Source of the DNA: Collimonas sp. OK412
GTDB lineage: Bacteria > Pseudomonadota > Gammaproteobacteria > Burkholderiales > Burkholderiaceae_D
Reading direction: 5' to 3'
Length of the DNA: 64,000 nt
NCBI RefSeq assembly: GCF_900112135.1
Contig: NZ_FOLC01000001.1
Coordinates: forward strand, 310,001-374,000
The translations under genes were made by a program, and so were the position numbers. A model generated the notes under the pieces. That model did not search any database, was not told where the DNA came from, and saw nothing but the letters and a program-made list of their open reading frames with translations. Shown here in pieces: positions 1-64,000 of this stretch (the stretch's first letter is position 1; every line of letters starts with the position of its first letter).

Positions 1-207
1 CAGCAGATGCATTGCGATCGTTCGGAACTGCTGTTCGTGTCATCAAATGCGTGGGATGCGTCGGGCGCGCGGCATTTCGGCTATCCGGTCTGCTGGATCA
101 ACCGGGCCGGCAACGCGTTTGACGAGTTGGGGCAGTCACCCGATCATATTCTGCAGGGGTTGGACCAGCTGGCGGACCGGTTTGAAACACGACGGCCAGC
201 GGCCTGA
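1..207 (+). CDS. haloacid dehalogenase type II, C-terminal fragment
   Basis: Only the last 68 residues lie in the window; the gene enters from the left edge in frame 1. The fragment contains the typical HAD-II end, with the VSSNAWDASGA stretch followed by GYPVCWINR, which in L-2-haloacid dehalogenases carries the acidic and serine residues that finish the active site. Family members hydrolyse short 2-haloacids with inversion. The substrate of this copy cannot be judged from the fragment. It converges on the ClC gene with a gap of 6 bases. Confidence 0.8.
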   Translation, partial: QQMHCDRSELLFVSSNAWDASGARHFGYPVCWINRAGNAFDELGQSPDHILQGLDQLADRFETRRPAA

Positions 208-213
208 CTGGAT

Positions 214-1968
214 TCAGCTCAACAATCTTTCGCGTTTTTGCTCTTCATCGAAAAACAGCCGCGACGGCTTGATCAGGTCGCTGCGGCTGATGATGCCGAC
301 CAGGCGCCGGCTTTGCAGGTCGCTGACCACCGGCAGCCGTTCCAGGTGGTGGGTCGCCATGCGCGCGGCGACGACCCGGCAGGTTTCGGACGGCAGCGCG
401 ACCAAGGCGGCAGATTGCTCCAGGCAGGCCGGATTGAACAAGGTCGTCAGGGGATTGCTGCCGTCGGCTTGCGGGCTGAAGCTGCTGCGTTCGACCATGC
501 CCATCAAGCCTTGGTTCATGTCGACCACCGGATAGCAGCGGTGCACCTGTTGCGTACCAAAATAGCGCTCCAGCGTTTCCGCGATGGTGAGGCTGGCGGG
601 AATCGCCGCCACTGCATGGGTCATCACTTCATCCACATGCTGGCGCTCGAGCGGATCGACGCCGTATTCGCGATAGATGTGATAACCGCGCCGGGCAATC
701 TTTTCCGTCATGATCGAGCGCCGCATGGTCAGCACCGTAAAGCCGTAGGCGACGCCGGTGGTGAGCAGCAGCGGCAGCAAGGCATTGGTGTCGTGGGTCA
801 GGCCGAAGGCAAACACGGCAGCGGTCAGCGGTGCGCCCAGGACTCCGGCCAGCACCGCAGCCATGCACACCAGCGGCCACAAATGGGCGTCGCCGCCCGG
901 CAGCCATGGCGCCAGCACCGTGCCCAGGCCGGCGCCGATGATCAGCAGCGGCGCCAGCACGCCGCCGGAGGTGCCGGAGCCGAGCGCAATCACCCAGATC
1001 ACGGCTTTCACCAGCAGCAGGCTCAGCGCCAGCTGCAAGGCCAGGTTGCCGTTGAGCAGATCGCCGATCACGTCGTAGCCGACGCCCAGCGCCCGCGGCT
1101 CGAAATAGCCCCCTATGCCGACCGCGACGCCGCCCAGCGCCGGCCACCACATCCAGTGGATCGGCAATTTGCCGAACAGGTCCTCGACCCGGTACAAGGC
1201 AGTCGACATCAGCGCCGACAATGCGCCGCCCAGGATGCCGGCAACGACGCAGGAGAACAGGGCGCTGAGGCCGATTTCCGGTGTCTGCAAGGGAAACAGC
1301 GGACCGGCGTCCAGCAGCAGCGGCCGGGTGAATCCGGCTACGGCGCAGGCAACGATGACCGGCAGCAGGCTGCGCGGGCGCAGTTCGAACAGCAGCAGCT
1401 CCACCGCCAGCAGCACCGCGGCCACCGGCGTGCCGAACACCGCCGTCATGCCGGCTGTCGCGCCGGCCACCAGCAGGGTCTTGCGTTCGGCTGCGGTCAG
1501 GCGGAAATGCTGTGCGATCAACGAGCCGATGGCGCCGCCGGTCATGATGATCGGACCTTCGGCGCCAAACGGGCCGCCGCTGCCGATCACGATGCCGGAC
1601 GACAGCGGCTTGAGGACGGCGACCTTGGCCGACATCTTGCTTTTGCCGAACAGGATCGCTTCAATCGCTTCCGGAATGCCGTGGCCGCGGATCTTGTCGG
1701 AACCGAAGCGCGCGATCAGGCCGACGATCAAGCCGCCCAGCACAGGCAGCACGATCACCCAGGCTCCGAGATGGTGGCCGGCGGGTGAACGGGTAGCGAA
1801 AGACAGTGTTTGATAGAAGAACAGGTTGGTGAACAGCCTGATCAGGTTCAGCAAGGCGTATGCCGCCAGCGTGCCGAAGCCGCCGATGACCACCGCGATC
1901 AGGGAAATCCTGAGCAGCCGCGTGTCCGCTGCGAAATCGCGCTTGTGTGAGTGCTGTGTCGACGACAT
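214..1968 (-). CDS. ClC-type chloride channel/antiporter with two CBS domains
   Basis: A 584-residue integral membrane protein of the ClC family, which moves chloride, often in exchange for protons. Visible signatures are GHGIPEA near residue 95, GSGGPFGAEGP at about 129-139 (the family GREGP motif with Ala for Arg but the gating Glu kept) and SGGVLAP near 335. After about ten membrane spans a cytoplasmic tail holds two CBS domains, roughly 438-500 and 520-575, which usually bind adenine nucleotides. It starts 10 bases after the MarR gene on the same strand, so the two are probably co-transcribed and the MarR protein may control it. ClcB-like, but the exact ion is not readable from sequence. 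Confidence 0.9.
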   Translation of the reverse strand: MSSTQHSHKRDFAADTRLLRISLIAVVIGGFGTLAAYALLNLIRLFTNLFFYQTLSFATRSPAGHHLGAWVIVLPVLGGLIVGLIARFGSDKIRGHGIPEAIEAILFGKSKMSAKVAVLKPLSSGIVIGSGGPFGAEGPIIMTGGAIGSLIAQHFRLTAAERKTLLVAGATAGMTAVFGTPVAAVLLAVELLLFELRPRSLLPVIVACAVAGFTRPLLLDAGPLFPLQTPEIGLSALFSCVVAGILGGALSALMSTALYRVEDLFGKLPIHWMWWPALGGVAVGIGGYFEPRALGVGYDVIGDLLNGNLALQLALSLLLVKAVIWVIALGSGTSGGVLAPLLIIGAGLGTVLAPWLPGGDAHLWPLVCMAAVLAGVLGAPLTAAVFAFGLTHDTNALLPLLLTTGVAYGFTVLTMRRSIMTEKIARRGYHIYREYGVDPLERQHVDEVMTHAVAAIPASLTIAETLERYFGTQQVHRCYPVVDMNQGLMGMVERSSFSPQADGSNPLTTLFNPACLEQSAALVALPSETCRVVAARMATHHLERLPVVSDLQSRRLVGIISRSDLIKPSRLFFDEEQKRERLLS

Positions 1969-1978
1969 GGTGGGTTTC

Positions 1979-2386
1979 TCAGCTATTGATGGTCGGGATG
2001 CGGAAGATGTCGGCCAGGGTATTCAATTCGGCATGGTGCAGTTCGGCCAGCTTGGCGAGGCAGCGTTCGCCGGCCGGCAGCAGGTGGATGTTCACCTGGC
2101 GGCGGTCGACTTCGCTGTTGCGGCGCTGCACCAGCTTGAGTTTTTCGCAGCGCGATATCAGCGCCACCACACTGTGGTGCTGCGACTGCAAGCGCTCGGC
2201 CAGCTCGCCGACGCTGGCCCAGTCGCGGCCGGGGGTGCCTTTTACGTGCAACAGCAGCAGGTATTGCTGCGGAGTGACGCCTTCGCTCTGCGCCGCTTCT
2301 TCGCTGAAGCGCAGGAATTTACGGAGCTGGTAACGGAATGTCGACAGCGCTTCAAAGTCTTGCTTGGAGAGGGAGGATGGCGGCAT
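1979..2386 (-). CDS. MarR family transcriptional regulator
   Basis: A 135-residue winged-helix protein. The segment from about residue 38 (VTPQQYLLLLHVKG) through ASVGELAERLQSQHHSVVALISRCEKLKLVQRR and the wing SEVDRRQVNIHL is the standard MarR DNA-binding core with flanking dimerisation helices. The ATG at 2386 is preferred; upstream extension gives non-conserved sequence that would run into the inverted repeat at 2431-2451. No strong ribosome binding site precedes it. It leads an apparent two-gene unit with the ClC gene. MarR proteins usually repress their own operon and respond to small aromatic or oxidising ligands; the ligand here is unknown. Confidence 0.88.
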   Translation of the reverse strand: MPPSSLSKQDFEALSTFRYQLRKFLRFSEEAAQSEGVTPQQYLLLLHVKGTPGRDWASVGELAERLQSQHHSVVALISRCEKLKLVQRRNSEVDRRQVNIHLLPAGERCLAKLAELHHAELNTLADIFRIPTINS

Positions 2387-2430
2387 CTGGCAATTGCCGC
2401 TTTGGACGGCAGGTTTCTTGAGAGCGGCTA

Positions 2431-2451
2431 ATATATCACAATACGATATAT
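2431..2451. promoter_or_regulatory. inverted repeat, candidate MarR operator
   Basis: Perfect inverted repeat ATATATC - 7 bases - GATATAT in the gap between the divergent MarR and YdeI-like genes. Size, symmetry and position (45 bases before the MarR start) suit a MarR dimer site that would also cover the start region of the divergent gene. The function is inferred from position and symmetry only. Confidence 0.5.
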
Positions 2452-2531
2452 ATTTGCTCAAGGCCGGCCCCGGTCCGGAGAACAAGGAAATAGTAATAGA
2501 ATGCAACTTCCATCAACCCAGGAAAAAGCGG

Positions 2532-3125
2532 ATGAATCCAGGTCACGGCAAGGCAGCGGAGTTGTCGGTAGAGCTTTTCGAGCAGCAAAAGGACTGGACC
2601 GCATGGCTGAAAAAGAACCACGGCAAGTCGGCCGGGGTCTGGCTGCGGCTGGCGAAGAAAGGTGCGGAGCAGAGTTCGGTTTCCTACCAGGAGGCGCTGG
2701 AGTCGGCGCTGTGCTACGGCTGGATAGATGGCCAGAAAAAGGCCGACGATGAACACTATTGGCTGCAGAAATTCACGCCGCGCTCAGCCAGGAGCATCTG
2801 GTCCAAGATCAACCGCGACAAGGCTCTGCTGCTGGTCGAGAGCGGCCGGATGGCGCCGGCCGGGCTGAAGGAAATCGAGCGCGCCCGAGCCGACGGCCGC
2901 TGGGAAGCGGCTTATGACTCGGCCAGCAAGTCCACCGTGCCGGCCGATTTCCAGGCAGCGCTGGATGCCAGTCCGCGCGCGCTGGCGTTTTTTTCCACGC
3001 TCGACAGCGGCAATCGCTATGCGCTGCTGTTCCGGATACAGACGGCAAAGAAACCAGAGACGCGTACCAAGCGGATCCAGGATTTCACCCTGATGCTCGA
3101 AAGGCACGAGAAATTCCATCCTTGA
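2532..3125 (+). CDS. YdeI/OmpD-associated family protein
   Basis: A 197-residue soluble protein. The N-terminal half carries the family landmark in which a Trp-rich block (GVWLRLAKK, then YQEALESALCYGWIDGQKK and FTPRSARSIWSKIN) precedes a helical C-terminal half with ALDASPRALAFFSTL and the KPETRTKRIQ tail. Family members are poorly characterised; some have been linked to bacteriocin or antimicrobial peptide resistance. The ATG at 2532 follows an AGGA box and matches the usual N terminus. It is divergent from the MarR-ClC unit, so it may share the inverted-repeat control site. Confidence 0.82.
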   Translation: MNPGHGKAAELSVELFEQQKDWTAWLKKNHGKSAGVWLRLAKKGAEQSSVSYQEALESALCYGWIDGQKKADDEHYWLQKFTPRSARSIWSKINRDKALLLVESGRMAPAGLKEIERARADGRWEAAYDSASKSTVPADFQAALDASPRALAFFSTLDSGNRYALLFRIQTAKKPETRTKRIQDFTLMLERHEKFHP

Positions 3126-3233
3126 CGCCGGGCATGAAATGGACATCCTTGACCTTCAGGTCGCGATCACTTGATCGACAAAATCCTATACCGGTGTACC
3201 CTGTGGTTTGTTTCCGGATAAATGCCTTTTTCG

Positions 3234-3260
3234 GGAATAAATTTTTCGCATCTGCAGTCT
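3234..3260 (+). promoter_or_regulatory. candidate ECF-type promoter (GGAATAA element)
   Basis: GGAATAA at 3234-3240 lies about 50 bases before the first ECF sigma gene, with a GTC-containing stretch about 16 bases further on. The same GGAATAA word stands before the second ECF module at 13584. ECF sigma factors commonly recognise their own promoters, so the shared word is suggestive; two occurrences are weak evidence. Confidence 0.3.
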
Positions 3261-3289
3261 TGTGTTTCATGAACCCTGGAAACGCGTGA

Positions 3290-3823
3290 ATGACAGTCCC
3301 GACAAAAAAACAGCGATTCCAAGCGAACGTGCTGCCGCACTTGAATTCCGCATTCAACCTGGCATGCTGGCTCACGCGCAGCCGCCAGGATGCGGAGGAT
3401 GTGGTGCAGGAAGCCTATCTGCGCGCCTTCAAGTTCTACGACGGTTTCCATGGCGACGACAGCCGCGCCTGGCTGCTGACGATCGTGCGCAATACTTTCT
3501 ACACCTGGTACCAGGATCAGCAGAAGCAGCGGCAGGAGACGGTATTTGACGAGGATGTGCATGATTTCAGCGCGGCCGGCATGGCCGACGGCAACCCGGA
3601 GCTGCTGCTGATGCAGAAAGACAGCGAGCGGCAGCTGCAGCAGGCGCTGCACGCCTTGCCCGTGGAGTTTCGCGAGGTGATGGTGATGCGCGAGCTGGAG
3701 GAACTGTCCTATAAGCAGATCGCCGCGATTGTCGGCATCCCCATCGGTACCGTAATGTCGCGCCTTGGGCGCGGCCGTAAATTGCTGGCGGCAATCCTTG
3801 CGCCAGCCAGGCAGGAGGCATGA
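3290..3823 (+). CDS. RNA polymerase sigma factor, ECF subfamily
   Basis: A 177-residue sigma-70 relative with only regions 2 and 4. Region 2 is visible around residues 15-80 (SRQDAEDVVQEAYLRAFKFYDGF, then SRAWLLTIVRNTFYTWY), region 4 around 118-170 (LPVEFREVMVMRELEELSYKQIAAIVGIPIGTVMSRLGRGRKLL). It would direct RNA polymerase to a small regulon when released from the anti-sigma factor encoded next, whose gene overlaps its stop by 4 bases. The inducing signal is not apparent. The second ECF factor at 14106 has the same layout. Confidence 0.93.
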   Translation: MTVPTKKQRFQANVLPHLNSAFNLACWLTRSRQDAEDVVQEAYLRAFKFYDGFHGDDSRAWLLTIVRNTFYTWYQDQQKQRQETVFDEDVHDFSAAGMADGNPELLLMQKDSERQLQQALHALPVEFREVMVMRELEELSYKQIAAIVGIPIGTVMSRLGRGRKLLAAILAPARQEA

Positions 3824-4575
3824 TGGATCATCAGGAAACACTGGAGCTGTTGCCGGCTTTTGCAGACCAGGAGCTCGGCATAGTGGAGATGCAGGAAGTA
3901 CAGCGCCATCTTGAAAACTGCCCCGATTGCCAGCGCGAATATGCGGCGCAGCGCATCGTCAGTGCACGCTTCAAGAAGGACGCGGTTTATTTCGAGGCGC
4001 CGCTGCATCTGGCGCACCGCATCAACAGCGCTTTGCCGGCAGAAGCCGTGCGCGCAAGATCCTGGGGTTTCAACTGGATGAACCTGGGCGCGGCCATGGC
4101 AGCCGGGCTGGCGTTGGCCTGGAGCGCCGGTTTGTATCTCAACCTGCCGTCAGACCAGGACCGGCTGACTGGCGAAGTGGTGGCCAGCCATGTGCGTTCG
4201 CTGCAGGTCGACCACCTGTCGGACGTGGTTTCAAGCGACCAGCACACGGTAAAACCCTGGTTCAACGGCAAGCTCGATTTCTCCCCGCCGGTGGTGGACC
4301 TGGCGCAGCAGGGTTTTCCGCTGGTCGGCGGCCGCCTCGATTATCTCGACGGCCGGCCGGTGGCAGCGCTGGTCTATCGCCGCGCGCGGCATCCGATCAA
4401 TTTGTATATCTGGCCGAGCAACGACCGCGACCAGCCGCCGCAGTTGCAAAATCATCAAGGCTACCACCTGGTGCGCTGGACCTGGGACGGCATGAATTAC
4501 TGGACGGTATCCGACCTGGCCGCCAATGACCTGCAAAACTTCGTAGGGCTGGTGCGTTCCACGGTACGGCAATAA
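3820..4575 (+). CDS. anti-sigma factor with zinc-binding N terminus
   Basis: A 251-residue protein translated from an ATG that overlaps the sigma gene stop, implying translational coupling. The N terminus carries an H-x3-C-x2-C motif (HLENCPDCQREY), the ZAS/zinc-finger fold that clamps ECF sigma factors. A membrane segment follows near residues 88-110 (MNLGAAMAAGLALAWSAGLYL), then a periplasmic domain ending in GFPLVGGRLDYLDGRPVAALVY and a Trp-rich stretch. The periplasmic domain resembles that of the second anti-sigma protein at 14638. A start three bases downstream (3823) is equally possible. Confidence 0.88.
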   Translation: MMDHQETLELLPAFADQELGIVEMQEVQRHLENCPDCQREYAAQRIVSARFKKDAVYFEAPLHLAHRINSALPAEAVRARSWGFNWMNLGAAMAAGLALAWSAGLYLNLPSDQDRLTGEVVASHVRSLQVDHLSDVVSSDQHTVKPWFNGKLDFSPPVVDLAQQGFPLVGGRLDYLDGRPVAALVYRRARHPINLYIWPSNDRDQPPQLQNHQGYHLVRWTWDGMNYWTVSDLAANDLQNFVGLVRSTVRQ

Positions 4576-4990
4576 GCTGCCATTCAGGCCAGGAAAAAAA
4601 TATCGATTTCGCAACATGTTTTCCTGTCAGGGCTTTTCTTTTACGTTGGTCGACAAAGTCATAACATTTTCTTGTTTGACAGATGCCTGTCCGTGGACAA
4701 CAGTGAATAGGTCCGGAATCGCAATCGCGCCTGCTTGATCAGGGCGTCGCCGCGAACTTGCAGTAATATGCAAATAACTGCCACTATTGACAGTTCAAGA
4801 CGGATCACCAAAAGCGTAGTATCAAAGGAATGAAACGGGCCGCATGCCCGGTGCGCCGCAGTCGCGGCGGAACCGGGCATCCGCTATTTTTCCTGCACGA
4901 TCGGCACTGCTTTTCCCGCGCGGCGGGAAGTCGATGTTTTTGCCAGGCAGGGGAATCTTTATCTTTCGACATTGGGCTAAGGAGATTGCA
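4576..4990. other. 415-base gap with two stem-loops
   Basis: No convincing gene. The right half holds a strong stem-loop (4844-4880) and a second perfect hairpin at 4913-4929 (TTCCCGC - GCG - GCGGGAA). The latter would lie in the leader of the small gene at 4991. The left half is AT-richer and shows no clear signal. Confidence 0.5.
4844..4891 (+). terminator. stem-loop followed by short T run
   Basis: ATGCCCGGT (4844-4852) pairs with ACCGGGCAT (4872-4880) and CGCCGC with GCGGCG inside it, leaving an AGTC loop. Five T follow at 4887-4891, after a 6-base spacer. It could end transcripts from the anti-sigma gene, or be a leader structure for the gene at 4991. Confidence 0.45.
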
Positions 4991-5176
4991 ATGGTCAGGC
5001 TGACTGAAGCTACCGTCATTTTTAAAGGACTTGCCTACGAATTCGACAGCACCGGCGAGGCTGAGGAATTCAAGAAGCGCCTGGAAGCCGGCGGCGATCC
5101 GAAACGCTATGCGGACGCATTCAAATGTATTGATATCTACGCAAGCCCGGCCAAGCGCGAGGTGGAAGAGGCCTGA
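4991..5176 (+). CDS. small conserved-looking hypothetical protein
   Basis: A 61-residue soluble protein beginning MVRLTEATVIFKGLAYEF, with an acidic middle and a C-terminal DAFKCIDIYASPAKREVEEA. The ATG is preceded by AAGGAG at good distance, a strong reason to call it. No family recognised. The beta-strand-rich start and charged helix suggest a small folded domain rather than a random frame. It stands alone between the anti-sigma gene and the GST gene. Confidence 0.65.
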   Translation: MVRLTEATVIFKGLAYEFDSTGEAEEFKKRLEAGGDPKRYADAFKCIDIYASPAKREVEEA

Positions 5177-5297
5177 TGTAACCGCCTTTGCTGCTGCCGG
5201 CAACCGGTGACCGCAGCAATCTGTGCTAGGATTTCCCTCCGATAAATTCAACGCGCCGGCTGCGTGCCGCGTCGCTGAACCATCAACAGGAGAACCT

Positions 5298-5912
5298 ATG
5301 CAGCTCATCGGCATGCTTGACTCACCCTTCGTCCGCCGCGTCTCGATTTCCTTGCAACTGCTTGGCATCCCATTCGAACACCATTCCGTCTCGGTGTTCA
5401 GCACCTTCGAACAATTCCGCCAGATCAATCCGGTCGTCAAAGCGCCGTCGCTGGTATGCGACGACGGCGAGGTGTTGATGGATTCCAGCCTTATCCTGGA
5501 TTACGCGGAAGCATTGGCGGCGCCGCGCAAGAGCCTGATGCCGGCCGCCATCGGCGAGCGCCAGCATGCGCTGCGGGTGATCGGGCTGGCGTTGGCGGCA
5601 TGCGAAAAAACCGTGCAGATTGTGTACGAGCGCAATTTGCGGCCGGTGGAAAAGCAGCACGAGCCATGGGTCGTCCGCGTCCAGGGCCAGTTGTTCGCGG
5701 CTTACCAGGCACTGGAGCAGGAACTGCGCAACAAGCCGCTGGAAGCCGGCAGCAAGACGATCAACCAGGCCGGGGTGAGCACTGCGGTGGCTTGGCAGTT
5801 TACGCAAATGATGCTGCCAGAAATCGTCATCGCGGCCGATTATCCGACGCTGCAGGCATACTCTGAACAGGCCGAACACCTGGCCGAGTTCATCGCCGCG
5901 CCACCGTTATAA
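5298..5912 (+). CDS. glutathione S-transferase family protein
   Basis: A 204-residue cytosolic protein. Residues 1-78 form the thioredoxin-like glutathione domain: SPFVRRVSISL replaces the Cys/Ser-x-x-Cys entrance of the fold, and the cis-Pro stretch NPVVKAPSLVCDDGEVLMDSSLILDYAE includes the glutathione-contacting D-S pair. The rest is the all-helical C-terminal domain. GSTs conjugate glutathione to electrophiles or reduce peroxides; the substrate is unknown. The ATG at 5298 follows AGGAGA. Confidence 0.88.
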   Translation: MQLIGMLDSPFVRRVSISLQLLGIPFEHHSVSVFSTFEQFRQINPVVKAPSLVCDDGEVLMDSSLILDYAEALAAPRKSLMPAAIGERQHALRVIGLALAACEKTVQIVYERNLRPVEKQHEPWVVRVQGQLFAAYQALEQELRNKPLEAGSKTINQAGVSTAVAWQFTQMMLPEIVIAADYPTLQAYSEQAEHLAEFIAAPPL

Positions 5913-5930
5913 AATCCAGGAAGCTGCTAC

Positions 5931-5953
5931 CCGCCCGAGCCGGGCGGTTCTTA
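5931..5953 (+). terminator. GST gene terminator hairpin
   Basis: CCGCCC (5931-5936) pairs with GGGCGG (5942-5947) and is followed by TTCTTATT on the plus strand. It lies 18 bases after the GST stop and touches the stop codon of the convergent small lipoprotein gene. Confidence 0.5.
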
Positions 5954-6094
5954 TTGCGCGCGTTTGGCGCCATGGCTGGCGCCCGTATCGTCGCACCAGG
6001 ACGGGCGGACATCGGGATCGTCGCATTTCAGGTTTGGATAGGCGCAGCCGGACAGCAGCGAAATCAAGACCAGTATTCCTAGTGCTGTTTTCAT
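5951..6094 (-). CDS. 47-residue lipoprotein
   Basis: A very small exported protein: a Lys-containing start and hydrophobic stretch, MKTALGILVLISLLSGC, end in a clear lipobox (LLSGC, lipidated Cys 17). The mature peptide has only 30 residues, with Cys 24 and Cys 34 in CDDPDVRPSWCDD, which could form a disulfide. The ribosome binding site is weak. No family recognised. The next gene upstream in transcription order is another lipoprotein, 22 bases away, which supports a real two-gene unit. Confidence 0.6.
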   Translation of the reverse strand: MKTALGILVLISLLSGCAYPNLKCDDPDVRPSWCDDTGASHGAKRAQ

Positions 6095-6116
6095 GGGACC
6101 CGCCTGTGGCCTGGAT

Positions 6117-6473
6117 TTAATTCATCATGCGGCACTGCCGCTGTTCACATTTGTAAAGCTGCTGCTGTCCATCCTGGCAGCTGACCTGGTAGGTCTCGAC
6201 GGCGCCGGTCTTTGCGATCAGCGTTGCACCGGGCTGAGCCGGCAGGCAAGCCGTCTTGCGCGCCATGCGCTCCACGGTGTCAGACAGTTCGCCGCCTTTG
6301 CGGGCCGATGGCTGCTGCGGCACATCGATCACTTGCTCCGACGGGCTCAGCGATTCCGACAGCGATACCGGCGCCGGACTGCGTTGCGGCGGCGTGTAGC
6401 TGCGCACGTTGGGCTGCAATGCGCTGCAGCCGGCAAGAAGGATAGCGGCGAGAAATAGAAATGAATTTTTCAT
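6117..6473 (-). CDS. lipoprotein of unknown function
   Basis: A 118-residue protein with signal peptide and lipobox (FLAAILLAGC, Cys 16). The mature part has a Pro/Ser-rich linker to about residue 62, then a small domain with four Cys (TACLPAQ, YQVSCQDG, YKCEQRQC). The spacing suggests two disulfides in the periplasm. No family recognised with certainty. It precedes the 47-residue lipoprotein gene on the same strand, probably in one transcript. Confidence 0.72.
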   Translation of the reverse strand: MKNSFLFLAAILLAGCSALQPNVRSYTPPQRSPAPVSLSESLSPSEQVIDVPQQPSARKGGELSDTVERMARKTACLPAQPGATLIAKTGAVETYQVSCQDGQQQLYKCEQRQCRMMN

Positions 6474-6638
6474 GCGTCTCCCATTTAGGAATGCAGCAGG
6501 GTGCTGCTGGAATCAAGTGTGTCAAATGTATCATCTTTCGGTTGTGCATAGCTTGCTTAAGTGTTGCCCGGGATAGCAAAAAAGAAACCGCAAGCCACGA
6601 AAGCGCTTGTGGTTTCGGCCAGGCCTGCCAGCCGGTAG

Positions 6639-8030
6639 TCAGGCTTTGCCTGGACTCGTGATATAGCGCCCGACCAGCAAGGCGGCGACGCCGTAAGCCA
6701 GGCCGATCGCGCCGAAGGCCAGCGGAATCCGTATTTCCCAGCTCGGCGCTGCGTGCAGGATGCTGCCGATGATGGCGACCCCGACCAGCGCGCCGATCTG
6801 GCGGTTGGCGTTCAAGGCCGCGGCGGCGCTGTTGGCGTGGCTGCGTCCGGCAATCTGCATGACGGTGGTGGTCATGGCGGGTACGGCAATGCCGACGCCC
6901 CAGTTGGCGATGGCGACCGCCGGCGCGAACAGCAGGTAAGAGGTGTGCGGCCGCATGCCGGTCAGCAGCGCGGCCAGCAAAGCCGCCAGCAGCAAGCCGC
7001 CCAGCATGGGCAGGCGTGCGCCCCAACGCACGGTAATGCGTCCCGACAGCAGGTTCCCGATAGAAAATACGGCCATCACCGGCAACAGCTGCAAACCGGT
7101 GTGCAAGGCGTCGGCGCCACGCGCCTGCTGCAAGAACAGGCTCAGCAGGAACAACTGGCCGAATGCGCCGAAGTTGACCAGGAAGCCGATTGCATTGGCG
7201 GCGGCAAAGCGCGGCGTGGCGAATAATGCGCGCGGCAGCAGCGGCTCTGCACCACGCCGTTCACGCCGCACCAGCAAGGCAAGGGCGATCACCACGAGCG
7301 CCGCGGTGGCCAGGATAGGCGCCGAGGTCCAGCCGAACACCGGCCCTTCGATCAAGGTAAAACACAGGCTGGCCAGTCCCGCGATGCCAAGCGCGTGGCT
7401 GGCGGCAGGCAGCGGCCGCCAGTGCCTGGGAGCGGCAGGAATCACCTTCTGCGCCAGCACCAGGCCCAGCAAGCCGACCGGGACATTGATCAGGAACACG
7501 CTGCGCCAGCCGAAACTGTCGACCAGCACGCCGCCCACCAGCGGACCCATGGCCGCCGCCACCGCGACAATCGCCGACCAGGTGCCCAGCATGTGTGCGC
7601 GGACGCGGTCGTCTTCGTAAGTGTGGGTCAGCAGGCTCAGGGAGCTGGGCATGAACAAGGCCGAGCCGACGCCCTGCAGCATGCGGGCGGCGATCAGGGT
7701 ATTGCCGTCGGGCGCCGCGCCGCACAGCAGCGAACCGAGCATGAACACCACCAGCCCGCTCAGGTAGATAGTCTTGGCGCCGTAGCGGTCCGCCAGCGCG
7801 CCGCCGACCAGCAGCAGGGCGGCAAAGGTCAGCGTATAGCCGTCCACCACCCACACCAGGCCGCTCAGCGGCACCGAAAGGTTGTGCGCGATATCGGACA
7901 AGGCGACATTGACGGCGGTAACGTCCAGCATCGCCATCACGAAACCGATCGCCAGCGTCAGCAGCGGCAGCAAACCGCTGGGTGCCGTGTGGGCAGCGCC
8001 GGCGGCGGGGATGGGACATTGAGCTGACAT
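6639..8030 (-). CDS. MFS drug exporter, DHA2 (EmrB/QacA) type
   Basis: A 463-residue inner-membrane transporter. The start region MLDVTAVNVALSDIAHNL carries the D-x-T-x-V-N-V-A-L motif typical of 14-helix DHA2 exporters, followed by GALADRYGAKTIYLSG (MFS motif A) and the motif C region GPLVGGVLVDSFGWRSVFLINVPVG. Such proteins expel lipophilic drugs or dyes using the proton gradient. The ATG at 8030 has a good CAGGAG box; the open frame upstream of it is not conserved. It is divergent from a LysR-type gene, which probably regulates it. Confidence 0.9.
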   Translation of the reverse strand: MSAQCPIPAAGAAHTAPSGLLPLLTLAIGFVMAMLDVTAVNVALSDIAHNLSVPLSGLVWVVDGYTLTFAALLLVGGALADRYGAKTIYLSGLVVFMLGSLLCGAAPDGNTLIAARMLQGVGSALFMPSSLSLLTHTYEDDRVRAHMLGTWSAIVAVAAAMGPLVGGVLVDSFGWRSVFLINVPVGLLGLVLAQKVIPAAPRHWRPLPAASHALGIAGLASLCFTLIEGPVFGWTSAPILATAALVVIALALLVRRERRGAEPLLPRALFATPRFAAANAIGFLVNFGAFGQLFLLSLFLQQARGADALHTGLQLLPVMAVFSIGNLLSGRITVRWGARLPMLGGLLLAALLAALLTGMRPHTSYLLFAPAVAIANWGVGIAVPAMTTTVMQIAGRSHANSAAAALNANRQIGALVGVAIIGSILHAAPSWEIRIPLAFGAIGLAYGVAALLVGRYITSPGKA

Positions 8031-8124
8031 GGTCTGTTTCTCCTGTGATGTGGCGGCATTGGTCGGCAAGGCTCTATGGTAGTCCGCCCAGTTGATGTAA
8101 TAAATCCGTATAATTTCATTGGTC

Positions 8125-8142
8125 TGATGCAAAAATGCATCA
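8125..8142. promoter_or_regulatory. perfect inverted repeat, candidate LysR-type operator
   Basis: TGATGCA - AAAA - TGCATCA, a perfect 7-bp-arm inverted repeat, ends 14 bases before the LysR-type gene and lies about 100 bases before the divergent MFS gene. It contains the T-N11-A pattern seen in LysR boxes. A TATAAT word is at 8109-8114. Position next to the regulator's own start fits autorepression. Confidence 0.5.
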
Positions 8143-8156
8143 TCAGGGAGAGCTTT

Positions 8157-9023
8157 ATGGATTGGGACAACGCCCGGATTTTCCTCGGCATATACCGCGC
8201 CGGCACGCTGCGCGGCGCCGCGGCGCTGCTGCAGGTGGACCAGGCCACCGCCGGCCGCCGCCTGAACACCATGGAGCAGGTCTTGGGCGCGCGCCTGTTC
8301 TTGCGCACCCCGACCGGCTACGTGCCGACCCCGGCCGGCGAGCTGGCGTTTGCCGCGGCGGAGCGGATGGAGCATGCCGCCGACCAGTTGCAGCGGCAGA
8401 TGCAGGGCATTGACGATCGTCTATCCGGCGTGGTGCGGCTGGCAGCGACCGATACCATGGGCAAGCATTTCCTGATGGTCGCCATGCAGCGGCTGCATGC
8501 GGTGCATCCGGATATCCGGGTGGTGCTGAGCACCTCCACCCAGGTGTCGAACCTGACCCGGCGCGAAGCGGACCTGGCGGTGCGCACCATACGTCCCAGC
8601 AGCCCGGACCTGATCTCGCGCCACCTGACGCGCCGCGAGGTCGGCCTGTATGCAGCAAAAAGCTACCTGAAACTGCGTGGCGAGCCGCAACCCGATACGG
8701 CGCTGGCCGGCCATGACCTGGTGATCTACCAGCGCAGCATTTCACCCTCCCAGGGGGTGGCCTTGTGCGGCGAAGCTATCGGCAACGCCAAGGTGGCGAT
8801 GGAAGTCAATTCCGGCCTGATGATGATCGAAGCGGTGCGCGCCGGACTCGGCATCGGCGAACTGCCGACCCACATGGCCGACGGCGATCCGCTGCTGGCG
8901 CGGATCTGGCCGCAGCGCGCCGAAGCCTACGACATCTGGCTGGTGCTGCACGGCGACCTGAACCGTACGGCGCGGGTGCGGGCGGTGGCGGATGCGATTG
9001 TCGAAGTCTGCGGCGAAATGTGA
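8157..9023 (+). CDS. LysR family transcriptional regulator
   Basis: A 288-residue protein. The N-terminal winged helix is clear (WDNARIFLGIYRAGTLRGAAALLQVDQATAGRRLNTMEQVLGARLFLRTPTGYVPTPAGE), followed by a two-lobed periplasmic-binding-like effector domain from about residue 90. The ATG at 8157 is preceded by AGGGAG. It is divergent from the MFS exporter with a palindrome between them, the classic arrangement for a LysR regulator and its target. The effector is probably an exporter substrate but cannot be named. Confidence 0.9.
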   Translation: MDWDNARIFLGIYRAGTLRGAAALLQVDQATAGRRLNTMEQVLGARLFLRTPTGYVPTPAGELAFAAAERMEHAADQLQRQMQGIDDRLSGVVRLAATDTMGKHFLMVAMQRLHAVHPDIRVVLSTSTQVSNLTRREADLAVRTIRPSSPDLISRHLTRREVGLYAAKSYLKLRGEPQPDTALAGHDLVIYQRSISPSQGVALCGEAIGNAKVAMEVNSGLMMIEAVRAGLGIGELPTHMADGDPLLARIWPQRAEAYDIWLVLHGDLNRTARVRAVADAIVEVCGEM

Positions 9024-9045
9024 CGCCGCCGCAAAAATCGAATGA

Positions 9046-10128
9046 CTAGAATTTCAATGCCTTGAGATAACCGGTCAATTCCAGGTAGCCGCGTCCGACG
9101 CGCCGGCCGTTGCGGTTGACGGTCACCGCGCCTTCCCAATACACCGATCCGGTCGACAGCCGCGAATCGAGTTCCTGGTCATCCTGCAAAGGCGCCAGCG
9201 ACCATTCCGCGGTGCCGGCATGCAGCACCTGCTGCACCGGATAACTGGCGTCGGTGCGCGGCGAACGCCAGCTGCGCTGCGGCTGGAAGCTGACCTGCCC
9301 GGGCGCGAACTGGGTAACCTTGCCATCGGCGTCGCGCAGTGCGGCGTGCGCCCACAGCTTGCTGCCGTCGCGGCTGCGGATCTGGAACGCCATCAAGGCT
9401 GAACCGTCATCCAGGTTGGCGCCCAGCCAGTCCCAGCCGACAGCGTCGGCGTCCAGCACGCTGGTCGACCATTCGTGATCGAGCCAGGCGCTGCCGCTGA
9501 CCTCTTGCGCACGGCCGGCGCGCACCAGTTTGCCGCTGACCTGCAGCTGCGGCTCGCTATAGTAATAGCTGGCTTGCGCGGCTTGCGGTCCCTTGCGTGA
9601 ATAGCCGTGGTCGCCTTGCAGCATGGGCGGCTGGCTTGGCTTGAGGCTGAGCTGCAGGGTGAATTCATCGGCGGCGATGCTGGCCTGGTAGCTGCCGTCG
9701 GCGTTGCGCAGCAAGCGCCAGTCATCCACGGCGACATCGGTGTTGCCTTCCTTGGCGTAGGCCAGGCCGAAACCGGCGCGCGCGCTTTTTTGCGCATGCA
9801 GGAGCTTGCCCAGGTTGGGATCCGACAGCGCCGCATGAGCGATGATCAGCTGGCTAGGCGCAAAGGCGCTCGGATTGGCGCGGTCGTGCTCGGTGGCGGA
9901 ACGGAAGAAGGTCACCTGGAAGCCGATCGGCTTGCCGTCCGGCGTGGCCAGCCAGCCGGTGGCGTACCACCATTCGGTGCGGAAATCGGGGTGGGCGCCG
10001 CTGTCCTGCGGCAGCGCCAGCTGCCGTTCCGGCGTCACTTGCGCGAAGCGCGGCGGCGCAGCGAATTGCGGCGGCGCCGCCAGCAACAGGACGCTCAATA
10101 TCCAAAACCGGCAACAGCGAAAAAACAT
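9046..10128 (-). CDS. exported lipocalin-like (AttH/CrtC-fold) protein
   Basis: A 360-residue protein with a signal sequence (ILSVLLLAAPP) and the AttH/hydroxyneurosporene-synthase-like fold: FRTEWWYATGWLATPDGKPIGFQVTFFRS near the start, GSAWLDHEWSTSVL and GWDWLGANLDDGSALMAFQIR in the middle. The family name carotenoid 1,2-hydratase is often assigned automatically, but here the gene is coupled to an ABC exporter (its ATG overlaps the permease stop by one base), so a periplasmic lipid-handling partner of that transporter is more likely. The substrate is unknown. Confidence 0.85.
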   Translation of the reverse strand: MFFRCCRFWILSVLLLAAPPQFAAPPRFAQVTPERQLALPQDSGAHPDFRTEWWYATGWLATPDGKPIGFQVTFFRSATEHDRANPSAFAPSQLIIAHAALSDPNLGKLLHAQKSARAGFGLAYAKEGNTDVAVDDWRLLRNADGSYQASIAADEFTLQLSLKPSQPPMLQGDHGYSRKGPQAAQASYYYSEPQLQVSGKLVRAGRAQEVSGSAWLDHEWSTSVLDADAVGWDWLGANLDDGSALMAFQIRSRDGSKLWAHAALRDADGKVTQFAPGQVSFQPQRSWRSPRTDASYPVQQVLHAGTAEWSLAPLQDDQELDSRLSTGSVYWEGAVTVNRNGRRVGRGYLELTGYLKALKF

Positions 10129-12697
10129 CACCAATCCTCCCGTACCGAATGCAGCACATCGGCAGACACGGCGCGCAAGCCCGCCAGCAACGCCGTGGCG
10201 CCGGCCGACAGCAGCAGCAACAGCGCCACCGCCGCCAGTTCTTGCCATGGCATGTGCAGCTCCATGGTCCAGTGAAACGATTGCGGATTGACGATGAATA
10301 CCAGGATCAGGCTGATGGCCCAGCCCAGCAGGAAACCGACCAGCATCCCCAGCGCGGTCAGCAAACCGCCTTCCAGCGCCAGCATGGACAGGACCTGGCG
10401 CCGCGTGACGCCGACATGGCGCAGCATGCCGAACTCGCGCGCCCGCGCCAGGGTCTGGGCGGAAAAGGTGGCCGCCACGCCAAACAGGCCGATCACGATG
10501 GCGACGATTTCCAGCAGATAAGTGACGGCAAAGCTGCGGTCGAAAATCTTCAGCGTCTGCGCGCGGATTTCGCCCGGCTGGGAAATCTCCAGCGCGGCGC
10601 CGAACGGCAATTTGCGCAGCGCGCTGATCACCGTACCGGGATCGGCATCGCGCTGCAGCCTGAGCGCGGCGTCGGTGACTTCGGTGTCGCCGCTCAATCG
10701 CTGGTAATCCGCCAGGCGCAGCTGGATTGCTCCCGATTGCCGCGCATAGTCGCGCCAGACGCCGGCCACCGTAAAGCGGTAAGGATGGTTCGCCAGCGGC
10801 AGCGTGACCTGCTGTCCCAAGCGATAGCCATACAGGTCGACCATGGCTTCCGAGACCCAGATCGGCAAGCTGCCGGCGGCAATCGCGCCGGCCGGCAGCA
10901 GCGGGCCGACGATGGGCAGCGCGCGGGCCGGATCGGCGGCGTCGATGCGGCGTGCGATCAGTATCACCGGCGGCCGCGCCGGATCCAGCGTGAGCGTCGA
11001 GGTGCGCAGGAAATCGGCGCGCGCCACGCCTGGAACGGCCGCCAGCAAGCGCTGTTCGGCAGGCTGCATGGCGCCGGTTTCGCCGCTGACGGCGGAACGC
11101 GCATACAGGTCCGCCGACAGTAATTGCTGCATCCAGTCGTCAACCGATATGCGGAAACTGGCGACCATGATCGCCATCGCCACGATCAGGCTGAAGCTGG
11201 ACAGCACGCCGCCGAGCGCAATCGAGGCTTGCCCCGGCACGTTGGCCAGGCGCGCCAGCACCAGGGTCGTGAGCACGCCATGGCGGCGCCCCAGGCTGAA
11301 TCTTTGCAACGCAGAGAATGCCAGCGCCGCCACCCGCGGCATCAGCGTGATGCCGCCGACCAGCAGCAGCGCCACCGCGATGTAACCAAACACAGGCAAG
11401 CCGAACAGCGGCGGCAGCTGCGTCAGCAGCGCTCCCAGCAGCAGGCAGGCCAGCGCCGGCCAGGGTGTCGCCAGCGGCGCCAGCGCGGTTTCTTCGCTGC
11501 CGGACTTGAGCGCCGCCGCCGGATGCGCCCGCGACGCCTCCAGCGCCGGCGCCAGGCTGCCGAGCAAAGCGATGCCGCTGCCGAGCGCAAAAAAAACCAA
11601 CGCCGCCGGCAGGTCGAACTGCACGCTAGCCTGCACGCCGCGGAAATAGCCGCCGCCGAGGTCGCCGCCAAAAAAATGCAAGGCGGCGGCCGCCAGCGCG
11701 TATCCCAGCGCCAATCCAAGCAGCGCCCCGAGACAGCCCAGCAAAGCGCCTTCCAGCAATACCTGGCGCAGCAACTGGGCGCGCCGCCATCCGAGCACAC
11801 GCAGCAAGGCAAACTGCGAACGGCGCCGGATCACCGACAGCGCCTGGGTCGAGAACACCAGGAACGCGCCGGTGAACAACGCCACCAGGGCCAGTACATT
11901 CAGGTTGATACGGTAGGCGCGCGACATGTTGTTGTTGCTGCTCTCTTGGTCCTGGCCTGCCGATACCTGCAGATGCAACGGCAATTCGGCCTGCAGCGCG
12001 CGCCTGAACGCTTCGCGGTTGACGTCCGGCTGCAGCTTGAGGTCTATGCGCGAGAGCTGGCCGATGCGTCCGAAGCGCCATTGGGCGGCGCCGATATCCA
12101 TCACCGCGATCCGCTGCCCGGCGCGGGCGCCCGCCAGGCCGCCGGCCACCCGCAGGCTGACGCTGGCGGTGCCGTTGCGCAGCGCCAGCATCTGGCCCGG
12201 CCGCACCTGCAGCCATTGCTGGGCTGCCGGCGACAGGAAGATGGCGTCGTCGGCCAGGGTGTCGAACGGACTGCCGGAGTCGGCCATGCCGATCAGGTCG
12301 GGCGTGATGCGGGCGGCGCGGAAGGTGTCGATGCCAAGCACTTTCAGTGCGCCGGTCTTGCCCGGCAGCGTGACGTTGAGCTCCAGCACCGGGCTGGCTA
12401 TCGCCACGCCTTGCCGTTTTGCCAGTTGGGGATAGACGGCTTCGTCGAAGGTCCCCTGCACACCGCGCAGCTGCAGGTCGGACTGGCCGGACAAGCTCCT
12501 GGCGGCGGCCGAGAATTCGTTGAAGGCGGCGCCGTTGATCAGGTCTACCGCATAGCCGAGCGCGACGCCGAGCGCGATGGCGGCAATCGCCACCAGCGCG
12601 CGCACCGGGTGGGCGCGCAATTCGCCCAGCAGCAGCCAGCGCGCCAAGGTGCGCAGCGGATTGCCGGCGCCGGCGGCAGCTGTAGCGGCGGCAGGCG

Positions 12698-12701
<4 letters not shown>
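10128..12701 (-). CDS. ABC transporter permease, FtsX/MacB-like, double FtsX domain
   Basis: An 857-residue inner-membrane protein with a first membrane helix near residue 38, a periplasmic domain, and two FtsX-type blocks of three helices (about 270-400 and 730-850), plus helices in the middle. This 10-helix layout is that of permeases that move lipids or lipoproteins outward. Its start overlaps the ATPase gene stop by 4 bases and its stop overlaps the lipocalin-like gene start, so the three are a tightly coupled operon. Comparable ABC-permease-AttH sets exist in other proteobacteria; the cargo is unestablished. Confidence 0.9.
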
Positions 12702-13399
<698 letters not shown>

Positions 13400-13583
13400 G
13401 CAAGATTGTTTTATCGATTAGCTTAGATGTCGGCAGTGTAGAGGATTTTGCGCAATGACTCGGATTCCCCGGGCAAACCGTGCGCAAATCCGATAAGGAC
13501 CTGATCCCGCGACGACGCAGCCCGTTGCTGAAGGTAAATGGTCAGCAAAATGAAAATAATGTATCAAATGGTTGCAGAAAGTT

Positions 13584-13609
13584 GGAATAAACTCGTCATG
13601 CCGGACGTT
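13584..13609 (+). promoter_or_regulatory. candidate ECF-type promoter (GGAATAA element)
   Basis: GGAATAA at 13584-13590 followed after 15 bases by CGTT at 13606-13609, about 80 bases before the COG4315-type gene that leads the second ECF module. The same first word precedes the first ECF module at 3234. Suggestive of a promoter read by one of these sigma factors, not proven. Confidence 0.35.
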
Positions 13610-13687
13610 TAACTGCTATCCCAGCAATCATTCGCCCGGCTGGTTCTGAGCTGTATTTTTTCCCGACGATCATCCTGAGGAGGAATC

Positions 13688-14050
13688 ATGCGAAAACCCC
13701 TATTTCTGCTGCTGAGCTGCGCCGCTCTTGCGATACCCGCCCTGGCCGAAGCACCCAAGGCTGTCAATGGCAAGCTGGTGGATGACGAAGGCCGCACGCT
13801 GTATACCTTCGACAAAGATACGGTAGCAGGCAAGAGTGCTTGCGAGGGCGGCTGCGCCGCAAATTGGCCGGCGGCGCTGGCGGATTCCTATGACAAGGCC
13901 GCTGCCGACTGGAGTTTTGTGACAGCCGCCGACGGCAAGCGGCAATGGGCCTACAAGGGACATCCGCTGTACCGCTTTGCCATGGACAAGAAAGCCGGCG
14001 ATGCCAACGGCGACGGCAAGGGCGGCGTGTGGCACGCGGCGAAACCCTGA
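13688..14050 (+). CDS. exported COG4315-type small repeat protein
   Basis: A 120-residue periplasmic protein: signal peptide to about residue 20 (LALPA-like cleavage after LAEA), then two related halves, GKLVDDEGRTLYTFDKD with a CEGGCAANWPAAL stretch, and KRQWAYKGHPLYRFAMDKKAGDANGDGKGGVWHA. The pattern LYTFDKD...C...C...W and YKGHPLY is the hallmark of the secreted COG4315 family. The role is not established; homologues often sit with ECF sigma genes, as here, where the sigma gene follows after 55 bases. A strong AGGAGGAA box precedes the ATG. Confidence 0.85.
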   Translation: MRKPLFLLLSCAALAIPALAEAPKAVNGKLVDDEGRTLYTFDKDTVAGKSACEGGCAANWPAALADSYDKAAADWSFVTAADGKRQWAYKGHPLYRFAMDKKAGDANGDGKGGVWHAAKP

Positions 14051-14105
14051 GCAAACGCGGCGCGTATCGGCGACTGGCCTGGGTGCTAGAGAATGCAATG
14101 CCTTT

Positions 14106-14624
14106 ATGAGTTTTGAGGCCGACATGGTGGTCTGGCTGCCGGCGCTGCGGCGTTACGCCCGCGCGCTGACAGGCGATGCCGCATGGGCTGACGATCTGGT
14201 GCAGGACACGGCGGAGCGCGCCCTGAACCGATGGCATACCTTGCAGCCGCAAAGCAATGTGCGGGCGTGGCTGTTGACCATCCTCAGGCATTTGTATATC
14301 GACCAGCTGCGCAAGCGCCGCGAAATCGCCGTCGATGAAGATAGCGCGCCCTGGCGCACGATGGCGGCGCCGGCCGATGAAGTCGACGGCCTGTTCCTGC
14401 TCGACGTGCAGCGTGCGCTGTATCGCCTGCCGCTCGATCAGCGCGAAGTACTGTTGCTGGTCGGCCTGGAAGAGCTCAGCTATCAGCAGGTTGCGGCCAT
14501 CCTGGACATTCCGGTCGGCACGGTGATGTCGCGCCTGTCGCGTGCCCGGGAGCGTATGCGCTCTTTGTTGAAAGAGGACCCGGGCAGCAAACGGCCGCCT
14601 CTTAAAGTAGTCAGCAACAAATAG
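14106..14624 (+). CDS. RNA polymerase sigma factor, ECF subfamily (second)
   Basis: A 172-residue ECF sigma factor: region 2 around residues 10-70 (WADDLVQDTAERALNRWHTLQ, VRAWLLTILRHLYIDQLRKRR), region 4 around 105-155 (LPLDQREVLLLVGLEELSYQQVAAILDIPVGTVMSRLSRARERM). Neither the ATG at 14106 nor that at 14124 has a strong ribosome binding site, so the exact start is open. It lies between the COG4315-type gene and its anti-sigma gene, probably one transcript. Parallel to the module at 3290. Confidence 0.92.
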   Translation: MSFEADMVVWLPALRRYARALTGDAAWADDLVQDTAERALNRWHTLQPQSNVRAWLLTILRHLYIDQLRKRREIAVDEDSAPWRTMAAPADEVDGLFLLDVQRALYRLPLDQREVLLLVGLEELSYQQVAAILDIPVGTVMSRLSRARERMRSLLKEDPGSKRPPLKVVSNK

Positions 14625-14637
14625 CGAGAGACACGCC

Positions 14638-15420
14638 ATGAACGAAGAAACCACCTCCAAGCTGCCGGACCCGGACGAAGCACATTTGCAGATGCTGTCG
14701 GCATGGGTCGACAATGAACTTTCCGGCCCCGAGCAGGCTGCCGTCGCTGAGCGGCTGGCGAACGATCCGCAGGACAGCACTCGCGTCGCCGACTATCGGG
14801 CGCAGAATGCCGGTTTAAAAGCCTTGTTTGCGACGCCGCAAGATAACGTCCAATGTATTTTCCTGCCGCGCCGGACGCCTTGGTGGCGCAGTGCCGGGAT
14901 GGCTGGAGGCTGGCTGGCGGCGGGCTTGCTGTGCGGCTTGGCGTCCGGCTGGCTGAAGCCGTATCTTTTCAACGAGCAGCCGGCGTTCGCCAAGCGTGCC
15001 GACATTGCCTACGCGGTCTATGCGCCGGAGCAGCGGCATCCGGTTGAAGTTGCCGCTGCCGAAGAAGCGCATTTGATCAGTTGGCTGTCGAAGCGCCTCA
15101 ATCATCCGCTGGCGGCGCCATCGTTGCAGGAATACGGCTACACGCTGGTCGGAGGGCGCTTGCTGCCTGGCGAAGCCGGTCCGGCAGCGCAGTTCATGTA
15201 CCAGGACGGCGAGGGTGAGCGATTGACCTTGTACGTCACCGCCGTAGCCAAGGACGCCACGGCGTTCCAGCTGCTGCATGAGGGTAAGCGCAGCACCTTT
15301 TACTGGATAAGCGAGGGCATGGGATATGCGCTGTCCGGACAAACCTCGGTGGCCCGCCTGCGTTCCATGGCGATTGACGTGTGCAGCGCCTTGGGCGGCC
15401 ATCCCGAGGCTTGGCGCTGA
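14638..15420 (+). CDS. anti-sigma factor, membrane-anchored
   Basis: A 260-residue protein, 13 bases after the sigma gene. The N-terminal third is an acidic helical sigma-binding region (LQMLSAWVDNELSGPEQAAVAERLANDP) without the H-x3-C-x2-C motif of the first anti-sigma factor. One membrane helix lies near residues 84-105 (GMAGGWLAAGLLCGLASGWL). The C-terminal periplasmic domain contains GYTLVGGRLLPGEAGPAAQFMYQ and TFYWISEGMGYALSG, aligning in order with the corresponding part of the protein at 3820. Retains the ECF sigma until an envelope signal arrives (inferred). Confidence 0.85.
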   Translation: MNEETTSKLPDPDEAHLQMLSAWVDNELSGPEQAAVAERLANDPQDSTRVADYRAQNAGLKALFATPQDNVQCIFLPRRTPWWRSAGMAGGWLAAGLLCGLASGWLKPYLFNEQPAFAKRADIAYAVYAPEQRHPVEVAAAEEAHLISWLSKRLNHPLAAPSLQEYGYTLVGGRLLPGEAGPAAQFMYQDGEGERLTLYVTAVAKDATAFQLLHEGKRSTFYWISEGMGYALSGQTSVARLRSMAIDVCSALGGHPEAWR

Positions 15421-15424
15421 CCAC

Positions 15425-15451
15425 CCCGGCGCTGGCCGGGATCGGCTTTTT
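15425..15451 (+). terminator. terminator after anti-sigma gene
   Basis: CCCGGC (15425-15430) and GCCGGG (15435-15440) form a short GC stem, followed by a T run at 15447-15451. It sits right after the stop of the anti-sigma gene and would close the second ECF module. Confidence 0.5.
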
Positions 15452-15622
15452 CCAAAAAATATCGATGGAATAGCCGCACCGTCTCCTTCGTTTACATATC
15501 ACAGGCTGGCTTGGCGCCGGACTGCGTACCGTTCCGGTGTCGGTTGGCTGGGAGCAAGCCGATATTGCGGAGCGCCGGGTTTGCACGCGCCGTTACGTCG
15601 GGCATTTATTTAGGACGACATC

Positions 15623-16027
15623 ATGTATAACGAAATTCCTTTTGTAGTGCTATTGCTGGCCCTCTCCGCCTGCAGCTGGACGCAAGGCGGTTCGGACTAT
15701 GCCGGGACCGGCAAGCCGAGTTGCCAGAAATTGACGACCCAGGCCGAAATCAACGGCAAGACAGAGCCGGTTACCGGCGTTGCTTGCCAGCAAAGCGACG
15801 GCACATGGCAATTCATGCAAAACACCGACCGGCCATACTACGGTTATCCATATGGCTATTATTACGATCCCTGGTATTGGGGGCCGTTCGGCTTCGGCGC
15901 GGACTTTGTCTTCATAGACCGGGACCATCACCATCACCACTTTAACCACGGTTCGACGATGCATCAGAGCGTTGCGGCAGGTGCCGGCTTTCATGGGCAC
16001 GGCATGGGCGGCGGGATGCGCCACTGA
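15623..16027 (+). CDS. His-rich exported lipoprotein
   Basis: A 134-residue protein with a hydrophobic start and lipobox (LLLALSAC, Cys 17). The middle has two Cys (KPSCQKL, GVACQQSDGTW), typical of a small disulfide-closed domain, then a Tyr/Gly/Pro/Trp-rich stretch (YYGYPYGYYYDPWYW) and a C terminus with five consecutive His plus scattered His and Gly-Met. The tail suggests metal binding, which is inference only. A start box AGGACGAC precedes the ATG. Confidence 0.75.
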   Translation: MYNEIPFVVLLLALSACSWTQGGSDYAGTGKPSCQKLTTQAEINGKTEPVTGVACQQSDGTWQFMQNTDRPYYGYPYGYYYDPWYWGPFGFGADFVFIDRDHHHHHFNHGSTMHQSVAAGAGFHGHGMGGGMRH

Positions 16028-16186
16028 ACCGGTGCCGGGATGCGGCCTCGCCGCCATCGGATGGGGCCAGGCCGCGCCATGCTGCGGATGTTGCGCCGAT
16101 AAGCCTTCACAGAAGGCTGGAAGCGCACTATATTGAGACAAATAGCACATAATTCTCTGTCCACCTCATCCTGGAGGAGGATCGTC

Positions 16187-16657
16187 ATGTCGATTTCCGC
16201 CACATTGGAAGACTGCCTGCGCAGCAAAGGCAGTCATTACAAGATCCTGCATCATCCGCACACCCTCAGCAGCACCGGCACCGCAGAAGCGGCGCATATC
16301 CCGGGCGACCGCCTGGCCAAGACAGTGGTCCTGGAAGACGAGCATGGCTATGTGGCTGCGGTGCTGCCATCGACCTTTCACTTGCATTTGTCCGACCTGT
16401 GGGACAAGACCGGGCGGCACCTGGTGCTGGCCAGCGAAGACGAGCTGCGCGAGATGTTCAAGGATTGCGATGTAGGAGCGCTCCATCCGGTCTGCAGCGC
16501 CTACGGCATGCAAACCTATCTCGATGAAAGCCTGGCGCAACAGCCGGAAATCTATTTCGAGGCAGGCGACCACGAAGCCCTGATTCAGATGCAGACAGCC
16601 CAGTTCCTCGATCTCATGGACCAGGCGGAAAGAGGACGCTTCGCCCATCGGATGTAG
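16187..16657 (+). CDS. YbaK/ProX-type aminoacyl-tRNA deacylase domain protein
   Basis: A 156-residue protein of the YbaK/EbsC fold, which removes wrongly attached amino acids from tRNA (Ala, Ser or Cys from tRNA-Pro or others). Seen: HHPHTLSSTGTAEAAHIPGDRLAKTVVLEDEHGYVAAVLPSTFHLHLSDL, with the conserved Lys in LAKTVVL, and GALHPVCSAYGMQTYLDESL near the end. A strong GGAGGAGG box decides the start at 16187. Freestanding; the tRNA substrate is not determinable here. Confidence 0.85.
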   Translation: MSISATLEDCLRSKGSHYKILHHPHTLSSTGTAEAAHIPGDRLAKTVVLEDEHGYVAAVLPSTFHLHLSDLWDKTGRHLVLASEDELREMFKDCDVGALHPVCSAYGMQTYLDESLAQQPEIYFEAGDHEALIQMQTAQFLDLMDQAERGRFAHRM

Positions 16658-16774
16658 GACGCCGACGCACTGCATGCACACCGCTCGCGCGGTTCGCCGC
16701 ACGGCATCGGCTGTGTGCGACGCAAAATAAAATGCTGGCAGGCCATAAAGCACGCCGGCGCTAAAGTGAGCTAA

Positions 16775-18043
<1,269 letters not shown>

Positions 18044-18045
18044 CC

Positions 18046-19104
18046 ATGGCCGCCCAGAAAGACGCCAAACCGGCGATGGCGCAGACGACTACGCCGATGA
18101 CGATGATCCAGGCGCTGCGTTCGGCGATGGACGTCATGCTCGAGCGCGACAGCAATGTGGTTGTTTTCGGCGAGGACGTAGGGTTCTTTGGCGGCGTGTT
18201 CCGCTGCACCGAAGGTTTGCAGGCGAAGTACGGCGCTTCGCGCGTATTCGATGCGCCGATCTCCGAGGGCGGGATTGTCGGCGCAGCCGTCGGCATGGCT
18301 GCCTACGGTTTGCGGCCGGTGATCGAGATCCAGTTCGCCGACTACTTTTATCCGGCCTCGGACCAGATCGTCTCCGAGGCGGCGCGCCTGCGCTACCGTT
18401 CGGCCGGTGAATTCACGGCATCGATGACGATCCGCATGCCCTGCGGCGGCGGCATCTATGGCGGCCAGACCCACAGCCAGAGCCCGGAAGCCTTGTTCAC
18501 CCATGTCTGCGGCTTGCGCACGGTGATGCCATCCAATCCGTATGACGCCAAGGGCTTGCTGATTGCATCGATCGAAAATGACGATCCGGTGATCTTCCTG
18601 GAGCCGAAGCGTCTGTACAACGGTCCGTTCGACGGCCATCACGACCAGCCGATGGTGCCGTGGTCCAAGCATCCGCTGGGCGAGGTGCCGGACGGCTATT
18701 ACACCGTGCCGCTTGAATCTGCGGCGATATTCCGTCCCGGCGCCGAGCTGACGGTGATTACCTACGGCACCATGGTATTCGTATCGGCAGCCGCCGCGCG
18801 CGAGACCGGCATCGACGCCGAGATCATCGATTTGCGCAGCCTGTGGCCGCTCGACCTGGAAACCATCGTCGCCTCGGTCAAGAAGACCGGGCGCTGCGTG
18901 GTGGTGCACGAAGCCACGCGCACCAGCGGCTTCGGCGCGGAATTGACGGCCTTGGTGCAGGAACATTGTTTCTACCATCTGGAGGCGCCGATCGAACGTG
19001 TCACCGGCTGGGACACGCCTTATCCGCACGCCCAGGAATGGGCTTATTTTCCCGGTCCGGCCCGCGTCGGGGCTGCCTTCAAACGCGCGCTGGAGGCAAG
19101 ATGA
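18046..19104 (+). CDS. bkdA2: branched-chain 2-oxoacid dehydrogenase E1 beta subunit
   Basis: A 352-residue transketolase-like subunit, partner of E1 alpha in an alpha2beta2 tetramer. Visible blocks: TMIQALRSAMDVMLERDSNVVVFGEDVGFFGGVFRCTEGL, FDAPISEGGIVGAAVGMAAYGLRPVIEIQFADY, and the C-terminal transketolase domain with VITYGTMVF, EIIDLRSLWPLD and TGRCVVVHEATRTSGFGAE. The start lies 2 bases after the alpha stop; the E2 gene start overlaps its stop by 4 bases. Translation coupling is likely throughout. Confidence 0.93.
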   Translation: MAAQKDAKPAMAQTTTPMTMIQALRSAMDVMLERDSNVVVFGEDVGFFGGVFRCTEGLQAKYGASRVFDAPISEGGIVGAAVGMAAYGLRPVIEIQFADYFYPASDQIVSEAARLRYRSAGEFTASMTIRMPCGGGIYGGQTHSQSPEALFTHVCGLRTVMPSNPYDAKGLLIASIENDDPVIFLEPKRLYNGPFDGHHDQPMVPWSKHPLGEVPDGYYTVPLESAAIFRPGAELTVITYGTMVFVSAAAARETGIDAEIIDLRSLWPLDLETIVASVKKTGRCVVVHEATRTSGFGAELTALVQEHCFYHLEAPIERVTGWDTPYPHAQEWAYFPGPARVGAAFKRALEAR

Positions 19105-20360
19105 GCGTCCATGTGATAAAAATGCCGGATATCGGCGAAGGGATCGCCGAGGTTGAACTGGTGGCCTGGCGCATCAAGGTCGGCGAGCGCGTGGTCGAGG
19201 ACCAGGTGCTGGCCGATGTGATGACCGACAAGGCCACCGTCGAGATTCCATCGCCGGTTGTAGGCAGGATAGCGGCGCTGGGCTGCGAGCCCGGCCAGGT
19301 GCTGGCGGTAGGCGGCGAACTGATACGCATTGAGGTCGAGCCAACAGAGCATGCCGCTGCGGCGTTGCCCGTTCTGCCGCAGGCCGCGGCCGCGGCGGTC
19401 GCTGCGCCGCCAGGGGAAGTGCCGTCTTCCAAGCCGCCGGCGCAAGGCCCCGGCTCAGTGCAAGCGATACGGCAGGCCGCCGGCTCGCCGACTGCGTCGC
19501 CCGCCGTGCGCCGGCGCGCCCGCCAGCTCGGCGTCGAGTTGCAGGATGTGCCTGCCAGCGGCGCCGATGGCCACATTACGCATGAAGATCTCGACGCTTA
19601 TGTCACGCTCGGCAGCAGCCTGCCGGCGGCGCGCGCCGGCGATGGCCGTTATGCCGAGCGCCATGGCGAAATAGCGATGCCGGTCATCGGCTTGCGCCGC
19701 AAGATCGCTCAAAAGATGCAGGAATCCAAGCGTCGCATCCCGCACTTTACCTACGTTGAGGAGTGCGATGTCACCGAAATCGAGGCGCTGCGCCAGCATC
19801 TGAACGCAAGATGGAGCGGCGAACGCGGGCGCCTGACCTTGTTGCCGCTGCTGATGCGCGCCATGGTGCTGGCGTTGCGCGAGCACCCGCAATGCAACGC
19901 CCGTTTCGATGATGACGCCGGCGTGGTGACGCGCTACGACGCAGTACATATCGGCGTCGCCACCCAGACCGCAGCCGGCCTGATGGTGCCGGTGGTGCAT
20001 CATGCCGAGGCGCGCGATCCGTGGTCGAGCGCGGCCGAAATCGCCCGCCTGGCCGAGGCCGCGCGCGCTGGCAGGGCGGTGCGGGCGGAACTCTCCGGTT
20101 CAACCATCACCGTCACCAGCCTGGGCGCCTTGGGCGGCCTGGCATCGACTCCGGTGATCAATCACCCGGAGGTGGCGATTGTCGGCATCAACCGGATTAT
20201 CGAAAGACCGGTGATACGCGGCAATGTGGTGGTCGCGCGCAAGATGATGAATCTGTCGTCCTCGTTCGACCATCGGGTGGTCGACGGCTTGGATGCTGCC
20301 GAGTTCGTGCAGTCGCTGCGCGCTTATCTCGAATTTCCAGCTACCTTGTTTGTGGAGTAG
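19101..20360 (+). CDS. bkdB: branched-chain 2-oxoacid dehydrogenase E2 (dihydrolipoyl acyltransferase)
   Basis: A 419-residue core subunit. One N-terminal lipoyl domain (residues 1-80) with the modified Lys in DKATVEIPSP near 43; an Ala/Pro linker; an E3-binding domain near 135-172 (SPAVRRRARQLGVELQDVPASGADGHITHEDL); and the catalytic domain with SSSFDHRVVDGLDAAEF near 388-403, containing the active His and Asp. It forms the 24-mer core and transfers the acyl group to CoA. The E3 dehydrogenase gene is not next to it, so the complex must borrow E3 from elsewhere. The ATG overlaps the E1 beta stop. Confidence 0.93.
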   Translation: MSVHVIKMPDIGEGIAEVELVAWRIKVGERVVEDQVLADVMTDKATVEIPSPVVGRIAALGCEPGQVLAVGGELIRIEVEPTEHAAAALPVLPQAAAAAVAAPPGEVPSSKPPAQGPGSVQAIRQAAGSPTASPAVRRRARQLGVELQDVPASGADGHITHEDLDAYVTLGSSLPAARAGDGRYAERHGEIAMPVIGLRRKIAQKMQESKRRIPHFTYVEECDVTEIEALRQHLNARWSGERGRLTLLPLLMRAMVLALREHPQCNARFDDDAGVVTRYDAVHIGVATQTAAGLMVPVVHHAEARDPWSSAAEIARLAEAARAGRAVRAELSGSTITVTSLGALGGLASTPVINHPEVAIVGINRIIERPVIRGNVVVARKMMNLSSSFDHRVVDGLDAAEFVQSLRAYLEFPATLFVE

Positions 20361-20440
20361 CGAAGACGCGGTTCTGATATTCCCTGGTCCGTGATAAGCG
20401 CTTCAATCGCAGCTAGACACAGGCTGAAAAGGCGATTATC

Positions 20441-23400
20441 TTGATATTCAGGCACTCCCGCCAAGTCGCATTCCTACTCATAAAAAAAGTGACGCTACGT
20501 AAATGGGGCAAGTGGCTGTTGCTGGCCGGTTTGTTAGGGTTATTGACGCTTGTAGCCCGGCTGGCCGGTAACGAGTTGCGCTCATCGCAATGGCAAGCGC
20601 GGCGGCTGTCCGAACTTGGCCGCGAACTGACATTCAAACTTGAGCCCGGGGCAAGCGCGGCTATCCGTTTTCCTAAATCCGGCCCTTACGACGAACGTCT
20701 CGGCTATAGCAGGATTCCCGCTTTTACCGAATATCTGATCAAGCACGATTACCGGATTACGCAACAAGCGCGGATCTCGCCCAAGCTTGCGGAGCTCGCG
20801 GACAAAGGCATTTCCCCGGCCTACCGCGAGAAGAACCGGGCGGGCCTCGATTTGTTGGACTGCAATGAACAGTCGTTGTATTCGGAACGTTTTCCCGAAC
20901 GCAGCTATAGCGATTTCGAGCTGGTGCCGCGCCTGCTGGCAGACACGCTGCTTTTTATAGAAGACCGCGATTTGCTCACTACCCGCTATCCGTTGCGCAA
21001 TCCGGCGATCGACTGGGGCCGTTTCGCCAGGGCCGTCTTCGACCAGGGTTTGCATGCGCTCGATAAATCGCACCAGACGCCGGGCGCCAGCACCCTGGTT
21101 ACGCAGATCGAAAAATACCGTCATTCGCCTGAAGGCCGCACCGCATCGCCAAAGGAAAAATTGCGGCAGATGGCGTCGGCGTCGATCAGAGCGTATCTGG
21201 GCGGCGAGAACACGCTGCCGGCGCGGCGGCAGATCGTGGTGGATTACCTGAACACGGTGCCGCTTGCCGCCAAGCCCGGCTATGGCGAGATCGATGGTCT
21301 GGGCGACGGCCTGTGGGCCTGGTACGGCCGCGATTTCGCGGAGGTCAACCGGCTGCTGGACGGCAACCCCGGCCTGGCAGCCAATCCCGATCAGCTACAG
21401 CGCAGGGCAGAGGCATTCAAGCAAGCGCTCTCGTTGATGATCGCGCAACGCCGGCCATCGTATTACCTGCGGGAAGGCGCGGCCGACCTGGAGCAACTGA
21501 CCGATAGCCATTTGCGGCTGCTGGCGGCAGCGGGAATCATTCCGGCGGCGCTGCGCGACGCGGCGTTGCCGGTCAAGCTGAGCCTGCAGCAAAAACCTGT
21601 CAGCGCGCCGCCGATCTCATTTGTCACGCGTAAGGCGGTAACTGCATTGCGCGCGAATCTTTCCGGCTTGTTGCACGTTAATCACCTGTACGACCTGGAC
21701 CGTCTCGATCTCACCGCGGCGACCACCATGAACGGCGAGATGCAGCGGGAGGTGACGACCGTGCTGCGCCAGCTCAGGAAACCGGCTAACGCAAAAGCGG
21801 CGGAACTGTATGGGCATAACATGCTCATCCCCGGCGACGATCCGGACAAGCTGATTTTCAGTTTTACGCTGTTCGAACAGCGTGGCGGCGCCAATCTGTT
21901 GCGCGTGCAGACTGATAATTTCGACCAGCCTTTCGATATCAACGAAGGCGCCAGGCTCAACCTGGGATCGACCGCCAAGTTGCGTACGCTGATTACCTAT
22001 CTTGAAATCATCGCCGATCTGCATCAGCGTTACGCCGGCATGACGCCGCAGCAGCGCGCCGGGCTGCAAGTGGAGAAGGAGGATGTCTTGAGCCTGTGGG
22101 CGCTGGCTTACCTGGCGCAGGCGCGGGACAGCGGTTTGCCGGCGATGCTGGAAGCAGCCATGGAGCGCCGTTACTCGGGCAGCCCGGGGGAAACATTCGT
22201 GACCGGCGGCGGCGTGCAGACATTCACGAATTTCGAATCTGAAGAAAACTACAAAGTGATGACGGTACGCGAAGGTTTCCAGCAATCCGTGAACCTGGTT
22301 TTTGTGCGGCTCATGCGCGACGTCGTGCGGCACTACAAATTCAAGATGGCTGGCGCCGGTTCGGCGTCGCTGGACGGCGAGAACGCAGCGAAACGGCAGG
22401 AGATACTGTCTCGCTTTGCGGATAAGGAAGGGCGTCAGTTCATGGTTCGCTTCTACCGCAAATACCACGGCAAGACGCCTCAGGAATCGCAAGAGCTGCT
22501 GTTGGAAAACCTCCATCCGGCGCCAGCCCGGCTGGCCACGATATTCCGCAGCATAGCGCCGGACGCGGATCTGCAGCATTTTTCTGACTTCATGCGCAAG
22601 CAGTTTCCCAAAGACGGCTTGTCGGAGGACAAGTTGGCTGCGTTGTATGCGCAGTACGGGCCGGATAAATTTTCACTGGCCGATCGCGGCTACATCGCAC
22701 GCATCCATCCGCTGGAGTTGTGGCTGCTCGGATTCATGCGCCAGCATCCGGACGCGACGCTGACGCAAACGCTGGAGGCCAGCCGTGATGCGCGCCAGGA
22801 TGTCTACGCCTGGCTGTTCAAGACCCACAATAAAAATAAGCAAGATAAACGTATCCGGCAAATGGTGGAGCTGGAAGCGTTTCTGGAGATCGGCCGCGCC
22901 TGGCGGCGGCTCGGTTATCCCTTTGAATCCCTTACTCCCTCTTACGCAACCGCGGTTGGCGCGTCGGGCGACCGGCCTGCGGCGCTGGCGGAATTGATGG
23001 GGATTATCGTCAATAAAGGCATGCGTCTGCCGCTCAGGAAATTGCAAACCCTGGAGCTGGCGCAAGGCACGCCTTATGAAACGCACTTTGATAATAGCGG
23101 GCCGGCGGCGGAACGGCTGTTGCCCGAAGAGATAACGGACGTGGTGCGCCGTTCTCTGATCGACGTGGTGGAGGGCGGTACCGCCAAGCGCCTCCAGGGC
23201 GGCTTGCCGTCACGCCATCCGAACGGCAAGCCGCTGGGAGTCGGCGGAAAAACCGGCACCGGCGACCAGCGCTTCGAGGTCTACGCGCCCGGCGGCAGAC
23301 TGGTTTCCTCGCGCGCCGTGAACCGTTCAGCCACGTTCGTGTTTTTTATCGGCGATCGCTTCTTCGGCACCATGACCGCCTATGTTCATGAACCCTATGC

Positions 23401-23518
23401 GGCCAGCTACAAGTTCACCAGTGCGCTTTCGGTACAATTGCTCAAATCGCTGACGCCGACCTTGCTCCCCATGATGGAAACGGACGCAGGCAACCCGTCA
23501 TTGGCCTGCCGGCATTGA
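20441..23518 (+). CDS. large bifunctional penicillin-binding protein (GT51 plus transpeptidase)
   Basis: A 1025-residue class A-like PBP. After a short cytoplasmic start and one membrane helix (WLLLAGLLGLLTLVARLAG, about 24-42), the GT51 domain shows EDRDLLTTRYP (catalytic Glu about 174) and GASTLVTQIEKY about 214. The transpeptidase domain has the GSTAKL SxxK motif about 509, QQSVN and GGKTGTG (KTG) about 935. It would polymerise and cross-link peptidoglycan at the outer face of the inner membrane. Start is TTG at 20441 with an AAAGGCGA box; a GTG at 20489 is an alternative. Unusually large, with long inserts between motifs. It stands alone. Confidence 0.85.
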   Translation: MIFRHSRQVAFLLIKKVTLRKWGKWLLLAGLLGLLTLVARLAGNELRSSQWQARRLSELGRELTFKLEPGASAAIRFPKSGPYDERLGYSRIPAFTEYLIKHDYRITQQARISPKLAELADKGISPAYREKNRAGLDLLDCNEQSLYSERFPERSYSDFELVPRLLADTLLFIEDRDLLTTRYPLRNPAIDWGRFARAVFDQGLHALDKSHQTPGASTLVTQIEKYRHSPEGRTASPKEKLRQMASASIRAYLGGENTLPARRQIVVDYLNTVPLAAKPGYGEIDGLGDGLWAWYGRDFAEVNRLLDGNPGLAANPDQLQRRAEAFKQALSLMIAQRRPSYYLREGAADLEQLTDSHLRLLAAAGIIPAALRDAALPVKLSLQQKPVSAPPISFVTRKAVTALRANLSGLLHVNHLYDLDRLDLTAATTMNGEMQREVTTVLRQLRKPANAKAAELYGHNMLIPGDDPDKLIFSFTLFEQRGGANLLRVQTDNFDQPFDINEGARLNLGSTAKLRTLITYLEIIADLHQRYAGMTPQQRAGLQVEKEDVLSLWALAYLAQARDSGLPAMLEAAMERRYSGSPGETFVTGGGVQTFTNFESEENYKVMTVREGFQQSVNLVFVRLMRDVVRHYKFKMAGAGSASLDGENAAKRQEILSRFADKEGRQFMVRFYRKYHGKTPQESQELLLENLHPAPARLATIFRSIAPDADLQHFSDFMRKQFPKDGLSEDKLAALYAQYGPDKFSLADRGYIARIHPLELWLLGFMRQHPDATLTQTLEASRDARQDVYAWLFKTHNKNKQDKRIRQMVELEAFLEIGRAWRRLGYPFESLTPSYATAVGASGDRPAALAELMGIIVNKGMRLPLRKLQTLELAQGTPYETHFDNSGPAAERLLPEEITDVVRRSLIDVVEGGTAKRLQGGLPSRHPNGKPLGVGGKTGTGDQRFEVYAPGGRLVSSRAVNRSATFVFFIGDRFFGTMTAYVHEPYAASYKFTSALSVQLLKSLTPTLLPMMETDAGNPSLACRH

Positions 23519-23606
23519 CTGTCCCGGTTTTGCTTTTTGCAAGTGATGCCTTGGGGCCTGTATCATGTCGCACATCATGCTGCACAATAACGATAGAATA
23601 AATCTC

Positions 23607-24965
23607 ATGGCTACCCCACTCAATCCGTCCGAACTGAAGCAATCCGCGATCAACATCAAGACACGCTTTGTTGCAATTTCGTGGCGTGACCTGGCGATCA
23701 GCTTCGGTCCGATAGCCTTGCTGGTGGTAGTCGCCATCTGGCTGGCGATCTGGCTGATCCACCCGGCGCCGCCGAACACCATCACGATGATCACCGGCCC
23801 CGAACACAGCAATTTCTGGAACACGGCCGAGAAATACAAGAAGATCCTGGCGCGCAACGGCATCAAGCTGAAGATCGTGACTTCGGAAGGATCGCTGGAT
23901 AACCTGAAGAAGCTGAACGATCCGCATTCCGGCGTCGATGTCGGTTTTGTCCAGGGCGGCGTGGCGGGCGACTTGCCGATCGGCCAGCTGGTGTCGCTGG
24001 GTAGCATTTCCTATGTTCCGGTGTCGGTGTTTTACCGCGGCCGCGAGCGCATCAACCGGCTCTCCGAGCTGGAGGGCAAGCGGGTAGCCATCGGCATGCA
24101 GGGCAGCGGCTCGCGGGTGCTGGCATTGACGCTGCTGAAAGCGAACGGCATCGAAGCCGGCGGCAAGACCGAGCTGCTCGACATGGGCGGCGACGAAGCC
24201 GCGCAGGCGCTCACCGACAGCAAGATCGACGCCGCTTTCCTGATGGGCGACTCTGCCTCGCCGCCGACCATGGGCAAGCTGTTGCACACGCCTGGCATCC
24301 GTCTTCTCGATTTTGCCCAGGCGGGCGCTTATGCACGCCGTTTCAGCTACCTGAACGAGCTCAATATCCCGAAGGGAGTGTTCGACCTCGGCCAGAACAT
24401 TCCCAGCCGCGACATCCGCCTGATCGCCCCGACCGCCGAACTGATCGCCCGCGACGACCTGCATCCGGCGCTTTCCGATTTGCTGATTGACGCCGCCAAG
24501 GAAGTGCACAGCGGTCCCAACGTGCTGCAGCGGGCCGGCGAATTCCCGGCGCCGCTGGCGCATGAGTTCCGCATCAGCGACGACGCCACGCGCTACTATA
24601 AATCGGGCAAGGGTTTCTTCTACCGCACCTTGCCGTTCTGGCTGGCCAGCCTGGTGGACCGTACCCTGGTGGTGCTGTTGCCGATCATCTTGCTGCTGAT
24701 CCCGGGTTTCAAGCTGGTGCCGCTGCTTTACGGCTGGCGCATCAAGTCGCGCATCTACCGCTGGTACGGTATCTTGATCGCACTCGAGCGCGCAGCGGTG
24801 GTCGATACCGACACGCCGGAACAGCAGGCGCAATTGCTGAAGCGGCTCGACCATATCGAGGAATCGGTGAACCGGATGAAAATGCCGCTGGCTTTTGCCG
24901 ATCAGTTCTATGTATTGCGGGAGCATATCGGTTTTGTGCGCAACCGCCTGCTCAGCCGCAGCTGA
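23607..24965 (+). CDS. membrane-anchored TAXI-family solute-binding protein
   Basis: About 452 residues. A membrane helix near residues 31-52 (FGPIALLVVVAIWLAIWLI) is followed by a TAXI/ABC-type binding domain (MITGPEHSNFWNTAEKYKKILARNGIKLKIVTSEGSLDNLKKL, RLSELEGKRVAIGMQGSGSRVLALTLL), then a second hydrophobic stretch (TLVVLLPIILLLIPGFKLVPLLYG) and a C-terminal cytoplasmic helical tail. TAXI proteins normally deliver ligands such as glutamate to TRAP permeases, but no permease gene is adjacent and the protein is anchored at both ends. The ATG at 23607 is chosen over 23565 because the extra residues look unconserved. Confidence 0.75.
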   Translation: MATPLNPSELKQSAINIKTRFVAISWRDLAISFGPIALLVVVAIWLAIWLIHPAPPNTITMITGPEHSNFWNTAEKYKKILARNGIKLKIVTSEGSLDNLKKLNDPHSGVDVGFVQGGVAGDLPIGQLVSLGSISYVPVSVFYRGRERINRLSELEGKRVAIGMQGSGSRVLALTLLKANGIEAGGKTELLDMGGDEAAQALTDSKIDAAFLMGDSASPPTMGKLLHTPGIRLLDFAQAGAYARRFSYLNELNIPKGVFDLGQNIPSRDIRLIAPTAELIARDDLHPALSDLLIDAAKEVHSGPNVLQRAGEFPAPLAHEFRISDDATRYYKSGKGFFYRTLPFWLASLVDRTLVVLLPIILLLIPGFKLVPLLYGWRIKSRIYRWYGILIALERAAVVDTDTPEQQAQLLKRLDHIEESVNRMKMPLAFADQFYVLREHIGFVRNRLLSRS

Positions 24966-25106
24966 ACTTAACCTTTGCACGCGGCCGGTTTATCTAGCAC
25001 ATTACGAATGGCTATGGCGAGCGTGGTTGTTAAAACATCTTTACAAATTGCCGAGCAGCATCGGTTATGATTTCACAGGTATTTGTCAATCGAGCAGAGG
25101 TGAGCC

Positions 25107-25574
25107 ATGAGATTTCCCGTTCCTGTTATGTGCGCGTTGCTGTTTGCGCAATCCACGCCGGCGTTTGCGGCGCTCGGTGCGGCTGCCGGCCCGGCCGCCG
25201 GCACCGTCCAGGCCGACAGTGTTGCGCGCGCCAAGGCCAGCGCCAGCGCCCGCGTGACCAGCTACAACGGCTATACGGTCAGCGAAGTGGTGGAGCCTTC
25301 GGGCACCACGGTACGGGAATATATCGGTGCGGACAACGTGGTGTTTGCCGTCAGCTGGCAGGGGCCGAGCATGCCTAACCTGCAGCAATTGCTGGGCAGC
25401 TATGCCGAGCAATTTACGGCTGTCGCCAGCGCGCCGCACCAGGGCCGGCGCGCCGTCGCGATCCAGTCGGACCAGCTGGTATTGCGTTCCGGCGGCCACA
25501 TGCGTTCCTTTGCCGGCAGCGCTTACGTGCCTGCCTTGCTGCCGCAAGGCGTGACCCCTGACAATATTCGCTGA
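25107..25574 (+). CDS. DUF2844 exported protein
   Basis: A 155-residue protein with a signal peptide ending about AFA (residue 21). The mature part, with SYNGYTVSEVVEPSGTTVREYIGADNVVFAVSWQGPSMPNLQQLLGSY and a conserved end PALLPQGVTPDNIR, is characteristic of DUF2844 of Burkholderiales. Function unknown. It pairs with the DUF3443 gene 12 bases downstream, a recurrent arrangement. A GCAGAGGTG box precedes the ATG. Confidence 0.85.
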   Translation: MRFPVPVMCALLFAQSTPAFAALGAAAGPAAGTVQADSVARAKASASARVTSYNGYTVSEVVEPSGTTVREYIGADNVVFAVSWQGPSMPNLQQLLGSYAEQFTAVASAPHQGRRAVAIQSDQLVLRSGGHMRSFAGSAYVPALLPQGVTPDNIR

Positions 25575-25586
25575 CCGGAGATGACC

Positions 25587-26801
25587 ATGCGCTTTCTGAC
25601 GTATCTGCTGTGCCTGCTCAGCACTCTGTTTCTGTTCGCCTGCGGCGGTGGCGGCGGCTCCGACGGCGGCACCACGCCGACGCCTACGCCGCAGCCGATC
25701 CAGAATGTGCAGGCCCTGGTAATCGATAACGGTCCCGCGGGCGCCTCCGGTTCCGTCAACGCACCCTATGTCTCGCTGACCATCTGCCAGCCCGGCAGCA
25801 GCACGCAATGCCAGACCATCGACCATGTCCTGGTCGACACCGGATCGAGCGGCCTGCGCATCATGTCTTCGGTCCTGGCCGGCAGCCTGGCGCTGCCGTC
25901 GGTGGCCAGCGCCAACGGTAGTCCGCTGGCTGAATGCGCGCGTTTTGCCGACGGTTATAGCTGGGGCTCGGTGAAGCAGGCTGACTTGCGCATCGCCGGC
26001 GAGGTGGCCAGCGGCATTTCGGTGCACGTCATTGGCGACAGCGCATTCCCGACAGTGCCTAGCGGCTGCTCCGGCAGCCTGGTGGCGGAAAACACGGTAG
26101 CAGCGTTCCATGCCAACGGCGTGCTCGGCATCAGCACCTTTATCCAGGATTGCGGCGCGGCATGCGCCAGCCAGGCCTTGGAAGGCTGGTACTACTCTTG
26201 CCCGAGCAGCAACAACTGCACGGCAACCACGCTGGCGGTCAACAAGCAAGTCGGCAATCCGGTCGCTGTTTTCCCGCAGGATAACAACGGTACGGTAATT
26301 ACGCTGCCGTCAGTCGGCGCCAGCGGTGCGTCCGGCGTCACCGGTTCGCTGGTTTTCGGCATCGGCACGCAAACCAATAATGCACTGGGCAGCGCCGCCA
26401 TTTACACCTTGAACAGTTCCGGCAACCTGAGCGCCTTATATCAGGGACAGGTCATGCAGGCATTTTTTGACAGCGGTTCGAACGGACTGTTTTTTGCCGA
26501 TTCGACGATCCCCGCCTGCACCAGGAGCCAGGGGTTTTACTGCCCGACGTCCACGCTGAGCCGGAGTGTGGTGAATACCGGCCTGAACGGCCGCAGCAGT
26601 ACCGTCAACTTCAGTATCGTGAATGCCGATGCGCTGTTCCAGGCCAACCCGAACAACACGGCATTCAACAACATTGCCGGCGGCGCGGCGTTCAATTCGT
26701 TTTTCGACTGGGGACTGCCGTTCTATTTCGGACGTTCGGTCTATACTGCGCTTGAAGGCGTGTCGGCCAGCGGCACGACAGGGCCATACATAGCCTATTG
26801 A
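25587..26801 (+). CDS. DUF3443 lipoprotein, pepsin-like motif pair
   Basis: A 404-residue lipoprotein: hydrophobic start and lipobox (LFLFAC, then Gly-rich GGGGGSDGG linker). The mature protein carries two Asp motifs about 210 residues apart, VLVDTGSSGLRI (about residue 83) and AFFDSGSNGLFF (about 294), each in an FD/VD-T/S-G-S setting like the two active-site motifs of bilobal pepsin-type aspartic proteases. Several Cys pairs suggest disulfides. The start at 25587 is chosen because GGAG then stands 6 bases upstream, while it abuts the earlier ATG at 25581. DUF3443 has no assigned activity known to me. Confidence 0.83.
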   Translation: MRFLTYLLCLLSTLFLFACGGGGGSDGGTTPTPTPQPIQNVQALVIDNGPAGASGSVNAPYVSLTICQPGSSTQCQTIDHVLVDTGSSGLRIMSSVLAGSLALPSVASANGSPLAECARFADGYSWGSVKQADLRIAGEVASGISVHVIGDSAFPTVPSGCSGSLVAENTVAAFHANGVLGISTFIQDCGAACASQALEGWYYSCPSSNNCTATTLAVNKQVGNPVAVFPQDNNGTVITLPSVGASGASGVTGSLVFGIGTQTNNALGSAAIYTLNSSGNLSALYQGQVMQAFFDSGSNGLFFADSTIPACTRSQGFYCPTSTLSRSVVNTGLNGRSSTVNFSIVNADALFQANPNNTAFNNIAGGAAFNSFFDWGLPFYFGRSVYTALEGVSASGTTGPYIAY

Positions 26802-26824
26802 ACGGGTATCCTGGATGATCAAAA

Positions 26825-26853
26825 GGGGCGCATCATGCGCCCCTTTTTTTTTT
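26825..26853. terminator. strong rho-independent terminator between convergent genes
   Basis: GGGGCGC (26825-26831) and GCGCCCC (26837-26843) form a GC-rich stem around a five-base loop, followed by T from 26844 to 26853 on the plus strand and preceded by four A that make a shorter T run on the minus strand. Between the convergent DUF3443 and LysM/LytM genes it probably serves both. Confidence 0.88.
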
Positions 26854-26870
26854 GCCCGGCAGCCTCGCCG

Positions 26871-27641
26871 TTACCGGCTGGGCAGGAAACGGGAAGGGTC
26901 TACCGGCTTTCCCTGGCGGCGGATTTCGAAATACAGCTTGACTGCGCTGCTGTCGGATTTCCCCATCTCGGCGATCTTCTGGCCCTTGCTGACCATCTGT
27001 CCTTCCTTGACGACGATGGTCTTGTTATGGGCATAGACCGACAGCAGGTTGCTGTTGTGCTTGATGATGACCAGGTTGCCGTAGCCGCGGATGCCGCTGC
27101 CGGAATACATGACCTTGCCGGCGGCGGCGGCCAGCACCGGCTGTCCCAGCTGGCCGAATATGTCTATCCCTTTTTTGCCCTGGCCGGAGCCGCTGCTGGA
27201 CTGGCCGCTTGCCGGCCAGCCCCAGTCGACCGGATCTTTTTCATCGCTGGCGGCCGGCGTGGCGTCGGCGCTGTCTGTGCTGCGCGGGCTGGCTTTGCTG
27301 CCGGTGCCGCTGCTGGAGGCGGCGCTGGCGGCAGCGCCTTGCGGCAGCACCCGCAATACCTGGTCTACCTTGATGTCATTGGGGTCCGACAGCCGGTTCC
27401 AGGCGATGATGTCGCTGTTGCTGCGGCGGAATTTGCGCGCAATGCTGGATAACGTATCGCCCTTTTGCACGGTGTAGTAGCCGGGCCCGCTCGGTTGCGC
27501 CGGGCCGGAACCGGACGGGGTGCCGCAGGCGGTGAGGGTGGCCAGCAGGATCAGCGCTAGGCTGGCGCTCCTGATTCTGTTGCGTTTTCTTGGGCTGGAT
27601 GTTTCGGTATTCTGGACCAACAATGACATTCCTCTGATCAA
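26871..27641 (-). CDS. LysM plus degenerate LytM (M23-like) lipoprotein, NlpD-like
   Basis: A 256-residue outer-membrane-type lipoprotein: lipobox LATLTAC near residue 39, LysM domain about 55-99 (YYTVQKGDTLSSIARKFRRSNSDIIAWN), linker, and an M23-fold domain about 148-252. Catalytic metal ligands are missing: the H-x3-D motif reads KKGID and the HxH motif reads VKLYFEIR. Catalytically dead LytM proteins of this layout (NlpD, EnvC) activate cell-wall amidases at division, the most likely role. The TTG at 27641 or the tandem TTG at 27623/27620, 6 bases after AGAGGA, are better placed than the ATG at 27629, which abuts that box. Confidence 0.85.
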   Translation of the reverse strand: MIRGMSLLVQNTETSSPRKRNRIRSASLALILLATLTACGTPSGSGPAQPSGPGYYTVQKGDTLSSIARKFRRSNSDIIAWNRLSDPNDIKVDQVLRVLPQGAAASAASSSGTGSKASPRSTDSADATPAASDEKDPVDWGWPASGQSSSGSGQGKKGIDIFGQLGQPVLAAAAGKVMYSGSGIRGYGNLVIIKHNSNLLSVYAHNKTIVVKEGQMVSKGQKIAEMGKSDSSAVKLYFEIRRQGKPVDPSRFLPSR

Positions 27642-27920
27642 TCGATCTCGCTTTGGTTAGGCAATGGCAGGCGCCGTTGGCGCCAGCGACGCATCTTCTG
27701 ACCTTGTCCGGCGCAACTAGTTGCGTGTTTTGCATTCATTGCCGCTTGAATTGCGCCGATGTTGCCGTTTTTTCTAGAGGCTTGAGGATATCTCAATTGT
27801 GCTGGCGGGGTAAATGCCGGCAGTAATCCGGGTTAGGCCGGCAGTGACTTTCGGGTAGCTGAGAAGCTCTTGTGTTGATGCTAGTAAAGCAACTGTTTGT
27901 ACCCGTTTCCTGTTCTCTGT

Positions 27921-27938
27921 TACGTTACATGTAACGTA
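27921..27938. promoter_or_regulatory. 18-bp perfect palindrome, candidate activator site
   Basis: TACGTTACATGTAACGTA is identical to its reverse complement over 18 bases. It lies about 145 bases before the -24/-12 element, the usual distance for an enhancer-binding protein site acting with sigma-54. The regulator is unknown. Confidence 0.55.
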
Positions 27939-28080
27939 TCAATCGACGTTTGGCGACTTCAGTCCGGCATCGTCGGCATCCTGCCGAAAATCAGCTTAGT
28001 CTTTGATTTTTAAGGATTTATTGTATGTATTAATTATAAGCGCCGATGTGAATTTCCCATTTATCCAGAGGTTTCCCGGT

Positions 28081-28096
28081 TGGCATGTTCTTTGCG
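28081..28096 (+). promoter_or_regulatory. sigma-54-type -24/-12 promoter
   Basis: TTGGCATG then TTCT then TTTGCGG places GG at 28082-28083 and GC at 28094-28095, exactly ten bases apart, with good matches to TGGCAYG and TTGC. The start of transcription would be near 28107, about 45 bases before the lipoprotein ATG. Confidence 0.6.
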
Positions 28097-28151
28097 GAAT
28101 AGACAAGCAGGGACAACCGGTTCGAACTTTCAATAAAAGGGGAAACACATC

Positions 28152-29744
28152 ATGAAAACATCAAAGGGCAGTTTGATTGTCGCATCGTTGTTATTGACCA
28201 GTTTGCTGGCTGGTTGCGCTAGCGGAGGCGGCGAACTCGGTAAATCGCTGGGTTCCGGCTCTGGTGCCGGTGCCGGCACTGGTGCAGGCGGCGCAGGCGG
28301 CGGCACTGATGGCGGCGGTGGCGGTACTGGAGGCGGCGCTGACGGCGGTGGCGGCGGTGGAACAGGTGGTGGCGGAACAGGTGGTGGCGGAACAGGTGGT
28401 GGCGGAACAGGCGGTGGTGGAACAGGCGGTGGTGGAACAGGTGGCGGTGGAACAGGTGGTGGTGGAACAGGTGGCGGTGGAACAGGTGGCGGTGGAACAG
28501 GCGGTGGTGGAACAGGCGGTGGTGGAACAGGCGCTTCGGCCAATTTCCTCTCCAATGCCGGCACAGCCATATCCGGCACGGGCGCTGCGCTGGGAACGAT
28601 AGGCAATACCGTAATCAACAACGTGCCGTTGCTTTCGACCGACGCAAAAAGCGGCTTGGCCGGCGTGGTTAACAACGGCACCGGCATTGTGTCTACCTTG
28701 GGCGCCGGCGTCACCAACGGCCTCGGCCAGCTCGGCACCAATCCGAACGCCCTTGGCACCACCCTCGGCAGCACCGGCGGTGTGGTTACTCAAGTGGGGA
28801 ATACAGTACAAAGCGCCGGACAACTCGTGTCCGGCCTGGGCAGCGGGCCGCTGGCGCCCCTTGCCGCCGTGACCACGCCATTGGGCGGCTTGGTGACGCA
28901 GGTCGGCGCCGCGGTCTCCGGGCTGGGAGCGCCGTTGACCTCGGCCCTGACTAGCGGTCCGGTGCAGCAGGTCACCCAGACCGTCACCCAGGCGATCGTG
29001 CCGCTGACCAGCACGGTGACAACCCTGACGCAGACAGTCGGCAATGCAACCGGCCTCAACCAGCCTGTAAACAGCTTGCTGACGGCGGCGGGCGGCGGTG
29101 TTTCCAGCTTGGGCGGTGCGCTGACCGCGGCTAATGTGCCTGTGGTCAGCACCCTTGGCGGCGTAGTCAGCGGTGTCGGCGCTACTGTAGCGGGCCTTGG
29201 CACGAATGCCCTGGTCGGCACCGGCCAGCCTCTGCTGGGTAACCAGACCGGCGGTTTGCTGAGTGGTTTGACCGGCGCGGTCGGTGGCGGAACCGGCTCG
29301 GCCGGCGGCCCATTGGCGCCAGTGACTGGTTTGCTGAGCGGCTTGACTGGCGCAGTCGGCGGTGCAACGGGCGCCGGCGCCGGTCCATTGGCCCCGGTCA
29401 CCAATCTGGTTAGCGGCCTGACCGGGGCCCTGAGCGGCGCTGCAGGTACTGGCGCAAGTCCCTTGGCTCCGATCACTAATCTGGTGAGCGGCTTGACAGG
29501 TGCTCTGGGCGGCGCCGCAGGCACTGGCGCAAATCCTCTGGCCCCGGTCACCAACCTGGTAGCCGGCCTGACTGGCGCGGTCAGCGGTACAACCGGTTCG
29601 ACTGCCGCCAGCCCTCTGGCTCCGGTCACCAACCTAGTTAGCGGCCTGACCGGCGGCAAAGCCGCGACCGGCGCCACCAACGACCCGCTCGCTCCGGTGA
29701 CAGGTTTGCTGAGCGGATTACTGGGGGGAACCGCCAAGAAATGA
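28152..29744 (+). CDS. glycine-rich repeat lipoprotein (collagen-like triple-repeat type)
   Basis: A 530-residue exported protein: signal peptide and lipobox (LLLTSLLAGC, Cys 22), then a Gly-rich zone with twelve GGGGT-like pentapeptides to about residue 128, then a long Gly/Ala/Val/Leu/Thr region without Cys. Near the C terminus, from about residue 380, units of the type PLAPVTNLVSGLTGALGGA recur about six times at 25-28-residue spacing. Such proteins are annotated in Burkholderiales as collagen-like; a surface or matrix role is plausible but unproven. Good AAAAGGGGAAA box. Preceded by a sigma-54-type promoter. Confidence 0.8.
   Translation: MKTSKGSLIVASLLLTSLLAGCASGGGELGKSLGSGSGAGAGTGAGGAGGGTDGGGGGTGGGADGGGGGGTGGGGTGGGGTGGGGTGGGGTGGGGTGGGGTGGGGTGGGGTGGGGTGGGGTGGGGTGASANFLSNAGTAISGTGAALGTIGNTVINNVPLLSTDAKSGLAGVVNNGTGIVSTLGAGVTNGLGQLGTNPNALGTTLGSTGGVVTQVGNTVQSAGQLVSGLGSGPLAPLAAVTTPLGGLVTQVGAAVSGLGAPLTSALTSGPVQQVTQTVTQAIVPLTSTVTTLTQTVGNATGLNQPVNSLLTAAGGGVSSLGGALTAANVPVVSTLGGVVSGVGATVAGLGTNALVGTGQPLLGNQTGGLLSGLTGAVGGGTGSAGGPLAPVTGLLSGLTGAVGGATGAGAGPLAPVTNLVSGLTGALSGAAGTGASPLAPITNLVSGLTGALGGAAGTGANPLAPVTNLVAGLTGAVSGTTGSTAASPLAPVTNLVSGLTGGKAATGATNDPLAPVTGLLSGLLGGTAKK
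28351..28530 (+). repeat. tandem array, twelve 15-bp units
   Basis: Twelve copies of a 15-bp unit, consensus GGTGGTGGAACAGGT, differing at a few third positions (C/T). Each encodes GGGGT. As 15 is divisible by three, copy-number change would alter protein length without breaking the frame. Confidence 0.95.
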
Positions 29745-29835
29745 GCCATGTTGTCTGGTAGTCCAAGGAAGCCCTGGCAGCGCCAGGCTTCCTTGATTCA
29801 AGGCTGGATACATAGCAACCTTCTGAGGTGGAATC

Positions 29836-30030
29836 ATGAGAGCCGAACAAATAGTCGATCTGATCGCTTGCGCCAGCCCACAAGCGCAGGTGCCGGGGAA
29901 CGATCTTCTGATAGGAATGCTGGCTCGTGAAATTGCGGCGCTGTCGTACAAGCTGACCGAGCAGGAGTTATATCGTCTGATAGCCGTTGGCTCGCTGGTG
30001 TATGAACGCGGACGGCGCGGCAGGGCGTGA
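29836..30030 (+). CDS. small hypothetical protein
   Basis: A 64-residue soluble protein, MRAEQIVDLIACASPQAQVPGN at its start, mainly helical, with ALSYKLTEQELYRLIAVGSLVYERGRRGR at the end. A GAGGTGG box stands at good distance before the ATG. No family recognised. It lies 91 bases after the glycine-rich lipoprotein gene on the same strand and might be co-transcribed. Confidence 0.55.
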   Translation: MRAEQIVDLIACASPQAQVPGNDLLIGMLAREIAALSYKLTEQELYRLIAVGSLVYERGRRGRA

Positions 30031-30082
30031 CTTGCAGAATGCAGCTCGTCAGTATTGATGGAATGCGTCCTGTTGTTATTGT

Positions 30083-31648
30083 CTAATGCGGGTCGGCACT
30101 GGAGCAGACCAGGTTGCGGCCCGCCGACTTGGCTGCATACAGTGCCTTGTCCGCTGCCTGAATCAACTCAAACGGAATATTGCCGTCGCGGACCGGGACA
30201 AAGGCGTCGACACCGGCGCTGATCGTGACCACGCCGGTATTGCTGCCGGGATGCCGGATGTTCAGGTCGCTGATGGCAACCCGGATCTTTTCCGCTACCG
30301 CAACCGCGCCAGCCAGATTGGTATCGGGCAGCAGCACCACCATCTCTTCGCCGCCATAACGCGCCGCCAGGTCCCCAGGGCGGTTCTTGCTGGCTTTCAC
30401 GACTTCGCTGATCTGCCGCAGGCATTCGTCTCCAGCCAGATGTCCGTAGATATCGTTATATTGTTTGAAGTAATCGACATCGATCATCACCAGCGCCAGC
30501 GGACTCTCGATGCGCATGGCGCGGCTGAATTCGTCGCGCAGCGCATTGTCGAACTGGCGGCGGTTGGCGAGTCCGGTCAGGCTGTCTTGCAGGGCCAGCT
30601 GCTCCAGGTGGTGGTTGAGGGCTCGCAGCGATTCCTGGACGCGCAGCAGGTCAGCTTCTGCCAGCAGGCGCAACTGGATCTGGTGAACCAGGCGCCAGCC
30701 GAGCAGGCCCAGCGCCAGCGTCAGCAGCATGGCGCCGAACAGGTGCAGATAGGCATCGGCGCGCCACTCGGTCAGTACTTCATCCTTGGAACGCGCGACG
30801 GTCACGAACAGCGGGTATTGCTGCAGATGGCGATATGCGATCAGCCGCTCCACGCCGTCCTGGCCGGATTTCATCATGGCGGTGCCTACCGCGCTCCTCG
30901 ATGCGTAGTCGCGGTAGATGGGGTAGTTGGACAGGTTCTTGCCGATGGTGTCGTCCATCATCGGCCGCCTTACCAGCATGGTGCCGTCATTCAGGCTGAG
31001 GAAAATGGAGCCGGCGCGGCCGATGTCGAAACTGTCGTAATATTTCTTGAAGTAATCGATGTTGATGGTGCCCAGGACCAGGCCGGCAAAACTGCCGTCG
31101 GCATGGTTGAAGCGGCGCGAGACGGTGACGATCCAGGCGCCGGTGGAGCGGCTGCGTATCGGCGGCCCGATATACGGTCCGCGTCCGGTGTGGCTGCGAT
31201 GGTAGCGGAAATACTGGCGGTCGGCATTGTTGACCACCGGGACCGGGCCGGTGCGCGCGTTGGCCAGCCATAACCCGGTTTCATCGTAGATCGACAGGTC
31301 GTTCAGCTGCGGCAGTTCGGCGATATGCTGGATCAGCAGTTTGTGCAGCCGTTCCAGCGAGGCGCTGCCGGCGCCTTCCACTTCCAGCCGCTCGACCAGG
31401 CCCACCAGCACGGTGTCGGTTTCCTTGATCGTGTCGTCGGCATGCTGCGACAAGGCGCGTGCAAGATTGGTTGTGGCGATTTCGGTTTCATGCAGCTCGA
31501 TGTTGCGCGCATTCCAGCTGCGCCACACTTCGACCGACATCAGCGAGACGCACACCAGCAACACGAAGACGGTCGCCAGATAAGTGATCGGCAACGACTT
31601 CAGCGCAGGGTGCGCTGGCCGGAGCGCGATAGCGATGGGGATGTTCAT
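30083..31648 (-). CDS. membrane diguanylate cyclase with periplasmic sensor domain
   Basis: A 521-residue protein: membrane helix near 20-40 (ITYLATVFVLLVCVSLMSVEVW), a dCache-like periplasmic sensor (about 50-290, with LWLANARTGPVPVVNNADRQYFRYHRSHTGRGPYIGPPIRSRSTGAWIVTVSRRF), a second helix about 303-322, and a GGEEF domain with LTGLANRRQFD, VDYFKQYND and ARYGGEEMVVLLP. It should make cyclic di-GMP on a periplasmic cue. The signature reads GGEEM rather than GGEEF, a change tolerated in active enzymes. It is convergent with the small protein at 29836 and lies downstream of the GlxA-type gene on the same strand. Confidence 0.92.
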   Translation of the reverse strand: MNIPIAIALRPAHPALKSLPITYLATVFVLLVCVSLMSVEVWRSWNARNIELHETEIATTNLARALSQHADDTIKETDTVLVGLVERLEVEGAGSASLERLHKLLIQHIAELPQLNDLSIYDETGLWLANARTGPVPVVNNADRQYFRYHRSHTGRGPYIGPPIRSRSTGAWIVTVSRRFNHADGSFAGLVLGTINIDYFKKYYDSFDIGRAGSIFLSLNDGTMLVRRPMMDDTIGKNLSNYPIYRDYASRSAVGTAMMKSGQDGVERLIAYRHLQQYPLFVTVARSKDEVLTEWRADAYLHLFGAMLLTLALGLLGWRLVHQIQLRLLAEADLLRVQESLRALNHHLEQLALQDSLTGLANRRQFDNALRDEFSRAMRIESPLALVMIDVDYFKQYNDIYGHLAGDECLRQISEVVKASKNRPGDLAARYGGEEMVVLLPDTNLAGAVAVAEKIRVAISDLNIRHPGSNTGVVTISAGVDAFVPVRDGNIPFELIQAADKALYAAKSAGRNLVCSSADPH

Positions 31649-31678
31649 CGTTTGTCCAGTAGCGCGCAGGCCTTTGCT

Positions 31679-32701
31679 TCAGCTTGGTCGTATTCCCTTG
31701 CGATATTCTGTAGGAGAAGTCCACATGTGCTTGCGGAACAGCTTGGCGACATGCTCGCCGCTGAACAAACCGCAGCGCCGCGCTATCTTGTCGATCGGCA
31801 GGTCGGTCTCGGTCAGTTGCTGGCGTACCGCTTCCAGGCGCAGGTTCCGCAAGAAGTCATGCGGAGTCTGACCGGTTTCGCGCTTGAACTGGCGCACGAA
31901 ATTACGTTCGCTCATGGAGACGAAATTGGCAGCGTCGACCACGCTGACGGGCTCCGCCAGGTGCTCGACAAACCACAGCGAGGCGCGGTGGATCTTGCTG
32001 ACCTTGACCGGATCGAAGGCTATCGTCGCCTGGCTGGCAGGCGGGGTGTCGCGCCGCCGCTGGCAGACCACCAGGCTTTGCGCCACGCGCTGCGCAACCG
32101 CAGGGCCGAGATCGTTTTCCAGCAGGAGCAGCGCCAGGTCGGCTGCCATGCCGACATCGCAGGACGTGAAAATTCCATCGTCTTCGCTGATCTGCGCTTC
32201 GCGGTCGATTTTGATTAGCGGGAATTCGCGCGCCAGCTTGTCCAGCAGCGCCCAATGCGTGGTGGCGCGCCGATTGTTCAGGAAGCCGGCGGCGCCGATC
32301 ACGAATACGCCGGTGCAGATCGCGGCGACGCGGCGCACGCTGTTGCGCATCTGCTGCAGCCAGGCAATCAGGTCGGGATCCCGGTAAGCTTCGAAGTTTC
32401 CGGTGCCGCTGGCGATGAGCAGCGTATCGAATTGATGTTTGCAGAACGACGCCAGCGATGAGGTCATGATCTGCACCGACGCTGACGACATGATCATGCC
32501 GCCGGCGATGGAGAGAACGGAGACGGCGTAGCGTGTGGTACCTGGGAATACCGTGGATATCAGCTTGTCGCCGATCCCAAAGACATCTGCCGCGCCAACT
32601 ACGTCAGCCAGCACGACCCCTTCGAACACGATGATCCCTATATGCCTGGTTGAGCTGTTGCTGCCCATCACTTCAAGTGTCTTTGCGCACTCGATATCCA
32701 T
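31679..32701 (-). CDS. GlxA-type transcriptional regulator (DJ-1/PfpI plus AraC HTH)
   Basis: A 340-residue regulator. The N-terminal half is a class I glutamine-amidotransferase-like domain (IGIIVFEGVVLADVVGAADVFGIGD, and VAAICTGVFVIGAAGFLNNRRATTHW with the Cys elbow). The C-terminal AraC/XylS double helix-turn-helix runs from about residue 228 (VVDAANFVSMSERNFVRQFKRETGQTPHDFLRNLRLEAVRQQL). GGGGAGA precedes the ATG at 32701. Its stop is 30 bases before the diguanylate cyclase gene, so the two may be one unit. The ligand and targets are unknown. Confidence 0.9.
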   Translation of the reverse strand: MDIECAKTLEVMGSNSSTRHIGIIVFEGVVLADVVGAADVFGIGDKLISTVFPGTTRYAVSVLSIAGGMIMSSASVQIMTSSLASFCKHQFDTLLIASGTGNFEAYRDPDLIAWLQQMRNSVRRVAAICTGVFVIGAAGFLNNRRATTHWALLDKLAREFPLIKIDREAQISEDDGIFTSCDVGMAADLALLLLENDLGPAVAQRVAQSLVVCQRRRDTPPASQATIAFDPVKVSKIHRASLWFVEHLAEPVSVVDAANFVSMSERNFVRQFKRETGQTPHDFLRNLRLEAVRQQLTETDLPIDKIARRCGLFSGEHVAKLFRKHMWTSPTEYRKGIRPS

Positions 32702-32999
32702 GTGATTCTCCCCTGCTAGCGATCTACCTTTTTTGCATTGCCGGAACGCAATTTTTTATTGGTAAATTACTATTCCCTATTCTGCTACAAAATTGGCTTT
32801 TGTCCAGAAAATGATTGTTAAATATGGTTATTTATGTGGCGCGTTTACACTAGTTTTTTATGGCAATAAAAAATCTTCATACGAAAACCCGCTGTGTCCT
32901 TCAATGTTAATTTCTGTATGGCATTTAATTGAGGTGTGATGAGTGCCTAACGTGTTTCGTCCCGCGCTGCTTCCATTTCTTTTGCACATGATGCCGCCT
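32702..32999. other. AT-rich gap of 298 bases
   Basis: No gene seen. Markedly AT-richer than its surroundings, with an A/T-only hairpin TTTTTTAT - GGCA - ATAAAAAA at 32854-32873. It could end the minus-strand operon to its right and holds the promoter of the GlxA-type gene. The base composition hints at insertion or acquired DNA. Confidence 0.5.
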
Positions 33000-33293
33000 T
33001 CAATTCGACGAGCTGTAGCGTTCATGCTTGCTTTTCCTTTCGTCCAGCGCGTCGTGCAAGCGCGAGTTCTCCAGCGTCAGTTCCGCCACGATCTGCTTCA
33101 GCTTGGCGTTCTCTTCCCGCAGGCACTTCAGGTCGTGCGGATAAGCCTGCAGGCCGTTATACTGTTTTTTCCAGTTGAGAAAAGTGCGTTCGGAAATCCC
33201 GGCTTGCCGGATCACATCGGCCAATGGCATGCCGAGCTCCTCTTGCTTGAGAGCGGCAGCAATCTGGCTGCTTGAGTACGGAACATGTTTCAT
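33000..33293 (-). CDS. solitary IS3-OrfA-like helix-turn-helix protein
   Basis: A 97-residue protein: an HTH_Tnp-type start (YSSSQIAAALKQEELGMPLADVIRQAGISERTFLNWKKQYNG) and a coiled-coil (LREENAKLKQIVAELTLENSRLHDAL). This is the OrfA part of IS3-type transposases. No OrfB integrase follows and no terminal repeats are seen, so it is either a remnant or a domesticated DNA-binding protein. The gene starts 20 bases after the glycine-rich protein gene and has a strong GGGGGATG box, consistent with operon use. Confidence 0.8.
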   Translation of the reverse strand: MKHVPYSSSQIAAALKQEELGMPLADVIRQAGISERTFLNWKKQYNGLQAYPHDLKCLREENAKLKQIVAELTLENSRLHDALDERKSKHERYSSSN

Positions 33294-33313
33294 GGCATCC
33301 CCCGTATCTCTTC

Positions 33314-34147
33314 TTAGCGGTCTTTTAATCCCGATAGGTCGGACAGCTTGTCCAGGCCGAGCCGTGCGCGTATTACCGGATCCTTGTACTGATCGCCTAT
33401 GGTGTTGATGTTGTTCTGGCCGACGACGCCGGTTGACGCTGCGGCAGCCGGCATGGGCGCGGCAGGCACGCCGGCTCTTTCCATGCCGGGACAGGAACGT
33501 CCGGTGGATTCAACCGCTTTCCGGTTTGCTTCGCTTTGGCACAGCAGGGCAAGTGCGACATCGTTCAGGCCCATGGCGCGGAATTCCCTGGAATCGAGGC
33601 GGCGTACGCAAGCCTGGTCGACCATGGTGGTGCCGCCGGTGGCGCCGAAACCTGTGAACGACAAGCCGAACGATGCTGAACCCATGCAGGTGTCGGACAG
33701 GGTTGTCGTCAGCGATGGCGCAACGATGTTCGGCACGGTCTTGACGGAATAACTGCCGCCGTAGTCAACCGTGGTCTTGGTGTTGTTCGCGCTGCTGCCC
33801 GGGTCACCTGCAGCGCTGCTGGTGCCGGTTCCTGCTCCTGCGGATGTTCCGGCGGCGGATGCTCCCGTTCCCGATGTGGAAACGGATACGCTCACGGTTG
33901 AATTGCCGCCGGTGCCTGAGCCGCCGGTTGCACTGCCGCCATTGGTGGCAGATGCGCCATATGTTCCAGATATCGTGTTGGAAGCGGTGCCGCCTGCTGC
34001 CGTGCCGCCTGCTGCCGAGCCGCCGACGCCGCCCGCGCCGCCAACCGCAGTTGCAGTCGATGTGGATGTGGTGGTAGGTGTCGTCTGTGCTAGCGCCGGC
34101 ACTGTGAAGGTCGAGGCTACCAGGATGCCTATAAGTATGCGTTTCAT
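33314..34147 (-). CDS. exported Ser/Thr/Gly-rich protein with Cys-framed C-terminal domain
   Basis: A 277-residue protein with signal peptide (ILIGILVASTFTVPALA, cleavage about 20). Residues 25-130 are a low-complexity Thr/Ser/Ala/Gly zone. The C-terminal half looks folded: SYSVKTVPNIVAPSLTTTLSDTCMGSASFGLSFTGFG, then DQACVRRLDSREFRAMGLNDVALALLCQSEANRKAVESTGRSCPG, with four Cys. Function unknown. The N-terminal zone resembles that of the next upstream gene. Genes at 34870, 34147 and 33293 run in one direction with gaps of 96 and 20 bases. Confidence 0.7.
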   Translation of the reverse strand: MKRILIGILVASTFTVPALAQTTPTTTSTSTATAVGGAGGVGGSAAGGTAAGGTASNTISGTYGASATNGGSATGGSGTGGNSTVSVSVSTSGTGASAAGTSAGAGTGTSSAAGDPGSSANNTKTTVDYGGSYSVKTVPNIVAPSLTTTLSDTCMGSASFGLSFTGFGATGGTTMVDQACVRRLDSREFRAMGLNDVALALLCQSEANRKAVESTGRSCPGMERAGVPAAPMPAAAASTGVVGQNNINTIGDQYKDPVIRARLGLDKLSDLSGLKDR

Positions 34148-34243
34148 GGCTTCTCCATCGTGATGGTTGGTTTTATAAACGAGAGGGAAAAATTTCTCTT
34201 CCCTCTCGCAACTCATAGCTAACCGAGCCGTTGCCAGTTGTTG

Positions 34244-34870
34244 TTATTGATTGCCGGCTTTTGCCGAGGAGAATGCACTGCCGCCAAAACCGCCGTTGCC
34301 GGCAGTAGCATTGCCAGATCGGGCGCCGCCGGCGAACACGAAGCTTCCTGCCGCGCCGCCGGTATTGCTAACGCCGCTAATCGATGCATCTGCGTTGCCG
34401 GTCCATGAGCCGCTGGTTCCTCCGCCTGAAGTGGCATTGCCGTTATAAGCTTGCGTACCGCCAGTGGCGCTGGATGAGCCAGCGCCGCCTGTGGAACTGC
34501 CAAACCTGCCAGCGTCGCCGCTGCTGCCGCCAGTGCCGGCGCCGCTGCTGGTTCCACCGGCTGTAGTTGCGCCGCCGGACGCCGTGCTGCCGCCGGCGCC
34601 GGTCCAGTTGCCGCCGGTATTGGCCAGGCCGCCGGTAATGGTTTGGGTTGCATTGCCGCCCGTTGCCGTGCCGCCAGTGGCCGATCCGCCGGTTGCGCCG
34701 CCGGAAGATGCCGATCCGCCTGCACCGCCTGCGCCACCGACCGACACTGCGGTTGCGACGCTAGTGGTTGTGACTGTACTAGTGCTTGTATTTGAACCCG
34801 AAGATTGATGGGCGAATGCAGAGACGGCGAACAGTGAAGCTATGGATGCGGCAATAATTTGCTTTTTCAT
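34244..34870 (-). CDS. exported glycine-rich protein
   Basis: A 208-residue secreted protein: signal peptide (IIAASIASLFAVSAFA, to about 20), then Thr/Ser-rich TSTSTVTTTSVATAV followed by a Gly/Ser/Ala/Thr-rich region without Cys to the end. Repeats of GGATGGSATGGTATGG type dominate. The ATG at 34870 follows AAGGAGAA. Compositionally a structural or adhesive surface protein, but no family was recognised. First gene of the three-gene minus-strand set. Confidence 0.65.
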   Translation of the reverse strand: MKKQIIAASIASLFAVSAFAHQSSGSNTSTSTVTTTSVATAVSVGGAGGAGGSASSGGATGGSATGGTATGGNATQTITGGLANTGGNWTGAGGSTASGGATTAGGTSSGAGTGGSSGDAGRFGSSTGGAGSSSATGGTQAYNGNATSGGGTSGSWTGNADASISGVSNTGGAAGSFVFAGGARSGNATAGNGGFGGSAFSSAKAGNQ

Positions 34871-35641
34871 TTCTGTTTCTCCTTGGAGTGGGGACATCAT
34901 TCACAAGATTGTCTTGCCCATGCGCCCCTGGGCATCGACAAGTGTTACTACAAATAAAAATCATCTCGTCAGCGTGCCGTGCATAAGAAATGTGCCGGAT
35001 GAGAGCGATATTCTTATGCTGCAACAAGCGTTGCGAAGGCCTCGCCGAACTAAACGAAAATGTCTCTTTTCGACAGGACAAAGCGTGATCGAAGTATTGC
35101 TGTGGTTTGGGCGCGATCAGCGCAGGGCACGTCGAGCGAGTGCACTTACGTTGATCTGATCATAGGAGTGCAAAACCTAGTATTTGCGACAAAACCTTGT
35201 CGGCTTCGGACAGGCAAGTTGGCCGGTTTGGCTAATGTTTTTCCGTGCTGCATCATGGGGCGCCAATAAAAAAAACATAAGAATGCGATGTCACTCTTGG
35301 CGCATGGATTGGCGTAGCTGCGAATCATGCCGTGCGGGAAAACTGTCGAGAGAACGTGATGTCCGGTTTTGACAAGGCGTAAAACAAGCATGTGCAGATT
35401 CCGGATTGTTGCGTTGAAATTGCATGTGGAGCGCCACATTCCGCATGTGATGCGCGGGCAGATTTTTATGCGAAGCGGGTTGTGCATCACGGTGCTGTGC
35501 TGTTTTTTTTTGCGATCGGCATAGGTCTCGGTAGCGTGAATTTTTTACGCGGTCGCGATTATCGGATATATTGCCGCATGTCAATTTGTGTCCCGCTGCC
35601 AAATGCTGCCGGAGCACTCAATCCAAATCGAAAAGCCAGCC
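34871..35641. other. 771-base gap without a convincing gene
   Basis: Longest gene-free stretch. AT-richer than neighbours. Its open frames lack start signals and protein-like composition. It holds the upstream region of the glycine-rich operon (minus) and of the DMT permease gene (plus), the 9-bp inverted repeat at 34981-35019, and a short one at 35187-35202 (CGACAA - AACC - TTGTCG). It may hide a small RNA, which sequence alone cannot show. Confidence 0.5.
34981..35019. repeat. 9-bp inverted repeat with 21-base spacer
   Basis: GCATAAGAA at 34981-34989 and TTCTTATGC at 35011-35019 are perfect reverse complements. They lie 110-150 bases upstream of the first gene of the glycine-rich operon. 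It could be a paired operator or an RNA hairpin. Confidence 0.4.
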
Positions 35642-36526
35642 ATGAATATTGCGGAATTGTTTTCTCTCGCGGCCATCTGGGGCGCATCGTTTCTTTTCAT
35701 GCGCATTGGTACGCCGGAATTCGGCCCGGTGCCGTTGATCGCCTTGCGCGTCGGCATCGCCGCGCTGGTGCTGCTGCCGGTATTGCGTTCGGCTGCCGCG
35801 CGCGGTCAGGTGCGCAGCAAGTTGTGGCCGCTGCTGGTGGTCGGCGTCACCAATTCAGCCTTGCCGTTTTCGCTGTTTGCCTACTCGACCTTGTATGTGA
35901 ATGCCGGTTTCGATGCCGTCTTGAACGCCACCGTGCCGTTATGGACCGGCCTGATCGCGTTCGTCTGGCTGAAAACGCCGATGAGCCGGCCGCAGGTGAT
36001 CGGCATGCTGGTCGGCATGGCGGGCGTGGTGGTGCTGGTGTGGGACAAGATCGGCGAGGGGCAGCCCGGAGTCTGGCTGGCGACCGGCGCCGTGCTGCTG
36101 GCTACGCTGTCCTATGGTTTCGCGATCAACTATTCGAAAACCCGCCTGGCCGGCGTTCCGCCTTTTGTCGTGGCCTGCGGCAGCCAGCTGGCGGCGACCA
36201 TGGTGCTGTTGCCGCTGGCAGTACTGTATTGGCCGGCGGCGCCGGTATCCAGCACCGCCTGGTATTCAGTGCTGGCGCTGGGAGTGCTGTGCACCGGCGT
36301 GGCCTACGCGATCTTCTACCGCCTGCTGGACCGCGTCGGCTCGGCTTATGCGGCTTCCGTGACCTTCCTGATCCCTATCTTCGGCGTGGTCTGGGGCGCC
36401 ATTTTCCTGAAAGAGCAAGTAACGGCCGGCATGATCCTCGGCTGCCTGGTCATCTTGCTGGGAACTGCGCTGGCGACCGGAAAACTGGATCTGTCCGGCT
36501 ATCTGCGCGGCAAAGCGGCTAAATAA
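35642..36526 (+). CDS. DMT family permease (EamA type)
   Basis: A 294-residue inner-membrane protein with ten predicted helices in two EamA repeats, the first opening LFSLAAIWGASFLFMRIG and the second around LATLSYGFAINYSKTRLAG, with the usual SVTFLIPIFGVVWGAIFLKE near the end. Such proteins export amino acids or other metabolites. The ATG at 35642 marks the family N terminus. It stands upstream of the leucine genes but probably has its own promoter; the 177-base gap argues against one transcript. Confidence 0.88.
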   Translation: MNIAELFSLAAIWGASFLFMRIGTPEFGPVPLIALRVGIAALVLLPVLRSAAARGQVRSKLWPLLVVGVTNSALPFSLFAYSTLYVNAGFDAVLNATVPLWTGLIAFVWLKTPMSRPQVIGMLVGMAGVVVLVWDKIGEGQPGVWLATGAVLLATLSYGFAINYSKTRLAGVPPFVVACGSQLAATMVLLPLAVLYWPAAPVSSTAWYSVLALGVLCTGVAYAIFYRLLDRVGSAYAASVTFLIPIFGVVWGAIFLKEQVTAGMILGCLVILLGTALATGKLDLSGYLRGKAAK

Positions 36527-36703
36527 TAGCTAAACAATTTCCAGCTTTGGCTTTTCCGGCGGCCGGCAATACGTGAATATAAGCAACACGCCAGGGGCCG
36601 GAATGTCATTTTCACGACGTTCCAAGGTATTGGCGGGCTGCTTCTATGGCATAATCAAGAGCTAAATTCACTGTTTTGCGCGGTCTCGAAGCCGCCCTGG
36701 ATC

Positions 36704-38104
36704 ATGCTTAAAACGCTCTACGATAAACTTTGGGAATCCCACGTCGTCCATACCGAGCAGGACGGCACGGCGATTCTGTATATTGATCGACATCTTTTGC
36801 ATGAGGTCACCAGCCCTCAGGCTTTCGAGGGGCTGAAGCTGGCCGGCCGCAAGCCATGGCGGCAGTCGGCCAACCTGATGGTGGCCGACCACAACGTGCC
36901 CACTACCGGCCGCGCCAACGGCATCGCCGACCCGGTCTCGCGCCTGCAGGTGGAAACCCTGGACGCCAACGCCAAGAGCTACGACCTGACTTATTTCGGC
37001 ATGAACGACCATCGCCAGGGCATCGTCCACGTGATCGGTCCTGAGCAGGGCGCGACCCTGCCTGGCATGACCGTGGTCTGCGGCGATTCCCACACGTCGA
37101 CCCACGGCGCCTTCGGCTGCCTGGCGCACGGCATCGGCACCTCCGAAGTGGAGCATGTGCTGGCTACCCAGACCTTGCTGACCAAGAAATCGAAGTCGAT
37201 GCTGGTGCAGGTCGACGGCGTGATACCTGCCGGCGTGACCGCCAAGGATATCGTGCTGGCCGTGATCGGCCGCATCGGCACCGCCGGCGGCACCGGTTAC
37301 GCGATCGAATTCGCCGGCTCGGCGATCCGCGCGTTGTCGATGGAAGGCCGCATGACAGTCTGCAACATGGCGATTGAAGCGGGCGCGCGCGCCGGCATGA
37401 TCGCCGTCGACGACACGACGCTGAACTACGTCAAGGGCCGGCCGTTTTCGCCGGCTGGGCCGCATTGGGAACGCGCGGTGACCTACTGGCGCACCCTGCA
37501 TTCCGATCCGGGCGCCAAATTCGACATGGTGGTGACGCTGGACGCAGCCGAAGTCAAGCCGCAGGTCACCTGGGGCACTTCGCCCGAGATGGTAGTGGCG
37601 GTGGACGGCCGCGTGCCCGATCCGGACAAGGAAAAAGACGCCACCAAGCGCGACGGCATGGAAAAGGCGCTGGCTTACATGGCGCTGAAACCGAACACTG
37701 CGATCGAAGATATCCGCATCGACAAGGTATTCATCGGCTCCTGCACCAATTCGCGGATTGAAGACCTGCGCGCGGCGGCGGCAGTGGTGCGCGGCAAGTT
37801 CCGCGCTTCCAACGTCAAGCTGGCGATGGTGGTGCCGGGTTCGGGACTGGTCAAGGAACAGGCCGAACGCGAAGGCCTGGACAAGATTTTCAAGGACGCC
37901 GGTTTCGAATGGCGTGAACCGGGCTGCTCGATGTGCCTGGCCATGAATGCGGACCGGCTGGAGCCGGGCGAGCGTTGCGCGTCCACCTCGAACCGCAATT
38001 TCGAAGGCCGCCAGGGCGCCGGCGGCCGCACCCACCTGGTCAGTCCGGCGATGGCTGCCGCCGCTGGCATCGCCGGCCATTTTGTTGACGTGCGTGCTTT
38101 ATAA
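36704..38104 (+). CDS. leuC: 3-isopropylmalate dehydratase large subunit
   Basis: A 466-residue aconitase-family enzyme. The [4Fe-4S] ligands are visible: VIGSCTNSR and the GCSMCLAMN pair, and [14 protein letters not shown] and EHVLATQTL mark the substrate site. It isomerises 2- to 3-isopropylmalate in leucine synthesis together with LeuD. LeuD follows, separated by the entericidin gene. Start ATG at 36704 matches the usual N terminus ([12 protein letters not shown]). Confidence 0.97.
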
Positions 38105-38139
38105 CCTGTTCGCTATACCATTATTACGGAAGGACCAAG

Positions 38140-38262
38140 ATGAAAAAAATAGTCACCCTGTGTGTTTTGCTGGCCAGCGCCTATGCATTGAGCGCTTGCA
38201 ATACTTTCCACGGCTTCGGCAAGGATGTGGAACACGTCGGCGAAAAAATTCAAGGCAAGTGA
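38140..38262 (+). CDS. entericidin A/B family lipoprotein
   Basis: A 40-residue lipoprotein: MKKIVTLCVLLASAYALSAC is signal peptide plus lipobox (LSAC, Cys 20), then a 20-residue mature peptide FHGFGKDVEHVGEKIQGK with the family G-x-G-x-D-x-x-x-x-G-x-x-I pattern. Entericidins are tiny antidote/toxin-like lipoproteins linked to stress and lysis in E. coli. A GGAAGGA box precedes the ATG. Located between leuC and leuD, as in other Burkholderiales. Confidence 0.87.
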   Translation: MKKIVTLCVLLASAYALSACNTFHGFGKDVEHVGEKIQGK

Positions 38263-38298
38263 TCGCCTCGCGCTAGCGGGCAAATTGGAATAAAAGAG

Positions 38299-38946
38299 AT
38301 GAATAAATTTACTGTACTGGATGGCTTGGTAGCGCCGCTGGACCGCGCGAACGTGGATACCGACGCGATTATCCCGAAGCAGTTCCTGAAATCTATCCAG
38401 CGGACCGGTTTCGGCCCGAACCTGTTTGACGAGTGGCGTTACCTGGACCATGGCGAGCCGGGCATGGATAATTCACGCCGTCCGCTGAATCCGGATTTTG
38501 TCCTGAACCAGCAACGCTACCAGGGCGCTTCGATCCTGCTGACCCGGAAGAACTTCGGCTGCGGTTCGTCGCGCGAGCATGCGCCTTGGGCGCTGGACCA
38601 GTACGGTTTCCGTGCCGTCATCGCGCCTAGCTTTGCCGACATTTTCTTCAACAACTGTTTCAAGAACGGCTTGCTGCCATTGGTGCTGCCCGAAGCGCAG
38701 ATCGACCGCCTGTTCGACGAAGTCAAGGCATTCCCCGGTTATCGGCTGCAGATCGATCTCGAAAAGCAGCTGGTGAGCACCGCCAACGGCAACATTGCGT
38801 TTCCGTTTGAAGTGGGCGAGTTCCGCAAGTATTGCCTGCTGAACGGTCTCGACGATATCGGCTTGACCCTGCGCCAGTCCGACAAGATCCGCGATTTCGA
38901 GGAGCGCCATCTGTTTGCGCAGCCTTGGCTGGGAAACACCATTTAA
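38299..38946 (+). CDS. leuD: 3-isopropylmalate dehydratase small subunit
   Basis: A 215-residue swivel-domain partner of LeuC. Typical: [23 protein letters not shown] at the start, [21 protein letters not shown] in the middle (substrate-contact S-R) and [22 protein letters not shown]. Length fits the bacterial LeuD family. It starts 36 bases after the entericidin gene and is followed by leuB. Confidence 0.97.
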
Positions 38947-38993
38947 GCAGCTGGTCTGCACCCGTTTTTTTGAATTATTCAATCCAGGAAAAA

Positions 38994-40064
38994 ATGAAGA
39001 TAGCAATTTTGCCAGGTGATGGCATCGGTCCGGAAATCGTCGAGCAAGCGGTCAATGTGTTGAATGCGCTGGGCGAAAAATTTGAACTGGAAAGCGCGCC
39101 GGTCGGCGGCGCCGGCTATGCTGCGCACGGCCATCCGCTGCCGGAAGGCACACTGAAGCTGGCAAAAGAAGCTGACGCCATCCTGTTTGGTGCGGTCGGC
39201 GACTGGCAATACGACACCCTGGAGCGTTCGCTGCGCCCCGAGCAGGCGATTCTTGGCCTGCGCAAGCACCTGGGCCTGTTCGCCAACCTGCGCCCGGCGA
39301 TCCTGTATCCGGAGCTGGCCAACGCCTCGACGCTGAAGCCTGAAGTGGTGTCCGGGCTGGATATCCTGATCATCCGCGAACTCACCGGCGATATCTATTT
39401 CGGCCAGCCGCGCGGTGTGCGCACTGCGCCGGACGGCGCTTTCAAAGGCGAACGCGAAGGTTTCGACACCATGCGCTACGCCGAGTCGGAAATCCGCCGC
39501 ATCGCGCACGTCGCCTTCCAGGCGGCGCAAAAGCGCGGCAAGCGCCTGACCAGCGTCGACAAGGCCAATGTGCTGGAAACCTTCCAGTTCTGGAAAGACA
39601 TCGTCACTGATGTGCATAAGGAATATCCTGACGTTGCGCTGGACCACATGTATGTCGATAACGCTGCGATGCAACTGGTGCGCGCGCCGAAGAAATTCGA
39701 CGTCATCGTCACCGGCAACATGTTCGGCGATATCCTGTCGGACCAGGCCGCCATGCTGACCGGTTCGATCGGCATGCTGCCGTCGGCTTCGCTGGACGCC
39801 AGCAACAAGGGCTTGTACGAGCCGTCGCATGGTTCGGCGCCGGACATCGCCGGCAAGGGCATTGCCAATCCGCTGGCGACCATCCTGTCGGCCGCCATGA
39901 TGCTGCGCTTTTCGCTCAACAAGGCGGAGCAGGCTGATCGCATCGATAACGCCGTCAAGAAGGTCTTGGCGCAAGGCTTGCGCACCGCCGACATTTATGA
40001 GGCGGGCACCACCAAGGTCAGCACCGGGGAAATGGGTGCGGCGGTGGTCAAGGCGCTGGGATAA
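38994..40064 (+). CDS. leuB: 3-isopropylmalate dehydrogenase
   Basis: A 356-residue NAD-dependent enzyme oxidising and decarboxylating 3-isopropylmalate to 2-oxoisocaproate. Visible: [18 protein letters not shown], the substrate Arg region [14 protein letters not shown] and [10 protein letters not shown], the [30 protein letters not shown] metal-binding loop and [19 protein letters not shown] at 38994 follows CCAGGAAAA. The natural third gene of the leuCDB set. Confidence 0.97.
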
Positions 40065-40096
40065 AAAAATTTGGCAGGTGGGTCTGTCGTGGAGTG

Positions 40097-40119
40097 CGGG
40101 GCTTTTCCCCGATTTTGTT
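40097..40119 (+). terminator. short hairpin after leuB
   Basis: CGGGG - CTTTT - CCCCG at 40097-40111 followed by ATTTTGTT. A short terminator-like hairpin 33 bases after leuB. The short stem makes partial read-through into asd likely. Confidence 0.45.
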
Positions 40120-40130
40120 AGGGAATCATG

Positions 40131-41264
40131 ATGAAACTGGTTGGTTTGGTCGGTTGGCGTGGCATGGTGGGTTCGGTCTTGTTGCAGCGTATGCAGGAAG
40201 AGGGCGATTTCGCCCATATCGAACCGGTATTCTTTTCAACTTCAAATGCCGGCGGTAAAGCCCCGGCGCTGGCGAAAAACGAAACAACGTTAAAAGACGC
40301 CACCGACATTGAAGCCCTGAAAAAATGCGACATCATCATTACCTGCCAGGGCGGCGACTACACCAGCGAGATTTTCCCGCAGCTACGCGCCGCCGGCTGG
40401 AACGGCTACTGGATTGACGCCGCCTCCACCCTGCGCATGAAAGACGACGCCATCATCGTGCTGGATCCGGTCAACCTCGATGTCATCAAGGACGGCTTGC
40501 AGCGCGGCGTGAAGAACTACATCGGCGGCAACTGCACCGTCTCCTGCATGATGATGGGCCTGGGCGGCCTGTTCCAGCAAGACCTGATCGAGTGGATGAC
40601 CTCCATGACCTACCAGGCGGCTTCCGGCGGCGGCGCGCAGCACATGCGCGAACTGCTGACCCAGTTCGGTTCCATCAACGCCGAAGTCAGGGCGCTGCTG
40701 GACGATCCGAAATCGGCGATCCTGGAAATCGACCGCAAGGTGCTGGGCAAGCAGCACTCCCTGTCGGCCGACGAAACCAGGCAGTTCGGCGTGCCGCTGG
40801 GCGGCAACCTGATTCCCTGGATCGACAAGGACCTGGGCGAGGGCTTGTCAAAAGAAGAATGGAAAGCCGGCGCCGAAACCAACAAGATCCTTGGCCGCGG
40901 CGAGGGTTTCAGCAATGGCGGCAAGGTAATCCCGGTGGATGGCTTGTGCATCCGCATCGGCGCCATGCGCTGCCATTCGCAGGCATTGACCATCAAACTG
41001 AAAAAAGATGTGCCGCTGGACGAAATCAATGACATCATCGCCAGTAACAACCAGTGGGTGAAGGTGGTGCCTAATGACAAAGAGTCATCAATGCGCGACC
41101 TGACCCCGGCGGCAGTGACCGGCAGCCTGACAATTCCTGTCGGTCGTCTGCGCAAACTGCAGATGGGTGGCGATTATTTGTCAGCCTTTACCGTAGGCGA
41201 CCAGTTATTGTGGGGTGCGGCAGAACCGTTGCGTCGCATGCTGCGGATTGTGCTGGATACCTGA
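40131..41264 (+). CDS. asd: aspartate-semialdehyde dehydrogenase
   Basis: A 377-residue enzyme making aspartate semialdehyde for lysine, threonine, methionine and diaminopimelate. Seen: [21 protein letters not shown], active Cys in [17 protein letters not shown], catalytic His in [16 protein letters not shown], and the [16 protein letters not shown] stretch of the gamma-proteobacterial type I group. The second ATG (40131) is chosen because AGGGA is then 6 bases upstream; 40128 is also possible. Confidence 0.96.
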
Positions 41265-41306
41265 CTTGTTGCAGTAGTTGTGATATTGTTGCCGACTTGC
41301 AATATG

Positions 41307-41344
41307 GCCCGCTAAGTATTTTCTTGAAGAAAGTCTTGGCGGGC
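41307..41344 (+). terminator. stem-loop between asd and fimV
   Basis: GCCCGCTAAG (41307-41316) pairs with CTTGGCGGGC (41335-41344, one G-U pair), with a smaller AT stem inside. No T tract follows, but CTTAGCG (41344-41350) could pair instead with CGCTAAG. It could be a weak terminator or a two-state leader. Confidence 0.4.
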
Positions 41345-41525
41345 TTAGCGTATCTGTCTGTATTGGCAGAATGTTGTTACGCTAATGTGCAAGTGCTTCA
41401 TAAATGGGATCGCATTTGCGAAGCGCCAGACTAATGTCAATCTGGATATTGATTTTTAAAAAAACTGGGTACAGTATTTGCTTTCAGCAAGATTTGTTTC
41501 CTTATACGTCAACGGACAGTCCTTC

Positions 41526-44483
41526 ATGCCACACAACATGCACCTGAATTCTTCGAATAAATTTATTTCCACCGGTTTAAAGACCCTCACCGCAGCCGTG
41601 GTTTCCACCCTGCTGATGGTGTCCAGCGTCGAGGCTGCCGGACTGGGTAAATTAACCGTGCTGTCCTCGCTGGGACAACCGTTACGTGCAGAAATTGAGC
41701 TTACCTCGGTAAGCGCGGACGAAGTCGGCACGCTGGTCGCGAAACTGGCCAGTCCGGAAACTTATCAACAAGCCAACATCGATTTCAATCCGGCCCTGAT
41801 GTCTTTGCAGTTCGCCATCGATCAGCGCAATGGCCGCCGTTTTGTGCGGGTCACTTCGACCCAGCCCATCAATGAGCCGTTTGTCGACATGCTGATGGAA
41901 CTGGGCGGCACCAAGGCGCGCCTGGTGCGCGAATACACCCTGTTGCTCGACCCGGCCGGCCAGCGCCAGGCCCAGCCGGCACAGATCGCCGCCGCGCCCG
42001 CAGCGCCGCGTGCTACGACCGGGGCTCTCAATGCGGCTCCTCGTTCGGCCCCGGCCCAGACCCAGACCAGCCAGGTACAGTCGCAAGGCGGCGTCGCTTC
42101 GACCATTACCGATGCTACCCGTGCAGCAGCCGCCAGGGCAGTCGCCGGCGGCGCGACTGCTCCTGCCGGCAGCGCAAGCAAGCCGGTTGCCTCGGCCTCG
42201 ACTGCCGGCAGCCCTGCCAAGTCCTCCAGCGCAGCAGCGGCGCCTGCGAGTGGCGATTACCAAGTCAAGAAGGGTGATTCGCTGGCCCGCATCGCCAGCG
42301 AAAACCTGCCGGCCGGCATCTCGCTGGACCAGATGCTGGTAGCGTTGTACCGCAGCAACGAAGGCGCGTTTGTCGGCAAGAACATGAATCGCCTGCGCTC
42401 GGGCCAGATCCTGTCGATCCCGGATGCCGACAGCGCACGCAGCGTCAGCAAATCGGAAGCCCGCAACATAGTGCTGGCGCAATCGAACGATTTCAAGAGC
42501 TATCGCAACAAGCTGGCCGGGATGGTTGAATCGGCTGCGCCGAATGCGGCTGCCGAATCCAGGCAAAGCAGCGGCGGCAAGATTACCGCCAAGGTGGAAG
42601 AACAAGCCACGCCGGCCAGCGAGTCCAAGGACAAGCTGAAATTGTCGCGCGGTGCAGCCGCCGACGCCAAGGCAGCGGCTGCCGCTACTGCGGCGACAGA
42701 AGAGAAGATCGCACGGGAAAAAGCTGCCGCCGAAGCGCAAGCGCGCGTCAAGGAACTGGAAAAGAATGTCAGCGATCTGCAAAAGACGCTGGAATTGAAG
42801 AACAAGAACCTGGCCGACCTGCAAAACCAGGCTGCCAATGTGAAGCCTGCAACTCCTGCAGCGGCGGCGCCAGCCGCTGCCGCCGTCCCGGTCACCCCGC
42901 CGCCGGCAGCAACTGCGCCTGCGGCAGCGGTTCCTGCAGTGGCAGCCGTGCCGGTACCCGCGCCTGCCGCGGCTGAGCCAGCCGCTGTCAGCTCGGCTCC
43001 TGCCGCTATTGTCGATACAGGCGTCGCCAGCGCTGCGCCAGCCGCTGCGCCAACCCCGGCGCCGGCACCTGCGCCAGCCAAGCCAAAGGTAGCCGCACCG
43101 CCGCCACCTGAGCCGAGTTTCATCGAAAGCATTACCGAAAATCCATTGCTGCTGCCGGTTGGCGGCGTTCTGGTGGCTTTGCTGGCCGGGCTCGGACTGT
43201 TTCGTTACCGTCGCAACCGCGCGCGCCAGCAGGCTTTCCTGGACAGCAGCGGAGCACCGATGACAAATACCGGCCTGAAGGGCAACTCCCTGTTCGGTTC
43301 GACCGGCGGTCAGAGCGTCGACACCAAGAACAGCATCTTCAATTCGAATTTCGTGCCGTCGGTCAGCCACCTGGATACCAATGTCGACCCGGTCGCCGAA
43401 GCTGACGTCTATATCGCTTACGGACGCGACGCGCAAGCCGAGGAAATCCTGAAAGAAGCCCTGCGCAACCAGCCAAACCGCAATGCGATCCGCGTCAAGC
43501 TGCTGGAAATCTACGCCAACCGCAAAGATCCGCGCTCCTTTGAAATCCTGGCCAGCGAGCTCTACAGCCTGACCCGCGGCGAAGGCGAAGACTGGCAGCA
43601 GGCTGCCGCACTGGGCCTGAATGTCGATCCGGCCAACCCTTTGTATGGCGGCGGCAAGCTGCAGGACCAGGTGATTGCGAAGGCTGATGCGATTACCGCG
43701 CCGACCCAGCCGATGGATGGCCTCGACTTCAATTCATTGACAGCGCCAACCGAGCCGCACGCTGTTGCGCCGATTCCTGAGCTGGTGCAACCGGCTGCGC
43801 CAGCCCAGCTGCTGGCGCCGCTGACAGCCACCGAACTGGGCAAGCAAGGCAGCGCTGCAGCTGCGCCGCAAGCGGCTGACATGGATTTTGACCTGGAAGA
43901 ACTCGGTAGCGAAACATCCGCCAACCAGAACACCGTGTTGCTGTCGGCTTCTCACGACGCCGGCAAATCCATGCTCGACGCGCTCGACTTCGAACTGGAC
44001 CATAAGCCTGCGGCGGCTCCTGCCGCGGCGCCGAAAGCCGTGGAAAAGAGCGCTGCGCCGGCAGTGGCGTTCAGCTCGCTGGAACTGCCGGCAGGCGGCC
44101 AGCCTTCGAACTACGAACCGGCCCATGCCCACATTGATATTCCATCGGAAACCAAGCCGGCCAAGGCGCCGCCGGCACCTTCGTATGCCCAGCATGCGGA
44201 ACCTATGGTCGCGCCGCTGGAGTTCAATCTGGCCGGCATGAACCTGGACCTGGACAGTGCGATCCATGCGCCAGCCGCCAGCGCTGCTCCTGCAGTGGCT
44301 GCAGTAGCTGACACTGCATCGTCGGCGACAGCCAATCCTGAAATGGCGACCAAGCTCGACCTGGCCGTTGCGTACAAGGAAATCGGCGACAAGGAAGGTG
44401 CTCGCGAACTGCTGGAAGAAGTCTTGAAGGGCGGTAGTGCAGAGCAGGTCGATGCAGCCAAGTCGTTACTGGCCAAGCTGTAA
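41526..44483 (+). CDS. fimV: FimV family protein
   Basis: A 985-residue inner-membrane-anchored peptidoglycan-binding hub. Signal region VSTLLMVSSVEAAGLGKLTVLSSLGQPLRAEIEL is the FimV N-terminal domain; LysM near 243-300 (YQVKKGDSLARIASENLPAGISLDQMLVALYRSN); coiled coil about 380-440; Ala/Pro-rich linker; membrane helix about 540-557 (LLLPVGGVLVALLAGLGLF); acidic cytoplasmic region with tetratricopeptide-like segments; and the FimV C-terminal domain NPEMATKLDLAVAYKEIGDKEGARELLEEVL. In Pseudomonas FimV is needed for type IV pili and polar localisation. ATG at 41526 chosen; TTG at 41478 is less likely. Confidence 0.9.
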   Translation: MPHNMHLNSSNKFISTGLKTLTAAVVSTLLMVSSVEAAGLGKLTVLSSLGQPLRAEIELTSVSADEVGTLVAKLASPETYQQANIDFNPALMSLQFAIDQRNGRRFVRVTSTQPINEPFVDMLMELGGTKARLVREYTLLLDPAGQRQAQPAQIAAAPAAPRATTGALNAAPRSAPAQTQTSQVQSQGGVASTITDATRAAAARAVAGGATAPAGSASKPVASASTAGSPAKSSSAAAAPASGDYQVKKGDSLARIASENLPAGISLDQMLVALYRSNEGAFVGKNMNRLRSGQILSIPDADSARSVSKSEARNIVLAQSNDFKSYRNKLAGMVESAAPNAAAESRQSSGGKITAKVEEQATPASESKDKLKLSRGAAADAKAAAAATAATEEKIAREKAAAEAQARVKELEKNVSDLQKTLELKNKNLADLQNQAANVKPATPAAAAPAAAAVPVTPPPAATAPAAAVPAVAAVPVPAPAAAEPAAVSSAPAAIVDTGVASAAPAAAPTPAPAPAPAKPKVAAPPPPEPSFIESITENPLLLPVGGVLVALLAGLGLFRYRRNRARQQAFLDSSGAPMTNTGLKGNSLFGSTGGQSVDTKNSIFNSNFVPSVSHLDTNVDPVAEADVYIAYGRDAQAEEILKEALRNQPNRNAIRVKLLEIYANRKDPRSFEILASELYSLTRGEGEDWQQAAALGLNVDPANPLYGGGKLQDQVIAKADAITAPTQPMDGLDFNSLTAPTEPHAVAPIPELVQPAAPAQLLAPLTATELGKQGSAAAAPQAADMDFDLEELGSETSANQNTVLLSASHDAGKSMLDALDFELDHKPAAAPAAAPKAVEKSAAPAVAFSSLELPAGGQPSNYEPAHAHIDIPSETKPAKAPPAPSYAQHAEPMVAPLEFNLAGMNLDLDSAIHAPAASAAPAVAAVADTASSATANPEMATKLDLAVAYKEIGDKEGARELLEEVLKGGSAEQVDAAKSLLAKL

Positions 44484-44514
44484 CCAGTACAATACCCTTA
44501 GCATTTTGCTTTTG

Positions 44515-44552
44515 ACGGGCGCGGCGTTATGCTGGCGCCCGTTTGCTTTTTT
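44515..44552 (+). terminator. rho-independent terminator between fimV and truA
   Basis: ACGGGCGC (44515-44522) pairs with GCGCCCGT (44535-44542), followed by a T-rich run to 44552. An ATG in the loop region (44529) is in frame with truA but unlikely to be the start. Confidence 0.75.
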
Positions 44553-44567
44553 GAGATTGGAACCGGA

Positions 44568-45377
44568 TTGAATCGTATCGTTCTTGGCGTGCAGTATGAC
44601 GGCGCGCCTTGGCAAGGATGGCAGACCCAGCCTAGCGGCAAGACCGTGCAGGACCGGCTGGAGGCCGCCTTGGAAAAATTCACGCAGGGCGCAATCGGCA
44701 CGACTTGCGCCGGCCGTACCGACTCCGGCGTGCATGCGCTGGAGCAGGTCGTGCATTTTGATACGGCATTGTCGCGTGAAACATTTTCCTGGGTGCGCGG
44801 CTTGAACGCATTCCTGCCGCCGTCGATCGCGGTGCGCTGGGCGCATGAACTGCCTGCAGGATCTTCCAGTGCCGGCGAAGATCAATTCCACGCGCGCTTC
44901 AGCGCCACCGCCAGGACCTATCATTACCTGCTGTACAACAACCCAGTCCGTTCCCCGCTGCTGGAAGGCAAGGCCGGCTGGGTGTTCCGGCCGCTGGAAC
45001 TGGAGCTGATGCGCCAGGCCGCGGCGCACCTGGTCGGCACCCACGATTTTTCCGCGTTCCGCGCGGTGGAATGCCAGGCCAAGTCGCCGGTGCGCACCAT
45101 GGAAGAGATCCGTATCGAGCGGCGCGGCGACCTGATCGTGTTCAGCTTGCGCGCCAACGCTTTCCTGCATCATATGGTGCGCAATATCGTCGGCTCCCTG
45201 ATCTACGCCGGCAGCGCCAGCAAGCCGCCGGAATGGCTTGCCGAGTTGCTGGTCCAGCGTGACCGCGGCCGCGCGGCGCCGACTTTCATGCCCGACGGCT
45301 TGTATCTGGCGCAAGTGGCTTATGATCCGAAGTGGCAGCTGCCGCAGCAGACGGCTGCGCTGTTGCCCTGGTTATAG
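44568..45377 (+). CDS. truA: tRNA pseudouridine(38-40) synthase
   Basis: A 269-residue enzyme that isomerises U38-40 of tRNA anticodon arms. The catalytic Asp lies in [38 protein letters not shown] and the [20 protein letters not shown] stretch are characteristic. The TTG at 44568 (reading [12 protein letters not shown]) is preferred because the only upstream ATG, 44529, lies inside the fimV terminator. The truA - trpF order is a known beta-proteobacterial cluster. Confidence 0.95.
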
Positions 45378-45461
45378 GCAACGGAAATTTTGCTGTCGAT
45401 TTGTCATGTTTGAAGATGATATATTGCGCTTTCCGATGTGTTTCCGATTAGACTGAATCCC

Positions 45462-46145
45462 ATGAACCACCGTACCAGAATCAAGATCTGCGGCTTGACC
45501 CGCGAGCAGGATGTACAAGCCGCCGTTGCGGCGGGCGCCGATGCCCTGGGTTTTGTGTTCTATCCGAAAAGCCCGCGCTACGTCACGCCGCAGCAGGCTG
45601 CCGGCCTGCTGGCCAAGGTGCCGCCGTTCATTACTACGGTCGGCCTGTTTGTCAACGTCGAGCCAGGGCAGCTGCAGGAGATCGTGGCGCAGGCGCCGGT
45701 ATCTCTGCTGCAATTCCACGGCGACGAAACGGTAGAACAATGCGCGGCGCTGGCACAGGCGGTAAACCGGCCGTTTATCCGCGCCATGCGCATCGGCAGT
45801 GCTACAACGGCTGCCGATTTGCTAGAATACGCACAGGCATATCGTGACAGCAGCAGCGGCAGCCATTTGTTTGCAGGATTGCTGCTCGATACCCTGGTTG
45901 AAGCTTATGGCGGCAGTGGAAAGGTATTTGATTGGTCTCTCATCCCAAAAGAACTCGCGCCTCAGGTCGTTTTAAGTGGTGGCTTGAGCGTGCACAATGC
46001 GACTGACGCGGTAAAGCGCGTACGTCCCTTTGCGGTCGACATCAGCAGTGGCGTCGAGCAAGACAAGGGCATCAAGGACGCCGCCAAGATTCGCGCATTC
46101 ATTGCCGCGGTACGGCAGGCGGACGCCGATCCAGCCGGACTCTAG
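45462..46145 (+). CDS. trpF: phosphoribosylanthranilate isomerase
   Basis: A 227-residue TIM-barrel enzyme of tryptophan synthesis: RIKICGLTREQDVQAAVAAGADALGFVFYPKSPRYVTPQQA (catalytic Cys in ICGLT), LLQFHGDET with the catalytic Asp region, and LSGGLSVHNATDAVKRVRPFAVDISSGVE phosphate loop. Followed by trpB after 54 bases and then trpA. The ATG at 45462 fits the family start. Confidence 0.96.
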   Translation: MNHRTRIKICGLTREQDVQAAVAAGADALGFVFYPKSPRYVTPQQAAGLLAKVPPFITTVGLFVNVEPGQLQEIVAQAPVSLLQFHGDETVEQCAALAQAVNRPFIRAMRIGSATTAADLLEYAQAYRDSSSGSHLFAGLLLDTLVEAYGGSGKVFDWSLIPKELAPQVVLSGGLSVHNATDAVKRVRPFAVDISSGVEQDKGIKDAAKIRAFIAAVRQADADPAGL

Positions 46146-46199
46146 CAGTTTTCCAAGGTCCGGCGGGCAGGCTCAGCAACCAATACAGAGAGATATGCC

Positions 46200-47462
46200 A
46201 TGAAAGAATTCACTCCCCTCGAGCAATACGCCGAGCGCCAGCCGCTCGCCAATACCACCTTGCGCCAGAGCGCGCAGTACAACCTGCCGGACGCCAAGGG
46301 CCATTTCGGCATGTACGGCGGCAGCTTCGTCTCCGAAACCCTGACGCTTGCATTGAGCGAGCTGCAGCAGGCTTACGCCAAATACCAGAACGAACCGCAA
46401 TTCCTGGCCGAATTCCACAGCGAGCTGAAGCATTATGTCGGCCGTCCCAGCCCGATTTACCACGCCAAGCGCTGGTCCGAGCAGATGGGCGGCGCGCAGA
46501 TCTATTTCAAGCGCGAGGACCTGAACCACACCGGCGCCCACAAGATCAACAACGTGATCGGCCAGGCCTTGCTGGCCAAGCGCATGGGCAAGCCGCGCGT
46601 GATCGCCGAAACCGGCGCCGGCCAGCATGGCGTGGCGACTGCCACCATTTGCGCGCGCTTCGGCCTTGAATGCGTGGTGTACATGGGCAGCGAAGACGTC
46701 AAGCGCCAGATGCAGAACGTGTATCGCATGAACCTGCTGGGGGCGAAGGTAGTGCCGGTCGAATCCGGCTCCAAGACCTTGAAGGATGCGCTCAACGAAG
46801 CCATGCGCGACTGGGTCACCAACGTCGAAGACACTTTCTACATCATCGGCACGGTGGCGGGCCCGCATCCCTATCCGATGATGGTGCGCGACTTCCAGTC
46901 GGTGATCGGCAATGAGTGCCTGGTGCAGATGCCGGAGATGACAGGGCGCCAGCCTGACCATGTGATCGCCTGTGTCGGCGGCGGCTCGAATGCGATGGGG
47001 ATTTTTTATCCCTATATCGATCATCGCGACGTCGCCCTGGTCGGGGTGGAAGCCGCCGGCGAGGGGCTTGCCAGCGGCAAGCATTCGGCTTCGCTGACGC
47101 TGGGTTCGCCGGGCGTGCTGCATGGCAACCGTACTTACCTGCTGCAGGACGCCAACGGCCAGATCATCGAGACCCATTCGATTTCGGCCGGCCTGGATTA
47201 TCCTGGCGTCGGCCCTGAACACGCCTGGCTCAAGGATTCCGGCCGCGCCACCTACGAAACCGTGACCGACGACGAGGCGCTGGCGGCGTTCCATACCTGC
47301 TGCCGCATCGAAGGCATCATCCCGGCGCTGGAATCGAGCCATGCCCTGGCATATGCGGCCAAGCTGGCGGCGACCTTGCCCAAGGACAGGATTGTCCTGG
47401 CCAATTTGTCAGGCCGCGGCGACAAGGACATGCATACGGTTGCCGAACGCCTGAAGCTGTAG
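46200..47462 (+). CDS. trpB: tryptophan synthase beta chain
   Basis: A 420-residue PLP enzyme condensing indole and serine. PLP Lys in [14 protein letters not shown] (about 114), GETGAGQHG-like [14 protein letters not shown], and the phosphate loop [12 protein letters not shown]. Length is at the long end for class B1 TrpB owing to a short N-terminal extension. Works as alpha2beta2 with TrpA, encoded 61 bases downstream. Confidence 0.97.
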
Positions 47463-47471
47463 CCGCCAAGA

Positions 47472-47494
47472 GCAGGGCGGCAATCCCGCCCTGC
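47472..47494 (+). terminator. hairpin between trpB and trpA
   Basis: GCAGGGCGG (47472-47480) and CCGCCCTGC (47486-47494) form a perfect 9-bp stem with a five-base loop. No T run follows, so it is more likely an mRNA-stability or pausing element than a terminator. Confidence 0.5.
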
Positions 47495-47523
47495 AGTCCT
47501 GACCACCTCATCCAATAGATACC

Positions 47524-48321
47524 ATGTCCCGAATCCAGACTACCTTGGCAGCGCTCGCTGCAAACAATAAAAAAGGCTTGATCCCTTTCATCACCGCCGG
47601 CGACCCGGCGCCGGAACTGACGGTGCCGCTGATGCATGCGCTGGTCAGGGGCGGCGCCGACATCCTGGAACTGGGCGTGCCGTTTTCCGATCCGATGGCA
47701 GAAGGCCCGGTAATCCAGCGTGCTTGCGAACGGGCGCTCAAGTTCGGCGTCAGCCTGCATGACGTCCTGGGCTATGTGCGCCAGTTCCGGCAGACCGACA
47801 GCAGCACGCCGGTGGTGCTGATGGGTTACGCCAATCCGCTGGAGCGGATGGGTGTCGACGCCTTCATCGCTGCCGCAAAAGAGGCTGGGGTCGATGGCAG
47901 CATCGTGGTCGACTATCCGCCTGAAGAATGCGAAGAGTTTGCCGAAAAGATGCAGGCCAACGGCATGGATCCGATTTTCCTGCTGGCGCCGACCTCGACC
48001 GAAGAGCGGATAATGCAGGTGGCCAAGGTCAGCAGCGGATTCACGTATTATGTTTCATTGAAAGGCGTGACCGGCGCCGCCAATATCGATACCGGCGAAG
48101 TGGCGGCCCGGGTGGCGGCGATCCGCAAGCATGTCAAATTGCCAATCGGCGTCGGTTTCGGCATCCGCGATGCGGCCACCGCCAAGGCTGTGGCGCAGGT
48201 GTCGGATGCGGTGGTGATCGGCAGCCGGATCATCCAGGAACTGGAGAATACGCCGCCGGAACAGGCTGTAGCTGCGGTAGAAAGCTTCCTGTCAGGGATC
48301 AGGAAAGCGCTGGACGAGTAA
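47524..48321 (+). CDS. trpA: tryptophan synthase alpha chain
   Basis: A 265-residue TIM-barrel enzyme releasing indole from indole-glycerol phosphate. Catalytic residues are in [20 protein letters not shown] (Glu and Asp), with [11 protein letters not shown] at the start, VPPEE-like [11 protein letters not shown], and the phosphate-binding [12 protein letters not shown]. Last gene of the trpFBA set; accD follows after a 114-base gap. Confidence 0.96.
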
Positions 48322-48435
48322 TCGGCATGTCAAAATGGCAAATATTTCCCGGGTTGGCTGGATTGATTAGCTATTTCGCCGATTTGGGGATGAAGGTACA
48401 ATTCGGCAGGAAAAAAATCTGAAGGAGGTCGCTCT

Positions 48436-49308
48436 ATGAGTTGGCTAGAAAAATTACTACCCCCACGTATTCAGCGCAGCGACTCGGCAACCCGTAAATC
48501 GATCCCCGAGGGATTGTGGGTCAAATGCCCGTCATGCGAAGCGGTTTTGTATCGCACCGACCTGGAGTCGAACATCCATGTTTGCCCGAAGTGCAACCAT
48601 CACATGCGGATACGTGCACGCGAACGCCTGGACGCCTTGCTGGACGCCGGCGGCCGCTATGAGATCGGCCAGGAAACCCTGCCGATCGACACTCTCAAAT
48701 TCAAAGACAGTAAAAAATACCCTGACCGCCTGAAGGCCGCCATGGACGCTACCGGTGAAACCGATGCGCTGGTGGTGCTGGGTGGTTCCATCATGACGTT
48801 GCCGGTGGTGGTGGCGGCGTTCGAGTTTGAATTCATGGGCGGTTCCATGGGTTCGGTGGTGGGCGAGCGTTTTGTGCGCGGGGCCCAGGTTGCGCTGGAG
48901 CAGAAGGTGCCGTTCATCTGCATCACGGCTACCGGCGGCGCGCGCATGCAGGAGGGCTTGCTGTCCCTGATGCAAATGGCCAAGACCACCTCGATGCTGA
49001 CCAAGCTGTCCGAGAAGAAGCTGCCGTTCATCAGCGTCCTGACCGATCCGACCATGGGTGGCGTGTCGGCTTCGTTCGCCTTCATGGGCGACGTCGTGAT
49101 CGCCGAACCGAAGGCGCTGATCGGCTTTGCCGGCCCGCGCGTGATCGAGAACACCGTGCGCGAAAAGCTGCCTGAAGGCTTCCAGCGCGCTGAATTCCTG
49201 GTTACCAAGGGCGCCGTCGACATGATCGTCGACCGCCGCAAGATGCGTGAAGAAATCGCGCGCCTGTTGGCGTTGCTGCAGGACCAGCCAGTCGAATCCA
49301 TCGCTTGA
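48436..49308 (+). CDS. accD: acetyl-CoA carboxylase carboxyltransferase beta subunit
   Basis: A 290-residue subunit with an N-terminal zinc ribbon ([30 protein letters not shown], four Cys) and a crotonase-like carboxyltransferase core ([49 protein letters not shown]). It joins AccA to carboxylate acetyl-CoA in fatty-acid synthesis. Strong GAAGGAGG box. Followed by a terminator, then folC, as in many proteobacteria. Confidence 0.97.
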
Positions 49309-49325
49309 TGTGAATTTCGCCCCAG

Positions 49326-49360
49326 GGCCTGAACTGTTGCGGTTCAGGCCTTTTGTTTTT
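49326..49360 (+). terminator. terminator after accD
   Basis: GGCCTGAAC (49326-49334) and GTTCAGGCC (49342-49350) form a perfect 9-bp stem followed by TTTTGTTTTT. A textbook rho-independent terminator 17 bases after accD. Confidence 0.88.
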
Positions 49361-49374
49361 AGTTGGATGTCAAA

Positions 49375-50685
49375 ATGTCAAATATCCCCGCCAAGCCCGT
49401 GACGCTGGCCGACTGGCTCGCCCTGCTGGAGTCGCGCCATTTCAAAACCATCGACATGGGCCTGGACCGGGTAGTGCAGGTGAAAGACCGGTTGCAGCTG
49501 CAATTCGACTGCCCTGTGATCATGGTGGCCGGCACCAACGGCAAAGGTTCGACCTGCGCCATGCTGGAATCGATACTGCTGCGCGCCGGCTACAAGGTTG
49601 GGCTGTATATCAAGCCGCATTTCCTCGATTTCAACGAGCGCGCCCGCATCGGCGGCGAATCGGCCTCGGATGCGGCCCTGATCGCCAGCTTTGAGGCAGT
49701 CGAAGCGCAGCGCGGCGACATTTCCCTGACGTATTTTGAATTCACCACGCTAGCCATCATGCATTTGCTGGCAGAGGCAAAACTCGACGTGGTGATCCTG
49801 GAAGTCGGCCTGGGCGGGCGCCTGGATGCGGTCAATATCGTCGATGCCGACGTCTCCATCGTCACCAGCGTCGACATCGACCACATCGAATACCTGGGCG
49901 ACACCCGCGAGAAAATCGGCTTTGAAAAGGCCGGCATCTTCCGCGCCGGCAAAACCGCGGTGTGCAGCGATCCGGTGCCGCCGCAATCCCTGATCGACCA
50001 TGCCAACGCGATCGGCGCCGACCTTTGGCTGCTGGGCCGCGATTTCAACTACACCGGCGACAAGCAGCAGTGGAATTACGGCGGCCGCGGCCAGCGCCGC
50101 AATGCGCTCGGCTACCCCAGCCTGCGCGGCGCCAACCAGCTGCTCAATGCCTCGGCGGCGCTGGCCGCGCTGGAAGCCTTGCGCGACCGCCTGCCGGTCA
50201 GTGCGCAGGAAGTGCGCAGCGGTTTCGTCATGATGGATCTGCCGGGCCGTTTCCAGGTCTTGCCAGGACAGCCGCTGGTGATCCTGGACGTCGCCCACAA
50301 TCCGCACGCCGCGGCGACCCTGGCCCAGAACCTCGACAACATGGGGTTTCATCCGTACACCTATGCGGTGTTCGGCGCCATGCTGGACAAGGATATCGAA
50401 GGCATCGTGGCGCAGCTGAAGACGCGCATCGACCACTGGTGCCTGACCGCCTTGCCGCTGCCGCGCGCCGCCAGCGGCGAGCAGTTGAAAGAACGTTTGC
50501 TGGAAGCGGGTGTCCATGCAGAGCAGGGAGCGGATGCGCAAAGCAGCATCCTTTCCTTCGATTCTCCCGAGCTGGCCTATGCAAATGCATTAAGCAGGGC
50601 AGGCGAGAATGATAGAATTGTGGTTTTCGGATCGTTCCTGACCGTGGCTGGCGTAATGGCAGCCAGGAAGTCTGGATTTCACTGA
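49375..50685 (+). CDS. folC: dihydrofolate synthase/folylpolyglutamate synthase
   Basis: A 436-residue Mur-ligase-type ATP enzyme adding glutamate to dihydropteroate and folates. The P-loop is VAGTNGKGSTCAML; YFEFTTLAIMHLL, EVGLGGRLDAVNIVDADVSIVTSVDIDHIEYLG and LDVAHNPHAA are the other family blocks. ATG at 49375 is chosen over a TTG at 49363. It begins 14 bases past the accD terminator. Followed by the SPOR, cvpA and purF genes. Confidence 0.95.
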   Translation: MSNIPAKPVTLADWLALLESRHFKTIDMGLDRVVQVKDRLQLQFDCPVIMVAGTNGKGSTCAMLESILLRAGYKVGLYIKPHFLDFNERARIGGESASDAALIASFEAVEAQRGDISLTYFEFTTLAIMHLLAEAKLDVVILEVGLGGRLDAVNIVDADVSIVTSVDIDHIEYLGDTREKIGFEKAGIFRAGKTAVCSDPVPPQSLIDHANAIGADLWLLGRDFNYTGDKQQWNYGGRGQRRNALGYPSLRGANQLLNASAALAALEALRDRLPVSAQEVRSGFVMMDLPGRFQVLPGQPLVILDVAHNPHAAATLAQNLDNMGFHPYTYAVFGAMLDKDIEGIVAQLKTRIDHWCLTALPLPRAASGEQLKERLLEAGVHAEQGADAQSSILSFDSPELAYANALSRAGENDRIVVFGSFLTVAGVMAARKSGFH

Positions 50686-50740
50686 CGATTGACCGGCAGG
50701 CGCCTATGGCGCCGGCTCACTAGCTAGCTAAAAATATCGC

Positions 50741-51685
50741 ATGGGTTTGTTCTCTTTTCTTCGCAAAAACAAGCAGCAAACCGACCCTGACCAGGGTATT
50801 TATCGTTCCAAGGCCGATACCGGCATCGGTCCCGGCGCCGAGCAGGCCGAACTGCCGCTGCGCAACCGCAAAACCAAGGCAAGCAAGGCTGGCAACCAGG
50901 CGAACGAAGCGGTAGATCCGGTACTGCCGGAAAAGAAGCGCGCCCGGCGCCGCCTGGTGGGAGCGGTGGCCCTGGTGCTGGCGGTGGTCATCATCTTGCC
51001 GATGATCCTCGATTCAGAGCCGAAGCCGCTGGCTGACGATATTGCGATCCAGATTCCATCGCGCGATAAACCCGGCGCCAGCGCCAGCGCGTCGGCCAGC
51101 GCTGCAGCCCCGCTCAGCAACAGCAGCGGCCTCGACCGCCAGGAAGAAATAGTCGATCCGGCCAGCGCCCCGGTGACGCCAGCGCCGCCGGCAGCCGCCG
51201 GCAAGCCTGCCGCTGCCGACAATGCCGCCGTGACCACTCCTGCGCCACCCAAGATGGCTCCAGTGGTGCCGCCTGAAGCCGCCCCAAAACCGGAACCAAA
51301 GCCGGAATCCAAGCCAAAGCCAGAGGTCAAGCCGGAAGCCAAGCCAAAACCTGAGCCGAAACCGGCCCCGGTAGCGGAAAAGCATGACGATGCGGCGCGT
51401 GCCCAGGCGATCCTGGAAGGACGAGCCGATGCAGCGCCGGCAGCCGACAAGAAACCGGCGAAATTCGTGCTGCAGGTAGCCGCGCTGGCGTCGCAGGACA
51501 AGGTCGATGAGCTGCAAGGCAAGCTGAAGGAAGCCGGCATCCGCTCCTATACGCAAAAAGTCCCGACCCAGGCGGGTGAACGCATCCGTATCCGCGTCGG
51601 CCCGTTCAGCAGCAAGGAAGAAGCTGAAAAAACCCGCGCCAAGCTGGGCAAGCTGGGGCTGAACGGCAGTTTGATTCCAGGCTGA
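50741..51685 (+). CDS. SPOR domain protein, DedD-like
   Basis: A 314-residue inner-membrane protein: short cytoplasmic start, one membrane helix about 72-90 (LVGAVALVLAVVIILPMIL), a long Ala/Pro/Lys linker with PKPE-type repeats (about 180-205), and a C-terminal SPOR domain about 240-312 (KFVLQVAALASQDKVDELQGKLKEAGIRSYTQKV, RIRVGPFSSKEEAEKTRAKL) that binds denuded septal peptidoglycan. The folC - SPOR - cvpA order equals folC - dedD - cvpA of E. coli, supporting a DedD-like division role. Confidence 0.9.
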   Translation: MGLFSFLRKNKQQTDPDQGIYRSKADTGIGPGAEQAELPLRNRKTKASKAGNQANEAVDPVLPEKKRARRRLVGAVALVLAVVIILPMILDSEPKPLADDIAIQIPSRDKPGASASASASAAAPLSNSSGLDRQEEIVDPASAPVTPAPPAAAGKPAAADNAAVTTPAPPKMAPVVPPEAAPKPEPKPESKPKPEVKPEAKPKPEPKPAPVAEKHDDAARAQAILEGRADAAPAADKKPAKFVLQVAALASQDKVDELQGKLKEAGIRSYTQKVPTQAGERIRIRVGPFSSKEEAEKTRAKLGKLGLNGSLIPG

Positions 51686-51754
51686 CCAGCGGGCGGCTTG
51701 ATTTAAGCCGCATGCGGCGCCATATGGATCACTGATCAGGGATATGCAGGCAGC

Positions 51755-52243
51755 GTGACAATTTTCGACTATCTGGTGTTTTTCGTACTGATCTGCTCGG
51801 TCGTGATCAGCACCCTGCGCGGCCTGGTCAAGGAAATCCTGTCGTTGGCGAGCTGGGTAGTCGCCTTGGTGGTGGCCAACGCCTATGGTGAAAATCTGGC
51901 AAAATTGCTCCCCGATGCGATTCCGGGAAATGTAACGCGCTTAATCGTGGCTTTCCTAGCCTTGTTTATTGGCGTAAGGTTATTAATGATGTTGTTGAGC
52001 ATGACCGTCGATGCCATGGTCAAGGCCAGCGGCCTGGGGCTGGTGGACCACGGGCTGGGCGTGCTGTTCGGACTGGCGCGCGGCCTGGTGCTGGTGCTGG
52101 CAGCGGTGCTGGTGTGTGGCGCTACGGCAATTCCGCAACAGCCTTTCTGGCGCGATGCGATGCTGAGCCCGCTGGCGGAGGCTGCCGCGCGGAATGCGAT
52201 ACCCTATTTGCCGGGGCAGTTCGCCAGCCACTTGAAGTTTTGA
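51755..52243 (+). CDS. cvpA: CvpA family inner-membrane protein
   Basis: A 162-residue protein with four membrane helices (IFDYLVFFVLICSVVISTLRGLVKEILSLASWVVALVV, then VTRLIVAFLALFIGVRLLMMLLS and GLVLVLAAVLVCGATAI). CvpA was named for colicin V production and affects envelope homeostasis. The start is GTG at 51755. Gene order cvpA - purF is widespread. Translation precedes purF by 74 bases. Confidence 0.9.
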   Translation: MTIFDYLVFFVLICSVVISTLRGLVKEILSLASWVVALVVANAYGENLAKLLPDAIPGNVTRLIVAFLALFIGVRLLMMLLSMTVDAMVKASGLGLVDHGLGVLFGLARGLVLVLAAVLVCGATAIPQQPFWRDAMLSPLAEAAARNAIPYLPGQFASHLKF

Positions 52244-52317
52244 ATTTGTTTGACCGGACTTGCGTCACCTCCGCAAGTCCCTCTAGTACCGGATTGTTTA
52301 TTGTTTAGGAGTCCACC

Positions 52318-53835
52318 ATGTGTGGCATAGTCGGCATCGCTTCCCAGAACCCCGCCAATCAGCTCATCTATGACGCCTTGCTGCTTTTGCAGCATCGCGG
52401 CCAGGATGCAGCGGGGATCGCAACCAACCACGGCAACGGATTTTTCATGCACAAGGCCAACGGCCTGGTGCGCGACGTCTTCCGTACCCGCAACATGCGT
52501 TCCTTGCCAGGCAACTACGGCATCGGCCAGGTGCGCTACCCGACCGCCGGCACCGCCAGCGCGGAAGAGGCGCAACCGTTCTACGTCAATGCGCCGTTCG
52601 GCATCATCCTGGCGCACAACGGCAACCTGACCAACGCCGAGCAGCTGAAGATCGAGATGTTCAAGAACGATCGCCGCCATATCAACACCGATTCCGATAC
52701 GGAAGTATTGCTCAACGTGCTGGCGCACGAGATCCAGCAAGAGACCAGGGGCTATTCGCTCGATCCTGGCGTCTTGTTCAAGGCCGTGGCCAACGTCCAC
52801 AAGCGGGTGCGCGGTTCTTACGCCGTGGTGGCGCAGATTGCCGGCCACGGTTTGCTGGCGTTCCGCGATCCGTACGGCATCCGGCCGCTGTGCATCGGCC
52901 TTAACGAAACCGACAAGGGCACCGAATACGTCATCGCCAGCGAATCGGTTGCGCTGGAAGGTTTGGGTTTCCGTTTCCTGCGCGACGTCACGCCGGGCGA
53001 AGCGATTTTCATCGATATCGACGGCCAGATGTACAACCAGCAGTGCGCCGACAATCCGACCCTGAATCCGTGCGCCTTTGAATTCGTGTACCTGGCCCGT
53101 CCCGATTCGATCATCGACGGCGCCTCGGTGTACGCCACCCGCCTGAAGATGGGCGAATACCTGGCCGACAAGATCAAGCGCGAATTCCACAGCGGCGATA
53201 TCGACGTGGTCATGCCGATCCCGGATTCGTCGCGTCCGGCCGCAATCCAGCTGGCGCTCAAGCTCAATATCGAGTACCGCGAAGGTTTCATCAAGAACCG
53301 TTACATCGGCCGCACCTTCCTGATGCCAGGACAGGCGATCCGCAAGAAATCGGTACGCCAGAAACTCAATGCGATCGGCTCCGAGTTCAAGGGCAAGACT
53401 GTGCTGCTGGTCGACGATTCGATCGTGCGCGGCACCACCAGCCGCGAGATCGTGCAGATGGCGCGCGATTCCGGCGCCAAGCGCGTGATCTTCGCCTCGG
53501 CCGCGCCGCCGGTGAAGTTCCCCAATGTCTACGGCATCGACATGCCGACCCGCGGCGAACTGATTGCCTATGGCCGCAGCGATGAAGAAGTGTGCCGCGA
53601 AATTACCGCCGATGCGCTGGTGTACCAGGATATCGACGCCCTCAAGCGTTCGATTTCCGACGTCAACCCGTTGCTGAGGAATTTCGAAGCGTCCTGCTTC
53701 GACGGCAACTACATCACCGGCGATATTTCGCGCGACTACCTCGACCGCATCGAGTTTGCACGCAACAATCCCAAGCCTGAAAGCGAAGACGCGGTACGTT
53801 CGCAGCTGAACCTGAGCCTGGCGCAAGTCGACTAG
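52318..53835 (+). CDS. purF: amidophosphoribosyltransferase
   Basis: A 505-residue enzyme for the first step of purine synthesis. After Met removal the nucleophile is Cys 2 (MCGIVGIASQN). The Ntn glutaminase domain contains LQHRGQDAAGIAT, and IGQVRYPTAGTAS; the phosphoribosyl domain has the PRPP loop TVLLVDDSIVRGTTSREIV. The stop codon TAG at 53833-53835 forms the first bases of the hairpin repeat element that follows. Start has an AGGAG box. Confidence 0.97.
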   Translation: MCGIVGIASQNPANQLIYDALLLLQHRGQDAAGIATNHGNGFFMHKANGLVRDVFRTRNMRSLPGNYGIGQVRYPTAGTASAEEAQPFYVNAPFGIILAHNGNLTNAEQLKIEMFKNDRRHINTDSDTEVLLNVLAHEIQQETRGYSLDPGVLFKAVANVHKRVRGSYAVVAQIAGHGLLAFRDPYGIRPLCIGLNETDKGTEYVIASESVALEGLGFRFLRDVTPGEAIFIDIDGQMYNQQCADNPTLNPCAFEFVYLARPDSIIDGASVYATRLKMGEYLADKIKREFHSGDIDVVMPIPDSSRPAAIQLALKLNIEYREGFIKNRYIGRTFLMPGQAIRKKSVRQKLNAIGSEFKGKTVLLVDDSIVRGTTSREIVQMARDSGAKRVIFASAAPPVKFPNVYGIDMPTRGELIAYGRSDEEVCREITADALVYQDIDALKRSISDVNPLLRNFEASCFDGNYITGDISRDYLDRIEFARNNPKPESEDAVRSQLNLSLAQVD

Positions 53836-53994
53836 TGGACTGTAACAGCCGAATCAGGAGTGAAGGGCGCGTATCCGGCGTGCAGGGCAAGGCGCACAGC
53901 GCAGCAATAGCGGGACTATTGCGAGCATGTGCAACGCCGCCATGCGTGTCGGATACGTGACAAGCACTTCTGATTTGGTTGTTACAGTCCACTA
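53833..53994. repeat. 162-bp imperfect palindromic intergenic element (MITE/REP-like)
   Basis: The ends are perfect 15-bp inverted repeats (TAGTGGACTGTAACA and its complement, 53833-53847 and 53980-53994). The two halves match along most of their length, mostly with G/A differences that would still pair as G-U in RNA, and the centre is GCAATAG - CGGGA - CTATTGC (53904-53922). One long hairpin would form. The left end includes the purF stop. No gene inside. It looks like a non-autonomous mobile or REP-type intergenic unit; multicopy status cannot be checked in this window. Confidence 0.8.
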
Positions 53995-54018
53995 ACCTTG
54001 TCATTGCGGGACTGCAAG

Positions 54019-54048
54019 GCAGGGTGGCCAGGTAATGGCCCACCCTGC
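54019..54048 (+). terminator. hairpin downstream of purF element
   Basis: GCAGGGTGGCC (54019-54029) pairs with GGCCCACCCTGC (54037-54048), with one bulged base. No T tract follows. Possibly the original purF end structure now separated from the gene by the repeat element. Confidence 0.4.
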
Positions 54049-54083
54049 GCTTGCCGAAGTTCCCAAATAAGTAGCGATCAAAC

Positions 54084-55319
54084 ATGACTCAAAAATACGG
54101 TTTCACCACCACCATCCTGCACAGCGACCGCCAGAAAACCATCGAGCACGGCGCGCCGCACAAGCCGATCCACACGTCGGTGACCTGGGGCTACAGCGAT
54201 GCGCGCCAGCTGGCTGAGGTATTCCAGGGTAAGCAGTCCGGCTACCGCTATGGCCGCCAGGGCAACCCGACCGTGGCGGCGCTCGAGGACAAGGTCACCA
54301 AGATGGAAGGCGGCCTGGCGACCATCTGCTTCGCTTCCGGCATGGCAGCGATCGGCGCCGTGATACAAGGCTTGCTGCGTGAAGGCGACCACGTGGTGTC
54401 GTCGGCATTTTTGTTCGGCAATACCGCGAGCATGTGGCAGACCTACAGCGGCCAGGGCGGCAAGGTGACCATGGTCGACGCTACCGATGTGGCGCAGGTA
54501 GAGATGGCGCTGACGCCGGCTACCCGCGTCGTGTTCGTGGAAACCATCGCCAATCCGCGCACCCAGGTTGCTGATCTCAAGCGCATCGGCGAGCTGTGCC
54601 AGGCGCGCGGCATTTTGTTCGTGGTCGACAACACCATGACTTCGCCATACCTGTTCCAGCCCCGGCACGTGGGCGCGGGCCTGGTGATCAACTCGCTGAC
54701 CAAGTCCATCGGCGGCCATGGCAACGCCCTGGGCGGCGCAGTCACCGACACCGGCCTGTTTGACTGGAGCCGTTTCCCCAATATCCTCGATGTCTACAAG
54801 CGCAATCCGCAACCGCAATGGGGGCTGGCGCAGATGCGCGCCAAGAGCCTGCGCGACTTCGGCGCTTCGCTCGGGCCTGAGGCGGCGCATCATATTGCCG
54901 TGGGCGCTGAAACCATCGCGTTGCGCATGGAGCGCAGCAGCGCCAGCGCCCTGGCCGTAGCGCAGATGCTGGAGGCCGATCCACGGGTGGCCGCCGTGTA
55001 TTACCCGGGCTTGGCATCGCATCCGCAACACGCGTTGGCGGCGGACCTGTTTCGCTCAAACGGCTATCTGTTCAGTTTCGAGTTGAAGCAGGATATCGAC
55101 TGTTTCGATTACCTGAACCGGCTCAAGCTGGGGATTTCCGGCACGCACCTGGGCGACAACCGGACCCTGGTGATCGCCGTCGCGCATACGATTTTCTATG
55201 AGATGGGCGCTGAGCGCCGCGCCGCCATGGGCATCAGCGAATCGCTGATCCGGGTGTCGGTCGGCATCGAAGATACCGCCGACCTGGTGGAAGACTTCCG
55301 GCAGGCGCTGCAAGCGTAG
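54084..55319 (+). CDS. cystathionine gamma-synthase family PLP enzyme
   Basis: A 411-residue Cys/Met-metabolism PLP protein: SGYRYGRQGNPTVAALEDKVTKMEGG, CFASGMAAIGAVI, VVDNTMTSPYLFQP, and the PLP lysine in NSLTKSIGGHGNALGG. The exact reaction (cystathionine gamma-synthase, O-acylhomoserine sulfhydrylase or a lyase) cannot be fixed from motifs. The 411-residue Burkholderiales subgroup differs at its start from MetZ, so no symbol is given. It ends at a terminator shared with the convergent LOG gene. Confidence 0.88.
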   Translation: MTQKYGFTTTILHSDRQKTIEHGAPHKPIHTSVTWGYSDARQLAEVFQGKQSGYRYGRQGNPTVAALEDKVTKMEGGLATICFASGMAAIGAVIQGLLREGDHVVSSAFLFGNTASMWQTYSGQGGKVTMVDATDVAQVEMALTPATRVVFVETIANPRTQVADLKRIGELCQARGILFVVDNTMTSPYLFQPRHVGAGLVINSLTKSIGGHGNALGGAVTDTGLFDWSRFPNILDVYKRNPQPQWGLAQMRAKSLRDFGASLGPEAAHHIAVGAETIALRMERSSASALAVAQMLEADPRVAAVYYPGLASHPQHALAADLFRSNGYLFSFELKQDIDCFDYLNRLKLGISGTHLGDNRTLVIAVAHTIFYEMGAERRAAMGISESLIRVSVGIEDTADLVEDFRQALQA

Positions 55320-55337
55320 CCCGGCATGGTGATAAAG

Positions 55338-55375
55338 CGGGGCGGGCACGTTGCGTGTCCGCCCCGTTTGCATTT
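55338..55375. terminator. bidirectional terminator between convergent genes
   Basis: CGGGGCGGGCAC (55338-55349) pairs with GTGTCCGCCCCG (55355-55366, one G-T), followed by TTTGCATTT. It lies between the convergent PLP enzyme and LOG genes. Confidence 0.75.
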
Positions 55376-55965
55376 CAGATGGTGTCGCGATCCAGCCATT
55401 TCGGCACGAGATGCGGCACAAACGACTGGAACCGTTGCAGCAGCTCTTCGCCTTGTGCCGCCGCTATCAGGATTTCCGCCTGTTCGCCTTTCAGGAAGCG
55501 TTGCGACACCATGTGCTGGATGAACTGCAGCAAGCCATCATAAAAGCCGTCGACATTCAGCAGCCCGATCGGTTTCTGATGAAAGCCCAGCTGGGCCCAG
55601 GTAAACACTTCAAACAATTCTTCCAGCGTGCCGACGCCGCCAGGCATGGCGATAAAGCCGTCCGACAAATCCGCCATCATCGCCTTGCGTTCATGCATGT
55701 CCTTGACGATATGCAGTTGCGTCAAGCCTTTGTGGCCCAGCTCCTTTTGCAGCAAGGCTTGGGGAATCACGCCGGTGGCCTGGCCGCCCAGGCGCAGCAC
55801 TTCATCGGCAATGATGCCCATCAGGCCGACGTTGCCGCCGCCGTATACCAGGGCGATGCCTTGCTTGACCATGGCTTGCGCCAAGCCGCGCGCCGCGTCC
55901 GCATAAACCGGCGTGGCGCCGGGGGAAGAGCCGCAATAAACGCAGAGGGATTTGATTTCTTGCAT
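55375..55965 (-). CDS. LOG family protein (TIGR00730-type)
   Basis: A 196-residue Rossmann-like protein. Family motifs are clear: CVYCGSSPGATPVY, VYGGGNVGLMGIIADEVL, and FIAMPGGVGTLEELFEVFTWAQLG, the PGGxGTxxE nucleotide site. LOG proteins hydrolyse cytokinin or other nucleoside 5-monophosphates to base and ribose phosphate; in bacteria the physiological substrate is often unclear. Monocistronic. Confidence 0.92.
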   Translation of the reverse strand: MQEIKSLCVYCGSSPGATPVYADAARGLAQAMVKQGIALVYGGGNVGLMGIIADEVLRLGGQATGVIPQALLQKELGHKGLTQLHIVKDMHERKAMMADLSDGFIAMPGGVGTLEELFEVFTWAQLGFHQKPIGLLNVDGFYDGLLQFIQHMVSQRFLKGEQAEILIAAAQGEELLQRFQSFVPHLVPKWLDRDTI

Positions 55966-56020
55966 GGTTAAAGGATATGGAAGGTGATGTGACTGCAGCG
56001 GCAGGGCGCCGCTGCTTCGG

Positions 56021-56686
56021 TCAGGTGTTGGTTTGCAGGTATTTTGTCTTCAGCTGCTCGAAGTGCAGCAGGGTTTCGCCGCGCAGGTACGGATGCATGA
56101 GCGAGAGAACCTGGTAACAGCCGCTTGCCAGCGCATGCTCGACCACTGCCTGTTCGGTGTACTGGCGCGGATTCAGGACATACTGGTAAGACAGCCAGTA
56201 GCTGGCTACCACCACCATGTTCGACGACAGGGCGTCGATCTCGGCCGGGCTGGCCTGCAGCGTCTGGTCCTCATGCAGGCCCTGGCACAGTTCCTTGACC
56301 ACGGCAATCTTGTGGCCGAAGATTTCCTTGAAATGAAGTTCCAGGGTGCGGTTGCGCGACAGCAGGTCGTTGAGGTCGCGATAGAAAAAACGATAACGCC
56401 AGATCAGCTGGAACATGTGGTGCAGGTAATGCCAGACGTCGTGCATGGTAGGCCGCTGCCCTTGCGTCATGGCCAGCATGCGGCTGATTTCTTCTTCGAA
56501 GGTGACGAAGATCGAATTGACGATATCGTCCTTGTTCCGGAAATGGTAATACAGGTTGCCCGGCGAGATCTTCATCTCGTCGGCGATGATGGTGGTGGTG
56601 ATGTTGGGTTCGCCGAACTCGTTGAAGAGCCGTAACGACAGATCCATGATTTTTTCGCGGGTACGACGCGGCGCTTTTTGCTCCAT
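56021..56686 (-). CDS. TetR family transcriptional regulator
   Basis: A 221-residue protein: N-terminal HTH (TREKIMDLSLRLFNEFGEPNITTTIIADEMKISPGNLYYHFRNKDDIVNSIF) and a C-terminal helical ligand domain, related to the TetR_C_33/AcrR-like groups. The ATG at 56686 gives the normal N terminus; the open frame runs further upstream. It stands left of the DUF1289 gene and the aryl-polyene cluster and may or may not regulate them; the cluster begins about 800 bases away. Confidence 0.88.
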   Translation of the reverse strand: MEQKAPRRTREKIMDLSLRLFNEFGEPNITTTIIADEMKISPGNLYYHFRNKDDIVNSIFVTFEEEISRMLAMTQGQRPTMHDVWHYLHHMFQLIWRYRFFYRDLNDLLSRNRTLELHFKEIFGHKIAVVKELCQGLHEDQTLQASPAEIDALSSNMVVVASYWLSYQYVLNPRQYTEQAVVEHALASGCYQVLSLMHPYLRGETLLHFEQLKTKYLQTNT

Positions 56687-56926
56687 GACTTTATTTTCTT
56701 TCTGATATCCATTGCGCAATACTGTTTTACCAATCGGCAAACATGTTCAGTAAAGATTGTATATTGCTTCGCGCCTATCGTCGCAAATGTATTGCTGAAA
56801 TGATAGTAACCACCGGGGCAAGATCGTCGCCATGGAGAGGCGTCCATCCTGCTGCTGTTATAAAATGGAGGCTCCGGCTATGCCCGGCGTCAACCGCAGC
56901 AACGCTTCACATCTTAAAAGGTCAGC

Positions 56927-57118
56927 ATGTCAGAGTCTCCTCCTCAACGCCCCGATACTCCTTGCGTGGCGGTTTGTTCCACCACTTTCGACGATGTCTG
57001 CCGCGGTTGCGGCCGTACCGTCAACGAAGTGGCGCACTGGGTCTTCATGACCGAGGAAGAGAAAACCAGGGTCTGGGAGCGGATCACCGCCGAAGGTTAT
57101 CCGCGCCGGCAAGGATGA
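56927..57118 (+). CDS. DUF1289 protein, small zinc-type Cys protein
   Basis: A 63-residue protein with the DUF1289 pattern C-x3-C-x8-C-x2-C (CVAVCSTTFDDVCRGCGRT) and a conserved second half VNEVAHWVFMTEEEKTRVWERI. Probably binds zinc or an iron-sulfur cluster. Function unknown. Start box AAAAGG. It stands alone between divergent units. Confidence 0.87.
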   Translation: MSESPPQRPDTPCVAVCSTTFDDVCRGCGRTVNEVAHWVFMTEEEKTRVWERITAEGYPRRQG

Positions 57119-57514
57119 CGGCAATCGGCGGCCGATGACGAGAACCCGGTACCTTGCGGGTAGCAGTGCTGCACAGATACGGAAGCCTGCATAGCCCGCA
57201 ACCGAGTCGCTTGGATTGTGTTGTTTTTGATCGTCAAAGCGACTGCAATTTATTGGAATTGGCCAGTTTTGGGCCGTATCCCGTGTATTTTAATGCTAAA
57301 ACATACTGTAACTTACTGTATATTCCGGCGTAAAAAACACCATGGCATGAGACATTGGAGGCAACGGTTAAAGATCATGTTAGTGCGTGATTGAGCAAGT
57401 TTCCTTGTTTTAAATACTTTATAATGCCGCCCAAAATACAGGAATTGCCGTCGGTTCAACTCCCTAGACTGGCCGAAAATAGAATCGATTTGATGGGTGT
57501 TGGAGAATGGTGAG
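57119..57514. other. 396-base upstream region of the aryl-polyene cluster
   Basis: No gene. It is AT-rich in its second half. It holds the direct repeat at 57304-57320 and a TATAAT word at 57420-57425 about 90 bases before the first cluster gene, which could be its -10 box; no clear -35 sits 17 bases before it. Confidence 0.5.
57304..57320. promoter_or_regulatory. 10-bp-spaced direct repeat TACTGTA
   Basis: TACTGTA at 57304-57310 and again at 57314-57320, exactly one helical turn apart, about 100 bases before the TATAAT word. Tandem sites with 10-bp period are typical of two-component response regulators. Which protein binds is unknown. Confidence 0.35.
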
Positions 57515-58282
57515 ATGAGACTCGGGGGAGTTAGGTTTTCAATTGTGTCTGAAGCGGCGTGGGCGCCCGGCCTGGATACGGCTGCTGCATGGCAGGCGTG
57601 GGCCGAAAAGCCGTATGTCATCAAAGGCAATGGCGACGCGGCGGTGTCCGCCATGCCCGCGATGTTGCGCCGGCGTGCCGGCGCCATGGGCAAAATGGCG
57701 CTGGAAGCAGCCTATCGCTGCCTCGACGGCAGGAGCGGCGTGCCGACCGTGTTTTGCTCCCGCCACGGCGAGTGCACGCGCTCGGTCGAGCTGCTGGAGG
57801 ACCTGGTCCAAGGCCAGCCCCTGTCTCCCACCTCTTTCAGTTTGTCGGTCCACAACGCCGTCGCCGGCCTGTTTTCGATCGCGCGCCAGGACCAGGCCAG
57901 CCATGCCGCCTTGGCGGGCGGGCATAGCGGCGTCGAACATGCGGTGATTGAAGCCTGCGGCTTGCTTGCGGATGGCGCGGCGGAGGTGCTGCTGGTGGTG
58001 TATGACGGCGTGTTGCCGGAAGTGTTTCACGAGTTCGAGGATTGCCAGGAGCAGCCGTTTGCCTGGGCCTGGCTGATGCAGGCGGAAAGTGCTGAATCCG
58101 GCAACGGCATTTCACTGTCGTGGGGCGGCGCCGGCAGCGATGAAATACATGCCATGCAGCTGGAACCAGGCAGTCGGCGGCAGCCGGCCGGCCTGGATGT
58201 GCTGGCTTTTTATTTACGCAAGGACCGCGAGCTGGTCCGGATTGCCGACACACGCCGCTGGCGCTGGGGGCGCCTTGCTTAA
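57515..58282 (+). CDS. beta-ketoacyl synthase-like chain-length factor (aryl polyene)
   Basis: A 255-residue protein of the ketoacyl-synt_2 type, shorter than normal ketosynthases. Seen: AGAMGKMALEAAYRCLDGRSGVPTVFCSRHGECTRSVELL and SFSLSVHNAVAGLFSIARQDQ, with the H-N of the fold but no complete ketosynthase catalytic Cys region. In aryl-polyene clusters such proteins pair with true ketosynthases and set polyene length (established for ApeC/ApeO-type sets). First gene of the cluster; the ATG at 57515 lies directly after GGTGAG. Confidence 0.85.
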   Translation: MRLGGVRFSIVSEAAWAPGLDTAAAWQAWAEKPYVIKGNGDAAVSAMPAMLRRRAGAMGKMALEAAYRCLDGRSGVPTVFCSRHGECTRSVELLEDLVQGQPLSPTSFSLSVHNAVAGLFSIARQDQASHAALAGGHSGVEHAVIEACGLLADGAAEVLLVVYDGVLPEVFHEFEDCQEQPFAWAWLMQAESAESGNGISLSWGGAGSDEIHAMQLEPGSRRQPAGLDVLAFYLRKDRELVRIADTRRWRWGRLA

Positions 58283-59054
58283 GCGCGTCAACCGCTGCTG
58301 GCGCGTGCTGGCGACCGGTTTCAGCTTCCTGCTGTTCGCTATCGGCGGTTTGCTGTTGCGCGTCCTGGTGTTTCCTGTATTGAATCTGTTGATATGGGAA
58401 AGGCAACAACGGGTGCTGATGGCGCGTCGCGTGATCCGCCTGGCGTTTCGCGGTTTTGTCGGGTGCATGCGCTGGCTGGGCGTGCTGAAATACGATATCC
58501 GCGGGCTGGAGCGGCTGGACCGGCAAGGTTTGCTGATCCTGGCAAATCACCCGACCCTGATCGATACGGTGTTTCTGATGGCTTTCGTCAAGCGCGCCGA
58601 CTGCATTGTCAAAGGGCGTCTCTGGGACAACCCGTTTACGCGCGGGCCGGTGAGCGCCGCCGGCTACATCAGCAACGAATACGGCGACGGACTGGTCGAG
58701 GATTGCATCAGTTCCTTGCGGCGCGGCAGCAACCTGATTATTTTTCCAGAGGGCACGCGCACCGCCGGCGACGGTCAGATCAATTTAAAGCGCGGCGCAG
58801 CCAACATTGCGGTGCGCAGCCTGTCGAACGTGACGCCGGTGGTGATCCGCTGCCTGCCGCCGACCTTGGGCAAGGGCGTCAAATGGTGGCAAGTGCCGCC
58901 GAGTGCCGCCCACTTCAGCATTGAAGTAAAAGAAGATATAGATGTCCATGGGTTTCTCGCAAAAGCCGGTAGCGAAGGGTTGGCAGCCAGGCATCTGACT
59001 GCTTACCTGCAAGATTATTTTAGGAAAGAAAGCCAGGGTTATGCAGCAGCTTGA
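58275..59054 (+). CDS. 1-acyl-glycerol-3-phosphate acyltransferase-like
   Basis: A 259-residue membrane-bound acyltransferase: an N-terminal hydrophobic stretch (VLATGFSFLLFAIGGLLLRVLVF), the NHPTLID H-x4-D motif and FPEGTRTAGDG. In aryl-polyene clusters such an enzyme probably attaches the polyene or fatty acyl to a lipid. The frame has no ATG at its beginning; TTG at 58275, preceded by GGGGGC, overlaps the stop of the first gene by 8 bases. It overlaps the next (ACP) gene. Confidence 0.85.
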   Translation: MLKRVNRCWRVLATGFSFLLFAIGGLLLRVLVFPVLNLLIWERQQRVLMARRVIRLAFRGFVGCMRWLGVLKYDIRGLERLDRQGLLILANHPTLIDTVFLMAFVKRADCIVKGRLWDNPFTRGPVSAAGYISNEYGDGLVEDCISSLRRGSNLIIFPEGTRTAGDGQINLKRGAANIAVRSLSNVTPVVIRCLPPTLGKGVKWWQVPPSAAHFSIEVKEDIDVHGFLAKAGSEGLAARHLTAYLQDYFRKESQGYAAA

Positions 59055-59301
59055 AGAAGAAGTGAAGCAGGTCATCATCGATGTCCTGCAGTTGGAAGAC
59101 ATAATGCCGGCCGACATCGTCAGCGATGCGCCGTTGTTTGTCGACGGCCTCGGCCTGGATTCGATCGATGCGCTGGAACTGGGTGTAGCGATCCAGAAGC
59201 GCTACGGCATTTCATTGTCGGCGGATTCGGCCGAGACGCGCAATCATTTTGCTTCGGTACGCACGTTGGCTGCAATGATTGCCAGCAATAGAAAGAAGTG
59301 A
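59041..59301 (+). CDS. acyl carrier protein 1 (aryl polyene)
   Basis: An 86-residue ACP with the phosphopantetheine Ser in GLGLDSIDALELGVAI, acidic and four-helix. It carries the growing polyene chain after priming by the AMP-ligase. The gene overlaps the acyltransferase gene by 14 bases. Confidence 0.9.
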   Translation: MQQLEEEVKQVIIDVLQLEDIMPADIVSDAPLFVDGLGLDSIDALELGVAIQKRYGISLSADSAETRNHFASVRTLAAMIASNRKK

Positions 59302-59310
59302 CGGTGTGAC

Positions 59311-59583
59311 ATGATATTGACCAATTCAATGAGCAAGGAAGAAATCTACCTGTGGCTGGTGAACGTGTTGCATGAAATGTTCGAGATCGACAAGGACCAG
59401 GTGACGCCGCAGGCCAACCTGTATACCGACCTGGATATCGACAGCATCGACGCAGTGGACCTGGTGGTCAAGCTCAAGCAGCTGACCGGCAAGCGCTTGC
59501 AGCCGGATGTGTTCAAGGCGGTGCGCACGGTGCAGGACGTGGTCGACGCGCTGGCTGCCTTGCTGGCCGAGGAAGAAAAGTAA
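59311..59583 (+). CDS. acyl carrier protein 2 (aryl polyene)
   Basis: A 90-residue second ACP with the modified Ser in DLDIDSIDAVDLVVKL. Two distinct ACPs in tandem are the rule in aryl-polyene clusters. Start ATG at 59311, 9 bases after the first ACP gene. Confidence 0.9.
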   Translation: MILTNSMSKEEIYLWLVNVLHEMFEIDKDQVTPQANLYTDLDIDSIDAVDLVVKLKQLTGKRLQPDVFKAVRTVQDVVDALAALLAEEEK

Positions 59584-59599
59584 GGCGCCCAGGGATACC

Positions 59600-60193
59600 G
59601 TGCAGAATATCAAGCGCCATTTGCCTACCGTAGCGAGCTTGCTGGTCACGTTGCTCTATCCGCTCGCGATCTGGCTCGGACACGGGCGCGTCGAACCGCG
59701 CCTGCTGGCTTTGCTGCTGGTGCTGGCCGCGGCCAGCCGCCTGCCGGCCCTGAAGCTGAACCGCAGCAGCCGCTGGTGGCTGGCGGGCGCCTTGCTGCTG
59801 GCGGCGCTGGCGATATGGAACAACGCCTTGCTGCCGTTGAAGCTGTATCCGGTGCTGGTCAACCTCGGCATGCTGGCAGTGTTTGGCTACAGCCTGTATG
59901 CGCCGCCATCGGTGATCGAGCGCATGGCGCGCCTGAGCGATCCGGCGTTGCCTGCCTACGCGGTTGCCTACACGCGCCGGGTGACCCAGGTATGGTGCGG
60001 TTTTTTTGTCATCAACGGCACGCTGGCCATGGTGACAGCGATCTGGGCTTCCGCCGCGGTCTGGTCGCTGTATAACGGCGTGCTGGCTTACGTATTGATG
60101 GGCTGCCTGTTTGGCGGCGAATACCTGGTGCGGATCGTCGTCAGGCGCCGCCACCGCCGCCTGGAACAGCAGCCGGATGGACCACATGCCTGA
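59600..60193 (+). CDS. membrane protein of aryl-polyene cluster (COG4648-type)
   Basis: A 197-residue protein with about six membrane helices (TVASLLVTLLYPLAIWL, LALLLVLAAASRL, WWLAGALLLAALAIW, LVNLGMLAVFGYSLY, WCGFFVINGTLAMVTAIWASAAVWSLY). COG4648-type proteins recur in aryl-polyene loci; function unclear. GTG at 59600, with CAGGGA 6 bases upstream, is chosen. It overlaps the AMP-ligase gene start. Confidence 0.8.
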   Translation: MQNIKRHLPTVASLLVTLLYPLAIWLGHGRVEPRLLALLLVLAAASRLPALKLNRSSRWWLAGALLLAALAIWNNALLPLKLYPVLVNLGMLAVFGYSLYAPPSVIERMARLSDPALPAYAVAYTRRVTQVWCGFFVINGTLAMVTAIWASAAVWSLYNGVLAYVLMGCLFGGEYLVRIVVRRRHRRLEQQPDGPHA

Positions 60194-61958
60194 TTCCCCC
60201 AATCTGCTGACATTGTTAAGCGAGCCGCCCGGACACTGGCAGCAGCGGCCGTTTGCATGGCGCGACAGCAAGCCGCTGAGCCATGCCTGGCTGGCCGCCC
60301 AGGTTGCCGCCTGGCGGCGTTTGCTGTCGATGCACGCGGGATCGCGTTTCGCCTTGTACGCCAGCGATGCCGCCGCCTTCGCCGGTATCCTGCTGGGCGC
60401 CTGGCAGGCCGGCAAGACAGTCTACCTGCCAGGCGATGTGCTGCCGGCTACCTGCGCCAACCTGGGCGCGCTGGTCGACGGTTACCTGGGCGACTTCCCG
60501 CCGCAATATGCGCCGTTGACCGATGCAGCGTTGACCGCTGCCGAAGCAGGCGGCGCCTGGCCGGCATTCCAGGCCCTGCAGCCGGATTTCCCCGGACTGG
60601 TGATTTATACCTCCGGCAGCACCGGCGAGCCGCAGGCAGTCCCGAAATTCCTTTCGCAGCTGGCTGCCGAGGTGGCGACCCTGGAGCTTTTGTTCGGCGG
60701 CCGGATGGGCAACGCCGATATCGTTGCGACGGTTTCGCACCAGCATATCTACGGCTTGCTGTTCAAGGTGCTGTGGCCTTTGGCTGCCGGCCGCGCGATG
60801 CATGCGCGGCAGCTTGACTACCTGGAAGAATTCCAGCCGCAGCCTGGCGCCAAGCCGGTTGTCCTGGTCTCCAGTCCCGCCCACCTGAAGCGTCTGCCGG
60901 CCGCATTTTCTGCAGGGCAGGCCGCGGTAATATGCACCATATTTTCATCCGGCGGCCCGTTGCCGCCCGCAGTGGCGGCCGCCGCCGGGCAAGCGCTGGG
61001 ATCGATCCCGGTCGAGGTCTATGGCAGTTCCGAAACCGGCGGCGTGGCCTGGCGCCAGCGTGGCGCCGGCGCGGACGATAGCTGGCAAGTGATGCCGACG
61101 GTTGCCTGGCGCGTCGCCGCCGCCGACGATGTGCTTGAAATTCGTTCGCCCCATTTGCCGGATGCCGGCTGGCATGCGCTGGCCGACCAGGTGCAGGCGG
61201 TCGACCGGCAGCATTTTCGTTTGAAGGGGCGCGTCGATCGTATCGTCAAGGTCGAGGAAAAGCGCATTTCCCTGGATGCGCTGGAGCGGCAACTGACGGC
61301 GATGGCGCAGGTGGCGGATGCGCGCGTACTGCTGGTGGAACAGCCGGAATCGCAGCAGCGGCAGCGGATTGCCGCCTTCGTGGTGCTGTCGGCAGCCGGT
61401 TCGGATATCCTGGCGACGCACGGCAAGCTGGCCTTGAACCGCCTGCTGCGCGAGGGCATGGCGCATGCGGTGGAAGCGATTGCGCTGCCGCGCAGCTGGC
61501 GTTACCTGGATGCGCTGCCGGTTAACGCGCAAGGCAAGACCACCCGCGCCGATCTGCTGGCGCTGCTGGAACCGCAAGCCGGCACCGGCCTGGCCGAAGC
61601 GCCGCGCAAGCCTGTCGAGCGCTTGCTGGAGCAAGAATCCCATCGCGTGCTGATGGAGCTGACAGTGCCGGCGGATCTCCTGTATTTCAACGGCCACTTC
61701 GAGGGCGCGCCGATCTTGCCTGGCGTGGTGCAGCTCGACTGGGCAATCAGCTATGGCCGCCGCTACTTCGCTTTGGCGCCGCAATTCCTCGGCATGCTCG
61801 GCTTGAAATTCCAGCGCGTGATTACGCCGGGCATGGTGGTGCAGCTGGAGTTGCTGCACGATCCGCAAAAGAGCAGCCTGGCTTTCCGCATGTTCTCGGC
61901 GGCGGGACAGCACGCCAGCGGCCGCGTCACTTTTGGAGCAGGCCATGCCGCAAGCTGA
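60186..61958 (+). CDS. AMP-ligase fused to hot-dog (FabA/FabZ-like) dehydratase
   Basis: A 590-residue two-domain protein. Residues about 10-455 form an acyl-CoA synthetase/AMP-ligase: YTSGSTGEPQAVPK about 140, VYGSSETGGVAW about 280, FRLKGRVDRIVKVEEKRISL. Residues about 480-585 are a hot-dog domain with LLYFNGHFEGAPILPGVVQLDW about 500, the FabZ-type motif with the active His. In E. coli aryl-polyene loci these are separate proteins (ApeH- and ApeI-like). The ligase would load an aryl acid on ACP and the dehydratase form the double bonds. ATG at 60186 follows GGATGGA. Confidence 0.87.
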   Translation: MPDSPNLLTLLSEPPGHWQQRPFAWRDSKPLSHAWLAAQVAAWRRLLSMHAGSRFALYASDAAAFAGILLGAWQAGKTVYLPGDVLPATCANLGALVDGYLGDFPPQYAPLTDAALTAAEAGGAWPAFQALQPDFPGLVIYTSGSTGEPQAVPKFLSQLAAEVATLELLFGGRMGNADIVATVSHQHIYGLLFKVLWPLAAGRAMHARQLDYLEEFQPQPGAKPVVLVSSPAHLKRLPAAFSAGQAAVICTIFSSGGPLPPAVAAAAGQALGSIPVEVYGSSETGGVAWRQRGAGADDSWQVMPTVAWRVAAADDVLEIRSPHLPDAGWHALADQVQAVDRQHFRLKGRVDRIVKVEEKRISLDALERQLTAMAQVADARVLLVEQPESQQRQRIAAFVVLSAAGSDILATHGKLALNRLLREGMAHAVEAIALPRSWRYLDALPVNAQGKTTRADLLALLEPQAGTGLAEAPRKPVERLLEQESHRVLMELTVPADLLYFNGHFEGAPILPGVVQLDWAISYGRRYFALAPQFLGMLGLKFQRVITPGMVVQLELLHDPQKSSLAFRMFSAAGQHASGRVTFGAGHAAS

Positions 61959-62715
61959 ACAGTTCAAGCCGTGCGCGGTGATCCCGGTCTATGACCACGA
62001 GCATGCCATCGGTACGGTGCTGGCGGCGGTGCTGGCGCACCAGCTGCCTTGCGTGCTGGTCGACGATGCCAGCTCGGCCCCGTGCGCGGCAGTGCTGGAT
62101 GAACTGGCAAGGGCTCATCCTGGAATGGTCACCTTGCTGCGCCACGCCGTCAACCGCGGCAAGGGCGGCGCCGTGCTGACCGGCGTCCGGCACGCTGCCG
62201 CGGCTGGCTATACCCACGCATTGCAGATCGACGCCGACGGCCAGCATTGCACCGGCGATATTCCTCGTTTCCTGCAGCAAGCCGCGGCCCAGCCGCGCAG
62301 CGTGATTGCCGGCTGCCCGCAATATGACGAAAGCGTGCCGCCGGTGCGCCTGTATGCGCGTTACCTGACGCATGTCTGGGTCTGGATCAACACCTTGTCG
62401 CTGGATATCAAGGATTCGATGTGCGGATTCCGGGTCTATCCCTTGCCGTCCCTGATGCGCCTGGTACAACGCAGGAAACTGGGCGAGCGCATGGATTTCG
62501 ATACCGAAGTGCTGGTGCGCCTTTATTGGGACGGCGTATCCGTCGTCAACCTGCCGACCCGGGTCACTTATCCGCTGGATGGCGTTTCGCATTTCCGGAT
62601 GGGCCTCGATAACCTGCTGATCTCGCGTCTCCATGCCACCTTGTTTTTCGGCATGCTGTTGCGTGCGCCGCGCTTGCTGGGCCGGCGCCTGCGGCTGACA
62701 CGGGGGCAAGCTTGA
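61945..62715 (+). CDS. family 2 glycosyltransferase
   Basis: A 256-residue GT2 (GT-A fold): AVIPVYDHEHAIGTVL, VLVDDASSAP, NRGKGGAVLTGVRHA and the catalytic metal motif LQIDADGQH. A C-terminal hydrophobic stretch LHATLFFGMLLRAPRLLG suggests membrane association. Aryl-polyene loci usually encode such an enzyme, thought to build the lipid-linked head group. The ATG at 61945 follows GGAGCAGG and overlaps the preceding gene. Confidence 0.88.
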   Translation: MPQAEQFKPCAVIPVYDHEHAIGTVLAAVLAHQLPCVLVDDASSAPCAAVLDELARAHPGMVTLLRHAVNRGKGGAVLTGVRHAAAAGYTHALQIDADGQHCTGDIPRFLQQAAAQPRSVIAGCPQYDESVPPVRLYARYLTHVWVWINTLSLDIKDSMCGFRVYPLPSLMRLVQRRKLGERMDFDTEVLVRLYWDGVSVVNLPTRVTYPLDGVSHFRMGLDNLLISRLHATLFFGMLLRAPRLLGRRLRLTRGQA

Positions 62716-63674
62716 GCGCCGGCCAGCGCCATTGGGCGCAGATCAACGAAGCCGGCTTTGTGGGCGGCATGCGGCTGCTGTTCGGGATATACCGGTTTGC
62801 CGGCCGCTGGCCGTTCCGCTTCGCCCTGTATCCGGTGCTGGGCTGGTACCTGCTGAGCAAGCCGGCCGCGCGGCGCGCGTCCATGGCGTATCTGCAGCGG
62901 CTGTGCGCTTTCGATCCGGCGCTGGCCAGGCTTAACCGGATCAGGCCGGACTGGCGTGGCGTGTTCCGGCATTTTGCCGCCTTTGCCGAAAACATCCTCG
63001 ACAAGATGCTGCTGTGGGGCGGCTTGTTCAAGACCGCGAACGTGGTGTCGTTCGGGCGCGAACAGATGCTGGAAAACGTCCAGGCGCAGCGCGGTGGCCT
63101 GCTGATTTGCGCGCACCTGGGCAATCTTGAACTGTGCCGGGTGCTGTCGCGCCGGCGCCAAGAGCTGCGGATTACCGTGCTGGTGCATACCAAGCACGCC
63201 CAGGCGTTTAACCGGCTGCTGGCGAAACTCGATCCTGACAGCCAGCTGAACCTGATGCAGGTCACCGAGATAACGCCCGCTACCGCGATGCTGCTGGCTG
63301 AAAAGGTAGGGCGCGGCGAATTTGTCGCGATCGCCGGCGACCGCATTCCGGTATCGCTCGCGCCGCGCGTAGCGCAAGCCCCGTTCCTGGGTGAAACTGC
63401 CGCGTTCCCGATCGGTCCCTATGTGCTGGCAAGCTTGTTGCAGTGTCCGGTCTACCTGCTGTTTTCAATGACCAAGAACGGCCATTCCGAATGTCACTTT
63501 GAACTGTTTCGAGAGTCGATCCAATTGCCGCGCAAGAGCCGCGATCAAGTCCTGCATGAATTGGCCGCAGCCTATGCGGCAAGGCTGGAGTTTTTTTGCC
63601 TGAAGGCTCCGCTGCAGTGGTTCAATTTTTACGATTTCTGGCATTTAACCGGGTACAAAGATGCTTCTCGCTGA
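62712..63674 (+). CDS. LpxL/HtrB-like acyltransferase
   Basis: A 320-residue protein of the lysophospholipid acyltransferase group: RRGGLLICAHLGNLELCRVL has an H-x4-E motif, then IAGDRIPVSLAPRVAQAPFLGETAAFPIGPYVLA. In lipid A synthesis LpxL adds a secondary acyl chain; here in the aryl-polyene locus it may acylate the polyene-lipid. Start is TTG at 62712 overlapping the GT stop (TTGA). The next gene overlaps its end by 14 bases. Confidence 0.88.
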   Translation: MSAGQRHWAQINEAGFVGGMRLLFGIYRFAGRWPFRFALYPVLGWYLLSKPAARRASMAYLQRLCAFDPALARLNRIRPDWRGVFRHFAAFAENILDKMLLWGGLFKTANVVSFGREQMLENVQAQRGGLLICAHLGNLELCRVLSRRRQELRITVLVHTKHAQAFNRLLAKLDPDSQLNLMQVTEITPATAMLLAEKVGRGEFVAIAGDRIPVSLAPRVAQAPFLGETAAFPIGPYVLASLLQCPVYLLFSMTKNGHSECHFELFRESIQLPRKSRDQVLHELAAAYAARLEFFCLKAPLQWFNFYDFWHLTGYKDASR

Positions 63675-64000
63675 ACTGAAAAACCTGTCCGCGGCAACGC
63701 CGGGCGCGCCGCCGCAACGCACGGTCTGCTTTGACCAGGGCCGGCTGACGATCGAAGACATCGTCGACATCGCGTCGGGAGCGGCGCAGGCTACCTTGTC
63801 CGAAGCGCCGGCTTTCCGCGCGGCGATCACGCGCGGCGCCGATTTCCTGGACCGCCTGCTGCGCGAAGACGGCACCATTTATGGCGTGACGACCGGCTAC
63901 GGCGATTCGTGCACCGTCAACGTCCCGGCTGAACTGATCGCTGAATTGCCGCATCATTTGTATACCTACCACGGCTGCGGCCTGGGCGAACTGTTCAACC
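63661..64000 (+). CDS. aromatic amino acid ammonia-lyase, N-terminal fragment
   Basis: The first 113 residues of a HAL/PAL/TAL-family enzyme run off the window end. The conserved catalytic Tyr stretch YGVTTGYGDS lies near residue 77, and LYTYHGCGLG marks the family. The MIO-forming Ala-Ser-Gly is beyond the window. In aryl-polyene loci such a lyase makes the cinnamic or coumaric aryl starter from Phe/Tyr; specificity cannot be judged without the rest. Confidence 0.88.
   Translation, partial: MLLAELKNLSAATPGAPPQRTVCFDQGRLTIEDIVDIASGAAQATLSEAPAFRAAITRGADFLDRLLREDGTIYGVTTGYGDSCTVNVPAELIAELPHHLYTYHGCGLGELFN

Follow-up and report, generated by a model that had tools for sequence, protein, structure and literature searches.

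A conserved gene unit of Collimonas and its relatives encoding two exported-looking proteins and an OrfA-derived HTH protein, with a DJ-1/PfpI-AraC regulator as its constant neighbor

Main Finding

We propose that three adjacent genes of Collimonas, here termed g1, g2, and g3, make up a dedicated and long-kept envelope or matrix operon of the Oxalobacteraceae, in which the neighboring regulator P0004 would serve as the switch, g1 and g2 would be exported, and g3 would be a domesticated accessory regulator. For this reading as a whole the chances appear about even, and the parts of it that can be read from the sequence are the firmer ones. The three genes form one conserved unit that travels with P0004, g3 is under purifying selection, a promoter core upstream of g1 is conserved among the loci that carry g3, and the folded domain of g2 belongs to a family that is abundant in phages. 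That P0004 is part of the set, that the Cys domain is shared with phages, and that the gap upstream of g1 holds a conserved promoter core had all escaped the initial annotation of this DNA.

Organization and Distribution of the Unit

The unit lies on the minus strand of the 64-kb stretch of DNA analyzed here (the window), from position 34870 down to 33000, and both the coordinates and the anatomy first assigned to the three genes are correct. The first gene, g1 (34244..34870), encodes an exported-looking Gly/Ser/Thr-rich protein of 208 aa. The second, g2 (33314..34147), encodes an exported-looking protein of 277 aa with a Gly-rich N-terminal half, a four-Cys domain (33485..33751; TCMGS...CVRR...LLCQ...SCPG) and a C-terminal DPVIRARLGL motif. 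The third, g3 (33000..33293), encodes a 97-aa protein with an HTH_Tnp_1 domain and a leucine-zipper-like coiled coil, and starts 20 bp behind g2 with GGGGGA before its ATG, where a ribosome binding site had been noted. It is followed on the same strand by P0004 (31679..32701), a DJ-1/PfpI (GATase1-like) plus AraC HTH regulator, and by the gene of a dCache-GGDEF protein (30083-31648, also minus strand). Both gaps that flank the unit had been called AT-rich, and this is true of the 298 bp between g3 and P0004 (39% GC in a window of 61% GC), whereas the 771 bp upstream of g1 are only mildly so (50% GC). Beyond the 771-bp gap lies a divergent gene of the EamA type, so called for its sequence resemblance, and no Rfam family was found in the region 32600-35700.

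The initial suggestion that the three genes would co-occur in other genomes proved right, and a chance array of genes was rejected because the same gene order is found in many genomes. Among 100 relatives, g2 is present in 18 (the weakest at E = 1.7e-5), including 13 of 15 Collimonas genomes, while in a class-wide draw the domain profile was positive in two of 369 genomes, one of which is the window's own. Of 392 genomes drawn from across the family, 71 match the g3 profile at E ≤ 1e-16 and 29 do so with at least 144 bits; the next best match, of 111.6 bits, is an OrfA beside an OrfB, and about twenty of the weaker places were inspected. The Cys gene (g2) lies directly upstream of g3 and on the same strand in 29 of these 29 genomes, the one g2/g3 overlap among them stemming from an upstream start codon. 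This supports the initial reading of a three-gene operon, and the spacing of the genes, together with their duplication as a unit, makes their co-transcription probable.

The window and loci L031-L046 all have a Gly-rich exported-looking frame (g1) before g2 and g3 after it. A scan of GTDB for relatives of g2, of which 80 of 97 loci were kept, gave 19 Oxalobacteraceae-type loci (L056-L074, from 18 genomes); 16 of them have g3 behind g2 and 18 have P0004 following. No g3 match at E 1e-4 was found in L075-L135, some of which end soon after g2. These include related g1-g2 pairs without g3 in Burkholderia and Caballeronia, which had not been noticed initially: in the loci read one by one, exported low-complexity genes precede g2 and other exported-looking genes follow it, both in Burkholderia (L075, L083, L085, and L090) and in Caballeronia and its kin (L100, L109, L124, and L125), as well as in L128, L130, and L132. 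Two Collimonas genomes contain a second g1-g2-g3 copy, in each case without P0004, and the duplicated DNA begins roughly 0.5 kb before g1 and stops 15-25 bp beyond g3. The three genes are one unit and have also been duplicated as one.

The P0004 Regulator Accompanies the Unit

P0004 contains two domains above their Pfam cut-offs, DJ-1_PfpI (61.6 bits) followed by HTH_18 (77.4 bits), and its matches to FtrA (E = 9.3e-51) and GbdR (E = 2.1e-34) both fall below the curated cut-offs. It is found at E ≤ 1e-70 in 34 of 392 genomes and by coordinates lies beside g1-g2-g3 in all 29 genomes that have g3, and g2 lies beside it in 33 of the 34. In the five additional genomes g2 is adjacent to P0004 in four, the exception being G713, in which the 14 kb examined around P0004 contained no Cys gene. 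A second P0004 without the Cys gene or the unit occurs in one genome of the Glaciimonas group (G028), and the P0004 of G012 spans two reading frames. The median dN/dS of P0004 is 0.054 (15 sequences, 78 pairs), and its copies in loci without g3 are among the most diverged (48-60% identity). Two Collimonas genomes lack g2. One (G001) is a genome of 1.7 Mb; the other (G007) is full-sized, lacks g3 as well, and retains a 144-aa P0004 remnant with internal deletions between an EamA and a GGDEF gene, with no g1, g2, or g3 match in the 18 kb around it. P0004 goes with the g1-g2-g3 unit.

g3 Is an OrfA-Derived Protein Without a Transposase Partner

The match of g3 to Pfam HTH_Tnp_1 is clear (E = 3.1e-11, 43.8 bits, cut-off 24.1), whereas its matches to the NCBIfam models of the IS3 transposase (E = 6.2e-11) and the IS2 repressor TnpA (E = 0.004) are far below their cut-offs. 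As first described, the gene has neither an OrfB partner nor terminal repeats: no OrfB-like (DDE transposase) frame was found within 1.5 kb behind g3, no flanking inverted repeats of at least 14 nt in 32650-35650, and g3 has a single copy in its own genome. Four OrfB probes run in tblastn detected OrfB, whole or in part, at 17 of 18 OrfA-type loci (the exception is L276), and the same probes gave no match at the window, L046, L063, L264, or L265. When the ends of insertion sequences were compared, one element had a possible inverted repeat, and no TGTC motif was seen.

The HTH_Tnp_1 match might suggest that g3 is an insertion sequence remnant hitch-hiking behind g2, and so might its nearest relatives, which, apart from those in the unit and in pga operons, are OrfA proteins accompanied by OrfB. 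We rejected this reading, which we regard as highly improbable, since the median dN/dS of g3 is 0.061 (17 sequences, 94 pairs with dS of 0.05-1.5), its linkage to g2 is complete among the 29 top-scoring genomes, where a remnant might instead have turned up beside unrelated genes, and neither OrfB nor flanking repeats are present. Moreover, g3 has its own side of the HTH tree, in which a branch with support of 100/99 separates 18 OrfA-type proteins from 27 others, namely 23 from the unit and four that are pga-linked (only L262, L263, L066, and L071), although this tree of 45 rows is built from few columns and half of its inner forks are drawn open. Hence g3 is an HTH protein that derives from OrfA, is conserved, and lacks a transposase to go with it, and the initial idea that such a solitary protein might be domesticated agrees with its selection, linkage, and separate position.

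A Conserved Promoter Core Upstream of g1

The 771-bp gap contains a predicted promoter, on the same strand as the unit, that was recognized from alignment and motif scans. A probable -10 box, TATGAT (35159..35164), which reads TATTAT or TAATAT in relatives, is preceded by a tandem TGTC-N17-TGTC element (35188..35212) of six-base half-sites and a 15-bp spacer, the predicted activator site. The transcript would start near 35151 and have a leader of about 280 nt. Either a sigma-54 or a plain sigma-70 promoter was dropped by eye, the sigma-70 scan giving three sites versus 2.2 in shuffled sequence. The 64-kb window contains three copies of the palindromic form TGTC-N7-GACA, which all fall inside a 314-bp part of this gap; shuffled windows contain 0.61 on average and three of 100 shuffles reach three anywhere. 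Of these sites, one lies upstream (35360..35374), one inside the predicted leader (35061..35075), and the middle one is part of a block that is conserved over four genera, TGTCCGAAGCCGACAAGGTTTTGTCG, 19 bp, and TCCTATGATCA.

The core AAGGTTTTGTC is found upstream of g1 in 19 of 23 g3-bearing loci (the window, L031-L046, and six named relatives, two of the 23 being duplicates), the four without it being L031, L035, L046, and L067. It is absent from all three loci in which P0004 is present and g2 is not followed by g3, from L323, and from all 49 Burkholderia/Caballeronia loci; the loci counted are related to each other, so no probability is attached to these counts. Its absence where P0004 is present without g3 makes g3 a possible binder, and the counts fit either protein. 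In its sequence, the element TGTCCG-N15-TGTCGC is a direct repeat with a tandem spacing of 21 bp. The sites of CdhR are described as direct repeats of GGTCGC half-sites with a 15-bp spacer, with very similar ones for GbdR, SouR, and ArgR (PMC5806209), and an ArgR site given for P. protegens begins TGTCGC (PMC12134079); different motifs are reported for GliR, another AraC-type regulator (PMC8151288). The element therefore resembles the CdhR sites in architecture and is a candidate site for P0004, and the promoter footprint would seem to fit this AraC-type neighbor at least as well as g3.

Alternatively, g3 itself might be the main regulator of the operon, acting as an autoregulator on TGTC-N7-GACA while P0004 serves other targets. 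Of 23 g3-bearing loci, 20 have this motif upstream, compared with none of the three P0004 loci without g3 behind g2 and one of 49 with neither; up to three sites per promoter would suit a small dimeric HTH protein, and the paralogous units without P0004 retain two such sites each. On the other hand, the 21-bp tandem spacing and the position by the -10 box fit the GATase1-AraC group, the site may also have changed in the loci without g3 since P0004 itself is diverged there, and P0004 has decayed where g2 and g3 are lost. We consider control mainly by g3 rather unlikely and favor P0004 as the activator. A search of the genome for TGTCNRAWNNNGACA gave 14 matches at 13 places, versus three for a reversed control. 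Three of these places are the g1 promoter and eight of the other ten lie within frames from a mechanical listing or overlap the start of one, and no wider regulon is claimed on this basis.

The Exported-Looking Pair

By eye, both g1 and g2 start with a leader of K/R, a hydrophobic stretch, and AxA, followed by a Thr/Ser stretch and then Gly-rich repeats, so the common Thr/Ser-then-Gly layout that was first pointed out is present in the two proteins; neither has a Pfam match. The two N-terminal types change together in 16 of 16 loci (the window and L031-L045), with a g1 of the MKKQI type paired with a g2 start of the MK(R/H)xLIG type in ten (the window, L031-L037, L041, and L042) and a g1 of the MLRKTT type paired with the MK(C/R)AxKA type in six (L038-L040 and L043-L045), while the Cys domain is nearly constant. 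This suggests that the low-complexity parts of g1 and g2 work together, and the concordant types may reflect exchange of a single DNA block. The median dN/dS of g2 is 0.111 (16 sequences, 101 pairs).

The Cys Domain and Its Phage Relatives

The Cys-framed domain that was initially recognized in g2 is conserved. Of 75 bacterial proteins (from the window and from the 74 of 80 GTDB-scan loci that yielded a full frame), 74 retain the spacing of the four Cys, as do 78 of 80 viral loci, the remaining two of which gave no full frame, and the DPxxRxRLG end motif is present in 66 of the 75 bacterial and three of the 78 viral relatives. No Pfam family matches more than two of 81 aligned members at E 0.01, and a sequence search of the PDB at E 1 gave no match. 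The predicted models, which have modest confidence (mean pLDDT 64 and 67, with about 61-85 for blocks of the hairpin-helix part), contain a beta hairpin and three helices; Foldseek found nothing in the PDB (best E 2.7) and eight matches at E ≤ 0.001 in BFVD, all unnamed or uncharacterized.

The domain is shared with phages. Over its Cys domain g2 matches PHROG_20531 (E = 1.8e-15, profile positions 185-313 of 314), and relatives are encoded in at least 554 of 600 viral stretches read in IMG/VR. With a more distant bacterial homolog (L047) as the query, phage relatives were found at E values of 1e-3 to 8e-2, namely JJJB_0025 of Achromobacter phage JWAlpha, gp45 and gp54 of Pelagibacter phages HTVC023P and HTVC115P, respectively, and isolate ctXG6705; the window's Cys domain as the query gave no match. 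The JWAlpha protein has the same layout as g2, with a leader, a Gly-rich stretch, the Cys domain, and a DPIVRKRLGL end, and matched g2 in a single BLASTP comparison at E = 9e-7. Both second copies of the unit in Collimonas, moreover, adjoin phage terminase genes (by PHROG check on L035, with L045 89% identical there). It is conceivable from these observations that the unit is phage-borne cargo (a moron), or that it serves an envelope function derived from a prophage, for example in superinfection exclusion or lysis, and was kept by the host. However, the pattern scans of viral contigs turned up nothing closely related to the g2 domain or to g3, full-length g2 had no match among 50,697 phage records (tblastn, E 1e-3), and no phage gene was recognized among the nearest neighbors of the main copy (EamA, P0004, and GGDEF). 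In addition, each copy beside a terminase resembles the main unit of its own host more than it does the other such copy, which suggests copying from host to island. We therefore think a phage origin unlikely and retain the reading of a host operon. A VgrG-like gene, named by eye, lies further along from the second copies.

The neighborhood of the Cys gene in phages is of a different kind and offers no argument for a matrix role; it includes endolysins at times, and as these were found near the gene in just 12 of 42 loci with four probes, a role in lysis is a lead only. An exported-looking partner follows the phage gene in 31 of 55 cases by a crude hydrophobicity rule. In L047, L048, L136, and L137 two genes follow the Cys gene, one for an exported-looking protein that contains a YHVPQYMPG-like stretch and one for a small YkuD-like protein; the two YkuD-like proteins that were run through Pfam scored E = 4.5e-4 and 2e-4, just under the curated cut-off. 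L136 is a viral contig in which the Cys gene keeps company with the YkuD-like protein, a family-2 glycosyltransferase, and a polysaccharide deacetylase, and this combination was counted toward the matrix reading.

The pga Neighborhood

A g3-like HTH gene heads a pga (PNAG) operon beside P0004, g2, and g1 in Herbaspirillum RV1423, G557, the RYN_592 MAG, and CAVE-383, and g3 itself is also present in the first two. PgaA, PgaB, and PgaC were found at the pga loci of all four relatives by tblastn, with the domains of PgaA and PgaB confirmed by Pfam in RYN_592. The PgaB hydrolase domain PF14883 (GHL13) was found in none of 15 Collimonas genomes, with a positive E. coli control, and the pga link thus does not extend to Collimonas. 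The GGDEF protein next to P0004 in the window was also counted toward the matrix reading.

Proposed Mechanism and Significance

In the mechanism that we propose, P0004 would sense a small molecule, bind the TGTC half-sites of the tandem element that immediately precedes the -10 box, and switch on the transcript that is predicted to start near 35151. The g1 and g2 proteins would be exported and form a glycine-rich, disulfide-stabilized layer or fiber of the cell envelope or biofilm matrix, with g2 as a capping or anchoring partner of g1. This function of g1 and g2, for which we argue from neighborhood and composition, is the weakest step. Made last from the g1-g2-g3 mRNA, g3 would bind DNA as a zipper dimer and act as an accessory, probably feedback, regulator.

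Domesticated transposase HTH proteins, AraC-type switches, and exported low-complexity proteins are all of known kinds. As in the initial reading, no described system with this combination was recognized: in the open-access literature searched, we found no description of g1, g2, and g3 with their regulator, nor of the Cys domain beyond its unnamed PHROG. A bolder and quite tentative possibility, which we consider more doubtful than the operon reading itself, is that g1 and g2 are a new exported polymer of the matrix or envelope, composed of a Gly-rich filler and a four-Cys cap common to hundreds of phages that export it during infection, and controlled by a GATase1-AraC switch together with a transposase-derived feedback regulator that was also recruited to the PNAG operon. 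As a clean example of domestication, the unit holds an OrfA-type transposase subunit as its fixed third gene, and genes that apparently come from that side of the HTH tree also stand at the head of PNAG operons. In addition, a Cys domain that is widespread in viral metagenomes is now tied to a conserved bacterial module with a predicted promoter and regulator, and its role is thereby open to testing in a tractable soil bacterium.

Comparison With Known Systems

The components of the unit each have a known counterpart from which they differ in specific ways. Like g3, the OrfA proteins of the IS3 family combine an HTH with a heptad coiled coil in about 90-100 aa; g3 differs in having no OrfB or terminal repeats, a fixed genomic place, purifying selection, and a separate side of the tree. 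The phage proteins of PHROG_20531, whose function is unassigned and which include JJJB_0025 and HTVC023P gp45, are similar to g2 in being exported-looking with a low-complexity N-terminal part and a four-Cys domain, but Collimonas g2 sits in the g1-g2-g3 operon and most of the phage forms lack the DPxxRxRLG end. The PNAG biofilm operon (pgaABCD), led by a g3-like HTH gene, adjoins the cluster in the four genomes of the Herbaspirillum type, and in this they differ from the 15 Collimonas genomes, none of which has the PgaB GHL13 domain. Finally, the GATase1-like AraC regulators GbdR, CdhR, ArgR, and FtrA have the same DJ-1/PfpI and AraC HTH domains as P0004, and the predicted site upstream of g1 resembles the half-site and 15-bp spacer of this group, but P0004 is unlike them in that its neighbors are genes for exported proteins rather than catabolic genes.

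The third gene of the unit, g3, which encodes the HTH protein (window 33000-33293), is more divergent at synonymous sites than P0004, the neighboring gene for a DJ-1/PfpI-type regulator, as its dS against the relatives' loci L031-L034, L036, and L037 is 1.1-2.1 while that of P0004 against the same loci is 0.5-1.0. In Collimonas genome G012 (L039 5872-6890), P0004 is spread over two reading frames. Close to the unit, the window also contains a lipoprotein-like frame of 530 residues (28152-29744, plus strand) with a run of GGGGT repeats followed further on by APVTxLxSGLTG repeats, and its predicted product would be another exported-looking, low-complexity protein in the vicinity of the unit.

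Second copies of the unit adjoin terminase genes in two relatives (L035 3419-8689 and L045 4558-8887), with genes that we judged by eye to be VgrG-like farther along in both, and each copy is closer to the main unit of its own host than to the other copy.

In Burkholderia, three consecutive small genes for low-complexity, exported-looking proteins lie ahead of the gene for the four-cysteine domain protein (the Cys gene) in L083 (4222-7272), and the product of the Cys gene ends in a long Pro/Ala stretch in L075, L085, and L090. In the viral-collection contig L136 (2586-6255), the genes behind the Cys gene encode a protein that looks exported, a YkuD-like protein (a Pfam match just under the cut-off), and two carbohydrate enzymes, namely a glycosyltransferase of family 2 and a polysaccharide deacetylase. 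The phage Cys proteins of L208 (5179-6408) and L212 (5257-6465) carry very long Asn/Thr repeat regions N-terminal to the domain.
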